A stretch of 64,000 nucleotides of DNA from Desulfobaculum xiamenense (GTDB taxonomy: Bacteria > Desulfobacterota > Desulfovibrionia > Desulfovibrionales > Desulfovibrionaceae), in assembly GCF_011927665.1 (NCBI RefSeq), contig NZ_JAATJA010000001.1, positions 167,019 to 231,018 on the forward strand, read 5' to 3'. Position numbers and translations under genes: made by a program. This document shows, in pieces, positions 1-64,000 of the stretch. The notes beneath the pieces were generated by a model. It ran no database searches, had not been told where the DNA came from, and worked only from the letters and a program-made list of their open reading frames with translations. Numbering within the stretch: position 1 is the first letter of the stretch; the number at the start of each line of letters is the position of its first letter.

Positions 1-2848
1 GCAGTTCGCCCGTAGCGGCAGCGGTCCTGTTGTGGGTAGCGTCATGGACTTCGAGGCGATTCGCAAGGATGGTTCGCGATTTCTGGTTGAGCGCGCGGTA
101 TCGTCCTTCGAGCATCAGGGGCGCTGGTTCGCGGTGGGGTCCATACGTGACATTACCGAGCGCAAGCGCACCGAGGAAGAATTGCAAAAACTGTCGCTGG
201 TGGCACGGTATACGGACAGCGCGGTCATCATAACCGATGGGAACAGTCGGACGCAGTGGGTGAACGAGGCGTTCACGCGCATTACCGGATACACGTTTGA
301 GGACATGCGTGGTCGCACTCCCGGTTCCGTGTTGCAGGGACCAGACACCGATCCCGCCACGCTCCGCTTCATGTCCGCGCGGTTGCGCATGGGCGAGGGG
401 TTCCGTACGGAACTGCTCAATTACGCCAAGGACGGGCGGGAATTCTGGCTGGCGCTCGACGTGCAGCCCGTGCGGGACGAGGATGGGACGCTGACGCACT
501 TCATCGCCGTGGAACACGACATCACCGCGCGCAGAGAAATGGAGGCCGAACTGCTCCGTGCGAGGGAGGCGGCCGACCAAGCCAACAGGGCCAAGAGCGA
601 TTTTCTCGCCCGTATGAGCCACGAAATCCGCACCCCCATGAATGCGGTCATCGGACTCGGCCATCTGGTGCTCAAGACGGAACTCACGCCGCGCCAGCGG
701 GACTACATCCAGAAGATGCACATGGCGTCGGTGTCGCTACTTGGGATCATCAACGACATTTTGGATTTTTCCAAAATTGAGGCCGGGCGGCTGGAGCTGG
801 AGACCGTGCCCTTCGGCATCGAAGCGGTCTTGTCCGAGGTGACATCCCTCATGAGTATGAGCGTGGAGGAGAAGGGGCTACACCTTGATGTGGAGGTCGC
901 TCCGGACGTGCCGCGCGGGGTGCGGGGCGATCCTCTTCGGTTGCGGCAGGTGTTAACAAATCTGGTGAGCAACGCCGTGAAGTTCACCGAAAGTGGCCGG
1001 GTGATGCTCTCCGTGCGCCGGGACGAGGCCGCCGATGCGGCGGAGAATGGCGTGGTGCTGTGTTTTACAGTGACCGATACCGGCATAGGCATGACTGGGG
1101 AACAGCGATCGCGGCTTTTCTCGTCCTTTGGACAGGCGGAAGACTCCACGGCGCGTCGGTTTGGCGGATCCGGACTTGGCTTGGTCATCAGCAAGCGGCT
1201 CGTGGAGATGATGGGCGGGGAAATTCGTGTTGAAAGCGCGCCGGGGGAAGGAAGCACCTTCGCCTTCACTATTCCGTTCGTGGTGGATGACAGCGCCGTG
1301 CGCGGATTGCCGAGCATGGTCGATCTGCGTGGCCGACGAGCGCTGGTGGTGGATGACAGTTCCACCTCGCGCGAGATCGTGCAGGCCATGCTTCTGAATC
1401 TGGGACTGGAGGTCGAAACGGCGTCGTCCGGGCGTGCCGGCCTCGACATGCTACGCAAGCCGACGTCCATGGGCAGGCATTTCGAGATGGTGATCATCGA
1501 CTGGCGAATGGCTGGGATGGATGGCATCGCCACGGCCAGAATCATCCACGAGGACCCTGCCATCATGCCGAAGCCGATAGTGTTGCTGCTGACCGCGCAT
1601 GGGCGGGAGGAGGCCATGCGCCGCGCGGCGGGGGCGGGCATTTCGGGATATTTGAACAAGCCCGCCAGCCAGTCCACGTTGGCGGACGCGCTAGTTGGAG
1701 CTTTGGGGGGCGGCATCGCGCCTGTCCCCGAGGAAGAGGTCCCGAGTGACAACGAGCCTGAACCGCAAGCGGAGCCAGCCGCGTTTTCGTCAGCGCCGAC
1801 CGCAAGCGGTGGGCCGCGTGTTTTGCTGGTGGAGGACAACAGCATAAATCAGCAGGTCGCGCGGGAAATTCTCGCCGACGCCGGGTACGAGGTCGATATC
1901 GCTGCCAACGGCGCGCAGGGCGTGGCCGCCGTGGAGGCGAAGGTCTACGATGCGGTGCTCATGGACATTCAGATGCCGGAGATGGACGGCTACGAGGCGA
2001 CGCGTCGCCTCCGTGCCGAGGAGCGCTTCGCCGATTTGCCGATCATCGCCATGACGGCGCACGCCATGGCGGGCGACCGCGAGCGATGCTTTCAGGCAGG
2101 CATGAACGAACATGTGCCGAAGCCCATAGATCCCGACGTGCTGCTGTCCGTGCTCGCTCGGCTGGTTCGCGGCGGGCCGCCCGTCGCACGGGTGAAGGAC
2201 GCCACGCAGGTCGTTACGGAGCAGGGGGGCGCAGGATTGCCGGACAGCCTGCCGGGCATCGACATCGTGGGCGGACTGGGCAAGGTGGGCGGCAAGGTTC
2301 AGCTTTTCAGAAATCTTCTGGGCGAATTCGACGTTCAGTACCGGGACGCGTCGGCCGAGCTAGCGCGCCTTCTCACCGAGGGCGAGCGCGAGACGGCCCG
2401 GCGGCTGGTCCATACGATCAAGGGCGTGTCGGGCAACCTTGGCATGCGCGATCTGCATGCGGCGGCGGAGGCCGTGGAGCGCACTATCGCGTCCGGGGCG
2501 GAGGAATTGCCCCCCGTGGTCTTTTCCTCCTTCGTGCGCGCGCTGGAGATGGTTCTTTCGGGGATTGGCATGCTCCCGGTGCAAACGGGCCAGCCGGAAG
2601 CTTCTTCGCGTGAGGTGGGACCGCTTGACGCGCAGGAGGTGCGCAAGGCGATGGACGATCTGCGCGAACAGCTTGCGCGGCACAGCTTCGGGGCCGGGGC
2701 CGCCTACGAGCGGCTCGCGGACATGGTTCTGGGGCACGGGGACGCAGCCGCGCTCAGTGCGCTGGACGCCGCCATTCGGGCCTTCGATCATTCCGCCGCC
2801 GAAGCCGCGCTTGAGCGCGTGGCGCAATCGCTGCATGTGGAATCATAG
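1..2848 (+). CDS. Hybrid sensor histidine kinase (PAS-PAS-HisKA-HATPase-REC-REC-Hpt), 5' truncated by window edge
   Basis: The reading frame is open from the first complete codon (base 2), so the start lies outside the window; the GTG at 32 falls inside a PAS domain. Domains in order: the tail of one PAS domain (to about base 175), a full PAS/PAC (about 190-540), HisKA with MSHEIRTP and the phospho-histidine codon at 620, HATPase (about 930-1280, with DTGIGM and GGSGLGL), two receivers with phospho-aspartates at 1499 (IDWRMAGMDG) and 1964 (MDIQMPEMDG), and an Hpt with HTIKG (His codon at 2411). All relay residues are present, so it should run a full His-Asp-His phosphorelay. No membrane segment is visible in the part present; an upstream one cannot be excluded. 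The next gene follows within 30 bases. The input signal and the final response regulator are unknown. Confidence 0.93.
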   Translation, partial: QFARSGSGPVVGSVMDFEAIRKDGSRFLVERAVSSFEHQGRWFAVGSIRDITERKRTEEELQKLSLVARYTDSAVIITDGNSRTQWVNEAFTRITGYTFEDMRGRTPGSVLQGPDTDPATLRFMSARLRMGEGFRTELLNYAKDGREFWLALDVQPVRDEDGTLTHFIAVEHDITARREMEAELLRAREAADQANRAKSDFLARMSHEIRTPMNAVIGLGHLVLKTELTPRQRDYIQKMHMASVSLLGIINDILDFSKIEAGRLELETVPFGIEAVLSEVTSLMSMSVEEKGLHLDVEVAPDVPRGVRGDPLRLRQVLTNLVSNAVKFTESGRVMLSVRRDEAADAAENGVVLCFTVTDTGIGMTGEQRSRLFSSFGQAEDSTARRFGGSGLGLVISKRLVEMMGGEIRVESAPGEGSTFAFTIPFVVDDSAVRGLPSMVDLRGRRALVVDDSSTSREIVQAMLLNLGLEVETASSGRAGLDMLRKPTSMGRHFEMVIIDWRMAGMDGIATARIIHEDPAIMPKPIVLLLTAHGREEAMRRAAGAGISGYLNKPASQSTLADALVGALGGGIAPVPEEEVPSDNEPEPQAEPAAFSSAPTASGGPRVLLVEDNSINQQVAREILADAGYEVDIAANGAQGVAAVEAKVYDAVLMDIQMPEMDGYEATRRLRAEERFADLPIIAMTAHAMAGDRERCFQAGMNEHVPKPIDPDVLLSVLARLVRGGPPVARVKDATQVVTEQGGAGLPDSLPGIDIVGGLGKVGGKVQLFRNLLGEFDVQYRDASAELARLLTEGERETARRLVHTIKGVSGNLGMRDLHAAAEAVERTIASGAEELPPVVFSSFVRALEMVLSGIGMLPVQTGQPEASSREVGPLDAQEVRKAMDDLREQLARHSFGAGAAYERLADMVLGHGDAAALSALDAAIRAFDHSAAEAALERVAQSLHVES

Positions 2849-2877
2849 CGTTCGTGGGGGGATTCGGAGGTGCAGTC

Positions 2878-3813
2878 ATGGTCGTAGTGAAGGGGGAGGG
2901 CGTCCGGGAGGCGTATCGGGCGGAGATCGTCGCCGTCATCGCGCGGTGGCTTTGCGAGGGGCATGGTCTGGGGACGGAAGGTGTTCGTTATGCCGAGCGG
3001 ACCCTTGGCGACTGCGACGGTGCAACGCTGGCCGGGGTGCTGGCGGAGCCGGAGCATCCGGAGCATGCGCCGCTGGCGGAACTGCTGGTGTATCCTGACA
3101 ACGCTCTCTGTAACGCGTTGGAGCCGCTTTTGTGCCGTGTGGAGCCTGGCGCGGAGGACGTCGCGCCGCTCGCTGCGGACCTGCTGGCCGCAGCGCCTTC
3201 ACCCGTGGTCACCTGCGGGGATGGGCAGCGGCTGCATGTGCCATTCGATGTTGCCGCCGCACGTCTGCTCGTGAAGCGTTTGCATATTGACCGGACCGCG
3301 CCGTCGGTGGTTCGTGCGGCCATCCGGGAGCGCTTCGGCGAGGGCGAGGACGCCGTGGAGCTGCTGGTCACGCTTCGCCATGCGCGGCTTGCGTGGCATG
3401 AACCGCATGCCGCTTTCGTTGCGGACGTGGTTGCGCTGGTGGAGGGCGATGTCCGGCGCATGGGCGATGCTCTGCGCTGGACGGCAGCTTTTTTGGAGGA
3501 TGTGCCGCCCGACGGTGATCTGGCCGGAGCGTTGGCGACGCGTTACGAGCGTGCGCGGGGTGCGCTCACTCGCAGTGATCGTTTTCGGGACACGCTGGCC
3601 CGGAGCAATTACGAGACGATGGTCATGCGCGGGATGCGCGAGCCGCATTTCGAGCCGGAAGCGCTCCGGCGGGACATGGAGTTGGCGAACGCGTTGTCGC
3701 TTGCGGTGTTCGGGATGCCCGCCGCAGTGGACGCCATGTTTCCCGAGACCGACCTTGGCAGTTTCGAGGGCGAATCCGGCCTTCGTCGCCTCATCGGGTT
3801 GATGGAGGAGTGA
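2878..3813 (+). CDS. Unknown protein, 311 aa
   Basis: I do not recognise this family. The open frame begins with GTG at 2854, but ATG at 2878 is preferred because GGAGG lies about 8 bases before it. The protein is soluble, rich in Ala, Leu and Glu, with long predicted helices and no signal peptide or membrane segment. One part reads like an ordered module (RLHVPFDVAAARLLVKRLHI, about residues 118-137). It sits 29 bases after the hybrid kinase and is probably co-transcribed with it. Its last 23 bases overlap the 3' end of the opposing kinase gene. The GC-rich codon use matches its neighbours. It may be an accessory of the upstream kinase, but that rests only on position. Confidence 0.75.
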   Translation: MVVVKGEGVREAYRAEIVAVIARWLCEGHGLGTEGVRYAERTLGDCDGATLAGVLAEPEHPEHAPLAELLVYPDNALCNALEPLLCRVEPGAEDVAPLAADLLAAAPSPVVTCGDGQRLHVPFDVAAARLLVKRLHIDRTAPSVVRAAIRERFGEGEDAVELLVTLRHARLAWHEPHAAFVADVVALVEGDVRRMGDALRWTAAFLEDVPPDGDLAGALATRYERARGALTRSDRFRDTLARSNYETMVMRGMREPHFEPEALRRDMELANALSLAVFGMPAAVDAMFPETDLGSFEGESGLRRLIGLMEE

Positions 3814-6808
3814 GTGGCGGCGCGTCCTTGTCGTCAGCTTTGACGAGCGCGTCGCTGATGACCTGCTTCAGCGTGGCCGGCAAGATGGGCTTGCTGATGT
3901 AGCCGTCCATCCCGGATTCCAGCAGCCATTGCCTGTCCCCTTCCATGACGTGACCCGTCAGGGCGACGATGGGCGTCCTTTTCCCGCTGCGTTCCGTTTT
4001 GCGCAGGGCCTGCGTGGCCTCCACACCGTCCATGTCCGGCATCTGGACATCCATCAGAACAAGATCGAATTCCGCTTTCGCAAACGCCTCCAGCGCCTCA
4101 TGCCCGTTGGCGACGATGGTTACCCTGTGCCCGAAGCTTTCGAGCATGCTGCGGGCCACGTTCTGGTTGATGGGCGAGTCCTCGGCCAGCAGGATGCTAA
4201 GTGGCGGCAGGGAAAGCTTTTGCTCGTGGGGGATGTCGTTTGCGCATTTTACGCACGCCGCCTCCTGCGGTGTGATGAGCCCCACGCTTGCTGCTATGGC
4301 GCAAACGAGTTCCGTTTCCGAAATCGGCTTGGCGAGGCACAGGAACCCTCTTTCCCGAGCGGTGGAGCAGATGCCCGGATGCCCATTGGGGTTAAGCAGA
4401 ATGATCGGTAGCGCGGGGATGCCGCTTGAGGTGCGGGCGTCCTCCGCGCAGACGAACGTGTCGATTTCGGGTGGCTTGTGCTCCACGACGAGAACGGCCC
4501 GTTCGGCGCGGGACAGTTCTCCCAATGCGTCGCGGGCCTGTTCCCAAGTTTCGGCGGTCAGTACACGCATTCCCCAGAGCGAGAGGGTTTCGCGCATGAC
4601 ACGCGAACAGGCAGGACTGTGGTTCACGACGAGAGCCGTGGTGCCAAGGAGCTTCAGCGGATCGGGGAGGCTGATCGTGTCCTGCGGTTCCGCGTCATCC
4701 AACTCCATGAGGACATGGAAGTAGAACGTGCTTCCCTTGCCGGGGATGCTGCGCACACCTATGTCGCCGCCCATGAGCCGGGCCAGTTGGGCCGATATCG
4801 ACAGCCCGAGGCCTGATCCGCCGTATTTCCGCGATGTGGAGGTCGTCTCCTGCACGAAGGATTCGAAGATGCTGGCCGTGCGCTCGGGCTGTATCCCGAT
4901 GCCCGTGTCGGAGACCGCTAGATCCAGCCGAACCTTGCCGTCGTCGATGCCGTGGCGCGCATGCACGACGATTTCCCCATGTGCGGTGAACTTGAGGGCG
5001 TTGTTCAGCAGATTGATCAGAATCTGCCGCAGACGGGAGTCGTCGCCGATGAGGGCGTCGGGCGCGTCGTGGTCCACGTCGAGCACGAGGTTGAGCCCCT
5101 TGGTCGCCGCAAGCGGGGAGACGAGGCGGACGACATCCGCCAGACAGCGGCGCAGGCTGAACGGTTGCGGGTCAAGCCGCAGCTTTCCTGCCTCGATGCG
5201 CGAGAAGTCGAGAAGGTCGTCGAGCATGGTCAGGAGCGCCGAACCGGAGTCGCGGATGGTCTGGGCGAATTCGCGCTGGCGCGATGACAGTTGCGTTTGC
5301 AGCAGCATTTCCGCCATGCCGATGATGCCATTCATGGGCGTGCGGATTTCGTGGCTCGTGTTGGCGAGGAAGATGCTCTTGGCCTTGCTCGCTTCGCCAG
5401 CGGTCCGTTCGGCCTGCTTGAGTGTCGTGATGTCCGTGTGGGTGCCGATGGCGCGCAGTGGGCGGTCATTTTCGTCGCGCGCGACGATCCGCCCGCGTGA
5501 GAGTATCCAGCGATAGGTGCCGAGACTCGTGCGCATGCGGAATTCCTGCGTCCAGAATCCCTGCCGCACATCCATGAGCTGCTTGATGTGTTCGTCGATA
5601 TCCACCCTGTCGTCCGGGTGGACCAGTTCCTGCCATGTTTCCGGACGTCCCTGAAGGGCGCCGGGACCGAAGCCGAGCATCCTGAACCATCCGGGGCTGA
5701 AGTAGACCTTTCCCGACGGGATGTCCCAGTCCCATATGCCGTCCATGTTGGCGTCCATGGCCAGCGCGAAGCGTTCCTCGCTTTCGCGCAGCGCCTGTTC
5801 GGCCAGTTTTCTGTCCGTGATGTCGGTGTGGGTGCCCATGACGCGTTTCGGTTTGCCCGCGTGGTCATGGGCGACCACCAGCCCCTTTGCCAGAAGCCAA
5901 TGCAGCCTGCCGCGCACGTCGAGCATGGGCAGTTCGAGCTCGAAGCCCTGCGGCTTTTCGGCGGTTAGTTGTTGCAGGCGTTCGGATATGGCCTGACGGT
6001 CCCTGGGAAGGATGTGGCTCTCCCAGTCCTCCATGGTGCGGGGTCCGTCGTGCGCGTCGAGGCCGAGCATCCGCATGGAACTGGAGCTGAAGTAGGCCTG
6101 ATCGGTCGTGATGTTCCAGTCCCATACGCCGTCCGACGTTGCGCGGGCGGCGATGTTGTAGCGCTGTTCGCTTTCCTTGCGGGCCTGCTGTTCCTTCAGT
6201 TGGAGCGCGTAGCGTTCGATGAGCAGCGCGAGCCGTTCGAGAAGCTCCGCGTCGGACTGCGTCCACGGCGCGGGTATGGCCGCGCTGTCGGCGCAGAGGA
6301 ATCCCGTGGTGCGCGTTCCGTCGCGCAGGGGAATGGCGAGGAGGGAGGCCGTTTGCCAGTTGGGCGGAAGGACGTGGTTCGCGAATGGCGCGGTCGGCGA
6401 GGGGAGAGAGAGCTTCCCGCCCGCGATGAGCGGGGCTGTGAACGCGGTGTGCTGCGCGGTTTTCACTTCTCTTAGGACGGGGGTCAGTGCTGTGACACCT
6501 GGGGCGAGCCATTCCGAAGTCACCGTGAATTCCTCGTGATCCGGGGAGAATGAGCACAGCACGATTCGGTCGGCCTGCAGATGGGTGCCGACGCGTTCGA
6601 GCGCGTGGGCGCAGGCTTTCGGATATGGTTCGGTGAGGAAGGTCTGGGAGAGGTCTCCGAAGACCTGATCGCGAATGCTCGTTCGTTCAAGCTGACGTTC
6701 GGTCTGTTTTCTGCGCAGGCGCTCGTGCGAGAGCGTCAGCCATGGCCACAGCGCCACGGCTGGGATGGCAATGCAGATGATCGCGAGAAACAGGATGAGG
6801 TAGGTCAT
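3791..6808 (-). CDS. Hybrid sensor histidine kinase (TM-GAF-PAS-PAS-HisKA-HATPase-pseudoREC-REC), 1005 aa
   Basis: The start is ATG at 6808, preceded by AAGGAAG; a longer open frame to 7135 would run into the divergent gene's leader. Residues 3-22 form one membrane helix. A GAF domain follows (about 45-205), then two PAS domains (about 215-340 and 345-465), HisKA with SHEIRTP (His486), and HATPase (about 590-700, DTGIGI and GGSGLGL). The first receiver-like domain (about 723-845) is degenerate: the acidic pair is N729-H730 and the phospho-aspartate position is E776, though a KP (K827) remains. The second receiver (about 870-995) is canonical with D920 in MDVQMPDMDG. There is no Hpt, so phosphate must pass to a partner. 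It faces the preceding gene and diverges from the receiver-kinase at 7074. Confidence 0.92.
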   Translation of the reverse strand: MTYLILFLAIICIAIPAVALWPWLTLSHERLRRKQTERQLERTSIRDQVFGDLSQTFLTEPYPKACAHALERVGTHLQADRIVLCSFSPDHEEFTVTSEWLAPGVTALTPVLREVKTAQHTAFTAPLIAGGKLSLPSPTAPFANHVLPPNWQTASLLAIPLRDGTRTTGFLCADSAAIPAPWTQSDAELLERLALLIERYALQLKEQQARKESEQRYNIAARATSDGVWDWNITTDQAYFSSSSMRMLGLDAHDGPRTMEDWESHILPRDRQAISERLQQLTAEKPQGFELELPMLDVRGRLHWLLAKGLVVAHDHAGKPKRVMGTHTDITDRKLAEQALRESEERFALAMDANMDGIWDWDIPSGKVYFSPGWFRMLGFGPGALQGRPETWQELVHPDDRVDIDEHIKQLMDVRQGFWTQEFRMRTSLGTYRWILSRGRIVARDENDRPLRAIGTHTDITTLKQAERTAGEASKAKSIFLANTSHEIRTPMNGIIGMAEMLLQTQLSSRQREFAQTIRDSGSALLTMLDDLLDFSRIEAGKLRLDPQPFSLRRCLADVVRLVSPLAATKGLNLVLDVDHDAPDALIGDDSRLRQILINLLNNALKFTAHGEIVVHARHGIDDGKVRLDLAVSDTGIGIQPERTASIFESFVQETTSTSRKYGGSGLGLSISAQLARLMGGDIGVRSIPGKGSTFYFHVLMELDDAEPQDTISLPDPLKLLGTTALVVNHSPACSRVMRETLSLWGMRVLTAETWEQARDALGELSRAERAVLVVEHKPPEIDTFVCAEDARTSSGIPALPIILLNPNGHPGICSTARERGFLCLAKPISETELVCAIAASVGLITPQEAACVKCANDIPHEQKLSLPPLSILLAEDSPINQNVARSMLESFGHRVTIVANGHEALEAFAKAEFDLVLMDVQMPDMDGVEATQALRKTERSGKRTPIVALTGHVMEGDRQWLLESGMDGYISKPILPATLKQVISDALVKADDKDAPPLTPPSTR

Positions 6809-7073
6809 CGTCTTCCTTTCGGTTTGGGCACAGTACCGGGTCATTCTACCGGAATGGGGGAAGGAAAGACAAGGGCGCTTCGTGGTTGATGGCAAAATAG
6901 CCTTGGAGGGAGCGACGAATCGGGAGAATCGGCTTGCGATTTTTCTGCCGGGTGCGATACTGGGCAGTATCGGTAACTGTCTTTCCACCGTCGATCGGTG
7001 GAGTCGGAGGCCTGCCCCCGTGCGGGGCGGACCGTTTGGTTTGCAGGAGCGCCAGCATGGAGGAGCCACGACT

Positions 7074-8288
7074 GTGAGGATTCTCATTGCCGAGGACGAG
7101 AAGATCCCCCGCAACGTCCTGCGGCATACGCTCAATTCGTGGGGACATGAGGTCGTCGAGGCCGCCGACGGGCGCGAGGCCTACGACGTGTTCCGAGGGA
7201 CCGCCAAAGGTGTGGACATGCTCATCACCGACTGGATGATGCCGGAGATGGACGGTCTGGAACTGGCGCGCCGCGTGCGCCGGGACGGCGGAGAGCGCCA
7301 GTATACCTACATCATTCTGCTGACGGCCAAGTCGGACATCGACGACATGGTGACGGGGTTTCGGGAGGGCGAGGTGGACGATTACGTGGTCAAGCCTTTC
7401 GTGGCCTCGGAACTTGAAGTCCGGCTTCAGGTCGGGGAGCGGCTGCTTGCGCTGGAACGACGACAGAAGGAGATCAACCGCTCCCTGTCCGAGTCTCTTG
7501 ATGAATTGCACCGTACGCAGCAGAAGCTCGTTCAGTCCGAGAAGATGGCGTCGCTTGGCGGGCTGGTGGCGGGCGTCGCCCACGAGATCAACACCCCGGT
7601 GGGGCTCGGGCTTACGGCGGCATCGTTCCTTGTCCGAAAGACCGAAGAGATGCGGGGGCATCTGGAAGGAGAGACGCTGACGCGTAGTCAGTTCGAGGCT
7701 TATTTGCGCAATGTCGAGGAGGCGTCGTCGTCCATCCTCGCCAATCTGGACCGCGCGGGGGAGCTCATCCGCAGTTTCAAGAAGGTGGCCGTGGACCAGA
7801 CCTCCGGCGAGAAGCGGCGCTTCGCCCTTGCCGCCTATATCCGTGGAGTGCTCGTGAGCATTGGCCACGAGTGCCGCCGAGCCGGGCATTCCATTCAAGT
7901 GGAATGTGACGAGGGTATCGAGCTGGAGAGCTATCCCGGAGCGTTTATGCAGATTCTCACGAATCTCGTCATGAATTCGCTGATGCACGGCTTCGACGGG
8001 GTCTCGGACGGCAGCATATCCATTTCCGCCCGTCGCGCGGGGGGCGATGTCGTTCTCGAATATGCCGACGATGGCGTCGGGATGGACGAGAAGACGCTCA
8101 AGAACATCTACGAGCCGTTTTTCACCACCAAGCGCGCCCGTGGCGGCACGGGGCTTGGCATGCAGATTGTCTACAATCTCGTGACCCAGACGCTCAAGGG
8201 CGACATCCGCTGCGAGAGCGCTCCCGGAAAGGGGACGCGGTTCACGATAACGGTACCCGCGTGTCTGGAGATGACGAATGAGGGATGA
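7074..8288 (+). CDS. Response regulator-histidine kinase fusion (REC-HisKA-HATPase), 404 aa
   Basis: Start GTG at 7074 is chosen because GGAGGAG lies 8 bases upstream and the protein then opens directly with the receiver strand MRILIAEDE. The frame itself is open further upstream, to 6882. The receiver spans residues 1-120 with D53 in DWMMPEMDG and K107. A coiled-coil linker follows (about 122-155), then a HisKA with H170 in GVAHEINTPVG (the NtrB-like class), and an HATPase (about 290-400; FFTTKRARGGTGLGM). No membrane segment or PAS is present. It probably works as an intermediate kinase switched by an upstream receiver. Its last 11 bases overlap the next gene, so the two are translationally coupled. 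Confidence 0.9.
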   Translation: MRILIAEDEKIPRNVLRHTLNSWGHEVVEAADGREAYDVFRGTAKGVDMLITDWMMPEMDGLELARRVRRDGGERQYTYIILLTAKSDIDDMVTGFREGEVDDYVVKPFVASELEVRLQVGERLLALERRQKEINRSLSESLDELHRTQQKLVQSEKMASLGGLVAGVAHEINTPVGLGLTAASFLVRKTEEMRGHLEGETLTRSQFEAYLRNVEEASSSILANLDRAGELIRSFKKVAVDQTSGEKRRFALAAYIRGVLVSIGHECRRAGHSIQVECDEGIELESYPGAFMQILTNLVMNSLMHGFDGVSDGSISISARRAGGDVVLEYADDGVGMDEKTLKNIYEPFFTTKRARGGTGLGMQIVYNLVTQTLKGDIRCESAPGKGTRFTITVPACLEMTNEG

Positions 8289-9588
8289 CAGGCTTCTTTT
8301 CCCCGGCGGGCAGGGGGGCGAACCATTGGTCTTCGCCCGCGAGGATGATGCGGCCGTCGCCGACCGGGAGCGGTGGAAGCTGCTGGTCGTGGACGACGAG
8401 CGTGAGGTCCATGCGCTGACGCGGCTGGTGCTCGGCGATTTCCTGTTCGATGGCGTGGGGCTTGAATTCCTGCATGCCTATTCTGCGGCCGAGGCGCGCG
8501 GGGTGCTCGAACAGAATGGCGACGTGGCCGTTATCCTGCTCGACGTGGTGATGGAGACCCCGGACGCCGGACTGGTGCTGACGCAGTGGATACGCGAGGA
8601 GCTGGGCAATCCCTTCGTGCGCATCGTGCTGCGGACCGGGCAGCCCGGCGAGGCCCCGGAGAAGCGAGTGCTCCTCGAATACGAGATCAACGACTACAAG
8701 TACAAGACGGAACTGACCGACGAACGCCTCTTCGCGTCTCTGACCACGGCGGTGCGCTCGTATCGGCATCTGCGTGAATTGGAGCGGAGCAGAGCGGAGC
8801 TGGAGGTCGAGCGCGATAGGGCCGAGTCCGCCCGTCTGGCTCGCGACCAGTTCCTCGCGAACATGAGTCACGAATTGCGCACGCCTTTGAACGGCATCCT
8901 CGGGCTGACGAATCTCCTTATGGAAAAGATGGTGGCGGGCGAGGACATGGAATACTGCCGGATGATCCGCAAGTCCGGCGAGGGCCTGTTGGCCATTCTC
9001 AATAACGCCCTTGAGATGTCGAGCATCCGCGAGGGGACGTTGGTCCTTGAGGAGCGCCCGTTCCGCTTGCGCACCGAGATAGCGCGAACCATGGACGTGA
9101 TGCAGATTCAGGCGGGCTGGAAGAGCCTCGAACTGCACTGGAATGTCGATCCGAGGGTTCCCGAGCGCCTTATCGGCGATGCTGCGCGACTCAGGCAGAT
9201 TCTCGTCAACATGCTCGTCAACGCCATCCGGTTCACGGAGCGCGGTGCGGTGACGCTGTCGGTTTTCCTGCTGGACGAGAATTTCGCGGCGACCATCGGC
9301 GACAGGACGCCATCCCCTCGCGATGAGGACGAGATAGCCCTGTTTTTCGTGGTCAGCGATACGGGGATAGGGATTCCGGCTGACAGGCTCGAATCTATCT
9401 TCGAGCCGTTCTCCCTCGGGGAGGATTACATGACCAAGAGGCTGTCGGGCGCTGGATTGGGACTGGCCATTTCCCGCGACATCATCCAGCGCATGAACGG
9501 GTGCATCTGGGTCGAGAGCGAACCCACGGAAGGCAGTCAGTTCTATTTTTCCCTGTGCTTCAGGGTAGCGGAACCGATGGCCGGGTGA
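8278..9588 (+). CDS. Response regulator-histidine kinase fusion (REC-linker-HisKA-HATPase), 436 aa
   Basis: ATG at 8278 overlaps the previous gene's stop. The receiver (about residues 33-155) has D39/D40 and phospho-acceptor D89 in LLDVVMETPDAG. It carries the extended signature LRTGQPGEAPE...YEINDYKYKTELT, which it shares with the next gene. HisKA has MSHELRTP (H198) and HATPase follows (about 300-430; DTGIGIP, GAGLGLA). It is soluble, with no TM helix. The close match of its N-terminal 165 residues to the HD-GYP protein downstream suggests that one receiver module was duplicated and joined to two different outputs. It is probably part of one signalling unit with its two neighbours. Confidence 0.9.
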   Translation: MRDDRLLFPGGQGGEPLVFAREDDAAVADRERWKLLVVDDEREVHALTRLVLGDFLFDGVGLEFLHAYSAAEARGVLEQNGDVAVILLDVVMETPDAGLVLTQWIREELGNPFVRIVLRTGQPGEAPEKRVLLEYEINDYKYKTELTDERLFASLTTAVRSYRHLRELERSRAELEVERDRAESARLARDQFLANMSHELRTPLNGILGLTNLLMEKMVAGEDMEYCRMIRKSGEGLLAILNNALEMSSIREGTLVLEERPFRLRTEIARTMDVMQIQAGWKSLELHWNVDPRVPERLIGDAARLRQILVNMLVNAIRFTERGAVTLSVFLLDENFAATIGDRTPSPRDEDEIALFFVVSDTGIGIPADRLESIFEPFSLGEDYMTKRLSGAGLGLAISRDIIQRMNGCIWVESEPTEGSQFYFSLCFRVAEPMAG

Positions 9589-9592
9589 TGGG

Positions 9593-11146
9593 GTGATGGG
9601 AATGCGCGACAAAAATCGAAATATGGTGTTTGCAGCCGAGAAGGCGGCCGCGACGAGCGACGATCCGCTGTGGAAGCTCATGATTGTCGATGACGAGGAA
9701 GAAGTGCATCGCGTCACGCGCATGGTGGTGCGGGATTTCTCCTTCGAGGGTCGAGGGTTCGAGTGCTTGAGCGCATACTCCGCCGCACAGGCGCGCGAGC
9801 TCATCAGGGAGCATCCGGATACCGCGGTCATCCTGCTCGACGTGGTCATGGAAACCAATCAGGCCGGGCTGGAGTTCGTCCGCTTCATTCGCGAGGAGGT
9901 CAGGGATAGGCGCGTACGGATCATTCTGCGCACCGGACAGCCCGGCCATGCGCCGGAGCGCGAGGTGGTCGATCAGTATGACATCAACGACTACAAGCAG
10001 AAGACGGAACTGACCGCGGAGCGGCTCTACACCACGATCATCGGGGCCGTGCGTTCCTACAAGGACCTCGTGACCATCGAACGGAGCATGCGCGGGCTGG
10101 AGCGAGTGATCGCATCGTCCGGGCGGCTACTCATGCAGCGCGACGCCGAGGAGTTCTGCCGCGAGTGGCTGGAGGAATTTCGAGGTCTTGTCCGGCAGGA
10201 GTGCAACACAGGGCGGGAGTGCACGGCATCGGGCTTTGCCGCGTCCGGTTCGGGAGAGAACATGAGCGTTGTCGCCGGGATCGGCGGCTATGAGCGGATG
10301 CTCGGCGCATCCGTGGGAGAGGCAGCGCCGGAGGCCATGCCCATGCTGGCCGGGGCGGAGGGCAATGGCGGCTGGTTCTGCGAAGGAAACGCCTTTGCCG
10401 CGCGTTTTACCGGCAAGAGCGACACAGCAAACTACATCTACCTACGCTGCTGTCGCCCCCTCGAAGCGCTCGAAGACAGGCTCCTGCGGATTCTTGGGGC
10501 CAACGCGGGCACCGCGCTCGACAATATCCTGCTCAATCGCGAGATCATCAGCACCCAGAAGGAACTCATCTTCACCCTTGGCGACGTGGTGGAGAGCCGT
10601 TCCCACGAGACGGCGAATCATGTTCGCCGGGTGGCCGAGTATTCGCGTTTTCTGGCGCTGGCCTATGGACTCGATGAGAAGGAGGCCGAACTCCTGCGGC
10701 TCGCCTCGCCCATGCACGACGTCGGCAAGATCGGGATTCCGGATGCGATACTGCTCAAGCCGGGCCGACTGACCACGGAGGAGTTCGAGGTCATGAAGAG
10801 CCATACCGTGCTCGGCTATCAGATACTTCGCAGTTCGAGCCGCAAGATCATCCGTTCGGCGGCCGTGGTGGCTTTGCAGCATCATGAGCGCTGGGACGGG
10901 AAGGGATATCCCGAAGGACTCAAGGGGGAGGACATACACGTCTTCGGGCGCATCACGGCCATAACCGACGTGTTCGACGCTCTTGCCACGCCGCGCGTGT
11001 ACAAGGCGGCATGGGATCTGGAACGCATCGTGGAGCTTGTGCGTCACGAGCGGGGTGGGCTTTTCGAACCTGCGTTGGCGGATCTGCTGCTGGGGAATCT
11101 GGATGACATCCTCAAGATTCGAGACGCCTATCCGGACGAGGGATAG
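9593..11146 (+). CDS. Receiver-DUF3369-HD-GYP cyclic-di-GMP phosphodiesterase, about 517 aa
   Basis: Starts in frame at GTG 9593, ATG 9596 and ATG 9602 are all possible; no strong ribosome site separates them. Numbering from 9593, the receiver spans residues 28-150 with D83, in the same extended LRTGQPGHAPE form as the preceding kinase. A DUF3369-like middle region follows (about 160-320), then an HD-GYP domain (about 322-500) with H375-D376 in HDVGKIGIPD, HH at 430-431 and GKGYPEGLKGEDI from 436. These are the metal and substrate residues of active HD-GYP enzymes, which linearise cyclic-di-GMP to pGpG and GMP. It is likely the output of this receiver/kinase group, linking it to cyclic-di-GMP turnover. 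Confidence 0.92.
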   Translation: MMGMRDKNRNMVFAAEKAAATSDDPLWKLMIVDDEEEVHRVTRMVVRDFSFEGRGFECLSAYSAAQARELIREHPDTAVILLDVVMETNQAGLEFVRFIREEVRDRRVRIILRTGQPGHAPEREVVDQYDINDYKQKTELTAERLYTTIIGAVRSYKDLVTIERSMRGLERVIASSGRLLMQRDAEEFCREWLEEFRGLVRQECNTGRECTASGFAASGSGENMSVVAGIGGYERMLGASVGEAAPEAMPMLAGAEGNGGWFCEGNAFAARFTGKSDTANYIYLRCCRPLEALEDRLLRILGANAGTALDNILLNREIISTQKELIFTLGDVVESRSHETANHVRRVAEYSRFLALAYGLDEKEAELLRLASPMHDVGKIGIPDAILLKPGRLTTEEFEVMKSHTVLGYQILRSSSRKIIRSAAVVALQHHERWDGKGYPEGLKGEDIHVFGRITAITDVFDALATPRVYKAAWDLERIVELVRHERGGLFEPALADLLLGNLDDILKIRDAYPDEG

Positions 11147-11180
11147 GAACCGCCCGCAGTCCACCCGCGGCGTCTGCCGC

Positions 11181-14100
11181 GTGGCGGGACATTCGCTATG
11201 CCGCATCGCACTGGCGCTCGGCTGTCTTGTCCTCGTGTGCGGGATTCTCGGTTCCGGGCGGGTGTGTGCCGCACCCGACGATGTCGGCCCGCCGGTGCGG
11301 CTGGCGTTCATGGAAGCTCGTCCCTACTATTTTCTGGGGGCGCGGGGCGAGGCGCGAGGCATTCTCGTCGATCTGTGGAAAATGGCCTCGGCCCGCAGCG
11401 GCCATGATGTCCGTTTCGAGATCGCGCCCATGAGTGAAGCCCTGAGGATGGTCGCCGAGGGCGAGGCGGACGTGCTGCCAGCCGTCGCGCGGACGCCATC
11501 GCGCGAAAGGTTGTTCGATTTCACCAGTCCCTTCGCCTCCATACGTATGTATGTCTATTCGCGCCCGGAGGTCTTTCCCGATGGCGCCCCCCAAACCATT
11601 GCCGAACTTGCCGGACATGATTTCGGCGTCGTCGCAGGAAATTTCGATTACGAGATGGCCGCTGATGCGGGAATGCTCGATGGTGCGACCATTTTCCCGA
11701 CCTATGGGGAACTGTGTCTAGCATTGGCTCATGGCCGGGTCAGCGCCGCAGTCATGCCCGAGGCTCTGGCCTCCGTGTATTTGGCGTACGCCGGGGCCGG
11801 GGCGCAGGTGACGCTGTCGGATAATCCCGCGCTGACGGTCGAGGTGTGCGCCGCTGTGCACAAGGGAAACCGAAGGCTGCTCGAAACGGTGCAGGCCACC
11901 CTCGGTGGCGTTTCCGAGGAGGAACTTGCCGCCGTGTTTCGGGACTGGATGGGGGCCGCGCCGTTGGAGAAGCCCGAATCCGGGCAGTTCGACGAACTCG
12001 GGGGCGTGCGTGTGGCCTTGCCACGTGATTTGCCGCCATATTCCGTCGCGCGGGCGGGGGACAGGATGCGGGGGCTGCTGCCCGATCTGTGGCAGGCCTG
12101 GAGCGGTCACACGGGCGTTCGTGTGACCTTCGTGCCCGCCGACAGGGATGGCAGGGAGCTGGTCCTTGCCGATCAGGCCGACATTGCGCATGACTTCTCG
12201 GCGTCGGATGGTACCGTGCCCGGAATGGAGAGCCTCGCTCTGCCAATCGACAATACGACGAGTCTGTTCTTCAGCGCGCGGCTGTATGGTGTGAAGACTC
12301 CCGCCGATCTGCATGGTTTCGAGCTTGGCGCGTCGTGGCCCGTGGGGGGGAGCGTTCCGGGGCTTCAGGACGGCGGCGCGGTGGCCGTGCGTACCTTCGA
12401 GACGGTGGACGGGCTGTTTGGTGCCGTAGCATCCGGCAAGGTGCTGGCTTTTGTCCATCCCACACAGCCCGCGTTGAGCGCCCTGCGCAGTCGCGGCATT
12501 CTCGATGCGTTTCGCTATCACGCGGACCGTCCCTTGAAACGTAGCGCCTTGAAGGCGCTGGTTCGAAGCGACGACGCCCTGCTGTTGCGGGCCGTGCGCG
12601 AGGGGATGCTCGCCATCGGCGAGGATGAATTACGTAGCCTGCAACACCGCTGGAATCCGTTGCGCGAGGAGCATCGTGGACGCTCCCTCGTCGTTGCCAT
12701 GAACAGGGACGATCCGCCGTGGAGTTTCGCCACGGAGGACGGGCGTGCCGCAGGCCTGTTCGCGGATATTTGGCGTCTGTGGTCTGAGCGGACGGGAAGG
12801 GGCGTGTCGTTTCTCTTGAACGACGAGACTGGCGCGGTGCGCGATGTCCAGTCCGGCATCGCGGATTTGCATGCGGGCCTTGTGTCGCGGCCCGATGTCG
12901 CCTGGAAGCTCGACTTCGCCGGGCCCGTGTACGGCGAGGAGTGGGCTGTCTTCTATAGGAGCGACAGGTTCCGACCTCACGGTCTCGACGATTTTCTTGG
13001 CGCGGCCATAGCCGTTCCCGAGGGGAGCGCAGCGGCGCGGAGTCTGGAATGGGAGGCTCCCTACATTCGGCAGATTCCCTTCGCGAACGTGCGGCAGGCC
13101 GTGGTCGCCGTGGAGGAGAACGGGCTGGACGGGTTTCTCGCGCCGACGGTCGCCGCGCGCGCCATTCTGCGGGAGGCGGGCCTTGAGGCCCTGTTCGCCA
13201 AGCTCACCACGTGGCGACATGTGGAGGATGTGCGACCGGGCGTGGTCAAGGGCGCATCGGAACTGGTGGCCACGATCAACGACGGCTTCGAGTCGATTCG
13301 GCGCGATGAGCTGCTGGAGCTTGAAAAGCGCTGGATCAGCAATCCGGACGACTTCCGGTTCCGTGCGCAGCCGCAGGAACTGCGCCTGAGCGCGTGGGAA
13401 CGTGGCTGGCTGTCGCGGCATCCCTCCGTGACGCTTGGTATCCCGGCCCATTTCCCGCCGTATTCCTTCGTGGATGACAAGGGCGAGCCAGCCGGAATCG
13501 CTGTGGACTTCCTGCGCAGTGTTGGCGAACGCGTGGGGCTGGGCGTTCGGCTGGTGCCCGTGGATGGGTGGGGCAGGCTTGTCGAGCAGGTCGGCAGCGG
13601 AGTCCTGGACGGCATAGGCTGCGAGGTGCCAACCCATGAACGCAGCTCCATGCTGATCTTTTCCGGGGCGTACTACGAAACGCCGTGGGTCATCGTGGCC
13701 CGTAGCGAGGACGGCATTTACTCCGGCATCGAGGACCTTCTCGGCAAGCGTGTCGTTTCGCTGGCAGATGACGCGGCGTACGGCATCCTGAGCCGTTATC
13801 CGGACATAGATCTGACGAGCGTGGACAAGCTGGAGGATATGTGGTCCGCCGTGTCCATGGGTGGGGCGGATGCCTGCCTGAGCAATTTCGCCACTGCGAG
13901 CTATTCCATTCCCCGGCAGGGCATAGCCAATCTGCGTGTCGCCTGCGTGCTGCGCAACGAATTGCGTCTCGCGGTGGGCGTGCGTCGGGATTGGCCGGAA
14001 TTGGCAGGCATTCTGGACAAGGGTCTGCGCGCCGTGCCGCCCGCCGAGCGTGATCGCATCCTGCGGCGCTGGGTGGGGGTGCGTGTGGAGGCCGGGCTGG

Positions 14101-17100
14101 ATTCCGGACGGGTGTGGATAGTGGGCATGCAGATGGGGGCGGTGGTCCTGCTGGTCTTCTTCGTCATTGCCTACTGGAATCGCCGTCTCGCGTCCGAGGT
14201 GCGGGTGCGCATGCGCGCCGAGGAGGAACTGGCGCGCAGCCACAGCTTTTTGCAGAATCTCATAGATTGCCTGCCGACGCCCGTCTTCCTCAAGAACGCC
14301 TCCGGTCGTTACGTGACCGTGAACGAGGCTTTTCTTACGCTTTTCGACAAGCGGGAATCTGAGGTGCTGGGGCGCAGCGAAAAGGAATGCCTGCCGCCTA
14401 CGCTGGCCGAGAGCGGGATTCGTGCGGACGATTCCCTCGCCGCGACGCGCGAGCGCATCCTCGAATACGAGGCCGCTTTCGAAGACGCAAAGGGCGGACG
14501 GCACGACTACATCGTGTCGCGTTCCCTTGTCGGTTCCCTGGATGGCGAGGGCGGCGTGGTGGGCGTGATGCTCGACATCTCCGACCGCAAGCGCGTCGAG
14601 ATGGCGCTTTTCGAGAGCGAGCAGCGCTTTCTGCTGGCCATGAAGGCCACGTCCGACGGGCTGTGGGATTGGCGCATCGGTCAGCGGGAGATGTATTTCA
14701 GTCCGGGCTTCCTCTCCATGTTCGGCTACGCGGAGAATGACCTGCCGCATACGGCGGAGACGTGGGCGCGCCTTGTGCATCCAGAGGATCGCGAGCGTGT
14801 GCAGGAACTTTACCGACGGCATATCGAAAACGTTGAGATGTTCCGCATGGACTACCGGATGGTGCATCGCGACGGCTCCACGGTGTGGGTGATGGCGCGG
14901 GCCTTCATTCTCGACGAGGCGGGAACCGGCGTGGCCACCCGTGTGGTTGGCACCTATACGGACATCACTCTGCGCAAGGCCATTGAGGCCGAGTTGCAGG
15001 TCGCAAAGGAGGCCGCGGAGGGCGCGAACCGCGCCAAAAGTCAGTTCCTTGCCAACATGAGCCATGAGATACGCACGCCCATGAACGGCGTCATCGGCAT
15101 GTCCGAACTGCTGCTCGATACCGAGCTGACCGATCGCCAGCGGGAGTATGTGAACTCCATTCTCGTTTCGGGCGAATCGCTCCTCACCGTCATCAACGAT
15201 ATTCTCGACTTCTCCAAGATCGAGGCGGGCAAGCTGGAGATCGACCATGTGCCCTTCAGCCTGCGCGATTCTCTTTATACCGACCTGCACGCCATTGGCG
15301 GCCGGGCGGCGGAGAAGGGGCTTGAACTGGTCATGCGCGTCGCCCCAAACGTGCCGGACCATCTGCTCGGCGACCCCAAGCGTCTGCGCCAGATCATCCT
15401 GAACCTCGTTGGCAATGCCGTGAAGTTCACCGACGTTGGCGAGATCGTCGTTCAGGTCGATTTCGGTGGATACTCCGGCGTGCGGGTGCTGCTGCGATTC
15501 TCCGTGCGGGATACGGGCATCGGCATCAATCACGAGGACCAGCGCCGCATCTTCGATCTCTTTGTGCAGGCGGACGGCACCATCACCCGGCGCTACGGCG
15601 GGACGGGGCTTGGGCTGGCCATTTCCGCGCAGCTCGTGAACCTCATGGGTGGCGAGATCGCCGTACGCAGCGAGCCGGGGCAGGGTAGCGAATTCGTTTT
15701 TGATGTCCTGCTTGAGGAATCGCCAACGCCGGTCGCTCCCGCAACGGGCATCCCCGATCTGTCGGTGCTCGAAAACGTGCGGGTGCTCGTGGTGGACGAT
15801 AGCGAAACGAATCGGCGCATCCTGTCCGAGAGCCTGCGTCAGTGGAAGATGACGCCGGTGGCCTCGTCCGGCGTCTCCGAAGCCATAGGGTTGATGGAGG
15901 GTGCAGTGGTGCGTGGGCGGCCCTACGCCCTTGCCATCGTCGACCGCATGATGCCCGGAGCCGACGGACTGGATTTCCTTGGCGCGGTGCGCCGTCGCAA
16001 GGAATTCGAGGGCATGAAGGTCATCATGCTCACCTCGGCCGCGACGCAGGAGGAGGAGCGCCGTGCCCGTGAGCTGGGCGCGGTGGCCTGCCTCGTCAAG
16101 CCGGTGGGGCCAGCGGAGCTCATGCGCGCGGTGGCGCTCGCCGTGGGCAGTTGGGAGAACGTGGGGATATCCGGGCAGGCGGAGCCTACCTCGCGTCATC
16201 TGAAATCACGGCGGGAACTGGAGATTCTGCTCGTGGAGGATACGGTCATCAATCAGAACGTGGCCAAGGGGATGCTTGTCTCCTTCGGGCACAGCGTCAC
16301 CGTGGCCGGAAACGGTGTGGAGGCGTTGCGCCTGCTTGAGGATGGCCGTTTCGACATGGTGTTCATGGATGTGCAGATGCCGGAGATGGACGGGGTGGAG
16401 GCCACCCGCATCATCCGCGAGCGCGAGCGCACCGCTGGCGGCCATTTGCCCGTGGTGGCCATGACCGCCCACGCCATGCGCGGCGACCGCGAACGTTTCG
16501 AGGCCGCCGGAATGGACGATTTCGTGCCGAAGCCCGTGTCGCCTCGGGTCATGTTCGAGGCCGTGGAGCGCGTCGTCTCCGCGATGGCGGGCGGGTCTCA
16601 GGACGTGCCAGTGCCGGGCAATGCTCCTGCTCAGGAGGTGGACGCCATTGTGGCGTCGTCCGTGGCGAAGGCTGCGAAGCCGGACGGCGTGACGGTTGAG
16701 GCCATGACCGGTGGCGAGGCTCTCCCCACGGCGTTTGGCGTGGAGGAGGATTCGGTGCCCACATCTGCGGAGGCGTCCGCAAGCGGACCGCATCTCGACC
16801 CGCGACGCATGGCCGAAAGCTTCGGCGGCCAGCGGGACTTCATTCTCGAAAACGCGCAGATATTCATCGATGACGCTCCAGAGCGCTTCCGTCAGTTCGA
16901 GGAAGCCATTCGCGCGGCCGATGCCGAGGCGCTTGGGAAGCTGGCCCATGCCTTCAAGGGGACGATCGGCTGTTTCAGCACTGGGCGGGTGTACGAGGCG
17001 GCCCTTGGGCTCGAAAGGATAGGCCGGTCGGGCGATCTGTCCCTCGCGGGGGAGGGGGTGGCGGTCCTGCGTGAACATGTGGACGCCATGATACGGGAAT

Positions 17101-17114
17101 TGCGGGACATATGA
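11181..17114 (+). CDS. BvgS/EvgS-like hybrid kinase with four solute-binding domains, about 1977 aa
   Basis: GTG at 11181 is chosen because it begins a plausible signal sequence ending near VCAAPDD; the open frame reaches back into the previous gene and no clear ribosome site is seen. Four type-3 solute-binding (SBP_bac_3) modules follow at about residues 38-270, 270-500, 500-730 and 748-965. A membrane helix lies at about 978-1000. Then come two PAS domains, HisKA (H1295, SHEIRTP), HATPase, receiver 1 (D1588, VDRMMPG), receiver 2 (D1730, MDVQMPEMDG) and Hpt (H1923, AHAFKG). BvgS and EvgS have two binding domains, so four is unusual. Family knowledge suggests sensing of small amino-acid-like or organic-acid ligands in the periplasm. 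The ligand and output regulator are unknown. Confidence 0.93.
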   Translation: MAGHSLCRIALALGCLVLVCGILGSGRVCAAPDDVGPPVRLAFMEARPYYFLGARGEARGILVDLWKMASARSGHDVRFEIAPMSEALRMVAEGEADVLPAVARTPSRERLFDFTSPFASIRMYVYSRPEVFPDGAPQTIAELAGHDFGVVAGNFDYEMAADAGMLDGATIFPTYGELCLALAHGRVSAAVMPEALASVYLAYAGAGAQVTLSDNPALTVEVCAAVHKGNRRLLETVQATLGGVSEEELAAVFRDWMGAAPLEKPESGQFDELGGVRVALPRDLPPYSVARAGDRMRGLLPDLWQAWSGHTGVRVTFVPADRDGRELVLADQADIAHDFSASDGTVPGMESLALPIDNTTSLFFSARLYGVKTPADLHGFELGASWPVGGSVPGLQDGGAVAVRTFETVDGLFGAVASGKVLAFVHPTQPALSALRSRGILDAFRYHADRPLKRSALKALVRSDDALLLRAVREGMLAIGEDELRSLQHRWNPLREEHRGRSLVVAMNRDDPPWSFATEDGRAAGLFADIWRLWSERTGRGVSFLLNDETGAVRDVQSGIADLHAGLVSRPDVAWKLDFAGPVYGEEWAVFYRSDRFRPHGLDDFLGAAIAVPEGSAAARSLEWEAPYIRQIPFANVRQAVVAVEENGLDGFLAPTVAARAILREAGLEALFAKLTTWRHVEDVRPGVVKGASELVATINDGFESIRRDELLELEKRWISNPDDFRFRAQPQELRLSAWERGWLSRHPSVTLGIPAHFPPYSFVDDKGEPAGIAVDFLRSVGERVGLGVRLVPVDGWGRLVEQVGSGVLDGIGCEVPTHERSSMLIFSGAYYETPWVIVARSEDGIYSGIEDLLGKRVVSLADDAAYGILSRYPDIDLTSVDKLEDMWSAVSMGGADACLSNFATASYSIPRQGIANLRVACVLRNELRLAVGVRRDWPELAGILDKGLRAVPPAERDRILRRWVGVRVEAGLDSGRVWIVGMQMGAVVLLVFFVIAYWNRRLASEVRVRMRAEEELARSHSFLQNLIDCLPTPVFLKNASGRYVTVNEAFLTLFDKRESEVLGRSEKECLPPTLAESGIRADDSLAATRERILEYEAAFEDAKGGRHDYIVSRSLVGSLDGEGGVVGVMLDISDRKRVEMALFESEQRFLLAMKATSDGLWDWRIGQREMYFSPGFLSMFGYAENDLPHTAETWARLVHPEDRERVQELYRRHIENVEMFRMDYRMVHRDGSTVWVMARAFILDEAGTGVATRVVGTYTDITLRKAIEAELQVAKEAAEGANRAKSQFLANMSHEIRTPMNGVIGMSELLLDTELTDRQREYVNSILVSGESLLTVINDILDFSKIEAGKLEIDHVPFSLRDSLYTDLHAIGGRAAEKGLELVMRVAPNVPDHLLGDPKRLRQIILNLVGNAVKFTDVGEIVVQVDFGGYSGVRVLLRFSVRDTGIGINHEDQRRIFDLFVQADGTITRRYGGTGLGLAISAQLVNLMGGEIAVRSEPGQGSEFVFDVLLEESPTPVAPATGIPDLSVLENVRVLVVDDSETNRRILSESLRQWKMTPVASSGVSEAIGLMEGAVVRGRPYALAIVDRMMPGADGLDFLGAVRRRKEFEGMKVIMLTSAATQEEERRARELGAVACLVKPVGPAELMRAVALAVGSWENVGISGQAEPTSRHLKSRRELEILLVEDTVINQNVAKGMLVSFGHSVTVAGNGVEALRLLEDGRFDMVFMDVQMPEMDGVEATRIIRERERTAGGHLPVVAMTAHAMRGDRERFEAAGMDDFVPKPVSPRVMFEAVERVVSAMAGGSQDVPVPGNAPAQEVDAIVASSVAKAAKPDGVTVEAMTGGEALPTAFGVEEDSVPTSAEASASGPHLDPRRMAESFGGQRDFILENAQIFIDDAPERFRQFEEAIRAADAEALGKLAHAFKGTIGCFSTGRVYEAALGLERIGRSGDLSLAGEGVAVLREHVDAMIRELRDI

Positions 17115-17204
17115 CGAAAGGCGCGGCGACTGGCCGCGGAAAACGGTTTTTCGGTGGCAGCGCTGGGCCGAATCATGCTATTTTCAGGTGTGGGGGTAAA
17201 AGCG

Positions 17205-17570
17205 ATGGCACAAATACTCATTGCAGAAGACGACTACGTGGCGCAGCTCACGGTTTCGAAAATGGTCAGCAAACTCGGGCATGTTCCCTTCGTTAGCCCC
17301 AATGGGAGACATGCCTACGAGGCGCTCAAGGCCGCCAACACGTTCCATCTGCTCATCACGGACATCATGATGCCCGAAATGGATGGGCAGCAGCTCATCA
17401 AGACGCTTAGGGGCGACAGCCAGTTCATGGATCTTCCGATCATCATCATGTCCGCGGTGGTCGGGGTGAAGGACATAAGCAACCTGCTGGAACTTGGTGC
17501 GACGTTCTTTTTGGCCAAGCCCATGCAGGAGCAGGAGCTGGCCCACTACATCGCGCGCTGTCTTGAGTGA
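17205..17570 (+). CDS. CheY-like single-domain response regulator, 121 aa
   Basis: ATG at 17205 is preferred over an upstream in-frame start at 17154 because it gives the canonical receiver opening MAQILIAEDDY, with a G-rich ribosome site just upstream. It is one receiver domain with no output: acidic pair ED, phospho-aspartate in LLITDIMMPEMDG, Ser in IIIMSA, and K in LAKPM. It leads a five-gene run of two receivers, Hpt-STAS, CheA-like kinase and MCP, all on the plus strand with small gaps. It is probably a phosphate sink or an intermediate for the CheA/Hpt pair. No flagellar-motor role can be read from the sequence. Confidence 0.9.
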   Translation: MAQILIAEDDYVAQLTVSKMVSKLGHVPFVSPNGRHAYEALKAANTFHLLITDIMMPEMDGQQLIKTLRGDSQFMDLPIIIMSAVVGVKDISNLLELGATFFLAKPMQEQELAHYIARCLE

Positions 17571-17594
17571 TTCGGCACAGGCCAAGGGGAGGAC

Positions 17595-17990
17595 ATGATG
17601 CGAGCCCTTGTGGTGGAGGACGATTTCGTATCGCGTGAGGTTTTGCGGAAGCATCTTGCGCCGTTTTTCGACGTCAACATCGTCGTCAACGGTGAGGAGG
17701 CCGTGTCGGCATTCCGCATGGCGAGCGAGGAGCGTCGGCCATACAATCTTGTTGTCATGGACATCATGATGCCTGTGCTCGACGGCTTGTCGGCCCTGAA
17801 GCGCATCCGCGAGTTCGAGGCCGAGCGCGATCTCGACCCCGTGACGGTCATCATGGCCACAGCGCTTTCGGACCCGAAGACCGTGATGCAGTCCTTCAAC
17901 GGGTGTGCGGCTGCCGGGTATATCGTGAAGCCATACGATGGCGAGAAGATTCGCGATCAACTCGTGCGCGCGGGGTTCATCTTCGAGTGA
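17595..17990 (+). CDS. CheY-like single-domain response regulator, 131 aa
   Basis: ATG at 17595 is preceded by GGGGAGGA. It is a stand-alone receiver with ED acidic residues (VVEDDF), phospho-acceptor in VVMDIMMPVLDG, Thr in IIMATA and K in YIVKPYDG. It starts 25 bases after the previous receiver and ends 16 bases before the Hpt-STAS gene, so it is part of the same operon. Its sequence differs enough from the first receiver to suggest separate partners, as in phosphorelays that use one receiver as output and another as sink. Confidence 0.9.
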   Translation: MMRALVVEDDFVSREVLRKHLAPFFDVNIVVNGEEAVSAFRMASEERRPYNLVVMDIMMPVLDGLSALKRIREFEAERDLDPVTVIMATALSDPKTVMQSFNGCAAAGYIVKPYDGEKIRDQLVRAGFIFE

Positions 17991-18006
17991 GAGGCCGGAG
18001 GCTGGC

Positions 18007-18759
18007 ATGAGCGAAAGTGATGAGATGGTCACGGAATTCTATTCGCAGGTGAACGACGATTTCTATCCGCTGATTATGGAGGGGACCGATCTGCTCGGTC
18101 AGGGGCGCGTGCAGGACGGGATAGAGGTTCTTGCGCGCCCGCTGCACACCATCAAGGGTGTTACGGGATTTATGAGCGGATTCGAGATCGCCTCCACCTT
18201 CACCCACAAGGTCGAGAGCTTTCTCAAGAAATTGCAGGCGGGCGAACTGGAGCACAGCGAGGAGAACATTACCGCCGCCATGCATGCCGTGACGCACGTT
18301 TTCCAGTTGCTGGACCAGATTCGCGAGATGGGCGAGCCGGACAAGGGCGAGATGGATTCCGTCCTCGACCGGCTGGAGAAGGCCTCCGGTGGCGGCGAGG
18401 GGGCTGCGACGGCTGCTGTCGGCAGCGTGGATATCGAAAGTTCCGATGGATGCATGGTGGCGCGCGTGTCGATGCCGCGCGTGCATCTGGACGCGCACCG
18501 GGAGATTCTGCGTGCCGCGCTTGGCGCTGTGGACTCCGGCATGCGCGTCGTCGTCGACCTTTCTGAAGTCCTCACCATGAACCGCGCCGGATTCGAGACG
18601 CTCGAAGAGTTCGCCGGACGCCTCGACCTGCGTGTGTCCGGCATGGGCCCCGGATGCAAGGGAACATTTTACGGCTGGGGGTTCGATTCATCGATTCGCG
18701 TGCAGGGCGTCGCGCCGGATACCGGCCCCACGCCCGATGACAATGGCGGGCTGAACTGA
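18007..18759 (+). CDS. Hpt (CheA P1-like) - STAS two-domain protein, 250 aa
   Basis: ATG at 18007 follows GGAGGC; an earlier in-frame start would overlap the receiver gene. Residues 10-120 are an Hpt/P1 helix bundle with the phospho-site HTIKG at H47. Residues about 140-235 resemble a STAS (anti-sigma-antagonist) fold with the strand-turn VVVDLSEVLTMNRAGF. The serine normally phosphorylated in SpoIIAA-type STAS domains seems to be replaced there. The stop shares one base with the start of the CheA-like gene, so the two are tightly coupled. The obvious reading is that it supplies in trans the phosphorylatable P1 that the adjacent CheA lacks. The STAS part may dock or localise it. Confidence 0.82.
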   Translation: MSESDEMVTEFYSQVNDDFYPLIMEGTDLLGQGRVQDGIEVLARPLHTIKGVTGFMSGFEIASTFTHKVESFLKKLQAGELEHSEENITAAMHAVTHVFQLLDQIREMGEPDKGEMDSVLDRLEKASGGGEGAATAAVGSVDIESSDGCMVARVSMPRVHLDAHREILRAALGAVDSGMRVVVDLSEVLTMNRAGFETLEEFAGRLDLRVSGMGPGCKGTFYGWGFDSSIRVQGVAPDTGPTPDDNGGLN

Positions 18760-20447
18760 TGAAGCAGAGCATCGAACAATGCATCGAGGCCCTTGAGGAG
18801 CGCATTCTCGTTCTCGAACAGGGACGGGTGAGTCCGGAGGCGCTAAGCGATGCGCTCGGACGCCTCGGTCTGCTGAACGTTCGCTATCCGTCGGCCAATG
18901 TGGCCACCCTCATGGATATGCTCATCGACGGCATCGCCCCTGTGACGCCGGAGATGGTCACGGCTTTTTTGAGCATGGCGGACGGGCAGCGCCAGCTGCT
19001 GTTTTCCATGGCGGGCATCGTGGAGGACCGCGCGGAGAAGATTCGGGAGTTGCGGGCCAGTGGCGAGTACGTGGAGCCGCAGGAGGCGGGCGGCGAGCGC
19101 AGCGACGCAGATGGCGCGCCCGGAAAGTCGTCCGCAACGGAGTCCGCGCCGCAGGATGCGGCGGCGTCCGCTACCGCCGATGACGAACATGCCGAAGTGT
19201 CCGCGCCCCAGCAGGCCGAGTCCGGAAAGGCCAAGGCCCAGCCAGCGGCACCAGCCAAAGGCGGCAAGGGCGGCTCCGAAATTTCGTCCATCCGCGTGAG
19301 CACCGAAAAGCTCGACACACTCATCGATTACGTGGGCAAGCTCATGACGCAGTATGCGGTCATCGCCCAGAATCCCTCGCTGGATGCCAAGGCCATCGCC
19401 GGGATGAAGGAGCTTGAGACCGTCATCGCCAGCATCAAGAACGAGGTGGAGAAGATACGCCTCGTGCCGCTCAAGCAGATTTTCACGCCAATGCATCGGC
19501 TGGTGAGCAGCCTGACCCTCAAGATGGGCAAGAAACTGCGTTTCGAGGTGGTTGGCGACGATCTCGAACTCGACAAGACCATCGTCGAGCACATCAACGA
19601 ACCGTTGGTGCATCTGCTGCGCAATGCCGTGGACCACGGCATGGAGATGCCCGAGGACCGCGCCATGGCGGGCAAGGACGAGACCGGCACGCTGACGCTT
19701 TCCGCCGAACGGCGGGGCGACAAGGCCTTCATCACCGTGGAGGATGACGGCAAGGGCATCGACCCCGAACGGATACGGGCCAAGGCCGTGGAACGGGGAC
19801 TCATGACCGGAGACGAGGTCATCGCTCCGGAGGAGGTACTGCGCTTCATCCTCAAGTCCGGATTCTCCACGGCGGAGAAGGTGACGGACGTGTCCGGCCG
19901 TGGCGTGGGCATGGATGCCGTGGCGCATTCCATCGAGGGCAAGCTCGGCGGAGAAATTTGCATTCGCAGCAACGTGGGGCAGGGCTCGGTTTTCACGCTG
20001 GCCATCCCTCTTGAGCGTTCCCTGTCCGAGGGCATCGTGGACGCGCTCATCGTGCGTCTGGCGGGCGAACTGTTCGTGGTGCCCAGCCAGTCCGTCCTTG
20101 AGGTCTACGCCGTGCGCAGGCGGGATATCGCGTCCATGCCGGGCGGGGAGGAAACCGTCGACGTGCGGGGCGAACTCTATTCGCTTTTCCGGCTGGACCG
20201 CTACTTCGGCCTTGCAGCCAGCGGTGGCGTCAATGGTTCCTCGCAGGCCGTGGTGATCAAGGTGGGCAACCGCCGCGCGGCCTTCCTTGTGGACGAGGTG
20301 CTGCGCCAGCAGCAGGTGGTGGTGGCCAACTTCACCATACCCGTCAAGGACATCTATCGCGTTCCCATACTCGGATACGGCATGATCGGCGAGCGCGACG
20401 CGCTTGTGCTCGATGTCGAGAGTCTGCTCGATTACATGCAGGCATAG
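18759..20447 (+). CDS. CheA-like histidine kinase with inactive P1 domain, 562 aa
   Basis: ATG at 18759 overlaps the stop of the Hpt-STAS gene by one base. Residues 1-105 have the helical pattern of an Hpt/P1 domain, but the usual HxxKG site is absent (the equivalent stretch reads ALGRLGLLNV). An Ala/Glu-rich linker follows (about 106-170), then the P3 dimer helix pair, a P4 ATPase with NEPLVHLLRNAVDHG (N box), DDGKGID (G1), FSTAEKVTDVSGRGVGMD (F/G2 boxes), and a CheW-like P5 domain (about 425-560). So ATP binding and receptor coupling look intact while autophosphorylation on its own P1 cannot occur. The intact HTIKG in the upstream protein is the likely substrate. No separate cheW, cheR or cheB gene is present here. 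Confidence 0.9.
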   Translation: MKQSIEQCIEALEERILVLEQGRVSPEALSDALGRLGLLNVRYPSANVATLMDMLIDGIAPVTPEMVTAFLSMADGQRQLLFSMAGIVEDRAEKIRELRASGEYVEPQEAGGERSDADGAPGKSSATESAPQDAAASATADDEHAEVSAPQQAESGKAKAQPAAPAKGGKGGSEISSIRVSTEKLDTLIDYVGKLMTQYAVIAQNPSLDAKAIAGMKELETVIASIKNEVEKIRLVPLKQIFTPMHRLVSSLTLKMGKKLRFEVVGDDLELDKTIVEHINEPLVHLLRNAVDHGMEMPEDRAMAGKDETGTLTLSAERRGDKAFITVEDDGKGIDPERIRAKAVERGLMTGDEVIAPEEVLRFILKSGFSTAEKVTDVSGRGVGMDAVAHSIEGKLGGEICIRSNVGQGSVFTLAIPLERSLSEGIVDALIVRLAGELFVVPSQSVLEVYAVRRRDIASMPGGEETVDVRGELYSLFRLDRYFGLAASGGVNGSSQAVVIKVGNRRAAFLVDEVLRQQQVVVANFTIPVKDIYRVPILGYGMIGERDALVLDVESLLDYMQA

Positions 20448-20483
20448 GCGCGTGCCGGTGCCTTGGGCGAAAGGAGGTTCAAC

Positions 20484-22091
20484 ATGTTCGGAAATGTGAG
20501 CATTCGTTGGAAGACGCTAACGGTGGCCCTGGTTGGGCCTTTTTTGATGGGTATCGTTCTGACAGTGATGCAGGTGGCGGAAATCCGCGAGGGCGCGCAT
20601 GAGACGATACTCGCCCGCAGCCGCGCCATCGTGCTCATGGCCGAGGCCGGGCGCGAGGAGATGGCCGCCAAGCTGAAAGCCGGGATTATGCAGCCCTTGG
20701 ACCAGCTGCCTCCGGACAAGGTGCTGGACGCAGTGCCTGTCATTACCGCTCTGAACATGGCGCGCGCCAATGCCGAGAAGGCTGGCTACGAATTCCGGGT
20801 GCCGAAGATCGCCCCGCGCAATCCACAAAACGAGCCGACGCCCCTAGAGAGACGCGTTATCGAGGCGTTGAGGGGCGGAGCATTGGATGAGTATGTCGTG
20901 TACGAGGCCGACGCCATTCGCTATTTCCGGCCCATTCGGCTGACTGCGGAGTGTCTGCACTGCCATGGCGACCCGAAGGGAAGCGTCGATCCTACCGGAG
21001 GCATTCGCGAGGGATGGAAAGACGGCGACATTCACGGGGCCTTCGAGATTGTGAGTTCCCTTGAGGCCGCCAATCGCGAGATCGCCTCGGCGCAGTTGAG
21101 CACGGTGTCGTGGACATCGGTCTTGCTGGTCGGTTTGGCCGCGGTGGTTTGGCTCGTGATGCGCAGTAGCGTCATTGAGCCGATATCGGAGATGCAGTCC
21201 GTGGCGGGAGCCATGGCGCAGGGCGATTTCACGCGCAGGGTCACCCGGCGGGGCCGGGACGAGATGGGGCGCATGGCCGGGGCCTTCCGCGAGATGAGCG
21301 ATAGGCTGCACAGCGTGGTCCGGGATGTGGGGCTGGCCTCGTCCAACGTCACCAATGGCAGTGTGGAGTTGCAGTCCGCGTCGCAGAGTCTGTCCGAAGG
21401 CGCGACGCGTCAGGCGGCGAGCGTGCAGGAAGTGTCGTCCTCCGTGGAGCAGATGACCGGCAACATCAGGCAGAATGCGGAGAATGCGCAGCAGGTGGAG
21501 CGCATCGCGGCCGAGGTGGCCGAGAAGGCGCAGGAAGGCGGCGACGCCGTGGCCGGAACGGTTGCGGCCATGCACAACATCGTCGAGAAGATCATGATCA
21601 TCGAGGAGATTGCTCGGCAGACCAATCTTCTCGCACTGAATGCGGCCATCGAGGCGGCCCGGGCCGGGGAGCACGGCAAGGGCTTTGCCGTGGTGGCCGC
21701 CGAAGTCCGCAAGCTGGCCGAACGCAGTGGGCAGGCAGCACGCGAAATCAGCGAGATGTCCTCTTCCAGTGCGCAGGTTGCCGAAAAGGCGGGTGTGATC
21801 CTGCGGGAGCTGGTGCCGGGCATCCACCGTACGGCGGATCTGGTGCAGGAGATTTCCGCCGCCACGCGGGAGCAGCACATCGGGGCCGAGCAGATCAACA
21901 AGGCATTGCAGGAGTTGGATCAGGTGATTCAGGGCAATGCCGCCGCTTCGGAGCAGACGCTCGCGACGTCAGCCCAGCTGTCGAATCAGGCACGGGAGCT
22001 TGAGCGCATCATGGCGTTCTTCCGCATGGGCGCCTCCGGGGGCGAGGCCGGTCGGCATGTGACCTCTGATGGCGAAGAGCGCGAGGAGTAG
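20484..22091 (+). CDS. Methyl-accepting chemotaxis protein with heme-binding DUF3365-type sensor, 535 aa
   Basis: ATG at 20484 has AAGGAGG 6 bases upstream. TM1 is about residues 11-30. The periplasmic domain (about 31-200) resembles DUF3365/Tll0287-like sensors and has one c-type heme motif CLHCH at 157-161. TM2 is about 205-225, followed by HAMP and a long signalling domain with the conserved hairpin [20 protein letters not shown]. No C-terminal CheR pentapeptide is seen (the protein ends in acidic residues). Heme-containing MCPs are known in Geobacter and Desulfovibrio as redox or gas sensors. Its place directly after the CheA-like kinase suggests that it drives this dedicated phosphorelay. 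Confidence 0.92.
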
Positions 22092-22119
22092 CGCGGGGTG
22101 ACGTGATTTCTGGTTGGTT

Positions 22120-25100
22120 TCAGAATAGCGAGCCGAGCGCTCTGGTCAGGTGTTCCACGCGCAGCCGCAGCTCGTCGAGGGCCTGCCGTGCGGTGCGCAT
22201 ATCCTCATCGCGCGCCGCGTTTTCCAGCCGCGCAGCGGCCATGAACACTTCCCCTTCGTCGAAGTAGCCGATGGTGCCCTTGAACGCGTGGGCGTGTTTC
22301 GCCAGCGCAGGGGCATCGTCGGCCTTCAGACGTTCTTCGAGATGCGTAAGTTTCTGTGCCGCATCGTTCAGGAACAGATCCACGTTTTCCTTCAGAAAGT
22401 CGCCGTTGCCGCCGAAGCTCATGGCCAGTCGGTCGGTGTCGAGCACGTAGCCGTCCGTGACGCGCTGCGCATTGTGCGACGCTGCGCCCTGTGCCTGCGC
22501 GGGCGCGAGCCGTTGGGCAATGTTGATGTTGCGCCGCAGCGCCTCGAAAAGCTCGTGAGGTCGGAAGGGCTTGGCGATGAAGTCATCCATTCCCGCCGCC
22601 AGTATGGTCGAGCGATCCTCGTCCGTGGCGTGGGCTGTCATCGCCACGATGGGCACGTGCCTCTCCCGCTTCGCGTCGTGCTCCCGGATGCGGCCGGTGG
22701 CTTCCAGTCCGTCCATGACCGGCATCTGCACGTCCATAAGGATGACGTCGAAGTCCTCGTTTTCGTACAACTCTACGGCCTGTTTGCCGTTAGTTGCCAC
22801 GGAGGCGTCCAGCCCGAAGGTTCGCAGCATGTTGACGGCGACGTTGCGGTTGATCTCCATGTCCTCGACGAGGAGGATTCGCGGTTTTGCGGAGTCCGGA
22901 TGGCCGTTGAGCATCGGGGGAGCGGTCGGTTCGGCCATCGCCCGGACGAGGGAGCGCCGAAGTTGGTCCGCGAGGACGGGTTTTGCGATGATGTCCGTGA
23001 CGCCATGTCGGCGCAGGGCCAGCAGGTCCTGCGGCTCGTCCGTCGAGGACAGGACGATGAGCGGAATGTTCGCGTAATGCGGAAGACGGCGCAGGCTACG
23101 GGCGAACGACGCCCCTGACAGGTCCGGGAGGTCGCGGTCCGCGAGAACGGCGTCGATGCGTTCATTGCGCTCGAAGGAGGTCTGGAGCAGATCGAGGGCC
23201 TCTTTGCCGGTTGTGGCGACAATGGGACGGATGCCGAGCTGTTCGAGTGATGTCCGCAGATATTTTCGGCTGGCGCGTCCACCGTCAACGATGAGGCCCC
23301 TGCGGCCGCGCAGGGTGATCTGTGAGCCGGGAGTTGGCGGTGGAAGCGGGATGGGTGATTTCGCGAATTCGATGGTGAAGGTGAATGTGCTGCCCTGCGT
23401 GTGGGCGCTTTCGACGGTGATGGCCCCCCCCATCTGGCGGACGAGTTCCGCGGCTATGGTCAGCCCGAGCCCCGTGCCGCCGTAGCGCCGCGTCGTGGAG
23501 CCGTCGGCCTGTTCGAAGGACTTGAAGATGGCTTCCCGCTTGTCGCTGTCGATGCCTATGCCCGTGTCGCTGACGGCGAAGACGATGATGGCGCTGGTGG
23601 GGCTTTCCTCCGTCATGCTGGCGGCCACGGAGATTTCGCCTTCTTCGGTGAATTTCACGGCGTTCGAGGCGATGTTGCCGAGTATCTGCCCAAGGCGGGC
23701 GCGGTCGCCCAGCAGCATGTCGGGGACGTTTTCGTCGATGCGGATGACGAAGTGCAGCCCCTTGCGCGCGGCCTCGAACGAGTGGGGATGGAGGATGTCG
23801 AAGATGCTGTCGCGCAGGCTGAAGGGGATGGTCTCGAATTCGATGTTGCCGTTCTCGATCCGCGCGAAGTCTAGAATGTCGGTGATGATGGCGAGCAGCG
23901 CGTCGCCCGATTGGCGGATGCCAGAGACGTATTCCCGCTGCCGATGCGTGAGGTGCGTGTTGGCGAGCAATTCCGTCATACCGATCACGCCGTTGAGCGG
24001 TGTGCGGATTTCGTGGCTCATGTTGGTCATGAAGACGGTCTTTGCCCGGTTTGCAGCGTTGGCTTCGTCGCGCATGCGGACGAGGTCGCGCTCCATGGAC
24101 CGGCGTTCGGACATGTCGCGCAGGATGACCTGCACGATGTTCCTGTCCACGAGCCTGCAACTCAATTCCGCCGGGAAGGACGAACCGTCCTTGCGCAGCA
24201 TGTCCAGCTCGGTCCGCCAGGTCTCGCCGTTGGCTATGCCGATCACCCCTTGTGTGAAGCGGTCCGCATCCTGCGGGGTGAAGAGCAGGGATGGCGTTTG
24301 CCCGCCGAATTCTTCCGCATCATATCCCAGCAGTTCCCGGGCGCTTGGGTTGCCTTCGATGACGCTGGCGTTTTTGTCGTGCAGGATGATGCCGTCCGAG
24401 GCGTGCTCGTAGAGGGCGCGGAAACGGCGTTCGCTCTGGGTGAGAGCTTGTTCGGCATGCTTGCGCTCCGAGATGTCCCGCACGGAGAGGCACAGGAAAT
24501 TCTGCTCGTCGAGGCATATGAAGGTGGTCGAGATTTCCACGGGGAAGACGAGACCTGTTCTGGTCTTTGCGAGGGTCTCGAAAATCGCCGGTGCCTGCCG
24601 TTCCAGGCTGGCCCACGTTTCCGTCCATGGACGCTGCGCGAGTTCCGGATGGACATCCCCCACGGTGAGGGCGAGCAGTTCCTGCTGATCGAAATCCAGA
24701 AGGCGGGCCATCGAGTCGTTGGCGAAGATGTGCGTGCCGTCTTGCCGGACCCACAGAATGCCGTCCTGCGAATTTTCGAGGGATGTCTGCGCCAGACGCA
24801 GGTCGCGCTCGGCCTGCTTCTGGGCCGTGATGTCCACATGGGTGCCCGTGGCCCGCAGTGGCCGTCCGTCGTCGGCATGCTCAACGGTTTGCCCGCGCGA
24901 GAGTATCCAGCGGAATTCGCCCTGCGCGTTGCGGATGCGGTAGGCGATCTCGAAGGTATTCCCGTGTTGTCGCGGATCGCGCATGCTCGATGCCAGTCTG
25001 CCTCTGTCCGCCGGGTGGACGAAGGCCACCCAGTCCTCAGCCCGCGCGGGGACGCTTGTGGTGTCGTAGCCGAGGCTGTTCCAGAACGACGGGCTGGTGT

Positions 25101-27378
25101 AGGCTTCGCCGGTTTCGAGGTTCCAGTCCCACATGCCTTCGGCGGCGGCCTTGGTCGCGTTGCGGTAGCGTTCGCCCGTTTCCCGTAGTGCATGTTCCGC
25201 CGTGGAGCGGGTAGAGGCCATGATGAGGATTTCCGCGACACGGGAGAGCAGCGGCTGTCCCTCTTCGCCCCATGGCGGAGCGCTTCTGCCCGAATCGACG
25301 GATATGCCGCCGATGGGTTTTCCGGAAAAGATGAGCGGGACATGAAGGATGCTGCGGACGCCGTGGCGTTCGACAAGCTCCGTCTGTTGAGGGGACGCCA
25401 GCGCGAAGGCCGACGTGTCGCGGATGTCCTGCGGTTGGCCGTCGGCGAAGGCCATTGCGAGGGTCGGAAACAGGGAGATGTGTTTTCCTTCCAGGGCCTG
25501 TCGTGCCGGTGGGATGTTACCTGCGCACCATTCGTGCGTTACGGAGAGGCTTTCTCCATCGGGCTTGAATTCCACAAGGCGGCAGTGGTCTGCGCGTAGG
25601 TGCCTGCCGATGTGGGGCAGGGCTTCCGAGATGGCTGTGGCAAAGTCGTTCTCGATCATGAGCAGGGAAACACGGGAGACGAGTTGGTCGGCCTCGGCCA
25701 TGCGGCGCAATGATTCCTCGGTTTTCGTCCTTTGGGCTACCTCGCGTGAGAGGCGGCCGTTCCAGTACACGCTGAGGAGCAAGCCCGCCGCGACGCAGCC
25801 CATGGCCGCGAGCAGCATGGGGCTTGGCGTCCAGGTGCTGTGGATGTTGATCCATTTCTCGCGGATGGCGGTGATTTCCCTTTCCTTGATCGAGATGATG
25901 GCCTTGTCGATGATGGCGGGCAACTCTGGCCAGTCGTTACGGATTGCGAAGCGGTACTCCTCGTTGAAATCGGTCGTGAAGGCCGTGCGCAGATTGGTGA
26001 CGCCTGGTTTCGAAAGGTCATGGCTGGCGTGGGGCATGCTGGCGAACATGGCGTCCGCCGCGCCGGAGGCGACAAGCTCAAGGGCGGCGCGGGCATCCGG
26101 CGTTGGAATGTAGCGCAGGTCCGGATGGCGAGAGAGGAGTTGGCGGAGCATGGGAGAATCCCCGGTGATCGCAATGAGCCTGTCGGTCAGCGAATCCATG
26201 GCCGTGATGTCGCGTTGGCCTTCGCGGACGATGACGACGCCGGGGAGCCGGAGGAATGGTGCGGAAGGAAGAAGACGTTCGCCGCCAGTTGCGGAGGTGT
26301 CCGTGGCGACACGCATGTCCGCGAGGTCATGCTCGATGGCGTCTGTGGGGGTGGCCGCAGGGACGGACTCGAAGCGGATGCCGAGGCGGGTTGCGATGAG
26401 GGCGAGGATGTCGTGGGTGATTCCGCGAAATTCTCCGTCGTCGATGAATCCCAGCGGACGGTCGTCGGGCGCGACGGCCATGCGGATGACGGGATGCACG
26501 GCCAGCCATTTCTTTTCGTGTTCCGTGAGGCCGAGATCGTCCCGACGCGGGCGGAAGTGGCGAAGTGACGTGTCCTTGATCCAGCGGGCTTCGATTTCGG
26601 CGAGTTCCGCATGGCTGATGGACTGAAACCCTTTTCGGACAAGTGCGGAAAGGTGTGGCGTCGCATGGGGAATGGCGGGGTGGAGCATGCTTCGGATGAT
26701 GGCCGAGGGCGACACGTTGAAATCCGCAGATAGGCCAAGGGCAGTCAGCCGGGAATCCATGACCGGGGCCGGACCGGCGAATGCGCCGATTCGCCCTTCA
26801 TGTGCGGCGAGGATCATCTGTTCCGGACTGCCAAAGAAGATGATGCGCGCGTCGGGGATTTTTTGTTGCAGGTGACTTCCTGTTGGCGAATTGGCGATGA
26901 CGCCCACATCCCATCCGCCGAGGCCTTGTGGGGTTGCTTTGGGGCCATGGCCGACTGGCGAATAGAGATGGATGCCCGTCTCGTAAATGGCGGGGGCGAA
27001 GTCGAAGCGATCACGCAGTTCCTGCGTCGGCGCGAGGGCTGCATGGATGTCTGCGCGTCCACTGGCGATGGCTGCAAGGGCCTCCTGTGTGTTGGCGGGC
27101 AGAAACCGTACCTCGCGTTGCGTACGCTGCGCCCAGAGCTGCCAGATGTCCACGAGGAGTCCCGCAGCCTTGCCGCTGGCCCCGATGTAAGCCAGCGGAG
27201 GTGCGTCGCTGTCCATGGTCACGATGATGGGGGGCTCGCCGTTTGGGGGCGTTGAATTCGTCTGGGATGCCGATGCGCCAGCCGTCGCGAGGGCAACGGT
27301 TATGAAAAGCGCGAAGATTAGAACCTTCGGGCCGTTTCGTGTTGGAGTATCGGCTGCCTGGCGGAGGATGTTCATCAT
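22120..27378 (-). CDS. BvgS-like hybrid kinase (2xSBP-TM-GAF-3xPAS-HisKA-HATPase-REC-REC-Hpt), about 1752 aa
   Basis: Start at one of the adjacent ATGs (27378 or 27375); no clear ribosome site is visible. A signal segment (about residues 15-37) leads into two type-3 solute-binding modules (about 50-275 and 290-505), a TM helix (about 512-532), a GAF domain (about 555-735), three PAS domains (about 740-1110), HisKA with SHEIRTPLNG, HATPase (DTGIGID, GGTGLGL), two receivers and an Hpt with HAFKGTIG. The first receiver has lost one acidic residue (IVDGGRAS in place of a DD pair) but keeps an aspartate in LADRDLPDLSG. The second is canonical (MDVQMPVMDG). It is convergent with the MCP gene (28-base gap) and divergent from the repeat-protein cluster. 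Confidence 0.92.
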   Translation of the reverse strand: MMNILRQAADTPTRNGPKVLIFALFITVALATAGASASQTNSTPPNGEPPIIVTMDSDAPPLAYIGASGKAAGLLVDIWQLWAQRTQREVRFLPANTQEALAAIASGRADIHAALAPTQELRDRFDFAPAIYETGIHLYSPVGHGPKATPQGLGGWDVGVIANSPTGSHLQQKIPDARIIFFGSPEQMILAAHEGRIGAFAGPAPVMDSRLTALGLSADFNVSPSAIIRSMLHPAIPHATPHLSALVRKGFQSISHAELAEIEARWIKDTSLRHFRPRRDDLGLTEHEKKWLAVHPVIRMAVAPDDRPLGFIDDGEFRGITHDILALIATRLGIRFESVPAATPTDAIEHDLADMRVATDTSATGGERLLPSAPFLRLPGVVIVREGQRDITAMDSLTDRLIAITGDSPMLRQLLSRHPDLRYIPTPDARAALELVASGAADAMFASMPHASHDLSKPGVTNLRTAFTTDFNEEYRFAIRNDWPELPAIIDKAIISIKEREITAIREKWINIHSTWTPSPMLLAAMGCVAAGLLLSVYWNGRLSREVAQRTKTEESLRRMAEADQLVSRVSLLMIENDFATAISEALPHIGRHLRADHCRLVEFKPDGESLSVTHEWCAGNIPPARQALEGKHISLFPTLAMAFADGQPQDIRDTSAFALASPQQTELVERHGVRSILHVPLIFSGKPIGGISVDSGRSAPPWGEEGQPLLSRVAEILIMASTRSTAEHALRETGERYRNATKAAAEGMWDWNLETGEAYTSPSFWNSLGYDTTSVPARAEDWVAFVHPADRGRLASSMRDPRQHGNTFEIAYRIRNAQGEFRWILSRGQTVEHADDGRPLRATGTHVDITAQKQAERDLRLAQTSLENSQDGILWVRQDGTHIFANDSMARLLDFDQQELLALTVGDVHPELAQRPWTETWASLERQAPAIFETLAKTRTGLVFPVEISTTFICLDEQNFLCLSVRDISERKHAEQALTQSERRFRALYEHASDGIILHDKNASVIEGNPSARELLGYDAEEFGGQTPSLLFTPQDADRFTQGVIGIANGETWRTELDMLRKDGSSFPAELSCRLVDRNIVQVILRDMSERRSMERDLVRMRDEANAANRAKTVFMTNMSHEIRTPLNGVIGMTELLANTHLTHRQREYVSGIRQSGDALLAIITDILDFARIENGNIEFETIPFSLRDSIFDILHPHSFEAARKGLHFVIRIDENVPDMLLGDRARLGQILGNIASNAVKFTEEGEISVAASMTEESPTSAIIVFAVSDTGIGIDSDKREAIFKSFEQADGSTTRRYGGTGLGLTIAAELVRQMGGAITVESAHTQGSTFTFTIEFAKSPIPLPPPTPGSQITLRGRRGLIVDGGRASRKYLRTSLEQLGIRPIVATTGKEALDLLQTSFERNERIDAVLADRDLPDLSGASFARSLRRLPHYANIPLIVLSSTDEPQDLLALRRHGVTDIIAKPVLADQLRRSLVRAMAEPTAPPMLNGHPDSAKPRILLVEDMEINRNVAVNMLRTFGLDASVATNGKQAVELYENEDFDVILMDVQMPVMDGLEATGRIREHDAKRERHVPIVAMTAHATDEDRSTILAAGMDDFIAKPFRPHELFEALRRNINIAQRLAPAQAQGAASHNAQRVTDGYVLDTDRLAMSFGGNGDFLKENVDLFLNDAAQKLTHLEERLKADDAPALAKHAHAFKGTIGYFDEGEVFMAAARLENAARDEDMRTARQALDELRLRVEHLTRALGSLF

Positions 27379-27758
27379 CAATCATTACATGAATGGAGAA
27401 TGCGCAGGCAAGAGGAATGCGCCAGTATGCGGAGGTGGAGTGGGTTGAATGCCTTGAATATTGTCATTGGCGTCATGTGATGTCCTTTGGAATTGAAGGA
27501 TGTTTTGCGTCATTCTTTTCTTTTGTGTGTTGCCGTCCGGAATGATGGCTGCTTTTTTGCGGTGCGCGAGACTTGTGCGGTCCGCCATGATGAATGGATT
27601 GACATCGCTTGCGTGATTCATGACATTGAACATGGACCCATGATCGCCGATAGTTCCTGCCACATAACGGTTTTCAGTTGATTGCCCAGAAATTCTCCCT
27701 GCCGTCGCGAAGGGTTCCCGGTGAAACATGGAGGCATTCGCAACACAAGGAGGTCATC
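27379..27758. other. 380-base gene-free divergent promoter region
   Basis: It separates the minus-strand kinase from the plus-strand repeat-protein gene. Its base composition is noticeably more A/T-rich than the surrounding genes. No open frame here looks like a gene. It holds one plausible promoter for the repeat-protein gene (27626-27654) and should also carry the kinase promoter, which I could not place. Confidence 0.6.
27626..27654 (+). promoter_or_regulatory. Possible sigma70-type promoter for the repeat-protein cluster
   Basis: TTGAAC at 27626-27631 and GATAGT at 27649-27654 are separated by 17 bases. Both boxes match 4 of 6 consensus positions. A transcript from here would have a leader of about 100 bases. 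Only one such match was sought by eye, so a chance match is possible. Confidence 0.35.
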
Positions 27759-29900
27759 ATGAAGAAGAAGCCTGGAAAGGGCATCGAGAAGCTTGAGGAC
27801 CGGATCGCTCCGGGCATGATCGGGGCAGAGTTCGCGGAAGGCGCGGAGGCGATGACCGGCACCGATGCCCCGGATGATTTTCATCCTGAGGACATGGGAC
27901 CGGAACTGACGCCCGAGGAGATGACGAAGCTGGATGAATTCGCACAGCAGCTTCAGGGGGACATGAGTCCCGACGAGGTGCGCGGGATTTTCGATGGCTG
28001 GGCAGACGGCTTGCCCCCCGATGCGCCCATTGAGGAGATTCGGGCCGGGTTCGAGGAGAGCTTCAGCCAGTGGGTTGCCGATGGCGCGCCGCCGTTCCCC
28101 GATGAGGGCCTGACCGCCGAGGAACTTATGCATGGTCCCGGGTTCCTTCCTTCGCCAGATATGCCACCGGACATGCCACCGGACATGCCACCCGAGGGTG
28201 GAGAGTACATGCCGCCGGGTGGTGAAGGCTATATGCCCCCGGGCGGCGAGGGTGGCGAGTACATGCCGCCGGAAGGCGAATACGCCGGGCCTGCGCCGGG
28301 TGAGGAGTACATGCCTCCCGATGACGGCGGAATGTATCCGCCACCGGAGGGCGAAGGCTACATGCCACCCGAGGGTGGAGACTATATGCCTCCGGGCGAT
28401 GAAGGCTACATGCCCCCGGGTGGCGAGGGTGGCGAGTACATGCCTCCGGAGGGCGAATACGCCGGGCCTGCGCCGGGCGGGGAATACATGCCTCCCGATG
28501 ACGGTGGAATGTATCCGCCACCAGAGGGCGAGGGCTACATGCCGCCCGAGGGTGGAGACTATATGCCCCCGGGTGATGAAGGGGGAATGCCCCCGGGTGA
28601 CGAAGGGGGAATGCCTCCGGGCGATGAGGGCTACATACCCCCGGGTGGCGAGGGTGGCGAGTACATGCCTCCCGATGACGGCGGAATGTACCCGCCACCA
28701 GAGGGCGAGGGCTACATGCCGTCCGAGGGTGGAGACTATATGCCCCCGGGTGACGAAGGGGGAATGCCTCCGGGCGATGAAGGCTACATGCCCCCGGGCG
28801 GCGAGGGTGGCGAGTACATGCCGCCGGAGGGCGAATACGCCGGGCCTGCGCCGGGTGAGGAGTACATGCCTCCCGATGACGGTGGAATGTACCCGCCACC
28901 GGAGGGTGAGGGCTACATGCCGCCCGAGGGTGGAGACTATATGCCTCCGGGTGATGAAGGCGGAATGCCTCCGGGTGATGAAGGCTATATGCCTCCGGGC
29001 GGCGAGGGTGGCGAGTACATGCCGCCGGAAGGCGAATATGCCGGGCCTGCGCCGGGTGAGGAATACATGCCTCCCGATGACGGCGGAATGTATCCGCCAC
29101 CGGAAGGCGAAGGCTACATGCCGCCCGAGGGTGGAGACTATATGCCCCCGGGTGACGAAGGGGGAATGCCTCCGGGCGATGAGGGCTACATGCCCCCGGG
29201 CGGCGAGGGTGATATGGAACACTTCGAGCCTTCGCCCGAGTTGAAGGCGCAGGCCGAGCAGTTCGCGTCGCAGCTTCAGGGCGAGATGACACCCGACGAG
29301 GCCAAGGCTCTCATGGACGACTTCATCGCGGGCCTGCCGCCGGATGCCCCGGTCGATGACATCGCGGCGCAGTTGCAGGCCGGTTTCGATCAGTGGGTGG
29401 CCGATGGCGCGCCCCCGTTCCCGCCAGACGGCATGACGGCCGATGAGCTCTTCGGCGGTCCGCACGAGGGCGAACACATGGATGATCACCACGATTACGG
29501 CGGCGAGGAAGGCCCCTTCATGGAGGGCGATATGGGCCATGTGCCCCCGCCGCATCCCGACGGATACGTCAACGAGTTTATCTCGCCGCTGTTCGATGGC
29601 GAACCGGCTGGCGCGGACGGAGAACCGGCATGGGGGCTCGACTACAACGCGGCCGATCCCTCGGCCAGCACGTGGACGCTGCCTCTCTCGCCGGATGCAG
29701 TGGACATGGGTGCCAATCAGTTCACGGTCCCGGCGGACATGGTTGATTCGTCCTCGCCCCTGCCGCCCGAGGCAACGCCCAATCCCGACGGCTCCTACAC
29801 GATCAACTCCTGGCCGATTTCTGATATGGTGGACAATGGCGACGGCACCATCACCCTGATGGTCGACATAGGCGCTCCGCCCGAGGGACCGCCTGTCTAG
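27759..29900 (+). CDS. Acidic Pro/Gly/Met/Tyr-rich repeat protein with LEDRIAPG N-terminal motif, 713 aa
   Basis: ATG at 27759 follows a perfect AAGGAGG. The N-terminus is basic, then carries IEKLEDRIAPG (about residues 10-20). This recalls the short LE(P/D)R-type motif at the start of some large exported proteins, but there is no ordinary signal peptide. A conserved module of about 75 residues (…LQGDMSPDE…GLPPDAP…QWVADGAPPF…) occurs at about 47-127 and again at about 490-570. Between them lies about 360 residues of repeats built from EYMPPEGEY, AGPAPGEEYMPP, DDGGMYPPPEGEGYMPP and GDEGGMPPGDEGYMPPGGE. A His/Asp-rich stretch (EHMDDHHDY) and a non-repetitive C-terminal domain follow. I infer a surface or secreted, possibly metal- or cation-binding protein, handled by the three genes downstream. 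Confidence 0.85.
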   Translation: MKKKPGKGIEKLEDRIAPGMIGAEFAEGAEAMTGTDAPDDFHPEDMGPELTPEEMTKLDEFAQQLQGDMSPDEVRGIFDGWADGLPPDAPIEEIRAGFEESFSQWVADGAPPFPDEGLTAEELMHGPGFLPSPDMPPDMPPDMPPEGGEYMPPGGEGYMPPGGEGGEYMPPEGEYAGPAPGEEYMPPDDGGMYPPPEGEGYMPPEGGDYMPPGDEGYMPPGGEGGEYMPPEGEYAGPAPGGEYMPPDDGGMYPPPEGEGYMPPEGGDYMPPGDEGGMPPGDEGGMPPGDEGYIPPGGEGGEYMPPDDGGMYPPPEGEGYMPSEGGDYMPPGDEGGMPPGDEGYMPPGGEGGEYMPPEGEYAGPAPGEEYMPPDDGGMYPPPEGEGYMPPEGGDYMPPGDEGGMPPGDEGYMPPGGEGGEYMPPEGEYAGPAPGEEYMPPDDGGMYPPPEGEGYMPPEGGDYMPPGDEGGMPPGDEGYMPPGGEGDMEHFEPSPELKAQAEQFASQLQGEMTPDEAKALMDDFIAGLPPDAPVDDIAAQLQAGFDQWVADGAPPFPPDGMTADELFGGPHEGEHMDDHHDYGGEEGPFMEGDMGHVPPPHPDGYVNEFISPLFDGEPAGADGEPAWGLDYNAADPSASTWTLPLSPDAVDMGANQFTVPADMVDSSSPLPPEATPNPDGSYTINSWPISDMVDNGDGTITLMVDIGAPPEGPPV
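28140..29215 (+). repeat. Tandem coding repeats, five 177-201-base units
   Basis: The same segment (codons for DDGGMYPPPEGEGYM) recurs with its first codon ATG-equivalent at 28321, 28498, 28675, 28876 and 29077. Spacings are 177, 177, 201 and 201 bases, all multiples of three. The AGPAPG sub-block is missing from the third unit. The array keeps all three forward frames largely free of stops, which creates long false open frames on both strands. Confidence 0.9.
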
Positions 29901-29908
29901 GATTCCTG

Positions 29909-29944
29909 TGGCGGAGCGTCGTTGCTGGAAACGGCGCTCCGCCA
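29909..29944 (+). promoter_or_regulatory. Stable stem-loop between the repeat-protein gene and the HlyD operon
   Basis: TGGCGGAGCG-T-CGTT (29909-29923) pairs with AACG-G-CGCTCCGCCA, a 15-pair stem with one T-G wobble and a loop of about 6 bases. It begins 9 bases after the repeat-protein stop. No T-run follows, so it is more likely a 3' stabiliser, partial attenuator or processing site than a full terminator. It could set expression of the abundant product above that of the export genes. Confidence 0.55.
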
Positions 29945-30054
29945 TGCCGGGCCGTTGCATTCTGGGGCAGTTCCCGAGGGACGGGAGCATGCCTGCCCGC
30001 GTGTCGAAACATCCGCATTCGGACGGTTGTCGTCCGCATGGAGGAGCGTGAGGC

Positions 30055-32082
30055 ATGGACAGTCCCGAATCCATGGACACACAGTGCAATCGGGCGATTA
30101 CCGATGACGAATTGCCGTCCGATCCCGTCGAACGCGCGCAGCATCTCGAACGGCGTTTGGCGCGGTGCAAGCTCGCCCGTGATCTGACGCGCGAATTCGT
30201 TTCCACCACGGACATGAAGCGGCTCATGGGCGTGATCTTCCAGCGCGTGCTGGAGGCGATAAACGCCGAGGCCGGTTCCCTGTGGATGGTGGACTGGCGC
30301 ACGCGCGAGAGCGTGTGTCATCAGGCCGAGGGACCGGCGGCGGACAAGGTGCTCGGCCTGCGGCTCCCGCTGGGCAAGGGCGTGGTCGGCAAGGTCATTC
30401 AGGAAAATTCGCCGCAGGTCGTGCTCGACACCACCCGCGACGAGCGCTTTGCCGCGGATGTGGATAAGACCTCGGGCTTCACCACCAAGTCCATGATCTG
30501 CGTTCCCCTCGTCGTGGACTGCCACGTCTACGGCGCTATCCAGATTCTCAACAAGAAGAGCGGCTTCGAGAGCCGTTTCACCAACGACGACTTTCTCCTC
30601 GTGCAGGATATCGCGGGCAGCGCTGCCATTTCCATCAAGAACGCCCGGCTTCTCGAATCCGAGAGCAAGGTCAAGGAGATGGGGATACTGCTGCGCATCT
30701 CGCGGCAGGTGTCGTCCACGCTGGATCTGAATCAGGTTCTCGGCCTTGTGGTCAATATGACGGGCGAGCTTGTGGAATTGAGTCTTGGCGCGGTGGGCCT
30801 GCTCGATGAATCGAAGAACAGCCTGATGCTCGCGGCCCTGTCCGGCGAGACGTCCATAGATGCGGGCGATTCCCGCCAGAAGGCCATGCTCGCGCTTATG
30901 GAGAAGACGCGCGAGGCTGGCCGTACCGTCTACGTTCGCGATCGTGAAAGCTACACGCGGCAGATGCGCGGGCAGCGGACCGTGTGGTTGGAATACCTCG
31001 AAGGCAACGGCCTTGAATCCGTGTGGGCCATGCCCCTTTCCGACGAGGAAGGGCAGCTTGGCGTCCTGTGGTTCGAGAGTGCGACGCCCGGCTTCGCGGA
31101 TGGTGGCAAGGCCGACCTGCTGTCGATCCTTGCCAATCAGACCGCGGTGGCCGTGCGCAATGCCAGCCTCTATCAGCGCGTGCCCTTTGCCGAAACCCTC
31201 GGAAAGGTTGCGGAGCGCGGGCAGCGGGCGTTCGCCGGGTGGCGCAAGTGGGCGGTCGCCGGAGCCGTGGCGCTGGTGCTTCTGCTTGCGCTGCATCTCG
31301 TGCCCCGTTTCCGCTCGTTTACCGGCGATTGCGAGGTGGAAGCGCGGCTGGGCTACGGTGTTTTCCTGCAAGTGGCGGGGACGGTGGCCGAGGTTGTCGT
31401 GAAGGAGGGGGACACCGTTCGCGAGGGCGATATGCTGGCCCGGCTGGACCCCGCACCGCTGCGTCTGCGTCTGACGCAGGCGTCGTCGCAGCTTGCGGTG
31501 GTGGAGCGTAAGATCGTGGAGGCTCGCGCGGCGGGTAGCGCCGCCGAGGTCCGGCGACTGGCGGCCGAGCGCGAGGCGCTGCGGGCCGAGGCCATCAAGG
31601 CCGGGGCCGACCTCGGCAAGGTGGACATCCGTGCCCCGCGTGGCGGGGTGGTGCTGTCCACAGGGCTGGAGGAGCTGGTGGGCGCGAGTCTGCCGGTGGG
31701 CGCGGAACTGCTGCGGCTCGCGGAATCCGGCAAGCTGACCGTGGTGGTGCAGGTGCCGGAGGATGTGGTCATGGACATCGCCGTGGGGCAGGACGTGGTG
31801 GGGGCGGTGCGCTCCGCGCCGAACCTGCGCTTTCGCGGGCGGGTGGCGCATGTGGGGCGGTCCTACAGTCTGCCCGCCGAGGCCGCCGAGTCTTCCGGAA
31901 ATGGGGAATCTGGCGAGATAGGGCGCGAGGCCTTCGTGGCCGAGGTGGAGGTGACGGAATCCGAGGTGGCGTTGCGTCCCGGCATGAGCGGCAAGGCGCG
32001 CGTGGCGACGCCGGGCGTGTCCGTGGTGCTGCGGCAGTTGCGCCGTGTGGTCAACCTGCTGGCCTTCTGGCTGGGACCGTAG
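30055..32082 (+). CDS. GAF-GAF-TM-HlyD fusion: periplasmic adaptor with cytoplasmic sensor domains, 675 aa
   Basis: ATG at 30055 with GGAGG about 10 bases upstream. Residues about 45-200 and 215-375 are two GAF domains (LWMVDW, VPLVVD...GAIQILNKK; AMPLSDEEGQLGVLWFES). A single membrane helix lies at about 398-420. The C-terminal third is an HlyD/RND-adaptor fold: a barrel-sandwich half-motif AGTVAEVVVKEGDTVREGD, a short helical hairpin and beta-barrel regions ending at LAFWLGP. This places the GAF domains inside the cell and the adaptor in the periplasm. The next gene begins 13 bases later. Adaptors normally bridge an inner-membrane pump to an outer-membrane channel. Here the partner is likely the M50 protein. 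Confidence 0.85.
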   Translation: MDSPESMDTQCNRAITDDELPSDPVERAQHLERRLARCKLARDLTREFVSTTDMKRLMGVIFQRVLEAINAEAGSLWMVDWRTRESVCHQAEGPAADKVLGLRLPLGKGVVGKVIQENSPQVVLDTTRDERFAADVDKTSGFTTKSMICVPLVVDCHVYGAIQILNKKSGFESRFTNDDFLLVQDIAGSAAISIKNARLLESESKVKEMGILLRISRQVSSTLDLNQVLGLVVNMTGELVELSLGAVGLLDESKNSLMLAALSGETSIDAGDSRQKAMLALMEKTREAGRTVYVRDRESYTRQMRGQRTVWLEYLEGNGLESVWAMPLSDEEGQLGVLWFESATPGFADGGKADLLSILANQTAVAVRNASLYQRVPFAETLGKVAERGQRAFAGWRKWAVAGAVALVLLLALHLVPRFRSFTGDCEVEARLGYGVFLQVAGTVAEVVVKEGDTVREGDMLARLDPAPLRLRLTQASSQLAVVERKIVEARAAGSAAEVRRLAAEREALRAEAIKAGADLGKVDIRAPRGGVVLSTGLEELVGASLPVGAELLRLAESGKLTVVVQVPEDVVMDIAVGQDVVGAVRSAPNLRFRGRVAHVGRSYSLPAEAAESSGNGESGEIGREAFVAEVEVTESEVALRPGMSGKARVATPGVSVVLRQLRRVVNLLAFWLGP

Positions 32083-32094
32083 GCGGAGGGCGCC

Positions 32095-34173
32095 ATGGCC
32101 GACATCATTCCCCAGCCTCTGCGTGACGATCTGAAAATACGCAGGCAGGTGCTGTCCAACGAGACGTGGTACGTGGTCAAGGAGCCGGAACGTCAGCAGT
32201 ATTTCCGGTTCGACCCCGGCCAGTACGGCATGCTGGAACTTTTTGACGGGCATAGCAGCCTGTCGCGGCTGGTGAGCGCCTTTAATGCGAAGAGCGAGGA
32301 ATACGAGTACGATAGGGATTCCGCCGTGGCGCTCTACAATTCCGCGCGCGAATACCGCCTGTTGCGCCGTACGCGTGAGGAGGAGAACGCCGCGCTTGTC
32401 GAGCGCCTGCGCGAGACGCACAAGCAGCGGTTCCTGCAACGGCAGGGTTCGTTGCTCTTCATGCGGTTCCATGTCTACGATCCCGACGCCCTGTTCGACC
32501 GCATCATCGACCGTATCCGCTTCATGTGGAGCCCTGCGGTGGTTCACGTCTGCGTCGGCCTCATGCTTCTGGCGCTGGTTCTCGTCTTCGTGGAACATAG
32601 GCGATTCGCCAGCGATTTCCTTGAGGTGTCGTCGTACGTCTTCGGCAGCCTGACGGGGCTACTCACGGCGTGGCCGCTCATCCTCGTCGTCATCGCCTTG
32701 CACGAGTTCGCCCACGGCCTGACATGCAAGAACTTCGGCGGCGAGGTTCACGACATGGGCTTCCTGCTCCTCGTGCTCATCAATCCCTGCATGTACTGCA
32801 ACGTCAACGACGCATGGCTCTTCGAGAACAAGCGCCACAAGATGTACGTGGTCTTCGCCGGGGTCTACTTCGAACTGCTTCTCGGTTCGCTTGCGGTGTT
32901 CGTGTGGTTCTTCACGGACGTCGGCGCGCTGGTCGGGCGGCTGGCCTTTGTGGTCATCACGGTGTGCATCTCCGCCACGGTGCTTTTCAATCTCAATCCG
33001 CTCATGAAGCTCGACGGCTACTATCTGCTGTCCGACTACATGGAACTGCCCAACCTGCGGCAGAATTCGCTGTCCATGCTCTCGTGGGGGCTCAAGCGCC
33101 ACCTGCTGCGTATGCCCGTGGACGCGCCGATGGAGCCGTCCCCGCGTGAGACGCGCATCTTCATCACCTACGGAGCGGGGATGTGCCTGTATCTGGGGAC
33201 GGTATTCGGCAAGATACTGTCCATGGGCTACGGCTTCGCGCGGTCCAAGGGCTTTGTGGCCGTGCTGATCTTTTATTGGCTTGTGTTTCGCCTGTTTTCG
33301 AAGCTGCTCGGATCGTGGCCCGGCACGCTGAAGGCGCTGGTGGTCCGGTCCTTCTGGAAGGGCGGGCGTCGGCGGTTCACCGTGGGGGCGTTGGCCGTGC
33401 TGGCCGTGATTCTCGCCGTGTGGTCGCCGCGCATGCGCGTTTACGCGCCGTGCGAGGTCGGGGCGCAGATGATCGTCGTTCACGCGCCGGAGTCCGGTTT
33501 CGTTACATCCGTGGCCTACGGTCAGGACCGCCTGCCGCGTTGTGCGCCGGGGGATGTGCTGCTGGCCCTGTCATCGCCGGACCTCGAACTTGAACGGCGG
33601 CAGCTGGAGGCCCGGCGTGAGGCGCAGGAATTGGAGCGGCGCATGGCGGGGCTTTCCGGACAGGGCGGTGCGCTACGGCGCTTGGCCGCCCGCGAGATGG
33701 CCCTCGTAGCCGAGGCGCGCCTGCTTGACGCGCGGACCTCGGCCCTTGCCGTGCGCCTGCCGCAGGGGAGATGGATCGTGGACGGTCCACCGCCGCGTTC
33801 GCTTTTCGGGCGGCATTACGCCAAGGGCGAAACGGTGCTCTCGCTTATTCCGCGCGAGAGTCGCGTGGCTGATGTGATTATCGACCAGACTGACCTGTCG
33901 TATGTGGCGGTGGGGCAGGAGGTGCGCGTTCTGCTGCCGTCCGGGCCGGTTGGAACCATTGCTGGCGTGGTGCAGAGCATCGCCGAGGTTGGGCAGAAGG
34001 ACGGGGTGACGCGTCGCTTCGACGTGCGCGTGCATGTGCCCCTCGCTGCGGATGGGCCGGAACCGCCGCCTGGCATCGGGGGCATGGCGGTCATCATGGG
34101 CGAGCCGCGCCCGCTGTGGCAGCATGTGCTGCGGCCGCTCAAACGAATGACGAGGTATGACCTGTGGCTATGA
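32095..34173 (+). CDS. PqqD-like / M50 site-2-type metalloprotease / HlyD fusion, 692 aa
   Basis: ATG at 32095, 13 bases after the previous stop, with GGAGGG upstream. Residues about 1-90 look like a PqqD-type winged helix (VKEPERQQYFRFDPGQYGMLELFDG), which in known systems binds leader peptides. Several membrane helices follow (about 138-440), carrying the zinc motif HEFAH at 203-207 and the second M50 motif NPLMKLDG with D307. After the last helix (about 425-445) comes a periplasmic HlyD-like barrel/hairpin region (about 450-690). So one protein joins leader recognition, intramembrane proteolysis and an adaptor arm. Similar M50-adaptor fusions occur near peptide or repeat-protein genes in other bacteria. 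The stop overlaps the next start (ATGA). Confidence 0.86.
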   Translation: MADIIPQPLRDDLKIRRQVLSNETWYVVKEPERQQYFRFDPGQYGMLELFDGHSSLSRLVSAFNAKSEEYEYDRDSAVALYNSAREYRLLRRTREEENAALVERLRETHKQRFLQRQGSLLFMRFHVYDPDALFDRIIDRIRFMWSPAVVHVCVGLMLLALVLVFVEHRRFASDFLEVSSYVFGSLTGLLTAWPLILVVIALHEFAHGLTCKNFGGEVHDMGFLLLVLINPCMYCNVNDAWLFENKRHKMYVVFAGVYFELLLGSLAVFVWFFTDVGALVGRLAFVVITVCISATVLFNLNPLMKLDGYYLLSDYMELPNLRQNSLSMLSWGLKRHLLRMPVDAPMEPSPRETRIFITYGAGMCLYLGTVFGKILSMGYGFARSKGFVAVLIFYWLVFRLFSKLLGSWPGTLKALVVRSFWKGGRRRFTVGALAVLAVILAVWSPRMRVYAPCEVGAQMIVVHAPESGFVTSVAYGQDRLPRCAPGDVLLALSSPDLELERRQLEARREAQELERRMAGLSGQGGALRRLAAREMALVAEARLLDARTSALAVRLPQGRWIVDGPPPRSLFGRHYAKGETVLSLIPRESRVADVIIDQTDLSYVAVGQEVRVLLPSGPVGTIAGVVQSIAEVGQKDGVTRRFDVRVHVPLAADGPEPPPGIGGMAVIMGEPRPLWQHVLRPLKRMTRYDLWL

Positions 34174-35003
34174 GAAACGTCGCGCGTTGGCTTGAGGTCT
34201 TTCGTCTCGCGTTGCTCACGGTGGTGTGTGGGCTTGTTCTTGCTGTGCCGTGGACTGTGGCGGCGCAGGATGGTTCGCCGGGTGGGGCCGCCACCATTGT
34301 CCAGACCGGGGCGCAGAGCGTGGGCGGCGTGGTGCGTCCGCTGCGGCGGGCGGTGCTGTCCTTTGCCCGGGATGGCCTCATCGTATTCCTCGCCGCCGAG
34401 GGGGCCGAAGTCGCCGCTGGCGACGTGCTGGGGCGGCTGGATGAACGTCAGGCTGTGGCGAATCTGCGCAACGCCCGCATCCGTACTGAGGCCGCCGCCA
34501 TCGGCGTGGATGAGGCCCGCCACGACCGCGACGTGCAGAAGGATTTGCTGAAGGACGACATCATCACCGAGGAGGCATACAGGAATCTGGAGATCAAGGT
34601 GCGCTACTCGCAGATGCAGCAGCGCAGTTCCGAGGCCGCCGAGGCTGTGGCGGAGCTGGACGTGGACGATTGCACGCTACGTGCGCCGTTTTCCGGCGTG
34701 GTGGCCCGCGCCGAGGGCAACGTGGCGGAGTGGGCCGGGCGGGGCAAGCCGATCATGGAACTGGTGGACGTGACGCATCTTGAACTGACCACGGACATCC
34801 CGCCGGAACTGGCGCGCTCCCTTGCCACTGGGACCGAGGTCGCCATTCGCGATGCGGGGGAGGCCGTGGGGCTGGCGACGGTGCGCGTGATGCTGCCGCT
34901 TCTCGATCCGGCCAGCGGTCTGCGCCGCGTGATCTGGGACGTTCGACCCGCTGCGGATGTGCTTTCCGGGCGGTATGTGGTGCTCGATTCGTGGTGGCAA
35001 TGA
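34170..35003 (+). CDS. HlyD/RND-type periplasmic adaptor with signal peptide, 277 aa
   Basis: ATG at 34170 overlaps the previous stop as ATGA; GTG 34164 is an alternative. A signal peptide covers about residues 1-33 (ending WTVAAQ). The mature part has the barrel-sandwich halves (LSFARDGLIVFLAAEGAEVAAGDVL and LRAPFSGVVARAEGNVAEW) flanking a helical hairpin (about 90-155), then a beta-barrel. It is short compared with usual 350-400-residue RND adaptors and seems to lack a membrane-proximal domain. It is the last gene of the repeat-protein cluster. I infer that it forms the periplasmic part of one machine with the two preceding proteins. No TolC or ABC gene is adjacent. Confidence 0.85.
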   Translation: MRNVARWLEVFRLALLTVVCGLVLAVPWTVAAQDGSPGGAATIVQTGAQSVGGVVRPLRRAVLSFARDGLIVFLAAEGAEVAAGDVLGRLDERQAVANLRNARIRTEAAAIGVDEARHDRDVQKDLLKDDIITEEAYRNLEIKVRYSQMQQRSSEAAEAVAELDVDDCTLRAPFSGVVARAEGNVAEWAGRGKPIMELVDVTHLELTTDIPPELARSLATGTEVAIRDAGEAVGLATVRVMLPLLDPASGLRRVIWDVRPAADVLSGRYVVLDSWWQ

Positions 35004-35128
35004 TTTTTGCCATTGCTATTCGAGGATGGGTCTGTTAGAAACCCCGGTTCGCGCTCCGGCGCGGGGCTGGCCCAATGGTTCGAGCCTCCCCATCAAAAGC
35101 TGTTTTTCCCACTTTACAGGATAGGAAG

Positions 35129-36970
35129 ATGCCTAAGAATACCGCGCGCAACGAGTCGCTGCGCAACATTGCAATCATTGCCCACGTCGATCACGGTAAG
35201 ACGACCCTTGTTGACCAGATGTTCAAGCAGGGTGGCGTGTTCCGAGAGGGGCAGGAAGTCGACGAACGCGTTATGGACTCCGGGGATATCGAGCGCGAAC
35301 GAGGCATCACCATTTCTGCGAAGAACTGCTCGATCCATTGGCGCGACCGCAAGATCAACATCATCGACACCCCCGGCCACGCCGACTTTGGCGGCGAGGT
35401 CGAGCGTTCCCTCTCCATGTGCGACGGCGTTATCCTGCTGGTGGACGCCTCCGAGGGTCCGCTGCCGCAGACCCGCTTCGTGCTTGAGAAGGCCCTGAAC
35501 GCCGGCCTGAAGCTGATGGTTGTCATCAACAAGATCGACCGCGCCGACGCCCGCCCCGCCGAGGTTCTCGACGAGGTCTACGACCTGCTCATCGACCTCG
35601 GAGCCGACGAAAGCCAGCTCGACTTCCCGCTTTTCTACGCCATTGGCCGTCAGGGCATTGCCAAGCGCACCATCGAGGAAGAGGCCACCAATCTCCACGT
35701 GCTGCTCGACGCGGTCATCGACGAGATTCCCGCTCCGACCTACGACCCCGACGCACCGTTCCAGATGCTGGTGTCCGACCTCGGCTACTCCGATTACCTC
35801 GGCCGTCTGGCCATTGGCCGCGTCCTGAACGGCACGGCCCACGGCAACGACCAGCTGGTGTGCATCGGCGAGGGCGGCGTGCAGAAGACCCTGCGCGTGT
35901 CCCGCCTCCAGACCTACGACGGACTCAAGGTGGCCGATACCTCTGCCGCCCAGCCCGGCGACATCATCGTGCTCTCCGGCATCGAGGCCGTGAAGATCGG
36001 CGATACCATTTGCACCGTCGACGCTCCGCAGGCCCTGCCGCGCATCACCGTTGACGAGCCGACCGTGAGCATGCGCTTCGGCATCAACACCTCGCCGCTG
36101 GCTGGTCAGGAAGGCAAGCTGGTCACCTCCAGCAAGATTCGCGAGCGCCTCATGCGCGAGGCCCTGTCCAACGTGGCCATTCGCGTGGAAGACACCGAGG
36201 ACCGCGATGCGTTTCTGGTCAAGGGCCGTGGCGAGTTCCAGATGGCCATCATCATCGAGACCATGCGCCGCGAAGGCTTTGAGCTGAACGTTGGCCGTCC
36301 CGAGGTCATTTTCAAGCGCGACGAGAACGGCAAGCTCCTCGAACCCATCGAGCATCTCTATGTGGATTGCGACGAGGCGTTCATGGGCGTCATCGCCGAG
36401 AAGCTTTCCCAGCGCAAGGGTCGCATGACCAACATGATCAACAACGGTTCCGGCCGTGTGCGCATGGAGTTCTCCATTCCCTCGCGCGGACTCATCGGCT
36501 ACCGTGACGAATTCCTCACCGATACCAAGGGCACGGGCATCATGAACTCCTATCTGGAGGGCTACGGCGACCACCGTGGCGAGTTCCCGTCCCGCTTCAC
36601 CGGTTCCATCGTGTCCGACCGTCCGGGCAAGGCCGTTGCCTACGCGCTGTTCAACCTCGAACCGCGTGGCCGCCTGTTCGTGAATCCCAGCGACTCCGTC
36701 TACGAGGGGATGATCGTGGGCGAGCACAACCGCGAGAACGACATCGACGTGAACCCCACCAAGGGCAAGAAGCTCACCAACCTGCGCGCATCCGGCAAGG
36801 ACGACGCCGTCATCCTGACCAACGTGCAGCCCATGACCCTTGAGCGCGCCCTGCACTTCATCCGCGAGGACGAACTCGTGGAGGTCACTCCCGTGTCCGT
36901 GCGCCTGCGCAAGGTCGAGCTCGACTCGCAGCGGCGCTACCAGATCGCGGGAAGGAAGAAGAAAGCCTAA
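35129..36970 (+). CDS. typA: Translational GTPase TypA/BipA, 613 aa
   Basis: ATG at 35129 (AGGAAG upstream) gives the usual start before LRNIAIIAHVDHGKTTL; an upstream in-frame start at 35075 is less likely. The G domain shows G1 AHVDHGKTT, G2 RGITI, G3 DTPGH and G4 NKID. EF-Tu domain 2, EF-G-like domains III and V, and the TypA-specific C-terminal domain (EDELVEVTPVSVRLRK) follow. The length is typical for the family. TypA is a ribosome-binding GTPase that aids 50S assembly and growth under stress or cold. It is probably a single-gene transcript, ending at the strong hairpin at 37059-37095. Confidence 0.97.
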   Translation: MPKNTARNESLRNIAIIAHVDHGKTTLVDQMFKQGGVFREGQEVDERVMDSGDIERERGITISAKNCSIHWRDRKINIIDTPGHADFGGEVERSLSMCDGVILLVDASEGPLPQTRFVLEKALNAGLKLMVVINKIDRADARPAEVLDEVYDLLIDLGADESQLDFPLFYAIGRQGIAKRTIEEEATNLHVLLDAVIDEIPAPTYDPDAPFQMLVSDLGYSDYLGRLAIGRVLNGTAHGNDQLVCIGEGGVQKTLRVSRLQTYDGLKVADTSAAQPGDIIVLSGIEAVKIGDTICTVDAPQALPRITVDEPTVSMRFGINTSPLAGQEGKLVTSSKIRERLMREALSNVAIRVEDTEDRDAFLVKGRGEFQMAIIIETMRREGFELNVGRPEVIFKRDENGKLLEPIEHLYVDCDEAFMGVIAEKLSQRKGRMTNMINNGSGRVRMEFSIPSRGLIGYRDEFLTDTKGTGIMNSYLEGYGDHRGEFPSRFTGSIVSDRPGKAVAYALFNLEPRGRLFVNPSDSVYEGMIVGEHNRENDIDVNPTKGKKLTNLRASGKDDAVILTNVQPMTLERALHFIREDELVEVTPVSVRLRKVELDSQRRYQIAGRKKKA

Positions 36971-37058
36971 CTTGAAAGTAACCCTTGTCAGGGTGGGCCG
37001 GAACAGGCGGGATCTCGCATCTCGTCCGTGACGGCTCACTCTGGCGTGTCAATTTCGT

Positions 37059-37095
37059 GGGCGGACCGGCATATGTCGGTCCGCCCCATTTTTTT
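37059..37095 (+). terminator. Rho-independent terminator after typA
   Basis: GGGCGGACCG (37059-37068) pairs perfectly with CGGTCCGCCC (37077-37086) around an 8-base loop, followed by CATTTTTTT. It lies about 90 bases after the typA stop. Confidence 0.92.
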
Positions 37096-37234
37096 GGGTC
37101 GATGAGCTTTTCGGGATGGGCACTGTCGCGCGGGGAGCGCAGGGCGGGGTTTTTGACGTAGAAGAAGTGGCGGTCCGGCGGGCCGCATTCTGCCTCACAG
37201 ATTCAGGGGTGAAGCGTTTGGAACCGGGCGGTCC

Positions 37235-37954
37235 CTAGTCCACCTCTATCCAGTCGATGAAGGCCGTGGCGCGGCTACGGGTGTTGTCCGTGTCGGTCAT
37301 GATGGCCAGCGCCGCTTTGTGCGGCGGGTCCTCGCCGAAGACGCGGCGGTAGTCGTCCACGATGTTCACGCTTTCTTCCAGCCATATTCCGGCGTCCGCC
37401 GGGCCGCGCCGTAGCGGGATGATGGCCGCGCGGTCCGTGTAGGGGCTGCGGAAGTGGTCCGGCGTGTTCTCCACGTTGGCCCACACGTAGTTCAGCGTGG
37501 AGTGGGGCGGATAGTCGCCGTTCACCATCTTCGCTAGCGAATAGCGCAGCTTGGTGAAGCCCGTGGCGGAGCCGGGATCGTAGGTGAAGACCACGTAGAT
37601 GCGAAGCGGGTAGTCGTCCCCGGTCTTCTTCGTGCCGTCGGCCTCGGGGATGATGTTGCCCACCTTCCAGCGCCAGCGCAGGAGCGGGTGCTCGTACACG
37701 TCGAAGACCTTCTGCAAGACGAGTCCAGACGCCGAGGAGCGGCTGTCCGCCATGAGGGCGTCCACCCCGTTGACCTTGCCCGCCGTGTAGGTGGTGTGGC
37801 GGGGAATTTTCTTGAAGGTCTGTTCCTTCCAATTATCGAGTGTGGCGAAGTCCTCGCGGAGGAAGGTCTCCGCGCAGGCCTGCGGTGGGCCGAAAAACGG
37901 GAGGGCCGCAGTCAGCGCGAGGGCCGCGAGAACGCCTTTCGCGTGTTTTTTCAT
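37235..37954 (-). CDS. DUF3047 family exported protein, 239 aa
   Basis: ATG at 37954 opens a signal peptide (MKKHAKG, hydrophobic core, AxA-like PQACAET about residue 29). An in-frame ATG at 37969 would add five residues; neither has a clear ribosome site. The mature protein has the DUF3047 pattern: NWKEQTFKKIPRHTTY near the start, RWRWKVGNI, a central YVVFTYD strand, and ESVNIVDDYRRVFGEDPP near the end. The family is thought to be periplasmic; its biochemical role is unknown. It lies downstream of the DUF401 gene on the same strand with a gap of 33-48 bases, so the two are probably co-transcribed. Confidence 0.85.
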   Translation of the reverse strand: MKKHAKGVLAALALTAALPFFGPPQACAETFLREDFATLDNWKEQTFKKIPRHTTYTAGKVNGVDALMADSRSSASGLVLQKVFDVYEHPLLRWRWKVGNIIPEADGTKKTGDDYPLRIYVVFTYDPGSATGFTKLRYSLAKMVNGDYPPHSTLNYVWANVENTPDHFRSPYTDRAAIIPLRRGPADAGIWLEESVNIVDDYRRVFGEDPPHKAALAIMTDTDNTRSRATAFIDWIEVD

Positions 37955-38002
37955 GGGGCTAGTGTACATGGGACGGCTGCTTCGGACAACCGCCCCGATG
38001 CG

Positions 38003-39286
38003 TCATGCACGAAGAAATGCGAACCAGACCCACCCGAAGAGCATGACGAGCGAGCACGGCGCAAGAAGTCCCCGCCACGCGCGGGCCATGTCCGCCTCGA
38101 AGTAGCGGCAGGTGAGCAGGAAGCAGATGTGCAGCGGGGAAACCATGATGCCCGTGAAGCCTGAAAAGAGCGCCAGCACCGTGTATTGGAGCGTCTGGCC
38201 TTCCATGCCCAGCTGCGCAAGCATGCCGAGCATGAGCGGGAAGGTGCTGCCCACGTAGGCCATGGTGATGCCGGAGATGATGCCCACCAGAAGCGGCAGA
38301 CATACCGTGGCCACAATCAGCGCGGCCGTGCCGCCAGCTAGTTGCGACAGCTCCGTCACTACGCCGGAATCTTCCATGAACTGCTTGAAGATGAAGATGC
38401 TCGCCACCACCCACAGCATGCTCCACAGGTAGCGCCCGGTGAGGGTGGAGCGGATGGGCGCGATGGGCAGGCCGTTCTGGATCACTGCGCAGAGGATGGA
38501 CGCCGCGAGAGCGATGATGATGCCGATCTCGAAATGCACGTCCGGCGCGAAGGCGCTCAGCACGGCTTCCATGCCGATGGCCCCGGCGATGGCGATGACG
38601 AGCGGCAACCCCTCACGCAGCGCGCGCATGGGATTGCGCGGTGTGTCGGTGGCCTCGGCGGTGCGGCTTGGCAGCCTGCGCATGACCGGGGCGAGCACGA
38701 AGCGCCAGCCGAGGAACAGGCACAGGAATATGCCCGGACAAGTGTGCAGCACGAGCCTCGTGATGGGCACGCCGGACAGCGACGAGGCGAGGATGATGCC
38801 CGGATACAGCGGCCACGCGATTTCCCAGATGTGGCGGAACCAGTAGTTCACCAGCACCTTGTCCTCGCGCGAGAGGCCCATTCCGCGAGAGACGCTGTCC
38901 ACCATGGGCGCGGAGAACACCGCGCCGCCCGGCATGGGCAGCAGCCCGATGAGCGCGGGGAAGAACAGCAGCCGCAGTTTCGGTTCGCGCAGGTAGGCGG
39001 ACAGGGCGTCCATGAGCCGCGCGGACTGGCCGGTCTTTTCCAGCAGGTTGGAAAGGATCATGATCAGTGCCACGATGGCCACGAGGAAGATGGTCTTGTC
39101 GTTCAGCACGCCCGAGAGCGCCGTCTGCGGCCACATGGCGACGGGAAGACCGAACAGCGCGCCCGTGAGTAGGCCGCCGCACAGGATGGACAGGCCAAGG
39201 CCGATTTTGAGGCGGATGCCGCCAAGCATGGTCGCGAACACGGCCGCGATTTTGAACAGGGGAAGGAGGGCAGCGGGGAAGTCCAT
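38003..39286 (-). CDS. DUF401 family integral membrane protein, 427 aa
   Basis: ATG at 39286 is chosen because GAGGAT lies just upstream and the protein then begins at the first membrane helix; the frame is open further to 39619. It has about 11-12 hydrophobic segments and the family's conserved motifs LLPMPGGAVFSAPMVD and NYWFRHIWEIAWPLYPG. The repeated loop pattern resembles ion-transporter superfamily carriers (dicarboxylate or gluconate type). The substrate is not known. It probably heads an operon with the DUF3047 gene. It diverges from the APH-like gene at 39598. Confidence 0.88.
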   Translation of the reverse strand: MDFPAALLPLFKIAAVFATMLGGIRLKIGLGLSILCGGLLTGALFGLPVAMWPQTALSGVLNDKTIFLVAIVALIMILSNLLEKTGQSARLMDALSAYLREPKLRLLFFPALIGLLPMPGGAVFSAPMVDSVSRGMGLSREDKVLVNYWFRHIWEIAWPLYPGIILASSLSGVPITRLVLHTCPGIFLCLFLGWRFVLAPVMRRLPSRTAEATDTPRNPMRALREGLPLVIAIAGAIGMEAVLSAFAPDVHFEIGIIIALAASILCAVIQNGLPIAPIRSTLTGRYLWSMLWVVASIFIFKQFMEDSGVVTELSQLAGGTAALIVATVCLPLLVGIISGITMAYVGSTFPLMLGMLAQLGMEGQTLQYTVLALFSGFTGIMVSPLHICFLLTCRYFEADMARAWRGLLAPCSLVMLFGWVWFAFLRA

Positions 39287-39597
39287 GGCGAATCCTCGGG
39301 CGGCGACGCATCGGGCGCGAACCCAGTGTGTTGATGGTGTAGGGAATGTGAACGACCAGTTTCGGGTATCCCTGAACGCGATCAAGCGCAATGTTTCTCG
39401 GCGCGGAAAGTTGCGGTCGGGTGTTTTTTGCGGGTGTCCGTCTTCTCGCGGGGTGGGGCGGTTCTGCGCGGGGAGTGTGCATTTTCGCGTTGAACATTCC
39501 CATGTGCCCGTGGCACTGTGCCGGGCGCGCGGCGTATCGCCGTGTGGCTTCGCGCCTGTTGCGAAGGCAATTCTTTTTCGATTCGAATGAGGTGACG
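39287..39597. other. 311-base divergent intergenic region
   Basis: It lies between the minus-strand DUF401 gene and the plus-strand APH-like gene. It should hold both promoters. I see a short palindrome GGCACTGTGCC near 39510 but no confident promoter boxes. The open frames crossing it are extensions of the flanking genes without ribosome sites. Confidence 0.5.
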
Positions 39598-40557
39598 ATG
39601 GTGATGGATGCACAGGCACTGGCTGCCCCGCTTTCGGATTTCGGACTGGAACTCGGGCGCGTGCGTGCGGACCTTCCTTTGGCGGGGAGTCCGGAGCGCT
39701 GCGGATGGCGGCGCGTGGTGGAGGACACCGGCGGTCGCCTGTGGGTTCTGGAGCGTCTCAATCCGGGACAGGGACCGCGTCGTGAACGCATCGCCGCCAT
39801 GCTGCGGGCAGTGGCCGACGCGGGCTGTGCGGGCGTGGTCGCCCCAATTCCCGGTCGCGAGGGGCGGGCTGTGGTGGCCGCGCAGGGCTACGACTGGCAG
39901 GTGACGCCTTTCGTTTTAGGCGATCCGCTGCCCCGGCCCGAGTACATAGCCGATGGCGAGCGCGGGCGCGCGTTGGCCGCTTTCCTTGGCGACTTCAAGC
40001 GCTGTGGGCTTCATGTGCCCTGTCCCGCCGACGATGCGCCGTTCTCCCTTGCGGGATACATTAGCGACCTGTCCGGAACCGTTGCCCGCCTGCGGCCCGA
40101 TGTGGCCGCCGCCCTTGCGCCGGTCCGGGGCGCTCTGGACGAATTGGTGTCCGATTATGCCACTGCACCCATGGCCCTTGGGCACGGAGATTTTCATCCC
40201 CTCAACGTCATCTGGGGTGGACCGGGCGTGCGCGTCGTGGTGGACTGGGAATTCTCCGGGCTACGGCCGGAACTGTACGACGCCGCCAACTGCATCGGCT
40301 GCGTGGGCAGCGAGGACCCGGCGTATCTGACGCGGGGGCTTGTCGCCGCGTTTGTCGATGGCCTGTGGGCCGAAGGCGTGCTGACGGCGGACAATGCCCG
40401 CTGGCTGCATCCGCTGGTGCTTGGCCTGCGCATGGCGTGGCTGTCGGAATGGCTGCGGCGGCGCGACGGCGAGATGCTTGAGATGGAACTCGAATACATG
40501 CGCATCATTCACGAGGGCCGGGCGCAGCTCGAAGCCGCGTGGGGAATCCGGCGCTAG
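39598..40557 (+). CDS. Aminoglycoside phosphotransferase-fold kinase, 319 aa
   Basis: ATG at 39598 has GAGGTGA just upstream. The catalytic-loop motif HGDFHPLN (about residues 198-205) and the following VVVDWEFSG supply the base and metal-binding aspartate typical of the APH/ChoK kinase fold. An N-terminal lobe with RLWVLERLNPG and a charged helix is visible. Relatives phosphorylate small molecules such as homoserine, choline, hydroxyl-sugars or antibiotics. Nothing in the sequence shows resistance activity, and a metabolic role is more likely. The flavoprotein gene starts 51 bases downstream on the same strand. Confidence 0.85.
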   Translation: MVMDAQALAAPLSDFGLELGRVRADLPLAGSPERCGWRRVVEDTGGRLWVLERLNPGQGPRRERIAAMLRAVADAGCAGVVAPIPGREGRAVVAAQGYDWQVTPFVLGDPLPRPEYIADGERGRALAAFLGDFKRCGLHVPCPADDAPFSLAGYISDLSGTVARLRPDVAAALAPVRGALDELVSDYATAPMALGHGDFHPLNVIWGGPGVRVVVDWEFSGLRPELYDAANCIGCVGSEDPAYLTRGLVAAFVDGLWAEGVLTADNARWLHPLVLGLRMAWLSEWLRRRDGEMLEMELEYMRIIHEGRAQLEAAWGIRR

Positions 40558-40608
40558 GCGCTACGACATATTTGGCGCGGCCAGACCGCGCGAAAAGGAC
40601 AGAACACC

Positions 40609-41778
40609 ATGGATACATTCGACGTCATCGTCATCGGCGCTGGGGCCTCGGGCCTCATGTGCGCCATTGGCGCAGCGGGGCGCGGACGGCGTACCGCCGT
40701 GCTCGACCTCGGCAGGCGTTCCGCACGCAAGGTGCGCATAGCAGGCGGCGGGCGCTGCAATTTTACCAACCTCGACTGCGAGGCGGAGCACTACCTTTCC
40801 GAGAATCCCCACTTCTGCAAGTCGGCCCTGTCGCGCTTCACCCCGTGGGACATCGTGTCCCTGCTGGCGGAGAACGGACTGAGCTACGAGGAGAAGGCCC
40901 CGGGCCAGCTGTTCTGCGCGCAGGGCGGCGGTGCGGTGGCCGGATGCCTTGAGCGCATGGCCGGAGAGGCGGGAGCCTCGCTGTACATGGGGCGTGAGGT
41001 GCGCGGCGTGGAAATGGACGCAGGGCGTTTCGTGGTGCGTACCGGCGGCGAGACCTTTTCCAGCGCGTCACTCGTCGTGGCAACGGGCGGGCGCTCGTGG
41101 CCCGGCGTCGGCGCGACGTCCACCGGCTATGAGATCGCCACGCGTTTCGGTGTGCGTGTGGTGCCGCCTCGGCCTGCGCTGGCACCGCTGGTGGTGCCGC
41201 AGTGGTCGTTTTCGGATCTTGCCGGGGTGTCGTTTTCGGCGCGCGTATCGTGCGGAAGGATTGCCTTCACGGACGACGTGCTCATCACCCACAAGGGTCT
41301 GTCCGGCCCCGCCGTGTTGCAGATTTCCAGCCACTGGCGCAAGGGTGAGGAACTGACGATCGACCTGCTGTCGGGCGGCGACGTTGAGGCGCTACTGGAC
41401 GAGGAGCGTGCGACCCGAGGCGGACGCGCTCTGTTGCGAAACGTGCTGTCGCGCCACGTGCCGGGACGGCTTGCGGAGATGCTGATCGGCGCGCACGGCG
41501 GCAAGCCCGTTGCCGAACTCAACCGCGAGGCCCTGCGCGACGTGGCGCGGCGCATCGGCGCATGGACGGTCATGCCCTCTCGAACCGAGGGCTGGGAAAA
41601 GGCCGAGGTGACGGCGGGTGGCGTGGATACGGCCGCGCTGTCGTCCAAGACCATGGGGGCGCGCGGCGTGCCCGGGCTGTTCTTTACGGGAGAGGTGCAG
41701 GACGTGACGGGCCGCCTTGGCGGCTACAACCTGCAATGGGCGTGGTCCAGCGGATTTGCGGCTGGAGAGTTCGCGTAG
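40609..41778 (+). CDS. HI0933/BaiN-family flavoprotein (NAD(P)/FAD-dependent oxidoreductase), 389 aa
   Basis: ATG at 40609. The dinucleotide-binding motif IVIGAGASGLMCAIGAAGRG is at the N-terminus. The family markers RIAGGGRCNFTN, VVATGGRSWPGVGATSTGY, THKGLSGPAVLQIS and the C-terminal FTGEVQDVTGRLGGYNLQWAWSSG are all present. The length is typical. The substrate is unknown for most members; BaiN-type relatives act on bile-acid intermediates in gut anaerobes, which should not be assumed here. It is followed 14 bases later by a strong terminator shared with the convergent cyclophilin gene. Confidence 0.93.
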   Translation: MDTFDVIVIGAGASGLMCAIGAAGRGRRTAVLDLGRRSARKVRIAGGGRCNFTNLDCEAEHYLSENPHFCKSALSRFTPWDIVSLLAENGLSYEEKAPGQLFCAQGGGAVAGCLERMAGEAGASLYMGREVRGVEMDAGRFVVRTGGETFSSASLVVATGGRSWPGVGATSTGYEIATRFGVRVVPPRPALAPLVVPQWSFSDLAGVSFSARVSCGRIAFTDDVLITHKGLSGPAVLQISSHWRKGEELTIDLLSGGDVEALLDEERATRGGRALLRNVLSRHVPGRLAEMLIGAHGGKPVAELNREALRDVARRIGAWTVMPSRTEGWEKAEVTAGGVDTAALSSKTMGARGVPGLFFTGEVQDVTGRLGGYNLQWAWSSGFAAGEFA

Positions 41779-41792
41779 GAAGGAATGGTTGG

Positions 41793-41821
41793 AAGGCGGG
41801 GCGTGTGCGTCCCGCCTTTTT
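41793..41821 (+). terminator. Rho-independent terminator after the flavoprotein gene
   Basis: AAGGCGGG (41793-41800) pairs with CCCGCCTT (41811-41818) around a 10-base loop, followed by TTT. It lies between convergent genes. Confidence 0.88.
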
Positions 41822-41864
41822 CGCGGCCGGAGGCTGGTGCCCCCGGCGCGAAAAAAAGCGGCGA

Positions 41865-42371
41865 CTAGTCGACGCGGCGGGCGGTGTTGATGATGATGGC
41901 GTCCGCAGGCACGTCCTGATGGTAGCCCTGGGTGCGGGTGCGGGCCTTGGCGATCTTGTCCACGGTCTTCATGCCGTCGACGACCTGACCGAACACGCAG
42001 TAGCCCCAGCCGTCCGGGGTTTCGCTGGAGTGGTTCAGGAAGCCGTTATCCACGGTGTTGATGAAGAACTGCGCGGTCGCGCTGTGCGGGTCCATGGTGC
42101 GGGCCATGGCCACGGTGCCGCGAGCGTTGGCCACGCCATTGTTGGCCTCGTTTTTGATGGGCTCGCGGGTTTCCTTCTCGCGCATCATCAGGTCCATGCC
42201 GCCGCCCTGAATCATGAAGCGTTCGATGACGCGGTGGAAGATGGTGCCGTCGTAGAACTCGTCATCCACGTACTGGAGGAAGTTCTTTACGGTTTCGGGA
42301 GCCTTGTCTTCGAAAAGCTCGATGATGATGTCGCCCTTGGTGGTTTCGATCCAGACCTGGGGATTGGCCAT
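41865..42371 (-). CDS. Cyclophilin-type peptidyl-prolyl isomerase, 168 aa
   Basis: ATG at 42371 with AAGGAG 8 bases upstream; an upstream in-frame start at 42437 has no support. The domain covers the whole protein: [22 protein letters not shown], the catalytic stretch [18 protein letters not shown] (the Arg in FHRV), GTVAMART...ATAQFFIN, and [20 protein letters not shown]. There is no signal peptide, so it is cytoplasmic. It catalyses cis-trans isomerisation of X-Pro bonds in folding. Apparently a single-gene unit, 79 bases downstream of the glycosyltransferase gene on the same strand. Confidence 0.96.
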
Positions 42372-42450
42372 ATCAGATCTCCTTTTCATGATGTCGTTTC
42401 GATGGGCGCGTGCCCTGAGCCATGGGCTATAGAGCAAATCCGTCCCGAGG

Positions 42451-43470
42451 TCATCCCCCGAGTGGGAGGGCCATGTCGAGGTATTCCTTCTTCAGGCGCT
42501 CGCCGGGGGTGTCTTCCGCCAAAAGCAGATACATGAAACGCAGAGCGCTGCGGATTTCCGCCCGGCGTTCAAGCCGCTGCGCCACGAGGGCGTGGGCGTC
42601 GAATCCGTTTAGCCACTGGGCAAATTGCGCCGCCCGGTGCGTCTCCCGGTGCGCGGCGTCCACCTTGCGGCGGCCGCTTTCGGCTACGCGGGCGCAGCGC
42701 TGCGGGTCGGACAGGCACGAGCGCACAAGCGCCACAAGTCCGTCCATGTTGTCCGTGTCGTAGATGAAAAGATCCTCGCCGTCGGCGAACAGGTCGCTTA
42801 ACCCGTGGCCCACGCGTGGCGTGATGAGGCAGCTTCCGCAGGCTAGTGCTTCGAAGACCCGAAAATTTAGATCTCCGCGTTCGCAGTAGTTGAGCACCAG
42901 CCGCGCCTTCGGAAACAGGGCGCGAAAATCGCCCTGCATGACCACAAGATTTGGTAGCCGCAGGGCAAGGGCGTCGAGAAAGGCCTTGCGGCGCGGGGTT
43001 GTCTTTCGGTCCACAGTGCCAACGAAAAGCAGGTCCCATGCGGCGCGGGCCGGGGCTGGGCGGATGTCGTCAAAGGCAAAGTTCGGCAGCCACAGGATGC
43101 GCTCGTCCGGCAGCACGGAATGCCGGAAGCGTTCGATTTCGCCGCGAAGCGCCACGGAGCACAGGTCGAAGCTTTGGGCGTAGAGTGGGTGCCAACTGTG
43201 GATGTGCGCGTCCACGCAGTGGAAGGCCGTGAGGCACGGCCACGATTCCACGTCGCGCAAGAGGGGCGTGGTGCTCACGTCGCCGAGCACGGTGGCGTAG
43301 GGCGTGCCACCGCAGGCCGCCGCGATGTCGTCGAAGCCCAACATGCGGTTTGTCGGCAGCGGGATGTGGACGATGCGGAAACCCTGCGCCACGAGGGCCT
43401 GCGCAAAGAATGGGTTGCCAATCCATGCGATGGTGCGTGGTGACGCAGTGTCGGCGTGGTCCATGCTCAT
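42451..43470 (-). CDS. Glycosyltransferase family 1-like protein (CgeB-like), 339 aa
   Basis: ATG at 43470 (or 43464) begins [19 protein letters not shown]; the open frame to 43620 lacks a better start. The C-terminal half has the glycosyltransferase signature [41 protein letters not shown], as in CgeB/spore-maturation-type proteins that use a GT-B fold. The middle has [22 protein letters not shown]. No membrane segment is seen. It probably transfers a sugar to a surface polymer or protein, but the target is unknown. Confidence 0.85.
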
Positions 43471-43638
43471 TATACGATGGGTAGGCGTGTGCGGGCGCGG
43501 AGTCAAGCGTGCGACGTTTTGCCGATGCAATGTGACGGCTTGCGCGGGGTTAGCGGTTGAGCCTTGGGCGCAAAGAGGATACACACACCCGACGGGCGGC
43601 CATCGCGGCCCGTGCATCACAGCTCCAAGGAGTCAGCC

Positions 43639-44169
43639 ATGAGTGAACTGAAAGTGACGCCGGTCCAGCCCAAGCCGGAATTCGACGTGATGTATTTCCT
43701 CGAAATCTGCGGCGAGTCCCGAATCGAGCAGGAATTGCTCGAAAGGCTTGAGACTGCCTGGAACGATTGGACGGACAGGATGTTTGCCTTCAAGCTTATC
43801 CCGTCCACCGCCAAGAATGACGAAGGTTTCCTTTTCCTCTATCTGAGCGAGGGCGTGGAGAACGCCGTGGAGGAAGCCTGGCAGAAGTCCCCGCAGGAAG
43901 GCATGGCCTTCCATAATCTCGCCATCACGCTGGTCATGAGCAGCGCCCAGAACGTCATTCCCGAATTGCTCGATAGCTGTACGCCGCTGCCTCGCCCCAT
44001 GGGTGAGGTGCTTGATTTCTTCGAGGCGCAGGGCCTCGAATGGAACGACCAGATCGGTAGCATCAACAGACAGTACGCCGTCTACACGCCTTTCCCCTAT
44101 CGCGGCGGTTGCGAAATCTGCATGCAGAGCGACACCTGCCCCAATTCCACCTTGAGGGGGAACGCGTAG
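43639..44169 (+). CDS. Unknown protein with C-terminal cysteine pair, 176 aa
   Basis: ATG at 43639 with AAGGAG 6-7 bases upstream. I do not recognise the family. It is a soluble, acidic, mainly helical protein, ending in a short cysteine cluster (GGCEICMQSDTCPNSTL). This could bind a metal or form disulfides. The next gene starts 3 bases after the stop, so the two are surely co-transcribed. A weak promoter (TTGAGC, 17 bases, TACACA) lies just upstream of the ribosome site. Confidence 0.8.
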   Translation: MSELKVTPVQPKPEFDVMYFLEICGESRIEQELLERLETAWNDWTDRMFAFKLIPSTAKNDEGFLFLYLSEGVENAVEEAWQKSPQEGMAFHNLAITLVMSSAQNVIPELLDSCTPLPRPMGEVLDFFEAQGLEWNDQIGSINRQYAVYTPFPYRGGCEICMQSDTCPNSTLRGNA

Positions 44170-44171
44170 CC

Positions 44172-44636
44172 ATGGACGTTCAGGATATGCGAGCCCATAT
44201 CCGCGAGGTGCTGCTGCGCAAGCTCGACCAGACTGCCGAGCGGCGCCGTGAGGCCCTCGTGGAGTTCTTCGGCGTGACCATGGGCGAGGCCGATCAGCGC
44301 GCCACCGAGCGCCTTGCCGAAATCGTGCCGCCGCTTCTGCCCCAGCTCTATGAGAAGTGGATCGCCATGTTTCTGGACCGACTGTTCGAGACGGTGCCCA
44401 TGCCGCAGCTTGAAACGCTGTGCGACGGCACTGACGACAACAACGCGGCCCTGATCCTCATCTATCTCATGTTCCTCGAATCCGAGCGCATGGAGAAGCA
44501 GATCGACAAGGATCTGCACCAGTACGGCCTTGCCCAGACCGGGAATGACTCGGACATGGGCGACCTCGCCTCGTGCTATATTCGGGCGAAAATGGCCCAG
44601 CTTGGTCGCGAGATCAAGGGACTCGACAAGAAGTAG
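44172..44636 (+). CDS. Unknown helical protein, 154 aa
   Basis: ATG at 44172 directly follows the previous stop, with GAGGGGG about 12 bases upstream. It is almost wholly helical and charged, with a Met/Leu-rich central helix (ALILIYLMFLESERMEKQID). No signal peptide or known motif is seen. The pairing with the preceding gene suggests that the two proteins act together, perhaps as a complex. It ends 35 bases before a strong bidirectional terminator. Confidence 0.78.
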   Translation: MDVQDMRAHIREVLLRKLDQTAERRREALVEFFGVTMGEADQRATERLAEIVPPLLPQLYEKWIAMFLDRLFETVPMPQLETLCDGTDDNNAALILIYLMFLESERMEKQIDKDLHQYGLAQTGNDSDMGDLASCYIRAKMAQLGREIKGLDKK

Positions 44637-44670
44637 TCCCACCTTCCGCGCGAGATGCCCATACGAAAGG

Positions 44671-44706
44671 AAAGCCCGTTCCGCCATGCGCGGTACGGGC
44701 TTTTTT
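44671..44706. terminator. Bidirectional terminator between convergent genes
   Basis: AAAGCCCGT (44671-44679) pairs with ACGGGCTTT (44695-44703), with an inner CCGC/GCGG stem, and is followed by TTTTTT on the plus strand. On the minus strand a weaker CTTTCC tract follows. It serves the unknown gene pair and probably the RRM gene. Confidence 0.9.
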
Positions 44707-44738
44707 GTTTCTTTGCGTCCCTTCGCCGTCTTGGGCGA

Positions 44739-45008
44739 CTACCACCTGCGGGGCGGGCGCGGGGCGCGGGGGCGGGCTTCGTTGATCTGGAGCGACCTGC
44801 CGCCGAGCGTTGCCTCCGTAAGATTGTCGATGGCTTTGAGCGCAGCGTCGGCCTCCATTTCGACGAAACCGAAGCCACGGGACCGTCCGGTCTCGCGATC
44901 CTCGACTATCTTGACGGAATTGACATCGCCGTAGGCCTCGAAAAGCTTGCGAAGATCATCTTCGGAACAGCTCCAGGGAAGATTCCCCACGTAAATCGAC
45001 TTGACCAT
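44739..45008 (-). CDS. Small RNA-recognition-motif (RRM) protein, 89 aa
   Basis: ATG at 45008 with AAGGAG about 9 bases upstream. It is one RRM domain: RNP2 IYVGNL (residues 5-10) and RNP1 RGFGFVEM (44-51), both with the aromatic residues needed to stack on RNA, and a short basic Arg/Pro tail (ARPRAPRPPRRW). Single-RRM proteins of this size in bacteria (cyanobacterial Rbp type) bind single-stranded RNA and are often cold-induced. It is a monocistronic gene, and an inverted repeat lies in its leader. Confidence 0.95.
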   Translation of the reverse strand: MVKSIYVGNLPWSCSEDDLRKLFEAYGDVNSVKIVEDRETGRSRGFGFVEMEADAALKAIDNLTEATLGGRSLQINEARPRAPRPPRRW

Positions 45009-45057
45009 TTCGAAAACTCCTTGAAAGAAAACGTGTGCAACTCCCCGCGCCGGTTTG

Positions 45058-45075
45058 TATCATCCATTCATGATA
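45058..45075 (-). promoter_or_regulatory. Inverted repeat in the RRM gene leader
   Basis: TATCAT (45058-45063) and ATGATA (45070-45075) are perfect inverted copies with a 6-base spacer, about 50 bases before the RRM start codon. It could be an operator or a small RNA hairpin. The surrounding stretch is A/T-rich, so the RRM promoter is likely within 45060-45130. Confidence 0.3.
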
Positions 45076-45210
45076 ACGCGGGACAAGTTTGTAGTCTTCA
45101 TTATGGCTGACGAAGTCAAGTAAAAAAGACAATATTCCACTGGCGCGCATCCTCTTGTGCGCGCGTGCCCTGTTGCGTTTCGAGAACATGTAAGGGAGGC
45201 GACATGACTC

Positions 45211-46053
45211 ATGCCGTGTAAGCGCGCTGGTGATTGTCTGAAACGCAGCGCGTGCTGGGCGTTTTGCGCGGTTGTGCATTGTTTTGTCGTGTTGTGTCTT
45301 GTATTGCCGTGTCTGGCTGGTGGCGTGGAACAGGCGAAGAGTGGCGCGCCGGTTCTTCGTTTCCGGGTGCTCGCAAGCCTGCCCCACGACAGAGAAGCGT
45401 TCACGCAGGGATTGGTGGTGGATGGCGATGTCTTTCATGAGAGCGTGGGGCGTTACGGGCACTCCGCGTTGCGCGAGGTGGACGTGCGGACGGGACGCGT
45501 CCTGCGGGAGGTGCGCCTGTCGGATGATGTCTTCGCCGAGGGACTTGCCCGCGTGGGCGATGCGCTGGTCCAACTGACGTGGCGACGTGGCGAGGCGTAC
45601 GTCCATGATGTGGCGACATTCGCGCGGACGGGGCGTTTCGAGTATTCGGGGCAGGGGTGGGGGCTTGCCTTCGACGGGCAGCGGCTCGTGCAGAGCAATG
45701 GCTCCGATGTGCTGGTTTTTCGTGACCCGGCGACCTTCGCCGCATGCGGGCGCGTGCGCGTGCATGACGGCGGGGAGAGCGTGCGGCTGTTGAACGAATT
45801 GGAATGGATGGACGGGCTGGTACTGGCCAACGTGTGGCATGACCCGCGCGTGGCCGCCATCGACCCGGACAGTGGCGCGGTTCGTTACTGGATTGATCTG
45901 TCTGACCTTGTGCGTGAGGCGCAACGGGCCGGGGGCGGGGTGGCCAACGGGTTGGCGTGGGACTGTGTACAGCGGCGGCTTTATGTCACGGGGAAGAACT
46001 GGCCGCATGTGCATGTGGTCGAAATCATGTATGATGATCAGGATGGGATGTAA
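45211..46053 (+). CDS. Glutaminyl-peptide cyclotransferase (papaya-type), 280 aa
   Basis: ATG at 45211, 11 bases after AGGGAGG. Residues about 14-38 form a hydrophobic signal segment rich in Cys (VVHCFVVLCLVLPCLAG), so the enzyme is exported. The beta-propeller family motifs are clear: PHDREAFTQGLVVDGDVFHESVG, WGLAFDGQRLVQSNGSD, NELEWMDGLVLANVW and ANGLAWDCVQRRLYVTGKNWP. It turns N-terminal Gln into pyroglutamate on exported proteins, which protects them from aminopeptidases. A five-codon frame (ATG 45204) overlaps its start and has the better ribosome spacing. Confidence 0.9.
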   Translation: MPCKRAGDCLKRSACWAFCAVVHCFVVLCLVLPCLAGGVEQAKSGAPVLRFRVLASLPHDREAFTQGLVVDGDVFHESVGRYGHSALREVDVRTGRVLREVRLSDDVFAEGLARVGDALVQLTWRRGEAYVHDVATFARTGRFEYSGQGWGLAFDGQRLVQSNGSDVLVFRDPATFAACGRVRVHDGGESVRLLNELEWMDGLVLANVWHDPRVAAIDPDSGAVRYWIDLSDLVREAQRAGGGVANGLAWDCVQRRLYVTGKNWPHVHVVEIMYDDQDGM

Positions 46054-46179
46054 ACGGGATATGTTGGGTGGAAAGCCGCTTTATGACGAATGGAATACCG
46101 TGGCTATGCATCGCATTGTTTCATATGCGATGATATTTTGCTGTGATAGTGTTTTGTGTGCATCTTTCTAGAAAAAATC

Positions 46180-46208
46180 TTGATCGACTTGTGTGTGGAA
46201 TGTATATG
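46180..46208 (+). promoter_or_regulatory. Sigma70-type promoter for the 141-aa unknown gene
   Basis: TTGATC (46180-46185) and TATATG (46203-46208) are spaced by exactly 17 bases, in an A/T-rich stretch about 55 bases before the next start codon. The match and context are both good. Confidence 0.55.
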
Positions 46209-46261
46209 GATTGAAGTGGTGTGTGCGCATGCTCTGAATGCCGAGGTGGCGGGAGGACGTG

Positions 46262-46687
46262 ATGGCTCAGGTTGCGGCGCGGGTTTCGCCCGAACACGAA
46301 CAGTGGCTCAAGGAATACTTCCGGACCAAGAGCGCCGGAGCGGAATTCGTGGTCCCGTGGGCGGCGGACACGTTTTTCAGGTCCATCAATCAGGTCAAGG
46401 GCATTTTCTCCGCAGCGGAGCTTCTGACCATCCTCGAAGCGCACCGGGACGTGAAGCTTCTGCCCGAGCAGTCCCGGCTGGCCTATCTCCAATTGCGCGT
46501 GCAGGACGCCTGCGACATTGGGCTGCTGCATACCCGCCATGGCGCGGGAAAGGCCAACCTCGAAGCGAAGCTCAAGCGCCTCAACGACACGCAGGCCGCC
46601 GCAGTGATGATCTGGGCCACGGCCTACTGGGTCAGCAAGCGCTGGACCGAGGTCGAGATGGAAGAGTATGCGCGCATTCTGATCTGA
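46262..46687 (+). CDS. Unknown soluble protein, 141 aa
   Basis: ATG at 46262 with GGGAGG 6-7 bases upstream; the in-frame ATG at 46238 is less likely. I do not recognise it. It is helical, with no signal peptide. The central part reads as a helical pair (SAAELLTILEAHRDVKLLPEQSR) and the end has several aromatic residues (VMIWATAYWVSKRW). It has its own promoter and a long hairpin 14 bases after the stop, so it is a one-gene unit. Confidence 0.75.
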   Translation: MAQVAARVSPEHEQWLKEYFRTKSAGAEFVVPWAADTFFRSINQVKGIFSAAELLTILEAHRDVKLLPEQSRLAYLQLRVQDACDIGLLHTRHGAGKANLEAKLKRLNDTQAAAVMIWATAYWVSKRWTEVEMEEYARILI

Positions 46688-46701
46688 TGGCGTTCATTTG
46701 G

Positions 46702-46748
46702 ACGACGCGAAAGGCCGTGGGAGGTGCTCCCGCGGCCTTTCGCGTCGT
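46702..46748. terminator. Very long near-perfect hairpin after the 141-aa gene
   Basis: ACGACGCGAAAGGCCG-T-GGGAG (46702 onward) pairs with CTCCC-G-CGGCCTTTCGCGTCGT (to 46748). The stem is about 22 pairs with one T-G wobble and a 3-base loop. The T-run is only three bases and lies inside the stem. It most likely terminates transcription, but it is unusually long for that. Confidence 0.6.
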
Positions 46749-46914
46749 GTGCGGACAGGGGGGATCGGAAAAAGCTCTACAGCGCTAAAGAATATTTGCC
46801 ATCCGGTCGATGGAGTATTTGCGATGGTCCGTTCGCCGCAAGGGCAGCGTGCCCGCGCGAGGACCATCAACGCGGCGAAAGATCGTTCACGCCGCACAAT
46901 CGGAGAGGCGACCA

Positions 46915-47601
46915 ATGCGGAAATTGTTCATTACTGCGGCTGTCGTGTTGGCAGGGCTGGGACTTGCGGGGTGCAACTCGCAGATTCCCGTGGCCTCGAC
47001 CTACCCGATGAAGACCCAGCGGACCATGCAGGCGGCCCAGCACTGGGGCGTGCTGGCCGACGACGTTGCGGCGCAGGTGGCCAAGGCGCTCGACGACAGG
47101 GTGGAGCTGCGGCTTCTGGCTATCGACGTGAAGCCCGAGACGGAAGGGCCTTTTGCCGAGGTCTTTCGCGAGCTTCTGCGCTCGCGCCTTGTGTACGAGG
47201 GCTTGCAGGTGGCGGACCGGGACGAGGGGCAGCTCGTGCTGCGCTACAAGGTTCAGGTCGTGAAGCACGGTAGCCGGTTCCAGCGCACGCCGCCCGGCCT
47301 GCTGACGCTCCTTGGCGCGGGCGTGGCCGTCAGTCGCGATCTGGGGGCCGATGCCATCTATGCGGCAGGAGCCGGCGGACTGCTGGCGGATGTGGCTGTT
47401 GGGCATCTTGCGCCGCACAGCGCGCACGAGGTGGTGGTGACGTCGGGCCTCGTCTGGCACAACCGCTTCGTCACGCATTCGTCCGACATCTACTACATCA
47501 ACGACGCGGACAGCGGGCACTACGGAACCGCCCTTGCGCCCGTTGCGGACGAGGACATGAAACCCTACGCGTCGCGTCCCATGGGCGTGACCAACAACTA
47601 G
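46915..47601 (+). CDS. Putative outer-membrane or periplasmic lipoprotein, 228 aa
   Basis: ATG at 46915 with GGAGAGG upstream. It has a clear lipobox LAGC with lipidation at C20 and Asn at +2, which is not the inner-membrane Asp signal, so outer-membrane placement is likely. The mature part has an alternating strand/helix pattern (VELRLLAIDVKPE, LVLRYKVQVVKHG) and a glycine-rich hydrophobic stretch about residues 125-165. I do not recognise the family. It is 16 bases upstream of the FlgO-like gene, so the two probably form one operon. Confidence 0.82.
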   Translation: MRKLFITAAVVLAGLGLAGCNSQIPVASTYPMKTQRTMQAAQHWGVLADDVAAQVAKALDDRVELRLLAIDVKPETEGPFAEVFRELLRSRLVYEGLQVADRDEGQLVLRYKVQVVKHGSRFQRTPPGLLTLLGAGVAVSRDLGADAIYAAGAGGLLADVAVGHLAPHSAHEVVVTSGLVWHNRFVTHSSDIYYINDADSGHYGTALAPVADEDMKPYASRPMGVTNN

Positions 47602-47617
47602 ACAAGGAAGGCTCGCC

Positions 47618-48406
47618 GTGTCCGCACGCATTTCCATACATATCGCGCTGGTGGTCCTGTGTGCCGTGGCGACGGTGTCCTGCGCCAGTCGGGATAGTTC
47701 GCACAAGGCCGCAGGGCCGTACATGCAGCAGGTCGGGCAGCAGGTTGGCGGCGGCTTCGAGGGGGAGGCGCTTCTGGCTGGGAGCTTTGCTGCTGCTGAC
47801 GGGTTGGCGGCCAATCTCGCCACGCGCATGCCGCATGGGACGCGCATGCTCGCCGCGACGTTCGTGGATCGGGATGCCTTCGACCGCTCGTCGGCCTTTG
47901 GGCGGCTGGTGTCCGCGCAGGTGGTATCGCGCCTTGTGCAGGGCGGGTACGACGTGGTGGAAATCCGCCTGCGTCGTGAGCTCGGCATCCGAGAGGGGCA
48001 GGGCGAGTTCGCCCTCACCCGCCAGACGGCGCAGCTCATGCAGGAGAAGTTCGACGCGCAAGCCCTGCTGGTGGGCTGCTACACGGTGGACGCGCGAAAC
48101 GTCTTCGTGTCCGTGCGGGTGGTGCGGCTGGAGGATGGCGTGCAGGTGTCGGCGTTCGACTGGGCGTTGCCGAAAAAGGGCGTTGTCGCCCGGCTGCTGG
48201 CTCCCGAGTCGTCCGAGGATGTTTTCGAGTCGTATCTGAATCCGCAGGGGCGGATGGTGGCCGGGGGCATGCCCGCCATGGCCGAGCCGCTGCGGATGCC
48301 GACGCGAATGGATGCGCCGCAGCCGGTTATCGAGCAGCCGCTGCCGCAGGGCGCACCGACGCAGGGAGAGGTCTTTCGCCTGTTTCCGCCAACGCGCATT
48401 CAGTAG
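47618..48406 (+). CDS. FlgO-like exported lipoprotein, 262 aa
   Basis: GTG at 47618 after AAGGAAGG. It has a signal peptide with lipobox-like VSC (C22). The central domain has the FlgO pattern: AANLATRMPHGTRMLAATFVDRD, FGRLVSAQVVSRLVQGGYDVVEIRLRRELGIREGQGEFALTRQ, ALLVGCYTVDARNVFVSVRVVRLEDG. In Vibrio, FlgO is an outer-membrane lipoprotein of the flagellum. No flagellar genes lie here, so the function may differ. The C-terminal 50 residues are Pro/Met-rich and probably disordered. It pairs with the lipoprotein upstream. Confidence 0.86.
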   Translation: MSARISIHIALVVLCAVATVSCASRDSSHKAAGPYMQQVGQQVGGGFEGEALLAGSFAAADGLAANLATRMPHGTRMLAATFVDRDAFDRSSAFGRLVSAQVVSRLVQGGYDVVEIRLRRELGIREGQGEFALTRQTAQLMQEKFDAQALLVGCYTVDARNVFVSVRVVRLEDGVQVSAFDWALPKKGVVARLLAPESSEDVFESYLNPQGRMVAGGMPAMAEPLRMPTRMDAPQPVIEQPLPQGAPTQGEVFRLFPPTRIQ

Positions 48407-48447
48407 CGCTGTTGGCTGAAACGGTGCATCAGGGGGGAGGAGAAGAG

Positions 48448-48476
48448 ACGGCCGGGGCGATTGCCCCGGCCGTTTC
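48448..48476. terminator. Bidirectional terminator between convergent genes
   Basis: ACGGCCGGGGC (48448-48458) pairs with GCCCCGGCCGT (48463-48473), an 11-pair stem with a 4-base loop, followed by TT. It lies between the FlgO-like gene and the convergent small gene. Confidence 0.85.
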
Positions 48477-48496
48477 GCGTGGTCTGGCCGCGCGGA

Positions 48497-48703
48497 CTAC
48501 TCGACGCCGAGGGCGCCGTCAAAGGCCTGATTGATGCTCTGGCTGACCTGCACGAGCACCTGATTGTCCTTCTCGACGTAGCGGACGTTGCGCTCGGGGT
48601 AGAGGGCCATGTCCTCGGCGACGTACTCCCAGCGCTGCACTTCCCTTGCCACTTCCTCGTTCAGGACGGGGTAGACGGCAACCGTGATCCAATCGGAATT
48701 CAT
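48497..48703 (-). CDS. Small unknown protein, 68 aa
   Basis: ATG at 48703 with a perfect AAGGAGG 7 bases upstream. It opens MNSDWITVAVYPVLNEE and is acidic and soluble, with a strand-helix pattern and a C-terminal helix (VSQSINQAFDG). I do not recognise it. The start overlaps (ATGA) the end of another minus-strand open frame. It ends just before a shared bidirectional terminator. Confidence 0.72.
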   Translation of the reverse strand: MNSDWITVAVYPVLNEEVAREVQRWEYVAEDMALYPERNVRYVEKDNQVLVQVSQSINQAFDGALGVE

Positions 48704-48915
48704 GGTGATCCTCCTTCGGCGAGATGCCACTCGGGCGGTTCTGGCGCATCCACGGGACGTCGCGGGTCGAATGTCCGCATGCTGTGGATGTAGTCCGGAC
48801 CGAGGCCCGGAGAACCGCCGGTGGCGATGGTGTTTCTAATGCCGCTCGTGCTGTTGCGCAACGGCGGACGGTCCTGCGCGGCGCTTGGGTATACCCGGTG
48901 CGCCGTGTGGGCCAT
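48700..48915 (-). CDS. Possible small ORF coupled to the 68-aa gene
   Basis: A frame of up to 71 codons stops at 48700 and shares ATGA with the following start, a typical coupling pattern. Its C-terminal part (DYIHSMRTFDPRRP…PPEWHLAEGG) looks protein-like. No ribosome site is seen at its possible starts, and it is otherwise unsupported. Confidence 0.25.
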   Translation of the reverse strand: MAHTAHRVYPSAAQDRPPLRNSTSGIRNTIATGGSPGLGPDYIHSMRTFDPRRPVDAPEPPEWHLAEGGSP

Positions 48916-49099
48916 TGCGCATGCCGTTTCTTCCGTCGTTGCGGGATATTCGGCGTTTGCGCCGCAAGTGCACCTGCATCGGCTACCGCGATGCGTGCCC
49001 TGCGGTCAAGTGTTCTTCGCATGCGTCGTGCGGTGGCGTTGGAGCACTGCATATTGTGCGAGCGCGATTGTTGCTGTGTGAGGACGCGCGTTGCGCTGG
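48704..49099. other. 396-base stretch without a confident gene
   Basis: It lies between the 68-aa gene and the AraC gene, both on the minus strand. Apart from the possible small frame at its left end, I see only short overlapping frames with no ribosome site. It should hold the promoter of the 68-aa gene and the terminator of the AraC gene; neither is clear. Confidence 0.5.
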
Positions 49100-49927
49100 T
49101 CAGTGGCGGTTGGCGGCGTAGTGGCCGGGCGTGGTGCCCATGGCGGTGCGAAAGGTCCGGGTGAGATGGCTTAGGTCCGCGAAACCCGCGTCGAGGGCCG
49201 CCTGCGTGGGCGGGCAGCCTGCGTCGAGCAGCGCGCGGGCCTTGCGTATGCGTATGCGCACGAGCCAGTCATGCGGGGAGAGGCCCGTCTCGCGGGTGAA
49301 AATGCGCTGGCAGTGGCAGGGACTCAGACACGCCGCCTGCGCGATGGTCACGAGGGTCGGCGTCGCGGCGAAGTGCGTTTCCAAAAAGTCCTTGATCGGC
49401 GTGATGGCGCGGTGCGGCTGTCTGTCCTGCGCGGGGGGCTGTGTGGCGTGACGGGCCAGCAGCGCGGTGACGAGTCCGTGCAGGGCATGTGCTGCGTCTG
49501 TGGCATGTGCGGCGTTTGGTGCGCTTTCCAGCTTGGCGAAGAGCTGGCGCATGCGCGTGGCGAGTAGCGCATCGGCGAAGGGTTCGGACCGAAAGAACGG
49601 GGCGGACGGCATTTCTGTGCATGCGGCGATGTCGCGCAGGGCCTCGCCGTCCATGCATAGGGCGAGGTAGCCGCAACCCGCCTCGGAGGCCGGAGCGCAG
49701 GCGTGGGCCTCGTGGGGATTGAGGACGTACATCCAGCCCTCGGGAATGGTGAAGGTCGCGTCGCCACGCCGCAGCAGGCGCGAACCGTCCTCGACGAGCA
49801 CCAGCACGTAGACGCCGTGGACGTGGCGCGGGAAGGCATTGGCCATGTTCCGCGCCCGTACGGCTTCAAAGCCCGGAATGCCGGGCAGACTGTGGAAGGT
49901 GATTTGCGCTTTCGGCCTGCGCGGCAT
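49100..49927 (-). CDS. AraC-family transcriptional regulator, 275 aa
   Basis: ATG at 49927 with AGGAAGGA upstream; an in-frame start at 49966 has no such site. The N-terminal half is a cupin-like sensor (FPRHVHGVYVLVLVEDGS, FTIPEGWMYVLNPHEAHAC). The C-terminal 100 residues hold the two helix-turn-helix units (LVTIAQAACLSPCHCQRIF; TQAALDAGFADLSHLTRTF...TPGHYA). This is the class with an arabinose-type ligand-binding domain. It is downstream of the cupin gene on the same strand (45-base gap), so the two are probably one operon. The targets are unknown. Confidence 0.93.
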   Translation of the reverse strand: MPRRPKAQITFHSLPGIPGFEAVRARNMANAFPRHVHGVYVLVLVEDGSRLLRRGDATFTIPEGWMYVLNPHEAHACAPASEAGCGYLALCMDGEALRDIAACTEMPSAPFFRSEPFADALLATRMRQLFAKLESAPNAAHATDAAHALHGLVTALLARHATQPPAQDRQPHRAITPIKDFLETHFAATPTLVTIAQAACLSPCHCQRIFTRETGLSPHDWLVRIRIRKARALLDAGCPPTQAALDAGFADLSHLTRTFRTAMGTTPGHYAANRH

Positions 49928-49972
49928 GGGTCGTGTCCTTCCTGCGTGGCGAGTGTGCGTGTGCACCGCAAG

Positions 49973-50365
49973 CTATAGCAGGGCCGGGAAAAACTTGGCA
50001 AGCAGCACGAGGCCGTCATCGCCCGCCGCGACGCGGTGGTCCGTCCCCTTCGGGATGATCGTCAGCGTGCCCGGAGCGTAGGGCATTTCCGTCTCGTCCA
50101 GTTGCGCCGTGCCGCTGCCGGAGATGACTTCGTGCAGTTCCCATTGCGCGGCGTGGGCGTGCATGGCGAGGGTGCAGCCGGGGGCCACGCGCACCATGTG
50201 GCAGCTCAACGCTCCGGCCGTTTCCGCGCCGGTGACCAGATGCTTGAGCGCCACACCTTCGAAGGCCGGGTGCTCGTTCCACGGCAGGGTCGATGCGTCG
50301 AGCGGGCCTGCCGCGAGGTGGAGCGTTCCGCCATCCATGAGTTGGGCAATTTCCGCGAATTCCAT
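49973..50365 (-). CDS. Small cupin-domain protein, 130 aa
   Basis: ATG at 50365 with AAAGGAG upstream; the frame extends to 50482 without a better start. It is one cupin barrel with metal-type motifs: LAMHAHAAQWELHEVISGSGTAQ (HxH...E...H) and the second YAPGTLTIIPKGTDHRV. Such proteins are metal-dependent enzymes or ligand binders. It lies directly upstream of the AraC regulator and could be its regulated partner. Confidence 0.9.
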   Translation of the reverse strand: MEFAEIAQLMDGGTLHLAAGPLDASTLPWNEHPAFEGVALKHLVTGAETAGALSCHMVRVAPGCTLAMHAHAAQWELHEVISGSGTAQLDETEMPYAPGTLTIIPKGTDHRVAAGDDGLVLLAKFFPALL

Positions 50366-50491
50366 ACGTGTCTCCTTTCGGTGGGTGGGTATCGTCCGTT
50401 GGCATTCTCGCCGAACGAACGACTGCACCGTAGCGCGGGGCGGTGGCGGCGTATTGGATGATCTTGCGGAGTTTTGGGGCACGAAAGCGAA

Positions 50492-50519
50492 GCGGCCGGA
50501 AGCTTTCGCTTCCGGCCGC
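50492..50519 (-). terminator. Terminator of the ORP operon
   Basis: GCGGCCGGAAGC (50492-50503) pairs perfectly with GCTTCCGGCCGC (50508-50519), 12 pairs and a 4-base loop. It lies 26 bases after the MrpORP stop. On the minus strand it is followed by TTCGCTTTCG rather than a pure T-run. Confidence 0.8.
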
Positions 50520-50544
50520 CGGGAATGCGTGGGAATTGCGGGGG

Positions 50545-51798
50545 CTAGTGGTCGCAGATGTTCTGGCCCACGGTCAGCTGACCCGCGAGGTAGGCGTTGA
50601 CGATCGTTTCGGGATCGCCACCCTGTGCGCCGACGACGACCTTGATGCCGCTTTCGGTGAACAGGCTCTGGGCGCGTGCGCCCATGCCGCCGGCGATGAT
50701 GAGCTTTGCGCCCTTCTCGGCCAGCCAGCGGGGCAGAACGCCCGGCTCGTGCGGGGGCGGGGTAAGCAGTTCACCCTTGGTGATGGTGCGGGTGGCGTTG
50801 TCCACGTCGAGCAGGGCGAACTTCTCGCAATGGCCGAAGTGCTGGCACAGCTGGCCTGCGGCCACGGGCACGGCCACGCGGGTCGTTCCGTTGTCGCCGG
50901 AGAGGGCGCCATCGACGGGCTTGGAGGTGTCCTGCTGCTCCTGCAGGCGACCGGCGAGGTCGAGCAGGGGCTTGATGATGTGGTTGAGCGCTTCACCAGC
51001 GGGGCTGTGATCGCCGAGCTTCATGATGGGGAAGCCCTCTTCGCCGGAGCGTGCCACGTCCGCATGCATGGGGATGCGGCCGAGGAAGCGCACGCCGGTT
51101 TCCTGCGCCAGCTTCTCGCCGCCGCCAACACCGAACACGTTTTCGACGCTGCCGCACTTGGAGCACACGAAACCGCTCATGTTCTCGATGATGCCGAAGA
51201 TCTCGTTGCCGACCTGATTGCAGAAGGTCACGGAGCGGCGCACGTCGTCAATGGCCACGCCCTGCGGGGTGGTGACGATGACGGCCTTGGCGTCGGGACC
51301 AAGCTCCTGCAAGGCGGAAAGCGGCTCGTCGCCGGTTCCCGGAGGGCAGTCGATGATCAGGAAGTCGAGGTCGCCCCAGGTGACGTCGGAGATGAACTGG
51401 CGGATGAGGCCGATCTTCACCGGTCCGCGCCAGATGACGGCGTCTTCCTTGGAGGGCAGCAGGAAACCGAGGGACATGACGCCGAGGTTGCGGCTCCATG
51501 CGATGGGTTCCATGCAGTCGCGCTCCATGTGGGGCTTCTCGTCCTGCAGGGAAAGCAGACGGGGGACACTGGGGCCGTGGACGTCGACGTCCAGAAGGCC
51601 GACCTTCATGCCCGCCATGGACAGGGCCACGGCAATGTTGGTGGCGACGGTGGACTTGCCCACGCCGCCCTTGCCGGACATGACAACGATCTTATGCTTG
51701 ATCTTGCCAAGAGCCTTCTTGATCTTCAGATCCTGAGGGTTCTCCTGGCAGGAGCCTCCGGAGCAGTTTCCGCCGGAGCAGCTTCCGCATTCGCTCAT
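50545..51798 (-). CDS. MrpORP: Mrp/NBP35 iron-sulfur carrier ATPase fused to an ORP/NifX-type domain, 417 aa
   Basis: ATG at 51798 with AGGAGG just upstream. It has an N-terminal cysteine cluster (CGSCSGGNCSGGSC), Walker A GKGGVGKS at 42-49, IIDCPPGTGDE, and a CxxC (CSKC) of the Mrp/ApbC type that holds a [4Fe-4S] cluster. Residues about 305-417 are a dinitrogenase Fe-Mo-cofactor/ORP-like domain (VAVPVAAGQLCQHFGHCEKFALLDVD). The fusion matches the MrpORP described in Desulfovibrio, which helps assemble the Mo-Cu cluster protein ORP. It is the last gene of the minus-strand ORP operon, 24 bases after the ferredoxin-MinD gene. Confidence 0.94.
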   Translation of the reverse strand: MSECGSCSGGNCSGGSCQENPQDLKIKKALGKIKHKIVVMSGKGGVGKSTVATNIAVALSMAGMKVGLLDVDVHGPSVPRLLSLQDEKPHMERDCMEPIAWSRNLGVMSLGFLLPSKEDAVIWRGPVKIGLIRQFISDVTWGDLDFLIIDCPPGTGDEPLSALQELGPDAKAVIVTTPQGVAIDDVRRSVTFCNQVGNEIFGIIENMSGFVCSKCGSVENVFGVGGGEKLAQETGVRFLGRIPMHADVARSGEEGFPIMKLGDHSPAGEALNHIIKPLLDLAGRLQEQQDTSKPVDGALSGDNGTTRVAVPVAAGQLCQHFGHCEKFALLDVDNATRTITKGELLTPPPHEPGVLPRWLAEKGAKLIIAGGMGARAQSLFTESGIKVVVGAQGGDPETIVNAYLAGQLTVGQNICDH

Positions 51799-51822
51799 TT
51801 CGTTCCTCCTAGGCTATGCCTT

Positions 51823-52686
51823 TCAGGCGAACAGCTTTCGGGACACCTTGTCCCATACGCTGCGCATGTGTTGTCCGAAACCGTCGGGATCATGCTCGAC
51901 CACGCTCAGTCCGTGGATCTGTGCGTCGGTCACGATCTGGTCGTACGGGAGAACGCCAGCGATTTCAACGCCGGATTCCGTGCACCAATTCCGAATTTCT
52001 TCCGTCAGCAGCGGATTTATGTCCGCCTTGTTCACGACGGCCATCATGGGCACCTGGAAGTGCCGCGTCAACTTGTGCACGCGCTTGAGGTCGTGCAGGG
52101 CCGAGAGTGTCGGCTCCGCCACGGCCAGCGCGAGGTCCGTCCCGCCGAGGGAGGCGATGACCGGGCAGCCGACTCCGGGAGGGCCGTCGGTGATGATGAG
52201 TTCCGCGCCGACTTCCTCGGCGGCCTTGCGGGCTTCCTTGCGCACGGTGGTCACGAGCTTGCCCGAGTTTTCCTCGCCAATGCCGAGGTGGGCATGGATC
52301 ATTTTGCCGAAGCGCGTTTCGGAGCTGTACCAGTGCCCGCACATGCGTTCGATCATGCCCGCCGCGTCGGTCGGGCAGACGTAGGCGCACACGCCGCAGC
52401 CCTCGCAATGCTCCTTGTGGACCGTGAAGTCCGCGTCGATGGCCTCGTAGCGGCAGTTCGTCGCGCATTCGCCGCAGCGGATGCAGCGTTCGGGGTCGAT
52501 GACCGCCACCTGTCCGCTGTAGAATTCCGTGGCCGTGCGATTTTCAGGGGCCAGCACCAGGTGCAGGTCCGCCGCGTCGACGTCGCAGTCGGCCATGACC
52601 TTGTGACCGGCCAGCGCGGCCAGTGCGGCGGTGACGGTGGTCTTGCCGGTGCCGCCCTTGCCGCTGATGACTACCAGTTCCTTCAT
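51823..52686 (-). CDS. Ferredoxin-MinD fusion P-loop ATPase of the ORP complex, 287 aa
   Basis: ATG at 52686 overlaps the previous stop (ATGA). Walker A GKGGTGKT is at residues 9-16. Two [4Fe-4S] ferredoxin motifs (CIRCGECATNC and CEGCGVCAYVC) are inserted about residues 68-110, and ITDGPPGVGCPV follows. This architecture matches the MinD-superfamily ATPases of the Desulfovibrio ORP complex (DVU2103/DVU2104-type, from memory), linked there to septum placement. The paired gene is upstream. Confidence 0.92.
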   Translation of the reverse strand: MKELVVISGKGGTGKTTVTAALAALAGHKVMADCDVDAADLHLVLAPENRTATEFYSGQVAVIDPERCIRCGECATNCRYEAIDADFTVHKEHCEGCGVCAYVCPTDAAGMIERMCGHWYSSETRFGKMIHAHLGIGEENSGKLVTTVRKEARKAAEEVGAELIITDGPPGVGCPVIASLGGTDLALAVAEPTLSALHDLKRVHKLTRHFQVPMMAVVNKADINPLLTEEIRNWCTESGVEIAGVLPYDQIVTDAQIHGLSVVEHDPDGFGQHMRSVWDKVSRKLFA

Positions 52687-53579
52687 CGCGACACCTCCCG
52701 TGCGGCCAGCGTGCGGATGTTCTCCCAGATGCTCGCGTAGGCTTCGCGGAATCCGGGCAGGGCGTCCACGTGCAACCGTCCTTCGGAGTAGCAGTGCGCG
52801 GCCTCGGCGGAGTGGGGCAGGGTGCCCAGAAGTGGGATGCCCTCGCGTTCGAGGTAGCGGTGGGTGCGGTCGTCACCCATGCCGTCCCGATTGATGACCA
52901 CGCCGAAGGGAATGTCCATCTTGCGCAGGACGCCTACGGCGAGTTCGAGGTCGTGCAGGCCGAAGGGGGTCGGCTCCGTAACGAGCACGGCAAGGTCCGC
53001 CCCGCCGAGGGAGGCGATGACCGGGCAGCTCGTTCCGGGCGGGCAATCGATGAGGCGTACGGCGCTGGCAGGCGCGGTCCTCTTGACCGCCAGAATGAGC
53101 GGCGGGGCCATGGCCTCGCCGATGCGCATCTCGCCGCCAACGACGGGAATGCGCGCCGAGTCCGCGCCTGCGGTCGCGCCTGTGCGCACGACTCCGATCT
53201 CCCTGGCCCCCTCGCGTATTGCCCGTGCGGGGCAGGCCAGAGTGCACAGACCGCAGCCGTGGCAGAGTTCGGGAAAAACCATGACCGATCCGGCCATCAT
53301 GATCAGCGACTTGAAGCGGCACAGGTCCACGCACTTGCGGCATTCCTCGCCGAGGCAGCGTTCCTCGTCTACTTCGGGCACCGGGACGTTTTCGGGCGTG
53401 GTTTTCGTCCACACGGGGCGCAGGAAGAGGTGGAGGTTCGGTTCCTCCACGTCGCAGTCGAGCGCCGCCACGTCCACGTTCTGTGAGGCAAGCCACACCG
53501 CGAGATTCGCGGTGACGGTGGTCTTGCCCGTGCCGCCCTTGCCGCTGGCAACGGCTATGGTAAGCATTGGGGTTTCCAT
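52683..53579 (-). CDS. Second ferredoxin-MinD fusion P-loop ATPase of the ORP complex, about 298 aa
   Basis: ATG at 53579 (or 53567); the frame is open to 53777 but would overlap the ORP gene. Walker A GKGGTGKT is at about residues 14-21. The ferredoxin insert differs from its partner: a first, unusual cluster motif CLGEECRKCVDLC and a second, standard one CHGCGLCTLAC. LIDCPPGTSCPV follows. It is a paralogue of the downstream protein, and the two probably form a heterodimer using ATP and electron-transfer clusters. It is in one operon with ORP (10-base gap) and overlaps the next gene. Confidence 0.92.
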   Translation of the reverse strand: METPMLTIAVASGKGGTGKTTVTANLAVWLASQNVDVAALDCDVEEPNLHLFLRPVWTKTTPENVPVPEVDEERCLGEECRKCVDLCRFKSLIMMAGSVMVFPELCHGCGLCTLACPARAIREGAREIGVVRTGATAGADSARIPVVGGEMRIGEAMAPPLILAVKRTAPASAVRLIDCPPGTSCPVIASLGGADLAVLVTEPTPFGLHDLELAVGVLRKMDIPFGVVINRDGMGDDRTHRYLEREGIPLLGTLPHSAEAAHCYSEGRLHVDALPGFREAYASIWENIRTLAAREVSR

Positions 53580-53589
53580 GTCCGTCGGC

Positions 53590-53949
53590 CTACCAGTGTC
53601 CTTCCTTGTCCGCGGAATCGGCCTTGTCCAGCTGTCCCGCCTTGAAGGCCTCAAGCGCCTGCGCCACGGTGCCCTGTGCGCCAAGGTAGATGTCGATGCG
53701 GCCCTTTTCGAGGGCGAGGAAGGCCTTGGGGCCGACATGGCCGGTGATGACCGCCTTGGCGCCGGTGGCGGCCACATTCTGGGCGGCCTGAATGCCCGCG
53801 CCCTGCGGCAGCGAAAGATTCTGCGCGTTGTCCGCGAAGCTCGTCTCGCCGGTTTCCGTGTCGACGATCACGAAGCCTGCCGCACGGCCGAAGCGGGGGT
53901 CGATGCTGCTGTCCAGGGAGTTGCCCTGACTGGTGATGGCAATCTTCAT
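53590..53949 (-). CDS. Orange protein (ORP)-type dinitrogenase Fe-Mo-cofactor-domain protein, 119 aa
   Basis: ATG at 53949 overlaps the previous gene by ATGA; AAGGAAGAG lies upstream. It is a single NifX/NafY-like domain: MKIAITSQGNSLDSSIDPRFGRAAGFVIVDTETGE, the loop LSLPQGAGIQAAQNVAATG, and TGHVGPKAFLALEKGRIDIYLG. The size and sequence pattern match ORP, the small Desulfovibrio protein that carries a Mo-Cu-sulfur cluster non-covalently. It is probably loaded by MrpORP encoded at the end of the operon. Confidence 0.93.
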   Translation of the reverse strand: MKIAITSQGNSLDSSIDPRFGRAAGFVIVDTETGETSFADNAQNLSLPQGAGIQAAQNVAATGAKAVITGHVGPKAFLALEKGRIDIYLGAQGTVAQALEAFKAGQLDKADSADKEGHW

Positions 53950-54416
53950 TTTGGCTCTTCCTTCTTCGGAGTGTTTCCCGCGCCGGACCCCGGTCCCATA
54001 CCGTAGCCCCTTCCCCGGCCCTGTCCCGGATGCGAGCAGCCGGGGGCGACGATGTCGGACTGCATGCGTCCGCGACCGCAGCGCCTGCCGCCGCAGCCCG
54101 GCATGGCAAGCCTGTCGAGGGAGCCCTCGGCCAGAGCGGCGAGTACGTCGTCCACGGTGCCGCGAATCCACGGCCGCACATCAAGCCCCGCCTGCATGAG
54201 CATCCTTCGCGTGCAGCCGCTCACGCCGCCGCAGACGATGGTGCTCACCCCGCAGGACGCAAGGGCGGAGATGAGATTCTGGGTGTCGTGCCGGGCAAGG
54301 TCGAAGCCGCCCGCAGGCGTCGTTTCGCCGTGTTCCAGACGGAACAGGCGGAAGCTCGTCGCGTTCTCCAGAAGGGACGCCAACCGATCTTCGTAGCATG
54401 CCAGACAGAGGTTCAT
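53946..54416 (-). CDS. NifX-type domain protein with Gly/Arg/Cys-rich tail, first gene of the ORP operon, 156 aa
   Basis: ATG at 54416 with AAGGACC just upstream. The N-terminal 105 residues have a Fe-Mo-cofactor-domain pattern (FDLARHDTQNLISALASCGVSTIVCGGVSGCTRRML) and an early MNLCLACYEDR cysteine pair. The last 45 residues are rich in Gly, Arg and Cys (MPGCGGRRCGRGR, HPGQGRGRGYGMGPG). It corresponds by place to the DVU2107-type member of the Desulfovibrio ORP complex. It is the first gene after the sigma54 promoter. Confidence 0.85.
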   Translation of the reverse strand: MNLCLACYEDRLASLLENATSFRLFRLEHGETTPAGGFDLARHDTQNLISALASCGVSTIVCGGVSGCTRRMLMQAGLDVRPWIRGTVDDVLAALAEGSLDRLAMPGCGGRRCGRGRMQSDIVAPGCSHPGQGRGRGYGMGPGSGAGNTPKKEEPK

Positions 54417-54485
54417 GCGAGGTCCTTGCGCATCGGAAGTTTCGGGGCGTGGCGGAATGCCACTCCCCTGTTACGACTGAAGGAA

Positions 54486-54501
54486 AGCATGGATGATGCC
54501 A
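54486..54501 (-). promoter_or_regulatory. Sigma54 (-24/-12) promoter of the ORP operon
   Basis: Read on the minus strand the site is TGGCATCATCCATGCT, which matches the consensus TGGCAYRN4TTGCW at nearly every fixed base, with the invariant GG and GC spaced by 10. It lies about 70 bases before the first ORP gene. The sigma54 activator gene is directly upstream on the same strand. Confidence 0.78.
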
Positions 54502-54600
54502 AATTTGAAAAGTGTTGTATTCCGGTGTGTTGAGTCAAAGCGTGGGCGTGTTCGGATGCCATGGTGGACGATTTTTTAGCCCAAAAGAAAAGGCGATGGC

Positions 54601-55947
54601 TTAAATTTCGCCCATTTCCTTGCACCGGGCGAGGATGCGCCGAAGCGTGTCCTTGGAGATGTCCAGCTCGCGGCAGGTTTTCATGCGTTTGCCAGCGTTG
54701 CGGGCCAAAGCGCGGGACACGGCGCGGCACTTGATCTGTTCGAGGGTGAGCGGCGCGTCGTGGGGTGCCGCTGCGGCGCGGGCCGAACCGGGGGTGGGCT
54801 GGAGATGCTCCGGCAGGTGCTCCACATGGATGAAGCCCGACGGACAGAGAATGAACGCGAATTCAAGGATGTTCTCCAGCTCGCGGACGTTGCCGGGGAA
54901 GGCGTGGCGCATGAGCACGGAGAGCGCGTCCTCGGAGACGCCGCTTATGGACTTGCCCTGCATGGCATTGAGCTTGCGCACGAAGTGGGCGATGAGCAGC
55001 GGGATGTCTTCGCGCCGCTCGCGCAGGGGCGGCAGCTTCATCTGCGCCACGTTGAGGCGGTAGAAGAGGTCCTGCCGGAAGGTACCCTCGGTGACGAGGG
55101 TTTGCAGGTCGCGATTGGTGGCGGCGATGACGCGCACGTCGGCGCTGACGCTCGTCTCCGAGCCGAGCGGCTCGAAGGTGCGTTCCTGCAGGACGCGCAG
55201 GAGCTTCACCTGTAGGTTCTGCGGCATGTCGCCGATTTCGTCGAGGAAGATGGTGCCGCCGGACGCGGTTTGGAAGCGGCCTGCCTTGTCGCGCTTGGCG
55301 TCGGTGAAGGCTCCGGCCTTGTAGCCGAAGAGTTCGGACTCCAGCAGCGTGTCGGGCAGCGCTCCGCAGTTGACGGCCACGAAGGGCCCGTCCTTGCGCG
55401 CGCTCAAATTGTGGAGGGCGCGCGCGAAGAGTTCCTTGCCCGTGCCGGATTCGCCGAGCAGGAGCACCGTGGCCTCGCTGCGGGCGATCTGGGGCAGGAT
55501 GCGGAAGGTGCGCGACAGGGCCTTTGATTTTCCTACGATATCCTCGAAGGAATAGGACTCCTCCATCTGCTTGCGCAGGAGGTGGATGTCCGTGAGGTCG
55601 CGGAAGGTCTCCACGCCGCCGATGACGTTGCCCGCCTCGTCGTGCAGCGGGGCGGCGGAGATGGAGATGGGTACCTTTTCGCCGTCCGGGCGGACGATGA
55701 AGATGGAGCGGTTGGAGATGGTGCCGGATTCGCGCACGCAGGCGCGAAGGGCGCAGTCTCCGTCGCAGAGGCTGGAATGGAAGACCTCCCAGCATTTCTG
55801 GCCGATGGCCTCGTCCGCCGGGACGCCGGTGATGCGACTCGCCGCCTGGTTGAAGGACGTGATGTTCCAGTCCAGGTCAACGGTGAACACGCCGTCGGCG
55901 ATGGAGTCGAGGATGGCTCCGCTTGGGAGGTCTTCCGGAAAGGGCAT
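54601..55947 (-). CDS. Sigma54-dependent transcriptional activator (PAS-AAA-HTH), 448 aa
   Basis: ATG at 55947. It has a PAS sensor (about residues 10-125) including a cysteine-rich loop ([14 protein letters not shown]) that could hold a metal or Fe-S cluster, the AAA+ domain with Walker A GESGTGKE, the sigma54-contact loop GAFTDA (variant of GAFTGA) and Walker [13 protein letters not shown], and a Fis-type HTH ([15 protein letters not shown]) at the end. It corresponds by place and kind to DVU2106, which controls orp genes in Desulfovibrio. It is 21 bases downstream of hypB on the same strand. Confidence 0.95.
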
Positions 55948-55968
55948 GCGTACGGTTCCTTGAGCGGG

Positions 55969-56631
55969 CTATTCGCCCTGCTTCTTTTCCTTCACCTTCT
56001 GCCGCAGCCATGCGTACCAGCCATCGAGGCCTTCGCAGGTCTTGCAGGAGACGGGGTAGATGCTGATGTCCTTGTTCAGGCCGGTGGCGAAGCGGCGGGC
56101 GCGCTCCATGTCGAAATCGACGTAGGGCAACAGGTCGATCTTGTTGAGGAGCATGACGGCCGATTCGGCGAACAGCAGGGGATACTTCTCGGGCTTGTCG
56201 TCGCCCTCGGTGACGGAGAGCAGGGCGACCTTGTAGTCCTCGCCCACTTCGAATTCGGCGGGGCACACGAGGTTGCCGACGTTTTCCACGAAGAGGATGT
56301 CGAGATTCTCCATGTCGATGGAGTCGAGGGCTTCGAGAACCATGGAGCTGTCGAGGTGGCAGGCTCCGTCGGTATTGATCTGCACGGCCTGCGCGCCGGT
56401 GGCGGCCACGCGGCGGGCGTCGTTGTCGGTGAGGATGTCGCCCTCGATGACGGCCATGTTGAATTCCTTGCGCAGGTCTTCAAGGGTCCGTTCGAGGGTC
56501 GAGGTCTTGCCGGAGCCGGGGGAGCTGATGAGGTTCAGCACCAGAATCTTGCGCTGGGCGAAAATCCGGCGCAGCTGGGCGGAGATGCGGTCGTTGGCTT
56601 CCAGAATGTTTCGTACGACAGGGATTTCCAT
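55969..56631 (-). CDS. hypB: Hydrogenase nickel-insertion GTPase HypB, 220 aa
   Basis: ATG at 56631 with AAGGAG about 8 bases upstream. The GTPase motifs are SSPGSGKTS (P loop), NTDGACHLD and ENVGNLVCP (the metal-binding and switch residues), LLNKIDLLPY and SCKTCEGLDGW. It lacks the N-terminal CxxCGC high-affinity nickel site and any histidine-rich stretch. It delivers Ni to NiFe-hydrogenase with HypA, encoded upstream. It lies between hypA and the sigma54 activator gene. Confidence 0.97.
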   Translation of the reverse strand: MEIPVVRNILEANDRISAQLRRIFAQRKILVLNLISSPGSGKTSTLERTLEDLRKEFNMAVIEGDILTDNDARRVAATGAQAVQINTDGACHLDSSMVLEALDSIDMENLDILFVENVGNLVCPAEFEVGEDYKVALLSVTEGDDKPEKYPLLFAESAVMLLNKIDLLPYVDFDMERARRFATGLNKDISIYPVSCKTCEGLDGWYAWLRQKVKEKKQGE

Positions 56632-56687
56632 GACGGGTTCTCCTTGGGATCGTGTTTCGGCCGCCGCTCTGGCGTGGAAGACGGGCC

Positions 56688-57041
56688 TTATTCGGCCTCC
56701 ATGTTGTCGAGATACAACTCCTTGCCCTGAAGGACCTCATGGCCCAGTCCCTCGCCGCATTTCGGGCAGGGGACGAAGAGGGTGTTCGGGTCTTCGGGGG
56801 AGAAGAGCGTGCCGCATTCGCCGCACTTGAGCTTGAGCGGAAGCAGTTCCATTTCGAGTGTCGCTCCTTCGAGCGGGGTACCGATGACGCAGGCCTCGAA
56901 GGCGAACTGGAGGGAGTCCGGCACGATGGCGGCGAGTTTTCCGTACTTCACGCGGACGGTACGGAGCTTCGTCAGCTCGTGCTTTTTCATCTCCTCCTGA
57001 ATGATGCCGATCAGGCTTTGGGCAATGGACATCTCGTGCAT
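56688..57041 (-). CDS. hypA: Hydrogenase nickel-incorporation protein HypA, 117 aa
   Basis: ATG at 57041 gives the essential MHEMSI start (Ni-binding His2); the GTG at 57050 would add three residues and block this site. The zinc domain has CGECGTLF...CPKCG (two CxxC pairs). It is first in the minus-strand hypA-hypB-activator run, with 56 bases to hypB. No hydrogenase structural genes lie in this window. Confidence 0.97.
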   Translation of the reverse strand: MHEMSIAQSLIGIIQEEMKKHELTKLRTVRVKYGKLAAIVPDSLQFAFEACVIGTPLEGATLEMELLPLKLKCGECGTLFSPEDPNTLFVPCPKCGEGLGHEVLQGKELYLDNMEAE

Positions 57042-57417
57042 GGGTCTCACTCTTTAATGAAAAAAGAGGGTTGCGTCCAGTTGGGGCCTTTTTCGAACTC
57101 GGCATCCTTCATACCGTCCCACGCCATGAAAGTGAAGACCATTTTCGAGGAAGTGCGGGTCGAATTTCGGTTTGTGCAAGGGGGTTTCAGCGACGGTGCG
57201 CCATATCGCATGTTGCGTGTCTGCAAAATCTGGCAGATTGTTCAATGCATGTGTCGAGCTTTCGCTTTGTGAACGCATGCGTTATGACAATGCGGACGAT
57301 GGAATGCAGTGGGTGATGCGTTGGCTTGTTATTCTGTTGTTTTTCGATGTGCGGTGTTGCCACCCGTCATGAAACATATGCCGCCTGTGGCGGCCCTCTT
57401 GCGCAAGGAGGCTGTGC
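57042..57417. other. 376-base divergent intergenic region
   Basis: It lies between hypA (minus) and the CBS-ACT gene (plus). It should hold both promoters; the right half is A/T-rich. A small perfect hairpin (GCCGCC at 57380-57385 with GGCGGC at 57389-57394) sits just upstream of the CBS-ACT ribosome site and might affect its translation. No sigma54 site was found for hypA. Confidence 0.45.
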
Positions 57418-58101
57418 ATGTATGTCGGTCTGAAGATGATAACGAAGTTCGTCACCATCACGCCCCAGACGCTGGTTCGAGACGCGGACAGGCTGATGGA
57501 AGAGCAGCGGCTGTGGATGCTCCTGGTCATCGACGCCAAGGGACGCCTTATCGGCTACGTGAACAAGGACGACATTCGCGCCGCGCTGCCCTCGCAGGCG
57601 ACGACCCTCGAACGCCACGAGTTGAACTATCTGCTGTCCAAGCTCACCGTGGATCGCATCATGCGCGAGGACGTGACCATGGTCTCGCCCGAGACGGAAA
57701 TCGAGGAGGCGGCCGAGATCATGTACCGCAAGAACCTCGCCGGGCTGGCCGTGGTGTGCCCGGACGGCAGGCTGGTGGGCTTCATCAACCGCAGCGTCAT
57801 GCTCGATGTGCTTGTCGAGGAGATGGGACTGCGGCAGGGCGGAGCGCGCATCGCCTTCGAGGCGGAGGACCGACCCGGCGTTATGCGCGAAATGTCGGGC
57901 ATCATCTCCGATATGGGCGTTTCCATCATCGCGGCGTCTGCCTTTTTCCACGATGGGCGGCGGATGCTCGTCTTCCGGCTGAAGACGCCCGACCCCGGAC
58001 CTGTTGCCGCCGCCATCGCCGAGCGCGGCTATGCCCTTGTGGACGCGGAGACCTTCCGGGCCAAGTGGGCGGATGTCTGCTGCACGCCGGGCAAGGGGTG
58101 A
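57418..58101 (+). CDS. CBS-CBS-ACT domain protein, 227 aa
   Basis: ATG at 57418 with AAGGAGG 7 bases upstream. There are two CBS domains (about residues 8-60 and 75-133), each with the typical end strand (GRLIGYVNKDDI; GRLVGFINRSV), and an ACT domain (about 142-212, FEAEDRPGVMREMSGIISDMGVSII). This is the AcuB-like arrangement. CBS pairs bind adenosine nucleotides and ACT binds amino acids, so it may sense energy and amino-acid state. It stands alone. Confidence 0.92.
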   Translation: MYVGLKMITKFVTITPQTLVRDADRLMEEQRLWMLLVIDAKGRLIGYVNKDDIRAALPSQATTLERHELNYLLSKLTVDRIMREDVTMVSPETEIEEAAEIMYRKNLAGLAVVCPDGRLVGFINRSVMLDVLVEEMGLRQGGARIAFEAEDRPGVMREMSGIISDMGVSIIAASAFFHDGRRMLVFRLKTPDPGPVAAAIAERGYALVDAETFRAKWADVCCTPGKG

Positions 58102-58380
58102 GCGCCGGGGCCAGTTCCGCTGTCATGAATCCGGCAGATTCTTCCCGCTTTGGCGTTTTGCGGGCGGAGCGTGCTGCTTTGAGCGGATGACGCGACGCCC
58201 GCATGGCATCCGCAACGTCCCGGCATAACGGATGAAGACCTCATGCGCTGTGGGCGCGAAATGCTTCCTGTGCGTCCGGATCGAATGCTGGTGCGGGTTT
58301 TGCTACTCCCTTGCATGCCGTCCGCGGTCGAAGCGTGATCCCGTGGACGTGGTATGCATTCTGTCCACAGGGAGAGCGCC

Positions 58381-59418
58381 ATGAACGAGTATGCCCGCCT
58401 GCGTAGCGAGCTTGAGCAGGGGCTGGCCCGTGTCGTCCGCTTCGGGCAGGAGGCCCTGTTCAGGAGCGACAGGCTCGACGTCAACTGGCTGGTGACGCTG
58501 CGCTGCAACTACAACTGTTCCTACTGCTTCGGGCATGACAACCGGCGGGGGTTCTTTCCGCCCGGTCCCATGCTGATGCAGGCGGCGGATACCCTCGCCA
58601 GCCTTGGCCGCAGCCGCTACCACATCACCATCACCGGCGGCGAGCCGACGCTTCTGCCCACGCTCCCGGCGTTGCTCTCGCGGCTGGGCCGTCGGCTGCC
58701 GGAATCCAGCACCATTCATGTCCTCTCGAACTTCGGGCGGACTCCGGACTACTTCCGGGGGCTCGCTTCGGCTCTCGACCCGAGCGTGGGCTTCGAATTC
58801 AGCGGAACCTTCCACTTCGAGCGCGCGCGGCGCGAGCGGTTCCTGACGAATGTCGGGATACTGCTCAATCGCGGCTTTGTGGTGAATTTTCGGATACTCG
58901 CCCACCCCGATTTCATGCGCGAGGTCTATGCGCTGCATCGCGAGGCCGTGGCGCTGGCCGCGGGCGGCGAGCGGCTGAACGTGGACGTTGTGCCCATGCG
59001 CGAGCGCAACGAGCAGGGCGAGTATTCGCTCATCGACTCCCGCTACGACCGCATGGCGCGCGAGTGGCTGGAATGCATGAATGCCCCGGAGGACGGGGAG
59101 GGGAATCTGCTGCTCGAAGTGCAGGGCGTGGAGGACGGCACCGTGCGCAGCTATCGGCTGACCGGGCGGCAGGTCGATTTCTACGGTCTGAACCGCTTCA
59201 AGGGGATGTTCTGTAGCGTGGGGCGCAACAGCATGTCCATCGACCCCTACGGATTTATCGATCCGTCAGTGTGTTTTCGTAGCATCGAGTACCGCAAGCC
59301 GAACATCTACATGGATCACGATCCGCTGGCCATGTTCGGCAAGCCGGTCGTCTGTCCCTTTGAGTCCTGCGCCTGCTGCGTGGACCAGTGCCTGCCCAAG
59401 ACGAGCGCACTGCACTGA
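58381..59418 (+). CDS. Stand-alone radical SAM protein with C-terminal cysteine cluster, 345 aa
   Basis: ATG at 58381 with GGGAGAG upstream. The radical SAM motif is CNYNCSYC (C42, C46, C49), with GGEPTLLP and the usual barrel strands. The C-terminal part has a SPASM-like or auxiliary cysteine set (CSVG, CFRS, CPFESCACCVDQC), which suggests one or two auxiliary clusters. Such enzymes modify peptides or proteins or act on metabolites. No precursor peptide gene is evident beside it, and the substrate is unknown. It has a 279-base upstream gap and a shared terminator after its stop. Confidence 0.9.
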   Translation: MNEYARLRSELEQGLARVVRFGQEALFRSDRLDVNWLVTLRCNYNCSYCFGHDNRRGFFPPGPMLMQAADTLASLGRSRYHITITGGEPTLLPTLPALLSRLGRRLPESSTIHVLSNFGRTPDYFRGLASALDPSVGFEFSGTFHFERARRERFLTNVGILLNRGFVVNFRILAHPDFMREVYALHREAVALAAGGERLNVDVVPMRERNEQGEYSLIDSRYDRMAREWLECMNAPEDGEGNLLLEVQGVEDGTVRSYRLTGRQVDFYGLNRFKGMFCSVGRNSMSIDPYGFIDPSVCFRSIEYRKPNIYMDHDPLAMFGKPVVCPFESCACCVDQCLPKTSALH

Positions 59419-59433
59419 AGCCGTGCGCATCGA

Positions 59434-59467
59434 AAAGGGGCGGTGACCGTGTGGTCGCCGCCCCTTT
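59434..59467. terminator. Bidirectional terminator
   Basis: AAAGGGGCGG-T-GACC pairs with GGTC-G-CCGCCCCTTT around a 4-base loop: 15 pairs with one wobble. It lies between the convergent radical SAM and HesB-like genes, with short T-runs on both sides. Confidence 0.85.
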
Positions 59468-59487
59468 CGTGTTTTGTTCGCTTGGGC

Positions 59488-59832
59488 CTAGTGTCCGCAG
59501 CAACTGCTGCTGGAGCCGCAGCCGCCGCAGCTTCCGCTGCCGCAGCTCCCGCCGTGACCACCGAGTTCGAGGGCGGATTCGAGAGTGAATCCGTGGTAGC
59601 TCAGGTCGATGGAGATGGGCTGTGCCTTGTCGAGCAGGGCGCGGTCAATGACGAAGGTCAGGTTGTCGCCGAGGTCGAAGGTCTCGTCGCCGTCGCCGGG
59701 GGTGTCGAGGGCCAGCGACAGGCGGGGACCGGAGCAGCCGCCGGGAGCGAGATAGACGCGTACCGGGGAAGCTTCCTTGTCTGCGAAGAATGCCACCAGT
59801 TCTTTGCGGGCGGCATCGGTGATTTCAATCAT
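59488..59832 (-). CDS. HesB/IscA-like protein with Cys/Gly-rich tail, 114 aa
   Basis: ATG at 59832 with AGGAGG 8 bases upstream. The HesB fold is recognisable: MIEITDAARKELVAFFADK, VRVYLAPGGCSGPRLSLALD (C33), FVIDRALLDKAQPISIDLSYHG. The usual A-type C-terminal CGCG pair is not in its normal place; instead there is a tail CGSGSCGGCGSSSSCCGH. A-type proteins carry Fe-S clusters. Here the cluster or metal site is likely altered. It follows the Cache kinase on the same strand but has its own ribosome site. Confidence 0.85.
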   Translation of the reverse strand: MIEITDAARKELVAFFADKEASPVRVYLAPGGCSGPRLSLALDTPGDGDETFDLGDNLTFVIDRALLDKAQPISIDLSYHGFTLESALELGGHGGSCGSGSCGGCGSSSSCCGH

Positions 59833-59915
59833 TGATTCCTCCTATTGATGCGATTGGTCGCCTTGATGAGATGTAGTGCATGGCTGGCATTTGTCAATAG
59901 GATGGATAGGAGAGA

Positions 59916-62900
59916 TCAATCTGAGTGCGCGGTTTCCTGTTCCTGCCCCCGAGAGAGGGGGAGCCTGATGACGAATAGCGTGCCCTTGCCCGGCTCGGAG
60001 TGGGCCTCGAATTCGCCGGAATGGTTCTGGGTGATGATGAAGTAGGACACGGTGAGGCCAAGCCCTGTGCCCGCGCCTGGGTCGCGGGTGGTGAAGAATG
60101 GTTCGAAGACGCGGTCGCGGATGTGCTGCGGCAGACCGGGACCGTTGTCCTCGATTTCGATGACGGCGTGGGTTTGCGTCTTGGAGAGCCGCAGGGTGAT
60201 GGTGGGGATCGTGTCGGGGGCCCGGTGGTCGTGCAGGGCTTGAACGGCGTTGCGCACGAGGTTCAGAAGCACCTGCTGGATTTCCGTCCGCGTGCAGGGA
60301 ACGGGGGGAAGCTTGTCGTCGATGACGCGCTCGATGGTGATGCCGCGCGTGTCGATCTGGGTCTTGATATCGAAATCCGTGGTGGCGAGGGTGAGCGTTT
60401 CATCGATGATGTCGGCCAACTGGTGGGGGGCCATCCGCGATTCGCTGCTGCGGCTGAAGTCGAGCAGCGAGGCGACGATGCGCGCCGCGCGTTCGCCGGA
60501 GGAGCGGATTCCGTCGAGCATGCGCATGATCTTGCGCCTGTCGAGATAGTCGCGAATGAGTTCCAGCTCGCAGCCGATGCGGCGGGCGGTTTCGACATTG
60601 GTCGCGATGTCCGGGGACAGGCGACGGGCGATGTTCTGCACGCCATGCAGGATGCCGCCGAGGGGGTTGTTGATTTCGTGGGCCATTCCGGCGGCCAGCC
60701 CGCCGATGGACATCATCTTCTCGCTCTGGATCATCATGGATTCCATGCGGGTGCGTTCCGTCACGTCGTCCAGCCGGATGACCGCGCCACCCGTGGGGTC
60801 ATCCTCCAGCGGATAGATGGTGATGTTTTCCCAGATGCGTTGCCCGCCATGGTAGCGCTGGCGGCGGGGGATTTCGCGCGGGCGCTGCTCGGCCACGGCT
60901 TCGCGGATGGTGGCGAGGTCCGATTCTGTGAGCGGCAGTACCTCCTCCATGGGGTGGCCGAGGGCGTGCTCGGAGGAGATGCCCGTGGTTTCCGTCGCGT
61001 GGGAGTTCCATTGCGTCACGCGGCAGTCTCTGTCCACGCCGACGAGCACGGACGGCATGGAGTTGACGATGGAGCCGAGAAGCAGGCGCAGACGCAGGGC
61101 CTCGGCTTCCGCATTCTTCTGGGCGGTGATGTCGCGCGCCACGCCGTAGATTTCCTGCCGTTCCGGATCGGGGTGGGAGTTCCATGCTATCCAGCGGTAC
61201 GTTCCATCCTTGCGGCGATAGCGGTTTTCGAATCCGGTGAGCGGTTCGCCGCGTGCGAGTGTTTGCAGTGCCGCAAGCGTCGCCTCATGATCGTCCGGGT
61301 GGACGAATTCCAGAAATGGCGTGGTCATGATTTCCTGTTCCGACCAGCCGAGGGTCTGCTGCCACGCGGGGTTGAGCCTGCGGAAGTGACCTTCCGTGTC
61401 GGAAATGCTGAGCATGTCCACGGACGTTTCAAAGATGCGGTCCCTGTCGCGTTCGGCCTCGCGGCGGCTGGTGATGTCCTCGTGCATGAGTGTGGCGAAA
61501 TGGATGGTGTTGTCTTCGCCACGCAGGGGGTAGGCGCGGGTGTGGATGTACCGTGTGCGGCCCGAACGCTCGAAGCGGGCGGGAATGTACTCGATGCCGG
61601 AGACGATGACCGTCTCTCCGGAAAGCGCCCGGCGTAGGGCTTCGGCGATGCCGAGCTTTACTGCGATGGGGTCGGCGAGGATGTTGTAGCCGTCGGGATG
61701 CGCGGAGCCCCATAGCCTCGTGCAGGCCCGGTTGGCGCGGATGAGGGTGCCGTCCGTGTTGTATATCTCGATGGCGAATGGCGACTGTTCGATGAGCAGA
61801 GTGAAGCGCTCTTCGCTGGCGCGCAGGTCCATCACGGCGCGAAGCCGTGCGTCGATCATCCTGTTGGCAGCATGGGCGAGATGCGTGAAATCGTCGTAGG
61901 TGAGGGCGGACGAATCGATGTGGGTATGCTCCTCGGCCGCCGTCTGGAAGAATTCGGAGAAGGAATCGAGGTTCGCGCGGATGCGGGCGCTCAACCGCCG
62001 CGAGAGCGCGTAGGCCGCGCCGACGAGTATGAGGAGGACGCAGCCTACAAGCGCCGTGCGCGTCTGGATGTCGCGCACCTGTTGTGTGCGCCGTTGGTCG
62101 AGCAGAACATTTACGGCATCGAGGTCGATGTTGGCGGCGATGAACCATTGCCATTCGGGTATTCCCGCCGCGTAGCTCACGCAGTGCTGTGGCTTTTGGG
62201 CGAAGGCGGCATGTCCGGTGTCGTCCAGCGAGGGAAGCGAGTGCTCGACGAAGCCGCCGCCGCTGCGCGCCGCAGCGATGAGTTCCTGGGTAACCTTCAC
62301 TCCGTTCGGGTCGGTGAGGTCGAGTATGTTCCTGCCGCGCCCGGGGCCCAGAAGGGCTTGCCCGTCCCATGTCCCGGCGAAGAGATAGCCGGAGTGCCCG
62401 AAGGCGCGTCCGGCGAGCATGCGCAGAACCTCGTGCTGGATGTCGCTTTCCGTATCGTCGAGGTATTCTCCCGTGCCGATGACCCAGCCGTACGGCTCGA
62501 ACAGGCGGACGAAGGACAGTTTGCGTTGCGGTTCGGGCGCGTCGGGCTTGGGCCATTTGTATTCGTAGAACCCCGCCTGTCGTTCCCTCGCGACGGTCAG
62601 AATGTCCTCGATGACGAAGTGGCCTTCCGGGTCCCGCGCTGACATCTGGCGTTGACCGACAAGCCCTGGCGTGGCGGGATTGAGGAGCATTGTCCCGTCC
62701 CCGGAGATGACGAAGTAGTACCCTCGTCCTTCGTTGTAGCGCGAGGCCGCAAGTGCGTGGACGATGCTGTCTTTGATTGTTTCGCCCGGCAGGTGGCCGA
62801 CGAGGGCGTCGTGAAGTTCAAGGGCCATGGCATGCGCCGCGTCCACCTGCGTGCGCAGGTTTTGCTTGAGGCGGTCGCGCGAACTGGTGCGTAGGTAGTG

Positions 62901-63113
62901 GACGAAGGAGAGCATGTTCTCGATTTCGCGACGAGCGGCTTCCTCCTGCCGCTGGCGGAAGTTGTCGTTCAGCTTGGTGGTTTCCTGCAGGAATTGCAGG
63001 CGGGTGGAATTGATCCACAATGCCCCCAAGAGCACGATGGACGTGCACGAGAGCGCGAGCATGCCCTTGAGGAATGTGGCGCTGAGCGTTGTGGTTGTGC
63101 GTTTCTGTCGCAC
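59916..63113 (-). CDS. Membrane sensor histidine kinase (Cache-type sensor, PAS x3, HisKA, HATPase), about 1065 aa
   Basis: GTG at 63113 is preferred because GGGGGAGG lies just upstream and the protein then begins with a TM helix; the frame is open much further but without support. TM1 is about residues 12-31. A periplasmic Cache-type double sensor follows (about 35-350; [18 protein letters not shown] and [18 protein letters not shown]). TM2 is about 355-378, then a HAMP-like linker, three PAS domains (about 440-800), HisKA with [13 protein letters not shown], and HATPase ([18 protein letters not shown]). There is no receiver, so a separate regulator is needed. Cache sensors of this kind bind small organic ligands. 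Confidence 0.92.
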
Positions 63114-63213
63114 CGGGCCTCCCCCGGGGTTGGTCCGTGTTGAAGGCTTTTCAAGGCTTCGGACGCAGGTTTGACTCCATATTGTACGATGATATTTTTC
63201 TCGCTGAACGTCA

Positions 63214-63250
63214 AAAGCCCGCAGACCGAAATGTTCGGCCCACGGGCTTT
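63214..63250 (-). terminator. Terminator of the FmdE-type gene
   Basis: AAAGCCCG (63214-63221) pairs with CGGGCTTT (63243-63250), with an inner CCGAA/TTCGG stem. Read on the minus strand it is followed by TTTT. It lies 30 bases after the FmdE-type stop. Confidence 0.85.
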
Positions 63251-63280
63251 CTTGTGTATCCCCGGGGGGCGGGGAAAGTG

Positions 63281-63877
63281 CTATTTCAGGCCGTTGAGAC
63301 AGGTGAGGCAGAAGGCGCGACCATCGAACATGGTGATGCGCGAATCCATGACGCGTTCGCCGCATCCGTCGCAGACCACGGAGGTGCGAATCTGGGCGGG
63401 ACGGGGCAGCAGTTCGCGCGGGAGGGAAACGGTCATAAAATCTTCCTCGGCGCGGGAGAGGATGTCCCGGACGCGGCGTTCGCGGATGCTCCGGAATTCC
63501 TGGAGTTCCTCCCCCGTGAACGGCCTGCCCGCGTTGGCGAGTTCGAGGAAGCGCGTGTCGTCGGCGTCGCCGATGTAGTACGCGTCCGCGTAGATGCGGA
63601 TGCCGCGACCGTCCGCGCGGTTGTAGAAGGTGTAGGCCTGTTTGCCGTGGTCCAGAAAGATGAGGTTGCCCTTGCCGAAGGTGCACCCGGTGACGACCTG
63701 CACGGCGTCCACCGCGCAGGTGTCGTTTTCGACGATGCAGACGATTTCCTCGTCGTCTGCGGGGGTGTTGCCCAGACGTTCGAGCGCGGCCAGCGCAACC
63801 CGATAGCCGAGGGCCAGTCCGGGGCAGACGTGGCCGTGGAAGGCCGCTGCGTCGTCGAATGTTGGTATGGATCTCAT
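63281..63877 (-). CDS. FmdE-family protein with zinc ribbon, 198 aa
   Basis: ATG at 63877 with GGGAGA upstream. FmdE motifs are visible: FHGHVCPGLALGYRVALAAL, CIVENDTCAVDAVQVVTGCTFGKGNLIF and YTFYNRADGRGIRI. A C-terminal CxxC pair follows (CDGCGERV...CLTCL). In methanogens FmdE is associated with formylmethanofuran dehydrogenase; in non-methanogens it is often near molybdate or metal transport and its role is unclear. It starts 11 bases after the stop of the partial gene upstream, so they are probably co-transcribed. Confidence 0.93.
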   Translation of the reverse strand: MRSIPTFDDAAAFHGHVCPGLALGYRVALAALERLGNTPADDEEIVCIVENDTCAVDAVQVVTGCTFGKGNLIFLDHGKQAYTFYNRADGRGIRIYADAYYIGDADDTRFLELANAGRPFTGEELQEFRSIRERRVRDILSRAEEDFMTVSLPRELLPRPAQIRTSVVCDGCGERVMDSRITMFDGRAFCLTCLNGLK

Positions 63878-63888
63878 GGCGTGTCTCC

Positions 63889-64000
63889 CTAGTGTGTCAG
63901 CAGGTTCATGGGGATGAGCGGAACGAGGAGCAGTATGACGGCCCCGGCGATGCCTGCCGCATCCAGTACGGCAAGGCGTTGGCGGGGGCGATGCTCGCAT
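63889..64000 (-). CDS. C-terminal end of a membrane protein gene (cut by window edge)
   Basis: The minus-strand frame is open to the window end and stops with TAG at 63889-63891. The visible 36 residues end in a charged loop then a hydrophobic helix and short tail (LDAAGIAGAVILLLVPLIPMNLLTH). This fits the last helix of an integral membrane protein, perhaps a transporter, but the family cannot be told. It lies 11 bases before the FmdE-type start. Confidence 0.5.
   Translation of the reverse strand, partial: CEHRPRQRLAVLDAAGIAGAVILLLVPLIPMNLLTH

Follow-up and report, generated by a model that had tools for sequence, protein, structure and literature searches.

A gene cluster of Desulfobaculum xiamenense encoding a candidate RRE/M50/HlyD-based machine for processing and export of a motif-bearing repeat protein

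Here, we describe four consecutive genes of Desulfobaculum xiamenense, found in a stretch of 64,000 nucleotides (the window), which probably encode a cargo protein together with a dedicated processing-and-export machine built on RRE, M50 and HlyD parts. A wider reading, which we hold tentatively, is that such machines form a separate class of Gram-negative trans-envelope secretion, in which an RRE-site-2-protease-HlyD fusion replaces the ABC, RND or MFS transporter, reads and cuts an N-terminal LExR leader (LEPR-XLL or LExR-IAP) and, together with GAF-HlyD, HlyD and TolC proteins and in one branch a SecA-like motor, exports products from peptides of about 45 residues to surface giants of more than 12,000 residues. 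LExR-IAP is a variant described here, alongside LEPR-XLL. If the machine is the route of the LEPR-XLL/DUF4347 giants, which are found in many genomes, it would explain how very large surface proteins leave the cell; a membrane protease would then be the gatekeeper of an HlyD/TolC conduit, and RiPP-style leader recognition would be tied to giant-protein secretion. In the openly accessible papers searched, there was neither a description of the module nor an export route given for these giants. LEPR-XLL is mentioned in PMC10868602 and PMC9611531, PMC12153261 concerns another adhesin family, and a term search in the RRE-Finder paper (PMC7470986) returned neither M50 nor HlyD.

Layout of the cluster and the candidate cargo

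The genes and the features of the first of them are as follows:

27747..27753, +, AAGGAGG ribosome-binding site, 5 bases 5' of the gene 1 ATG (read from the sequence)
27759..29900, +, gene 1, acidic repeat protein of 713 aa, likely cargo (ORF, composition)
27792..27815, +, LEDRIAPG motif, residues 12-19 of gene 1, likely recognition/cleavage signal (shared motif)
27897..28157, +, duplicated domain, copy 1, about 85 residues (56% identity to copy 2)
28161..29216, +, repeat array rich in Pro, Gly and Glu, with 24-base and roughly 200-base units (repeat analysis)
29250..29504, +, duplicated domain, copy 2, predicted helical (model pLDDT 75.7, pTM 0.55)
30055..32082, +, gene 2, GAF-HlyD adaptor of 675 aa (ORF, Pfam)
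32095..34173, +, gene 3, RRE/PqqD-like - M50 - HlyD protein of 692 aa (Pfam, structure model, alignment)
34170..35003, +, gene 4, periplasmic HlyD adaptor of 277 aa (ORF, Pfam/NCBIfam profiles, hydropathy)

Distances between the genes are 154 and 12 bases, followed by an overlap of 4 bases; a preliminary description had the same positions, strand and gaps of 154 and -4, with a second gap of 13 bases that is corrected here to 12. Gene calls come from a purpose-written script, which missed one HlyD ORF in locus L094, and start positions are therefore approximate; for gene 4, GTG at 34164 is a possible alternative start. An antisense ORF of 894 aa (27618-30302) lies over gene 1 because of its repeats. 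That gene 1 is an artefact was considered and rejected, given its good ribosome-binding site and a motif common to distant genes. The promoter scan gave nothing upstream of gene 1, Rfam had no match anywhere in the window, and gene 3 was without match among phage records; terminator-like sites (10 observed, 4.5 expected) were left unused.

The product of gene 1 is, as had been read from the letters, an acidic repeat protein with LEDRIAPG and without a standard signal peptide. It has a pI of 4.05 and a net charge of -148, with no Cys, 8 Lys and 3 Arg, 6 of these 11 basic residues falling within residues 1-15 by eye count; hydropathy analysis found no hydrophobic stretch, and both copies of the duplicated domain flank the repeat array. 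The LEPR-XLL model (NF012209, cut-off 17 bits) leaves its N-terminus unmatched at E<=10; among N-termini of relatives, 3 of the 5 tested match, 2 of these above 17 bits. Outside the motif, similarity to the cargo of L068, a Planctomycetota MAG locus, is weak (1.3e-14) and compositionally biased, and a repeat profile scores 9.0 bits, which 2 of 1000 shuffles reach.

The fusion protein and its two adaptors

Gene 3 was divided into the following parts:

32098..32370, +, RRE/PqqD-like leader-binding domain (predicted), residues 2-92 (6jx3_B Z 10.2, 5sxy Z 8.1)
32461..33297, +, site-2-protease core, residues 123-401 (3b4r Z 9.5, 169 aligned; Pfam M50)
32701..32715, +, HEFAH (HExxH) zinc motif, residues 203-207 (H, E and H invariant in 58 sequences)
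33364..34131, +, HlyD adaptor region, residues 424-679 (Z 11-13 to MacA, EmrA, MexA and others)

In the AlphaFold model of the protein (mean pLDDT 88.5) the first part is a winged helix with an RRE fold, where 84 of 85 residues align to 6jx3_B, 5v1u and 5v1v match at Z 9.8 each, and PqqD (5sxy) follows. Pfam PqqD matches 19 of the 58 members of our alignment, gene 3 itself being unmatched. For the protease part, H203, E204, H207, N299, P302, D307 and G308 (HExxH, NPxxxxDG) are invariant across all 58 sequences, and Pfam M50 (PF02163) matches 58/58 at E<=0.01, gene 3 included, its own 20.6 bits lying under the 27.2-bit cut-off; a PF02163 search of the window's own genome did not recover gene 3. 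The M50 call rests mainly on sequence, since helical bundles can give Z values below about 13 by chance. Foldseek listed nothing but adaptors; the matches to RRE domains and to the protease came from a second structural alignment, and a PDB sequence search returned mostly adaptors, with 3b4r at E 7e-4. The proposed M50 protease with a PqqD-like domain and an adaptor arm is upheld by the model matches, the invariant HExxH and the 58/58 M50 matches. The best match of gene 3 is the M50 protein of L068 (354 bits, runner-up 244). Within the window's family, a single-protein search matched 15 of 99 genomes, the best non-self match being 27% identical and several matches spanning just the HlyD part.

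Pfam assigns GAF and HlyD to gene 2, and HlyD to genes 3 and 4, giving three genes with HlyD-type periplasmic adaptors in the cluster; these matches bear out the GAF-bearing adaptor and the periplasmic adaptor named earlier. In gene 2 GAF occupies the N-terminal half and HlyD starts at about residue 423, and its best match is again from L068 (GAF-HlyD, 504 bits, runner-up 216). Gene 4 has a hydrophobic segment at the N-terminus, and the L068 HlyD protein is not its best match.

This anatomy admits two other readings. The RRE fold resembles lasso-peptide leader binders, and the daptide metalloprotease model NF041824 aligns (positions 16-372 of 379) to residues 24-408 of gene 3 at 2.8e-51, scoring 174.8 bits where the cut-off is 300. 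Both fit a RiPP-like maturation, in which M50 would be an RRE-guided leader peptidase only, the product would exit otherwise and the HlyD parts would be a scaffold; we consider this unlikely, on evidence from the relatives described below. Gene 3 differs from the daptide and epipeptide metalloproteases (NF041824, NF058609) in that lower score, in its extra HlyD adaptor and in a far larger cargo. The second reading is regulated intramembrane proteolysis. Signalling roles are known for M50 proteases such as RseP, and GAF domains are sensors, so that M50 might cut a membrane regulator upon envelope stress sensed through GAF/HlyD, with the repeat protein as a bystander. The motif gene, however, recurs next to the machine across phyla, and casual inspection of gene listings brought no recurrent sigma/anti-sigma partner to notice, which makes this account quite improbable.

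Recurrence of the motif and of giant proteins beside the machine

We compared 105 loci, comprising the best 80 of 593 listed, 23 stretches, one short contig and the window, where the stretches and the short contig are the M50-bearing places from two further searches, all except G213; the set was picked by similarity to gene 3 and is not a random sample. Loci L064-L067, kept in the counts, have M50 genes that are shorter and lack additional HlyD genes; they look RiPP-cluster-like by eye. Further HlyD genes lie near the machine in 89/105 loci, a description rather than a test, as the HlyD profile was built from the same loci; the contrast is 2/188 among more distant ORFs. Rare co-occurrence of the genes, named in the preliminary description as a finding that would refute it, was checked for and did not apply.

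The pattern LE[DEPQ]R[IV]AP adjoins M50 in five loci (window, L068, L074, L110 and L131), and the four outside the window belong to other phyla, with cargo of 43 to 1520 residues. L068 has the same four parts and a LEDRIAP cargo. In the tree, the window, L068, L074, L104, L131 and L094 form one clade (support 100/98), in which 4 of 6 members have an adjacent motif gene; L110, with a LEPRIAPA cargo, falls outside it. Three members of this clade (L074, L104, L131) have no further HlyD neighbour by profile: the stretches of L074 and L104 are cut short, L104 having one weak HlyD-like ORF (7e-6), and the flanks of L131 extend 3.2 and 4.8 kb, so that this locus shows just the M50-HlyD protein and a peptide of 43 residues. 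Such motif peptides of 43-58 aa in L074 and L131, a paralogue that the L074 peptide has on another contig, and the lone protease of L131 speak for RiPP-like maturation. Against it, a peptidase alone needs neither the HlyD genes of the 89 loci nor the TolC-like neighbours described below, and cargo-like giants that adjoin the same machine reach 4,000 residues and more. We therefore prefer a processing-and-export machine.

It could be argued that these genomes commonly contain LExR-like motifs and that the link reflects the choice of loci through gene 3. Indeed, the strict motif was defined after about nine examples, and 80 of the loci are the best of the 593 listed. The strict motif occurs within the first 120 residues of 21/588 ORFs, as compared with none in 192,653 residues further in, none in reversed sequences and a shuffle mean of 0.55; one of the 21, L127 (459 aa), is methyltransferase-like by eye and probably a chance match. 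Where giants had initially been cut off, 4/4 recovered starts carried the motif. The strict motif is present in 19/105 loci, few partly because contigs end and LEPR-XLL matches scatter, being spread across contigs in some Planctomycetota genomes; in 14 control genomes the LEPR-XLL model matched 7/14 at E<=1, one over the cut-off. LEDRIAP[AG] is nearly unique: as a DNA pattern it has one match in 199 genomes of L068's phylum, which is the L068 cargo gene. Across 395 genomes from the phylum of the window, a looser pattern gave 14 matches against 4 reversed, with LEDR in the window's only; a looser pattern used in 7 genomes gave 18 matches against 15 for its reverse and is therefore uninformative by itself. 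Two other pattern matches were LEERIAP, in short ORFs of G173 and G272. Because motif and machine recur together elsewhere, their link is more than chance, and with the DUF4347 test given next we assign hardly any weight to a sampling effect.

Among 297 genomes of the window's phylum, the machine occurs in 10/12 with DUF4347, a marker of LEPR-XLL giants, and in 5/285 without it (Fisher 1.5e-13), where machine-positive means a profile row that spans the M50 part with E<1e-70, a cut set after the list was seen, and where three candidates were scored per genome, machine absence being non-exhaustive. The raw profile search was positive in 297/297 genomes because of HlyD. The count omits weaker M50-bearing rows, namely G185 C65 at 6e-63, G213, G113, G374 and, at 1e-32, those of G173 and G099; with G213, G113 and G374 counted positive, the result is 10/12 versus 8/285 (p 2e-12). 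G346 (two in-frame TGA) and G373 (without the RRE part) were counted positive, and G236 and G369 (DUF4347 below the cut-off) excluded; relatedness makes some genomes non-independent, G302 and G345 representing one genus. DUF4347 occurs without the machine in G239 and G259, and the machine without DUF4347 in 5 of 15 genomes, the window's among them. In the three giants examined, DUF4347 follows the LEPR-XLL domain and the cargo is cadherin-like. In the public record of Thalassospira, one protein of the operon is annotated as LEPR-XLL, one Magnetospirillum repeat protein has no motif at its annotated start, and of 79 matched plasmid records 3 were examined.

Channel, putative motor and proposed mechanism

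In 12 clusters examined, an OEP/TolC match was found in 11 among picked neighbours. The window's version is reduced: its cluster has no outer-membrane channel gene, its genome has one SecA_DEAD match and no second SecA, and its cargo is unmatched by the LEPR-XLL model. In one sister branch the machine has a truncated SecA-like ATPase as its neighbour, and an extra SecA is present in 10/29 machine-positive versus 0/26 machine-negative genomes (p 7e-4), or 8/23 versus 0/26 (p 1e-3) in the window's phylum only.

Several TolC-like genes (9 matched stretches) lie elsewhere in the window's genome, the usual partners of HlyD adaptors are ABC, RND or MFS pumps, and in Tautonia (L117) an ABC-exporter-like gene is 636 bases from the machine. 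One could thus suppose that the cargo leaves via general Sec or a distant type I system and that the cluster is an efflux-adaptor operon minus its pump. Cargo N-termini, however, are without a Sec-type hydrophobic segment, the 15-residue hydropathy maximum near the motif being 0.09-1.9 in 28 motif proteins (second highest 1.63) versus 2.27-2.73 in 7 controls. The ABC family has no match in the four proteins (Pfam/NCBIfam) nor in the window stretch (Walker A/signature regex), and over the 105 loci the regex found ABC-like ORFs in L117, L102 and L106 only, with two SMC/UvrA-like ORFs set aside by eye; the claimed absence of an ABC transporter agrees with this rarity near the machine. As the RRE, M50 and HlyD fusion is also conserved, we judge export by Sec or a distant type I system to be highly unlikely.

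Under our preferred reading, a dedicated machine, an N-terminal leader ending in LExR-IAP would be bound in the cytoplasm by the RRE/PqqD-like domain of gene 3, and the M50 core in the inner membrane would cut near the motif end while the N-terminus moves into the membrane. Three parts would together form a periplasmic conduit docking on a TolC-type channel: the HlyD region of gene 3, the GAF-HlyD protein of gene 2, whose GAF domains perhaps sense a cytoplasmic ligand, and the HlyD protein of gene 4. For the window's machine, this channel may be borrowed from elsewhere in the genome. In the sister branch the adjacent SecA-like ATPase could power transport; for the window's version, either housekeeping SecA or folding or binding on the outside may supply the drive.

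Such a machine would share with type I secretion and tripartite efflux the HlyD adaptors, the frequent TolC-like channel and, in relatives, giant cargo without a Sec-like start, and differs in its inner-membrane part, a fusion and not an ABC/RND/MFS transporter, and in a putative signal that is N-terminal. PCAT/NHLP bacteriocin exporters consist of a leader-cleaving C39-ABC protein and HlyD; like them, the proposed single machine would recognise a leader, cut and export, but through a zinc intramembrane protease and an RRE domain in gene 3, and no C39 match (Pfam, NCBIfam) was found among the four proteins. Compared with LEPR-XLL proteins, whose genes adjoin the machine in relatives, the window cargo has the N-terminal LExR in the form LEDRIAPG, in a genome without DUF4347. 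The SecA-like neighbour recalls accessory Sec (SecA2), from which the window departs by its single SecA and by M50/HlyD/TolC partners. The preliminary description had proposed that the M50/HlyD assembly recognises and cleaves or exports the repeat protein without an ABC transporter; that the genes belong together, that the LExR motif recurs, that a Sec-like signal is lacking and that ABC genes are rare all stand, and recognition, cleavage and export are carried over as proposals. New with respect to that description are the LEPR-XLL/DUF4347 giants, the TolC-like channel, the SecA-like ATPase branch and the very short motif peptides.

The four-gene cluster and the gene 3 protein

Re-measurement of the open reading frames gave intergenic distances of 154 bases, 12 bases and then an overlap of 4 bases, and therefore the map of four consecutive genes proposed in the preliminary description is right to within one base:

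27759-29900, +, gene 1: acidic protein of 713 residues, the putative cargo
30055-32082, +, gene 2: GAF-HlyD protein
32095-34173, +, gene 3: fusion of RRE/PqqD-like, M50 and HlyD parts
34170-35003, +, gene 4: HlyD adaptor with a hydrophobic N-terminus

The gene 1 protein starts with a short, basic stretch containing LEDRIAPG (residues 12-19; the single LEDRIAP site in its genome). Two copies of a domain of about 85 residues follow, separated by an array of repeats rich in Pro, Gly and Glu, and the protein ends with a C-terminal region. An antisense open frame of 894 residues across gene 1 (27618-30302, -) was taken as a by-product of the repeats. Upstream and divergent lies a gene for a 1753-residue hybrid sensor kinase (22120-27381, -) with solute-binding, GAF, PAS, receiver and Hpt domains.

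Pfam alone left the identity of gene 3 uncertain, with an M50 score below cut-off and no match to PqqD; among 58 aligned relatives, M50 was matched in all 58 and PqqD in 19 (E<=0.01). A daptide protease model aligned with residues 24-408 (2.8e-51, score below cut-off). The AlphaFold model built on the 58-relative alignment (mean pLDDT 88.5, pTM 0.76) resolved three parts. In this model residues 2-92 fit leader-bound RRE structures (6jx3_B with Z 10.2, rmsd 3.3 and 84 aligned; 5v1u and 5v1v, Z 9.8 each) and PqqD 5sxy (Z 8.1, 86 aligned, rmsd 3.0), and residues 424-679 fit HlyD adaptors (Z 11-13). Residues 123-401 fit the site-2 protease of Methanocaldococcus (Z 9.5 over 169 aligned positions, rmsd 4.5), a Z that helical bundles can reach by chance. 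All 58 sequences share H203, E204, H207, N299, P302, D307 and G308, as an active zinc protease would require.

Neighbours of gene 3 relatives

We collected 105 loci (L plus a number) with a gene 3 relative, HE..H being mandatory in each: the best 80 of 593, 24 from further searches and the window. With a HlyD profile built from these same loci, at least one further HlyD-type gene was found within four genes at 89 of them and at least two at 69, versus 2 HlyD-like among 188 more distant ORFs. When one neighbour of about 500-660 residues was picked from each of 12 loci, 11 matched the TolC family (OEP). A Walker A/signature regex for ABC proteins matched five ORFs across the 105 loci, lying 636 bases (L117), 3.8 kb (L102) and 8.8 kb (L106) from the machine, i.e. 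the gene 3 relative with its HlyD adaptors; the remaining two resemble SMC and UvrA by eye. The L117 gene (Tautonia), ABC-exporter-like by regex and by eye and encoding 743 residues, is an exception to the ABC-free pattern. At L064 and L065 shorter RRE-M50 proteins, with no further HlyD genes nearby, stand in apparent radical-SAM/RiPP clusters (by eye).

The simplest reading for the putative cargo is that the RRE domain would recognise its leader, intramembrane cleavage at the motif would follow, and the product would pass via the HlyD adaptors to a TolC channel. Such a module would act like a tripartite exporter, but its inner-membrane part differs. The window lacks some of the tested defining features of each of the type I, PCAT and SecA2 systems, and therefore the module was filed under none. 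Its component parts are known families; the open-access full-text literature searched yielded no description of the module and states no export route for LEPR-XLL, a named domain.

Motif proteins, giants and the SecA-like gene

A strict LExR pattern was present within the N-terminal 120 residues in 21 of 588 called, start-complete ORFs (HlyD/M50 genes excluded) at 19 of 105 loci, versus a mean of 0.55 in shuffles and none in reversed N-termini or in the remaining 192,653 residues. Since the pattern was drawn up after about nine examples, eight stretches were fetched for missing starts of giants, the very large LEPR-XLL/DUF4347-type cargo candidates. All four recovered starts carried the motif (LEERVLFD, LEQRILLS, LEPRMMFD, LEPRIMFD); three other stretches ended before the start and one held no giant. 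The NCBIfam LEPR-XLL model matched three of five relatives' N-termini, two above cut-off, and did not match that of the window cargo. Near the motif the highest 15-residue hydropathy was 0.09-1.9 in 28 motif proteins (second highest 1.63; window 0.51), versus 2.27-2.73 in seven controls, namely six proteins of the OEP family and that of gene 4; the motif proteins lack a Sec-like hydrophobic segment there.

Plasmid clusters are described from 3 of 79 matched records. On a Thalassospira plasmid the annotation gives, all in the same direction, a LEPR-XLL protein (4033 residues from record coordinates), DUF3467, HlyD, the gene 3 relative, an adaptor and TolC. A Pseudosulfitobacter plasmid carries an Ig-type gene of 38 kb starting ..FEPRVLLSAD, then DUF3467, an adaptor, PqqD/M50 and a 'translocase', and a Magnetospirillum plasmid an ELWxxDGT repeat protein, with no motif at its annotated start, TolC, an adaptor, HlyD and the gene 3 relative. 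The small DUF3467 protein is encoded between giant cargo and adaptors at L206:6717-7058 and L207:6651-6947.

DUF4347 lay downstream of the motif in three of five cargo proteins scanned; the L068 and L110 cargo matched no Pfam family. Among 297 genomes of Desulfobacterota, the window's phylum, 12 had DUF4347 above cut-off and 15 a gene 3 relative covering the M50 part (E<1e-70). The machine, as scored by this gene, was present in 10 of the 12 genomes with DUF4347 versus 5 of 285 without (Fisher p 1.5e-13, relatedness uncorrected). The longest DUF4347 frame, of 15,080 residues (genome G247, contig C1, match at 95473-95877), lies on a contig that also carries a gene of the machine and one for a SecA-like protein.

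A truncated SecA-like ATPase as a possible motor

One branch of the family has a gene for a truncated SecA-like ATPase next to that for the RRE-M50-HlyD protein. It directly adjoins the machine at nine loci (L045:6721-8697, L047:7001-8980, L056:5948-8032, L206:11108-13090, L058, L095, L121, L122 and L138), and at L106, L128, L078 and L109 a SecA-like gene lies 1.8-3.8 kb off. The proteins have 627-749 residues by ORF calls, with TGEGK[ST] in 12 of 13 (regex); NCBIfam SecA models matched all four scanned, and Pfam found SecA DEAD, preprotein-binding and P-loop domains in the one scanned. Across a chosen set of 55 genomes, 10 of 29 machine-positive and 0 of 26 machine-negative ones had an additional SecA at E<1e-50 (p 7e-4), the negatives all being from the window's phylum; within this phylum the counts were 8 of 23 versus 0 of 26 (p 1e-3). 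The ATPase is a possible motor; a single SecA is present in the genome of the window, and likewise in that of L068.

The window's own branch

L068, on a Planctomycetota MAG contig, has all four parts: M50, HlyD, a 1491-residue repeat protein with LEDRIAPAMM and, on the opposite strand, GAF-HlyD. Genes 2 and 3 find their best matches in the L068 GAF-HlyD and M50, respectively; the best matches listed for gene 4 do not include the L068 HlyD. The window pairs with L068 (97/89) in a tree of 38 sequences, within a clade (100/98) that also holds L074, L104, L131 and L094, with L110 outside. The DNA pattern for LEDRIAP[AG] matched only the L068 repeat-protein gene in 199 genomes of that phylum, and a looser one gave 14 matches in 13 of 395 genomes of the window's phylum versus 4 for the reversed control (LEDR in the window only, LEER in two, the others LEAR, FEAR or unlike).

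A motif gene is adjacent in four of the six clade members; the available locus DNA of L104 and L094 has none. LE[DEPQ]R[IV]AP adjoins the machine in L110 (proteins of 1144 and 1520 residues), in L074 (58 residues, 90 bases upstream; 53 residues on the opposite strand, about 0.6 kb upstream) and in L131 (43 residues, 75 bases upstream). GAF-HlyD, HlyD and M50 are consecutive in L094, the L074 sequence stops within the M50 gene, and the L104 flanks (1.8 and 2.7 kb) hold at most one weak HlyD-like ORF. In L131 M50-HlyD is complete, with no further HlyD gene found in flanks of 3.2 and 4.8 kb. Within the branch, therefore, the full set is seen in the window and L068, and peptide plus protease in L074 and L131.

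The short motif peptides and L131 favour the main rival reading, a RiPP-type leader peptidase, against which stand the giant size of cargo elsewhere and the TolC genes. A family of 49-58-residue peptides, encoded beside the M50 gene or elsewhere in the genome that carries it (L074:9713-9889, +; L074:9262-9423, -; L190:1471-1620, +), has leaders ELEERIAPS or ELEERVAPS and Pro/Gly-rich tails; a peptide of the L074 kind lies on another contig of that genome, and these could be unrecognised secreted peptides.
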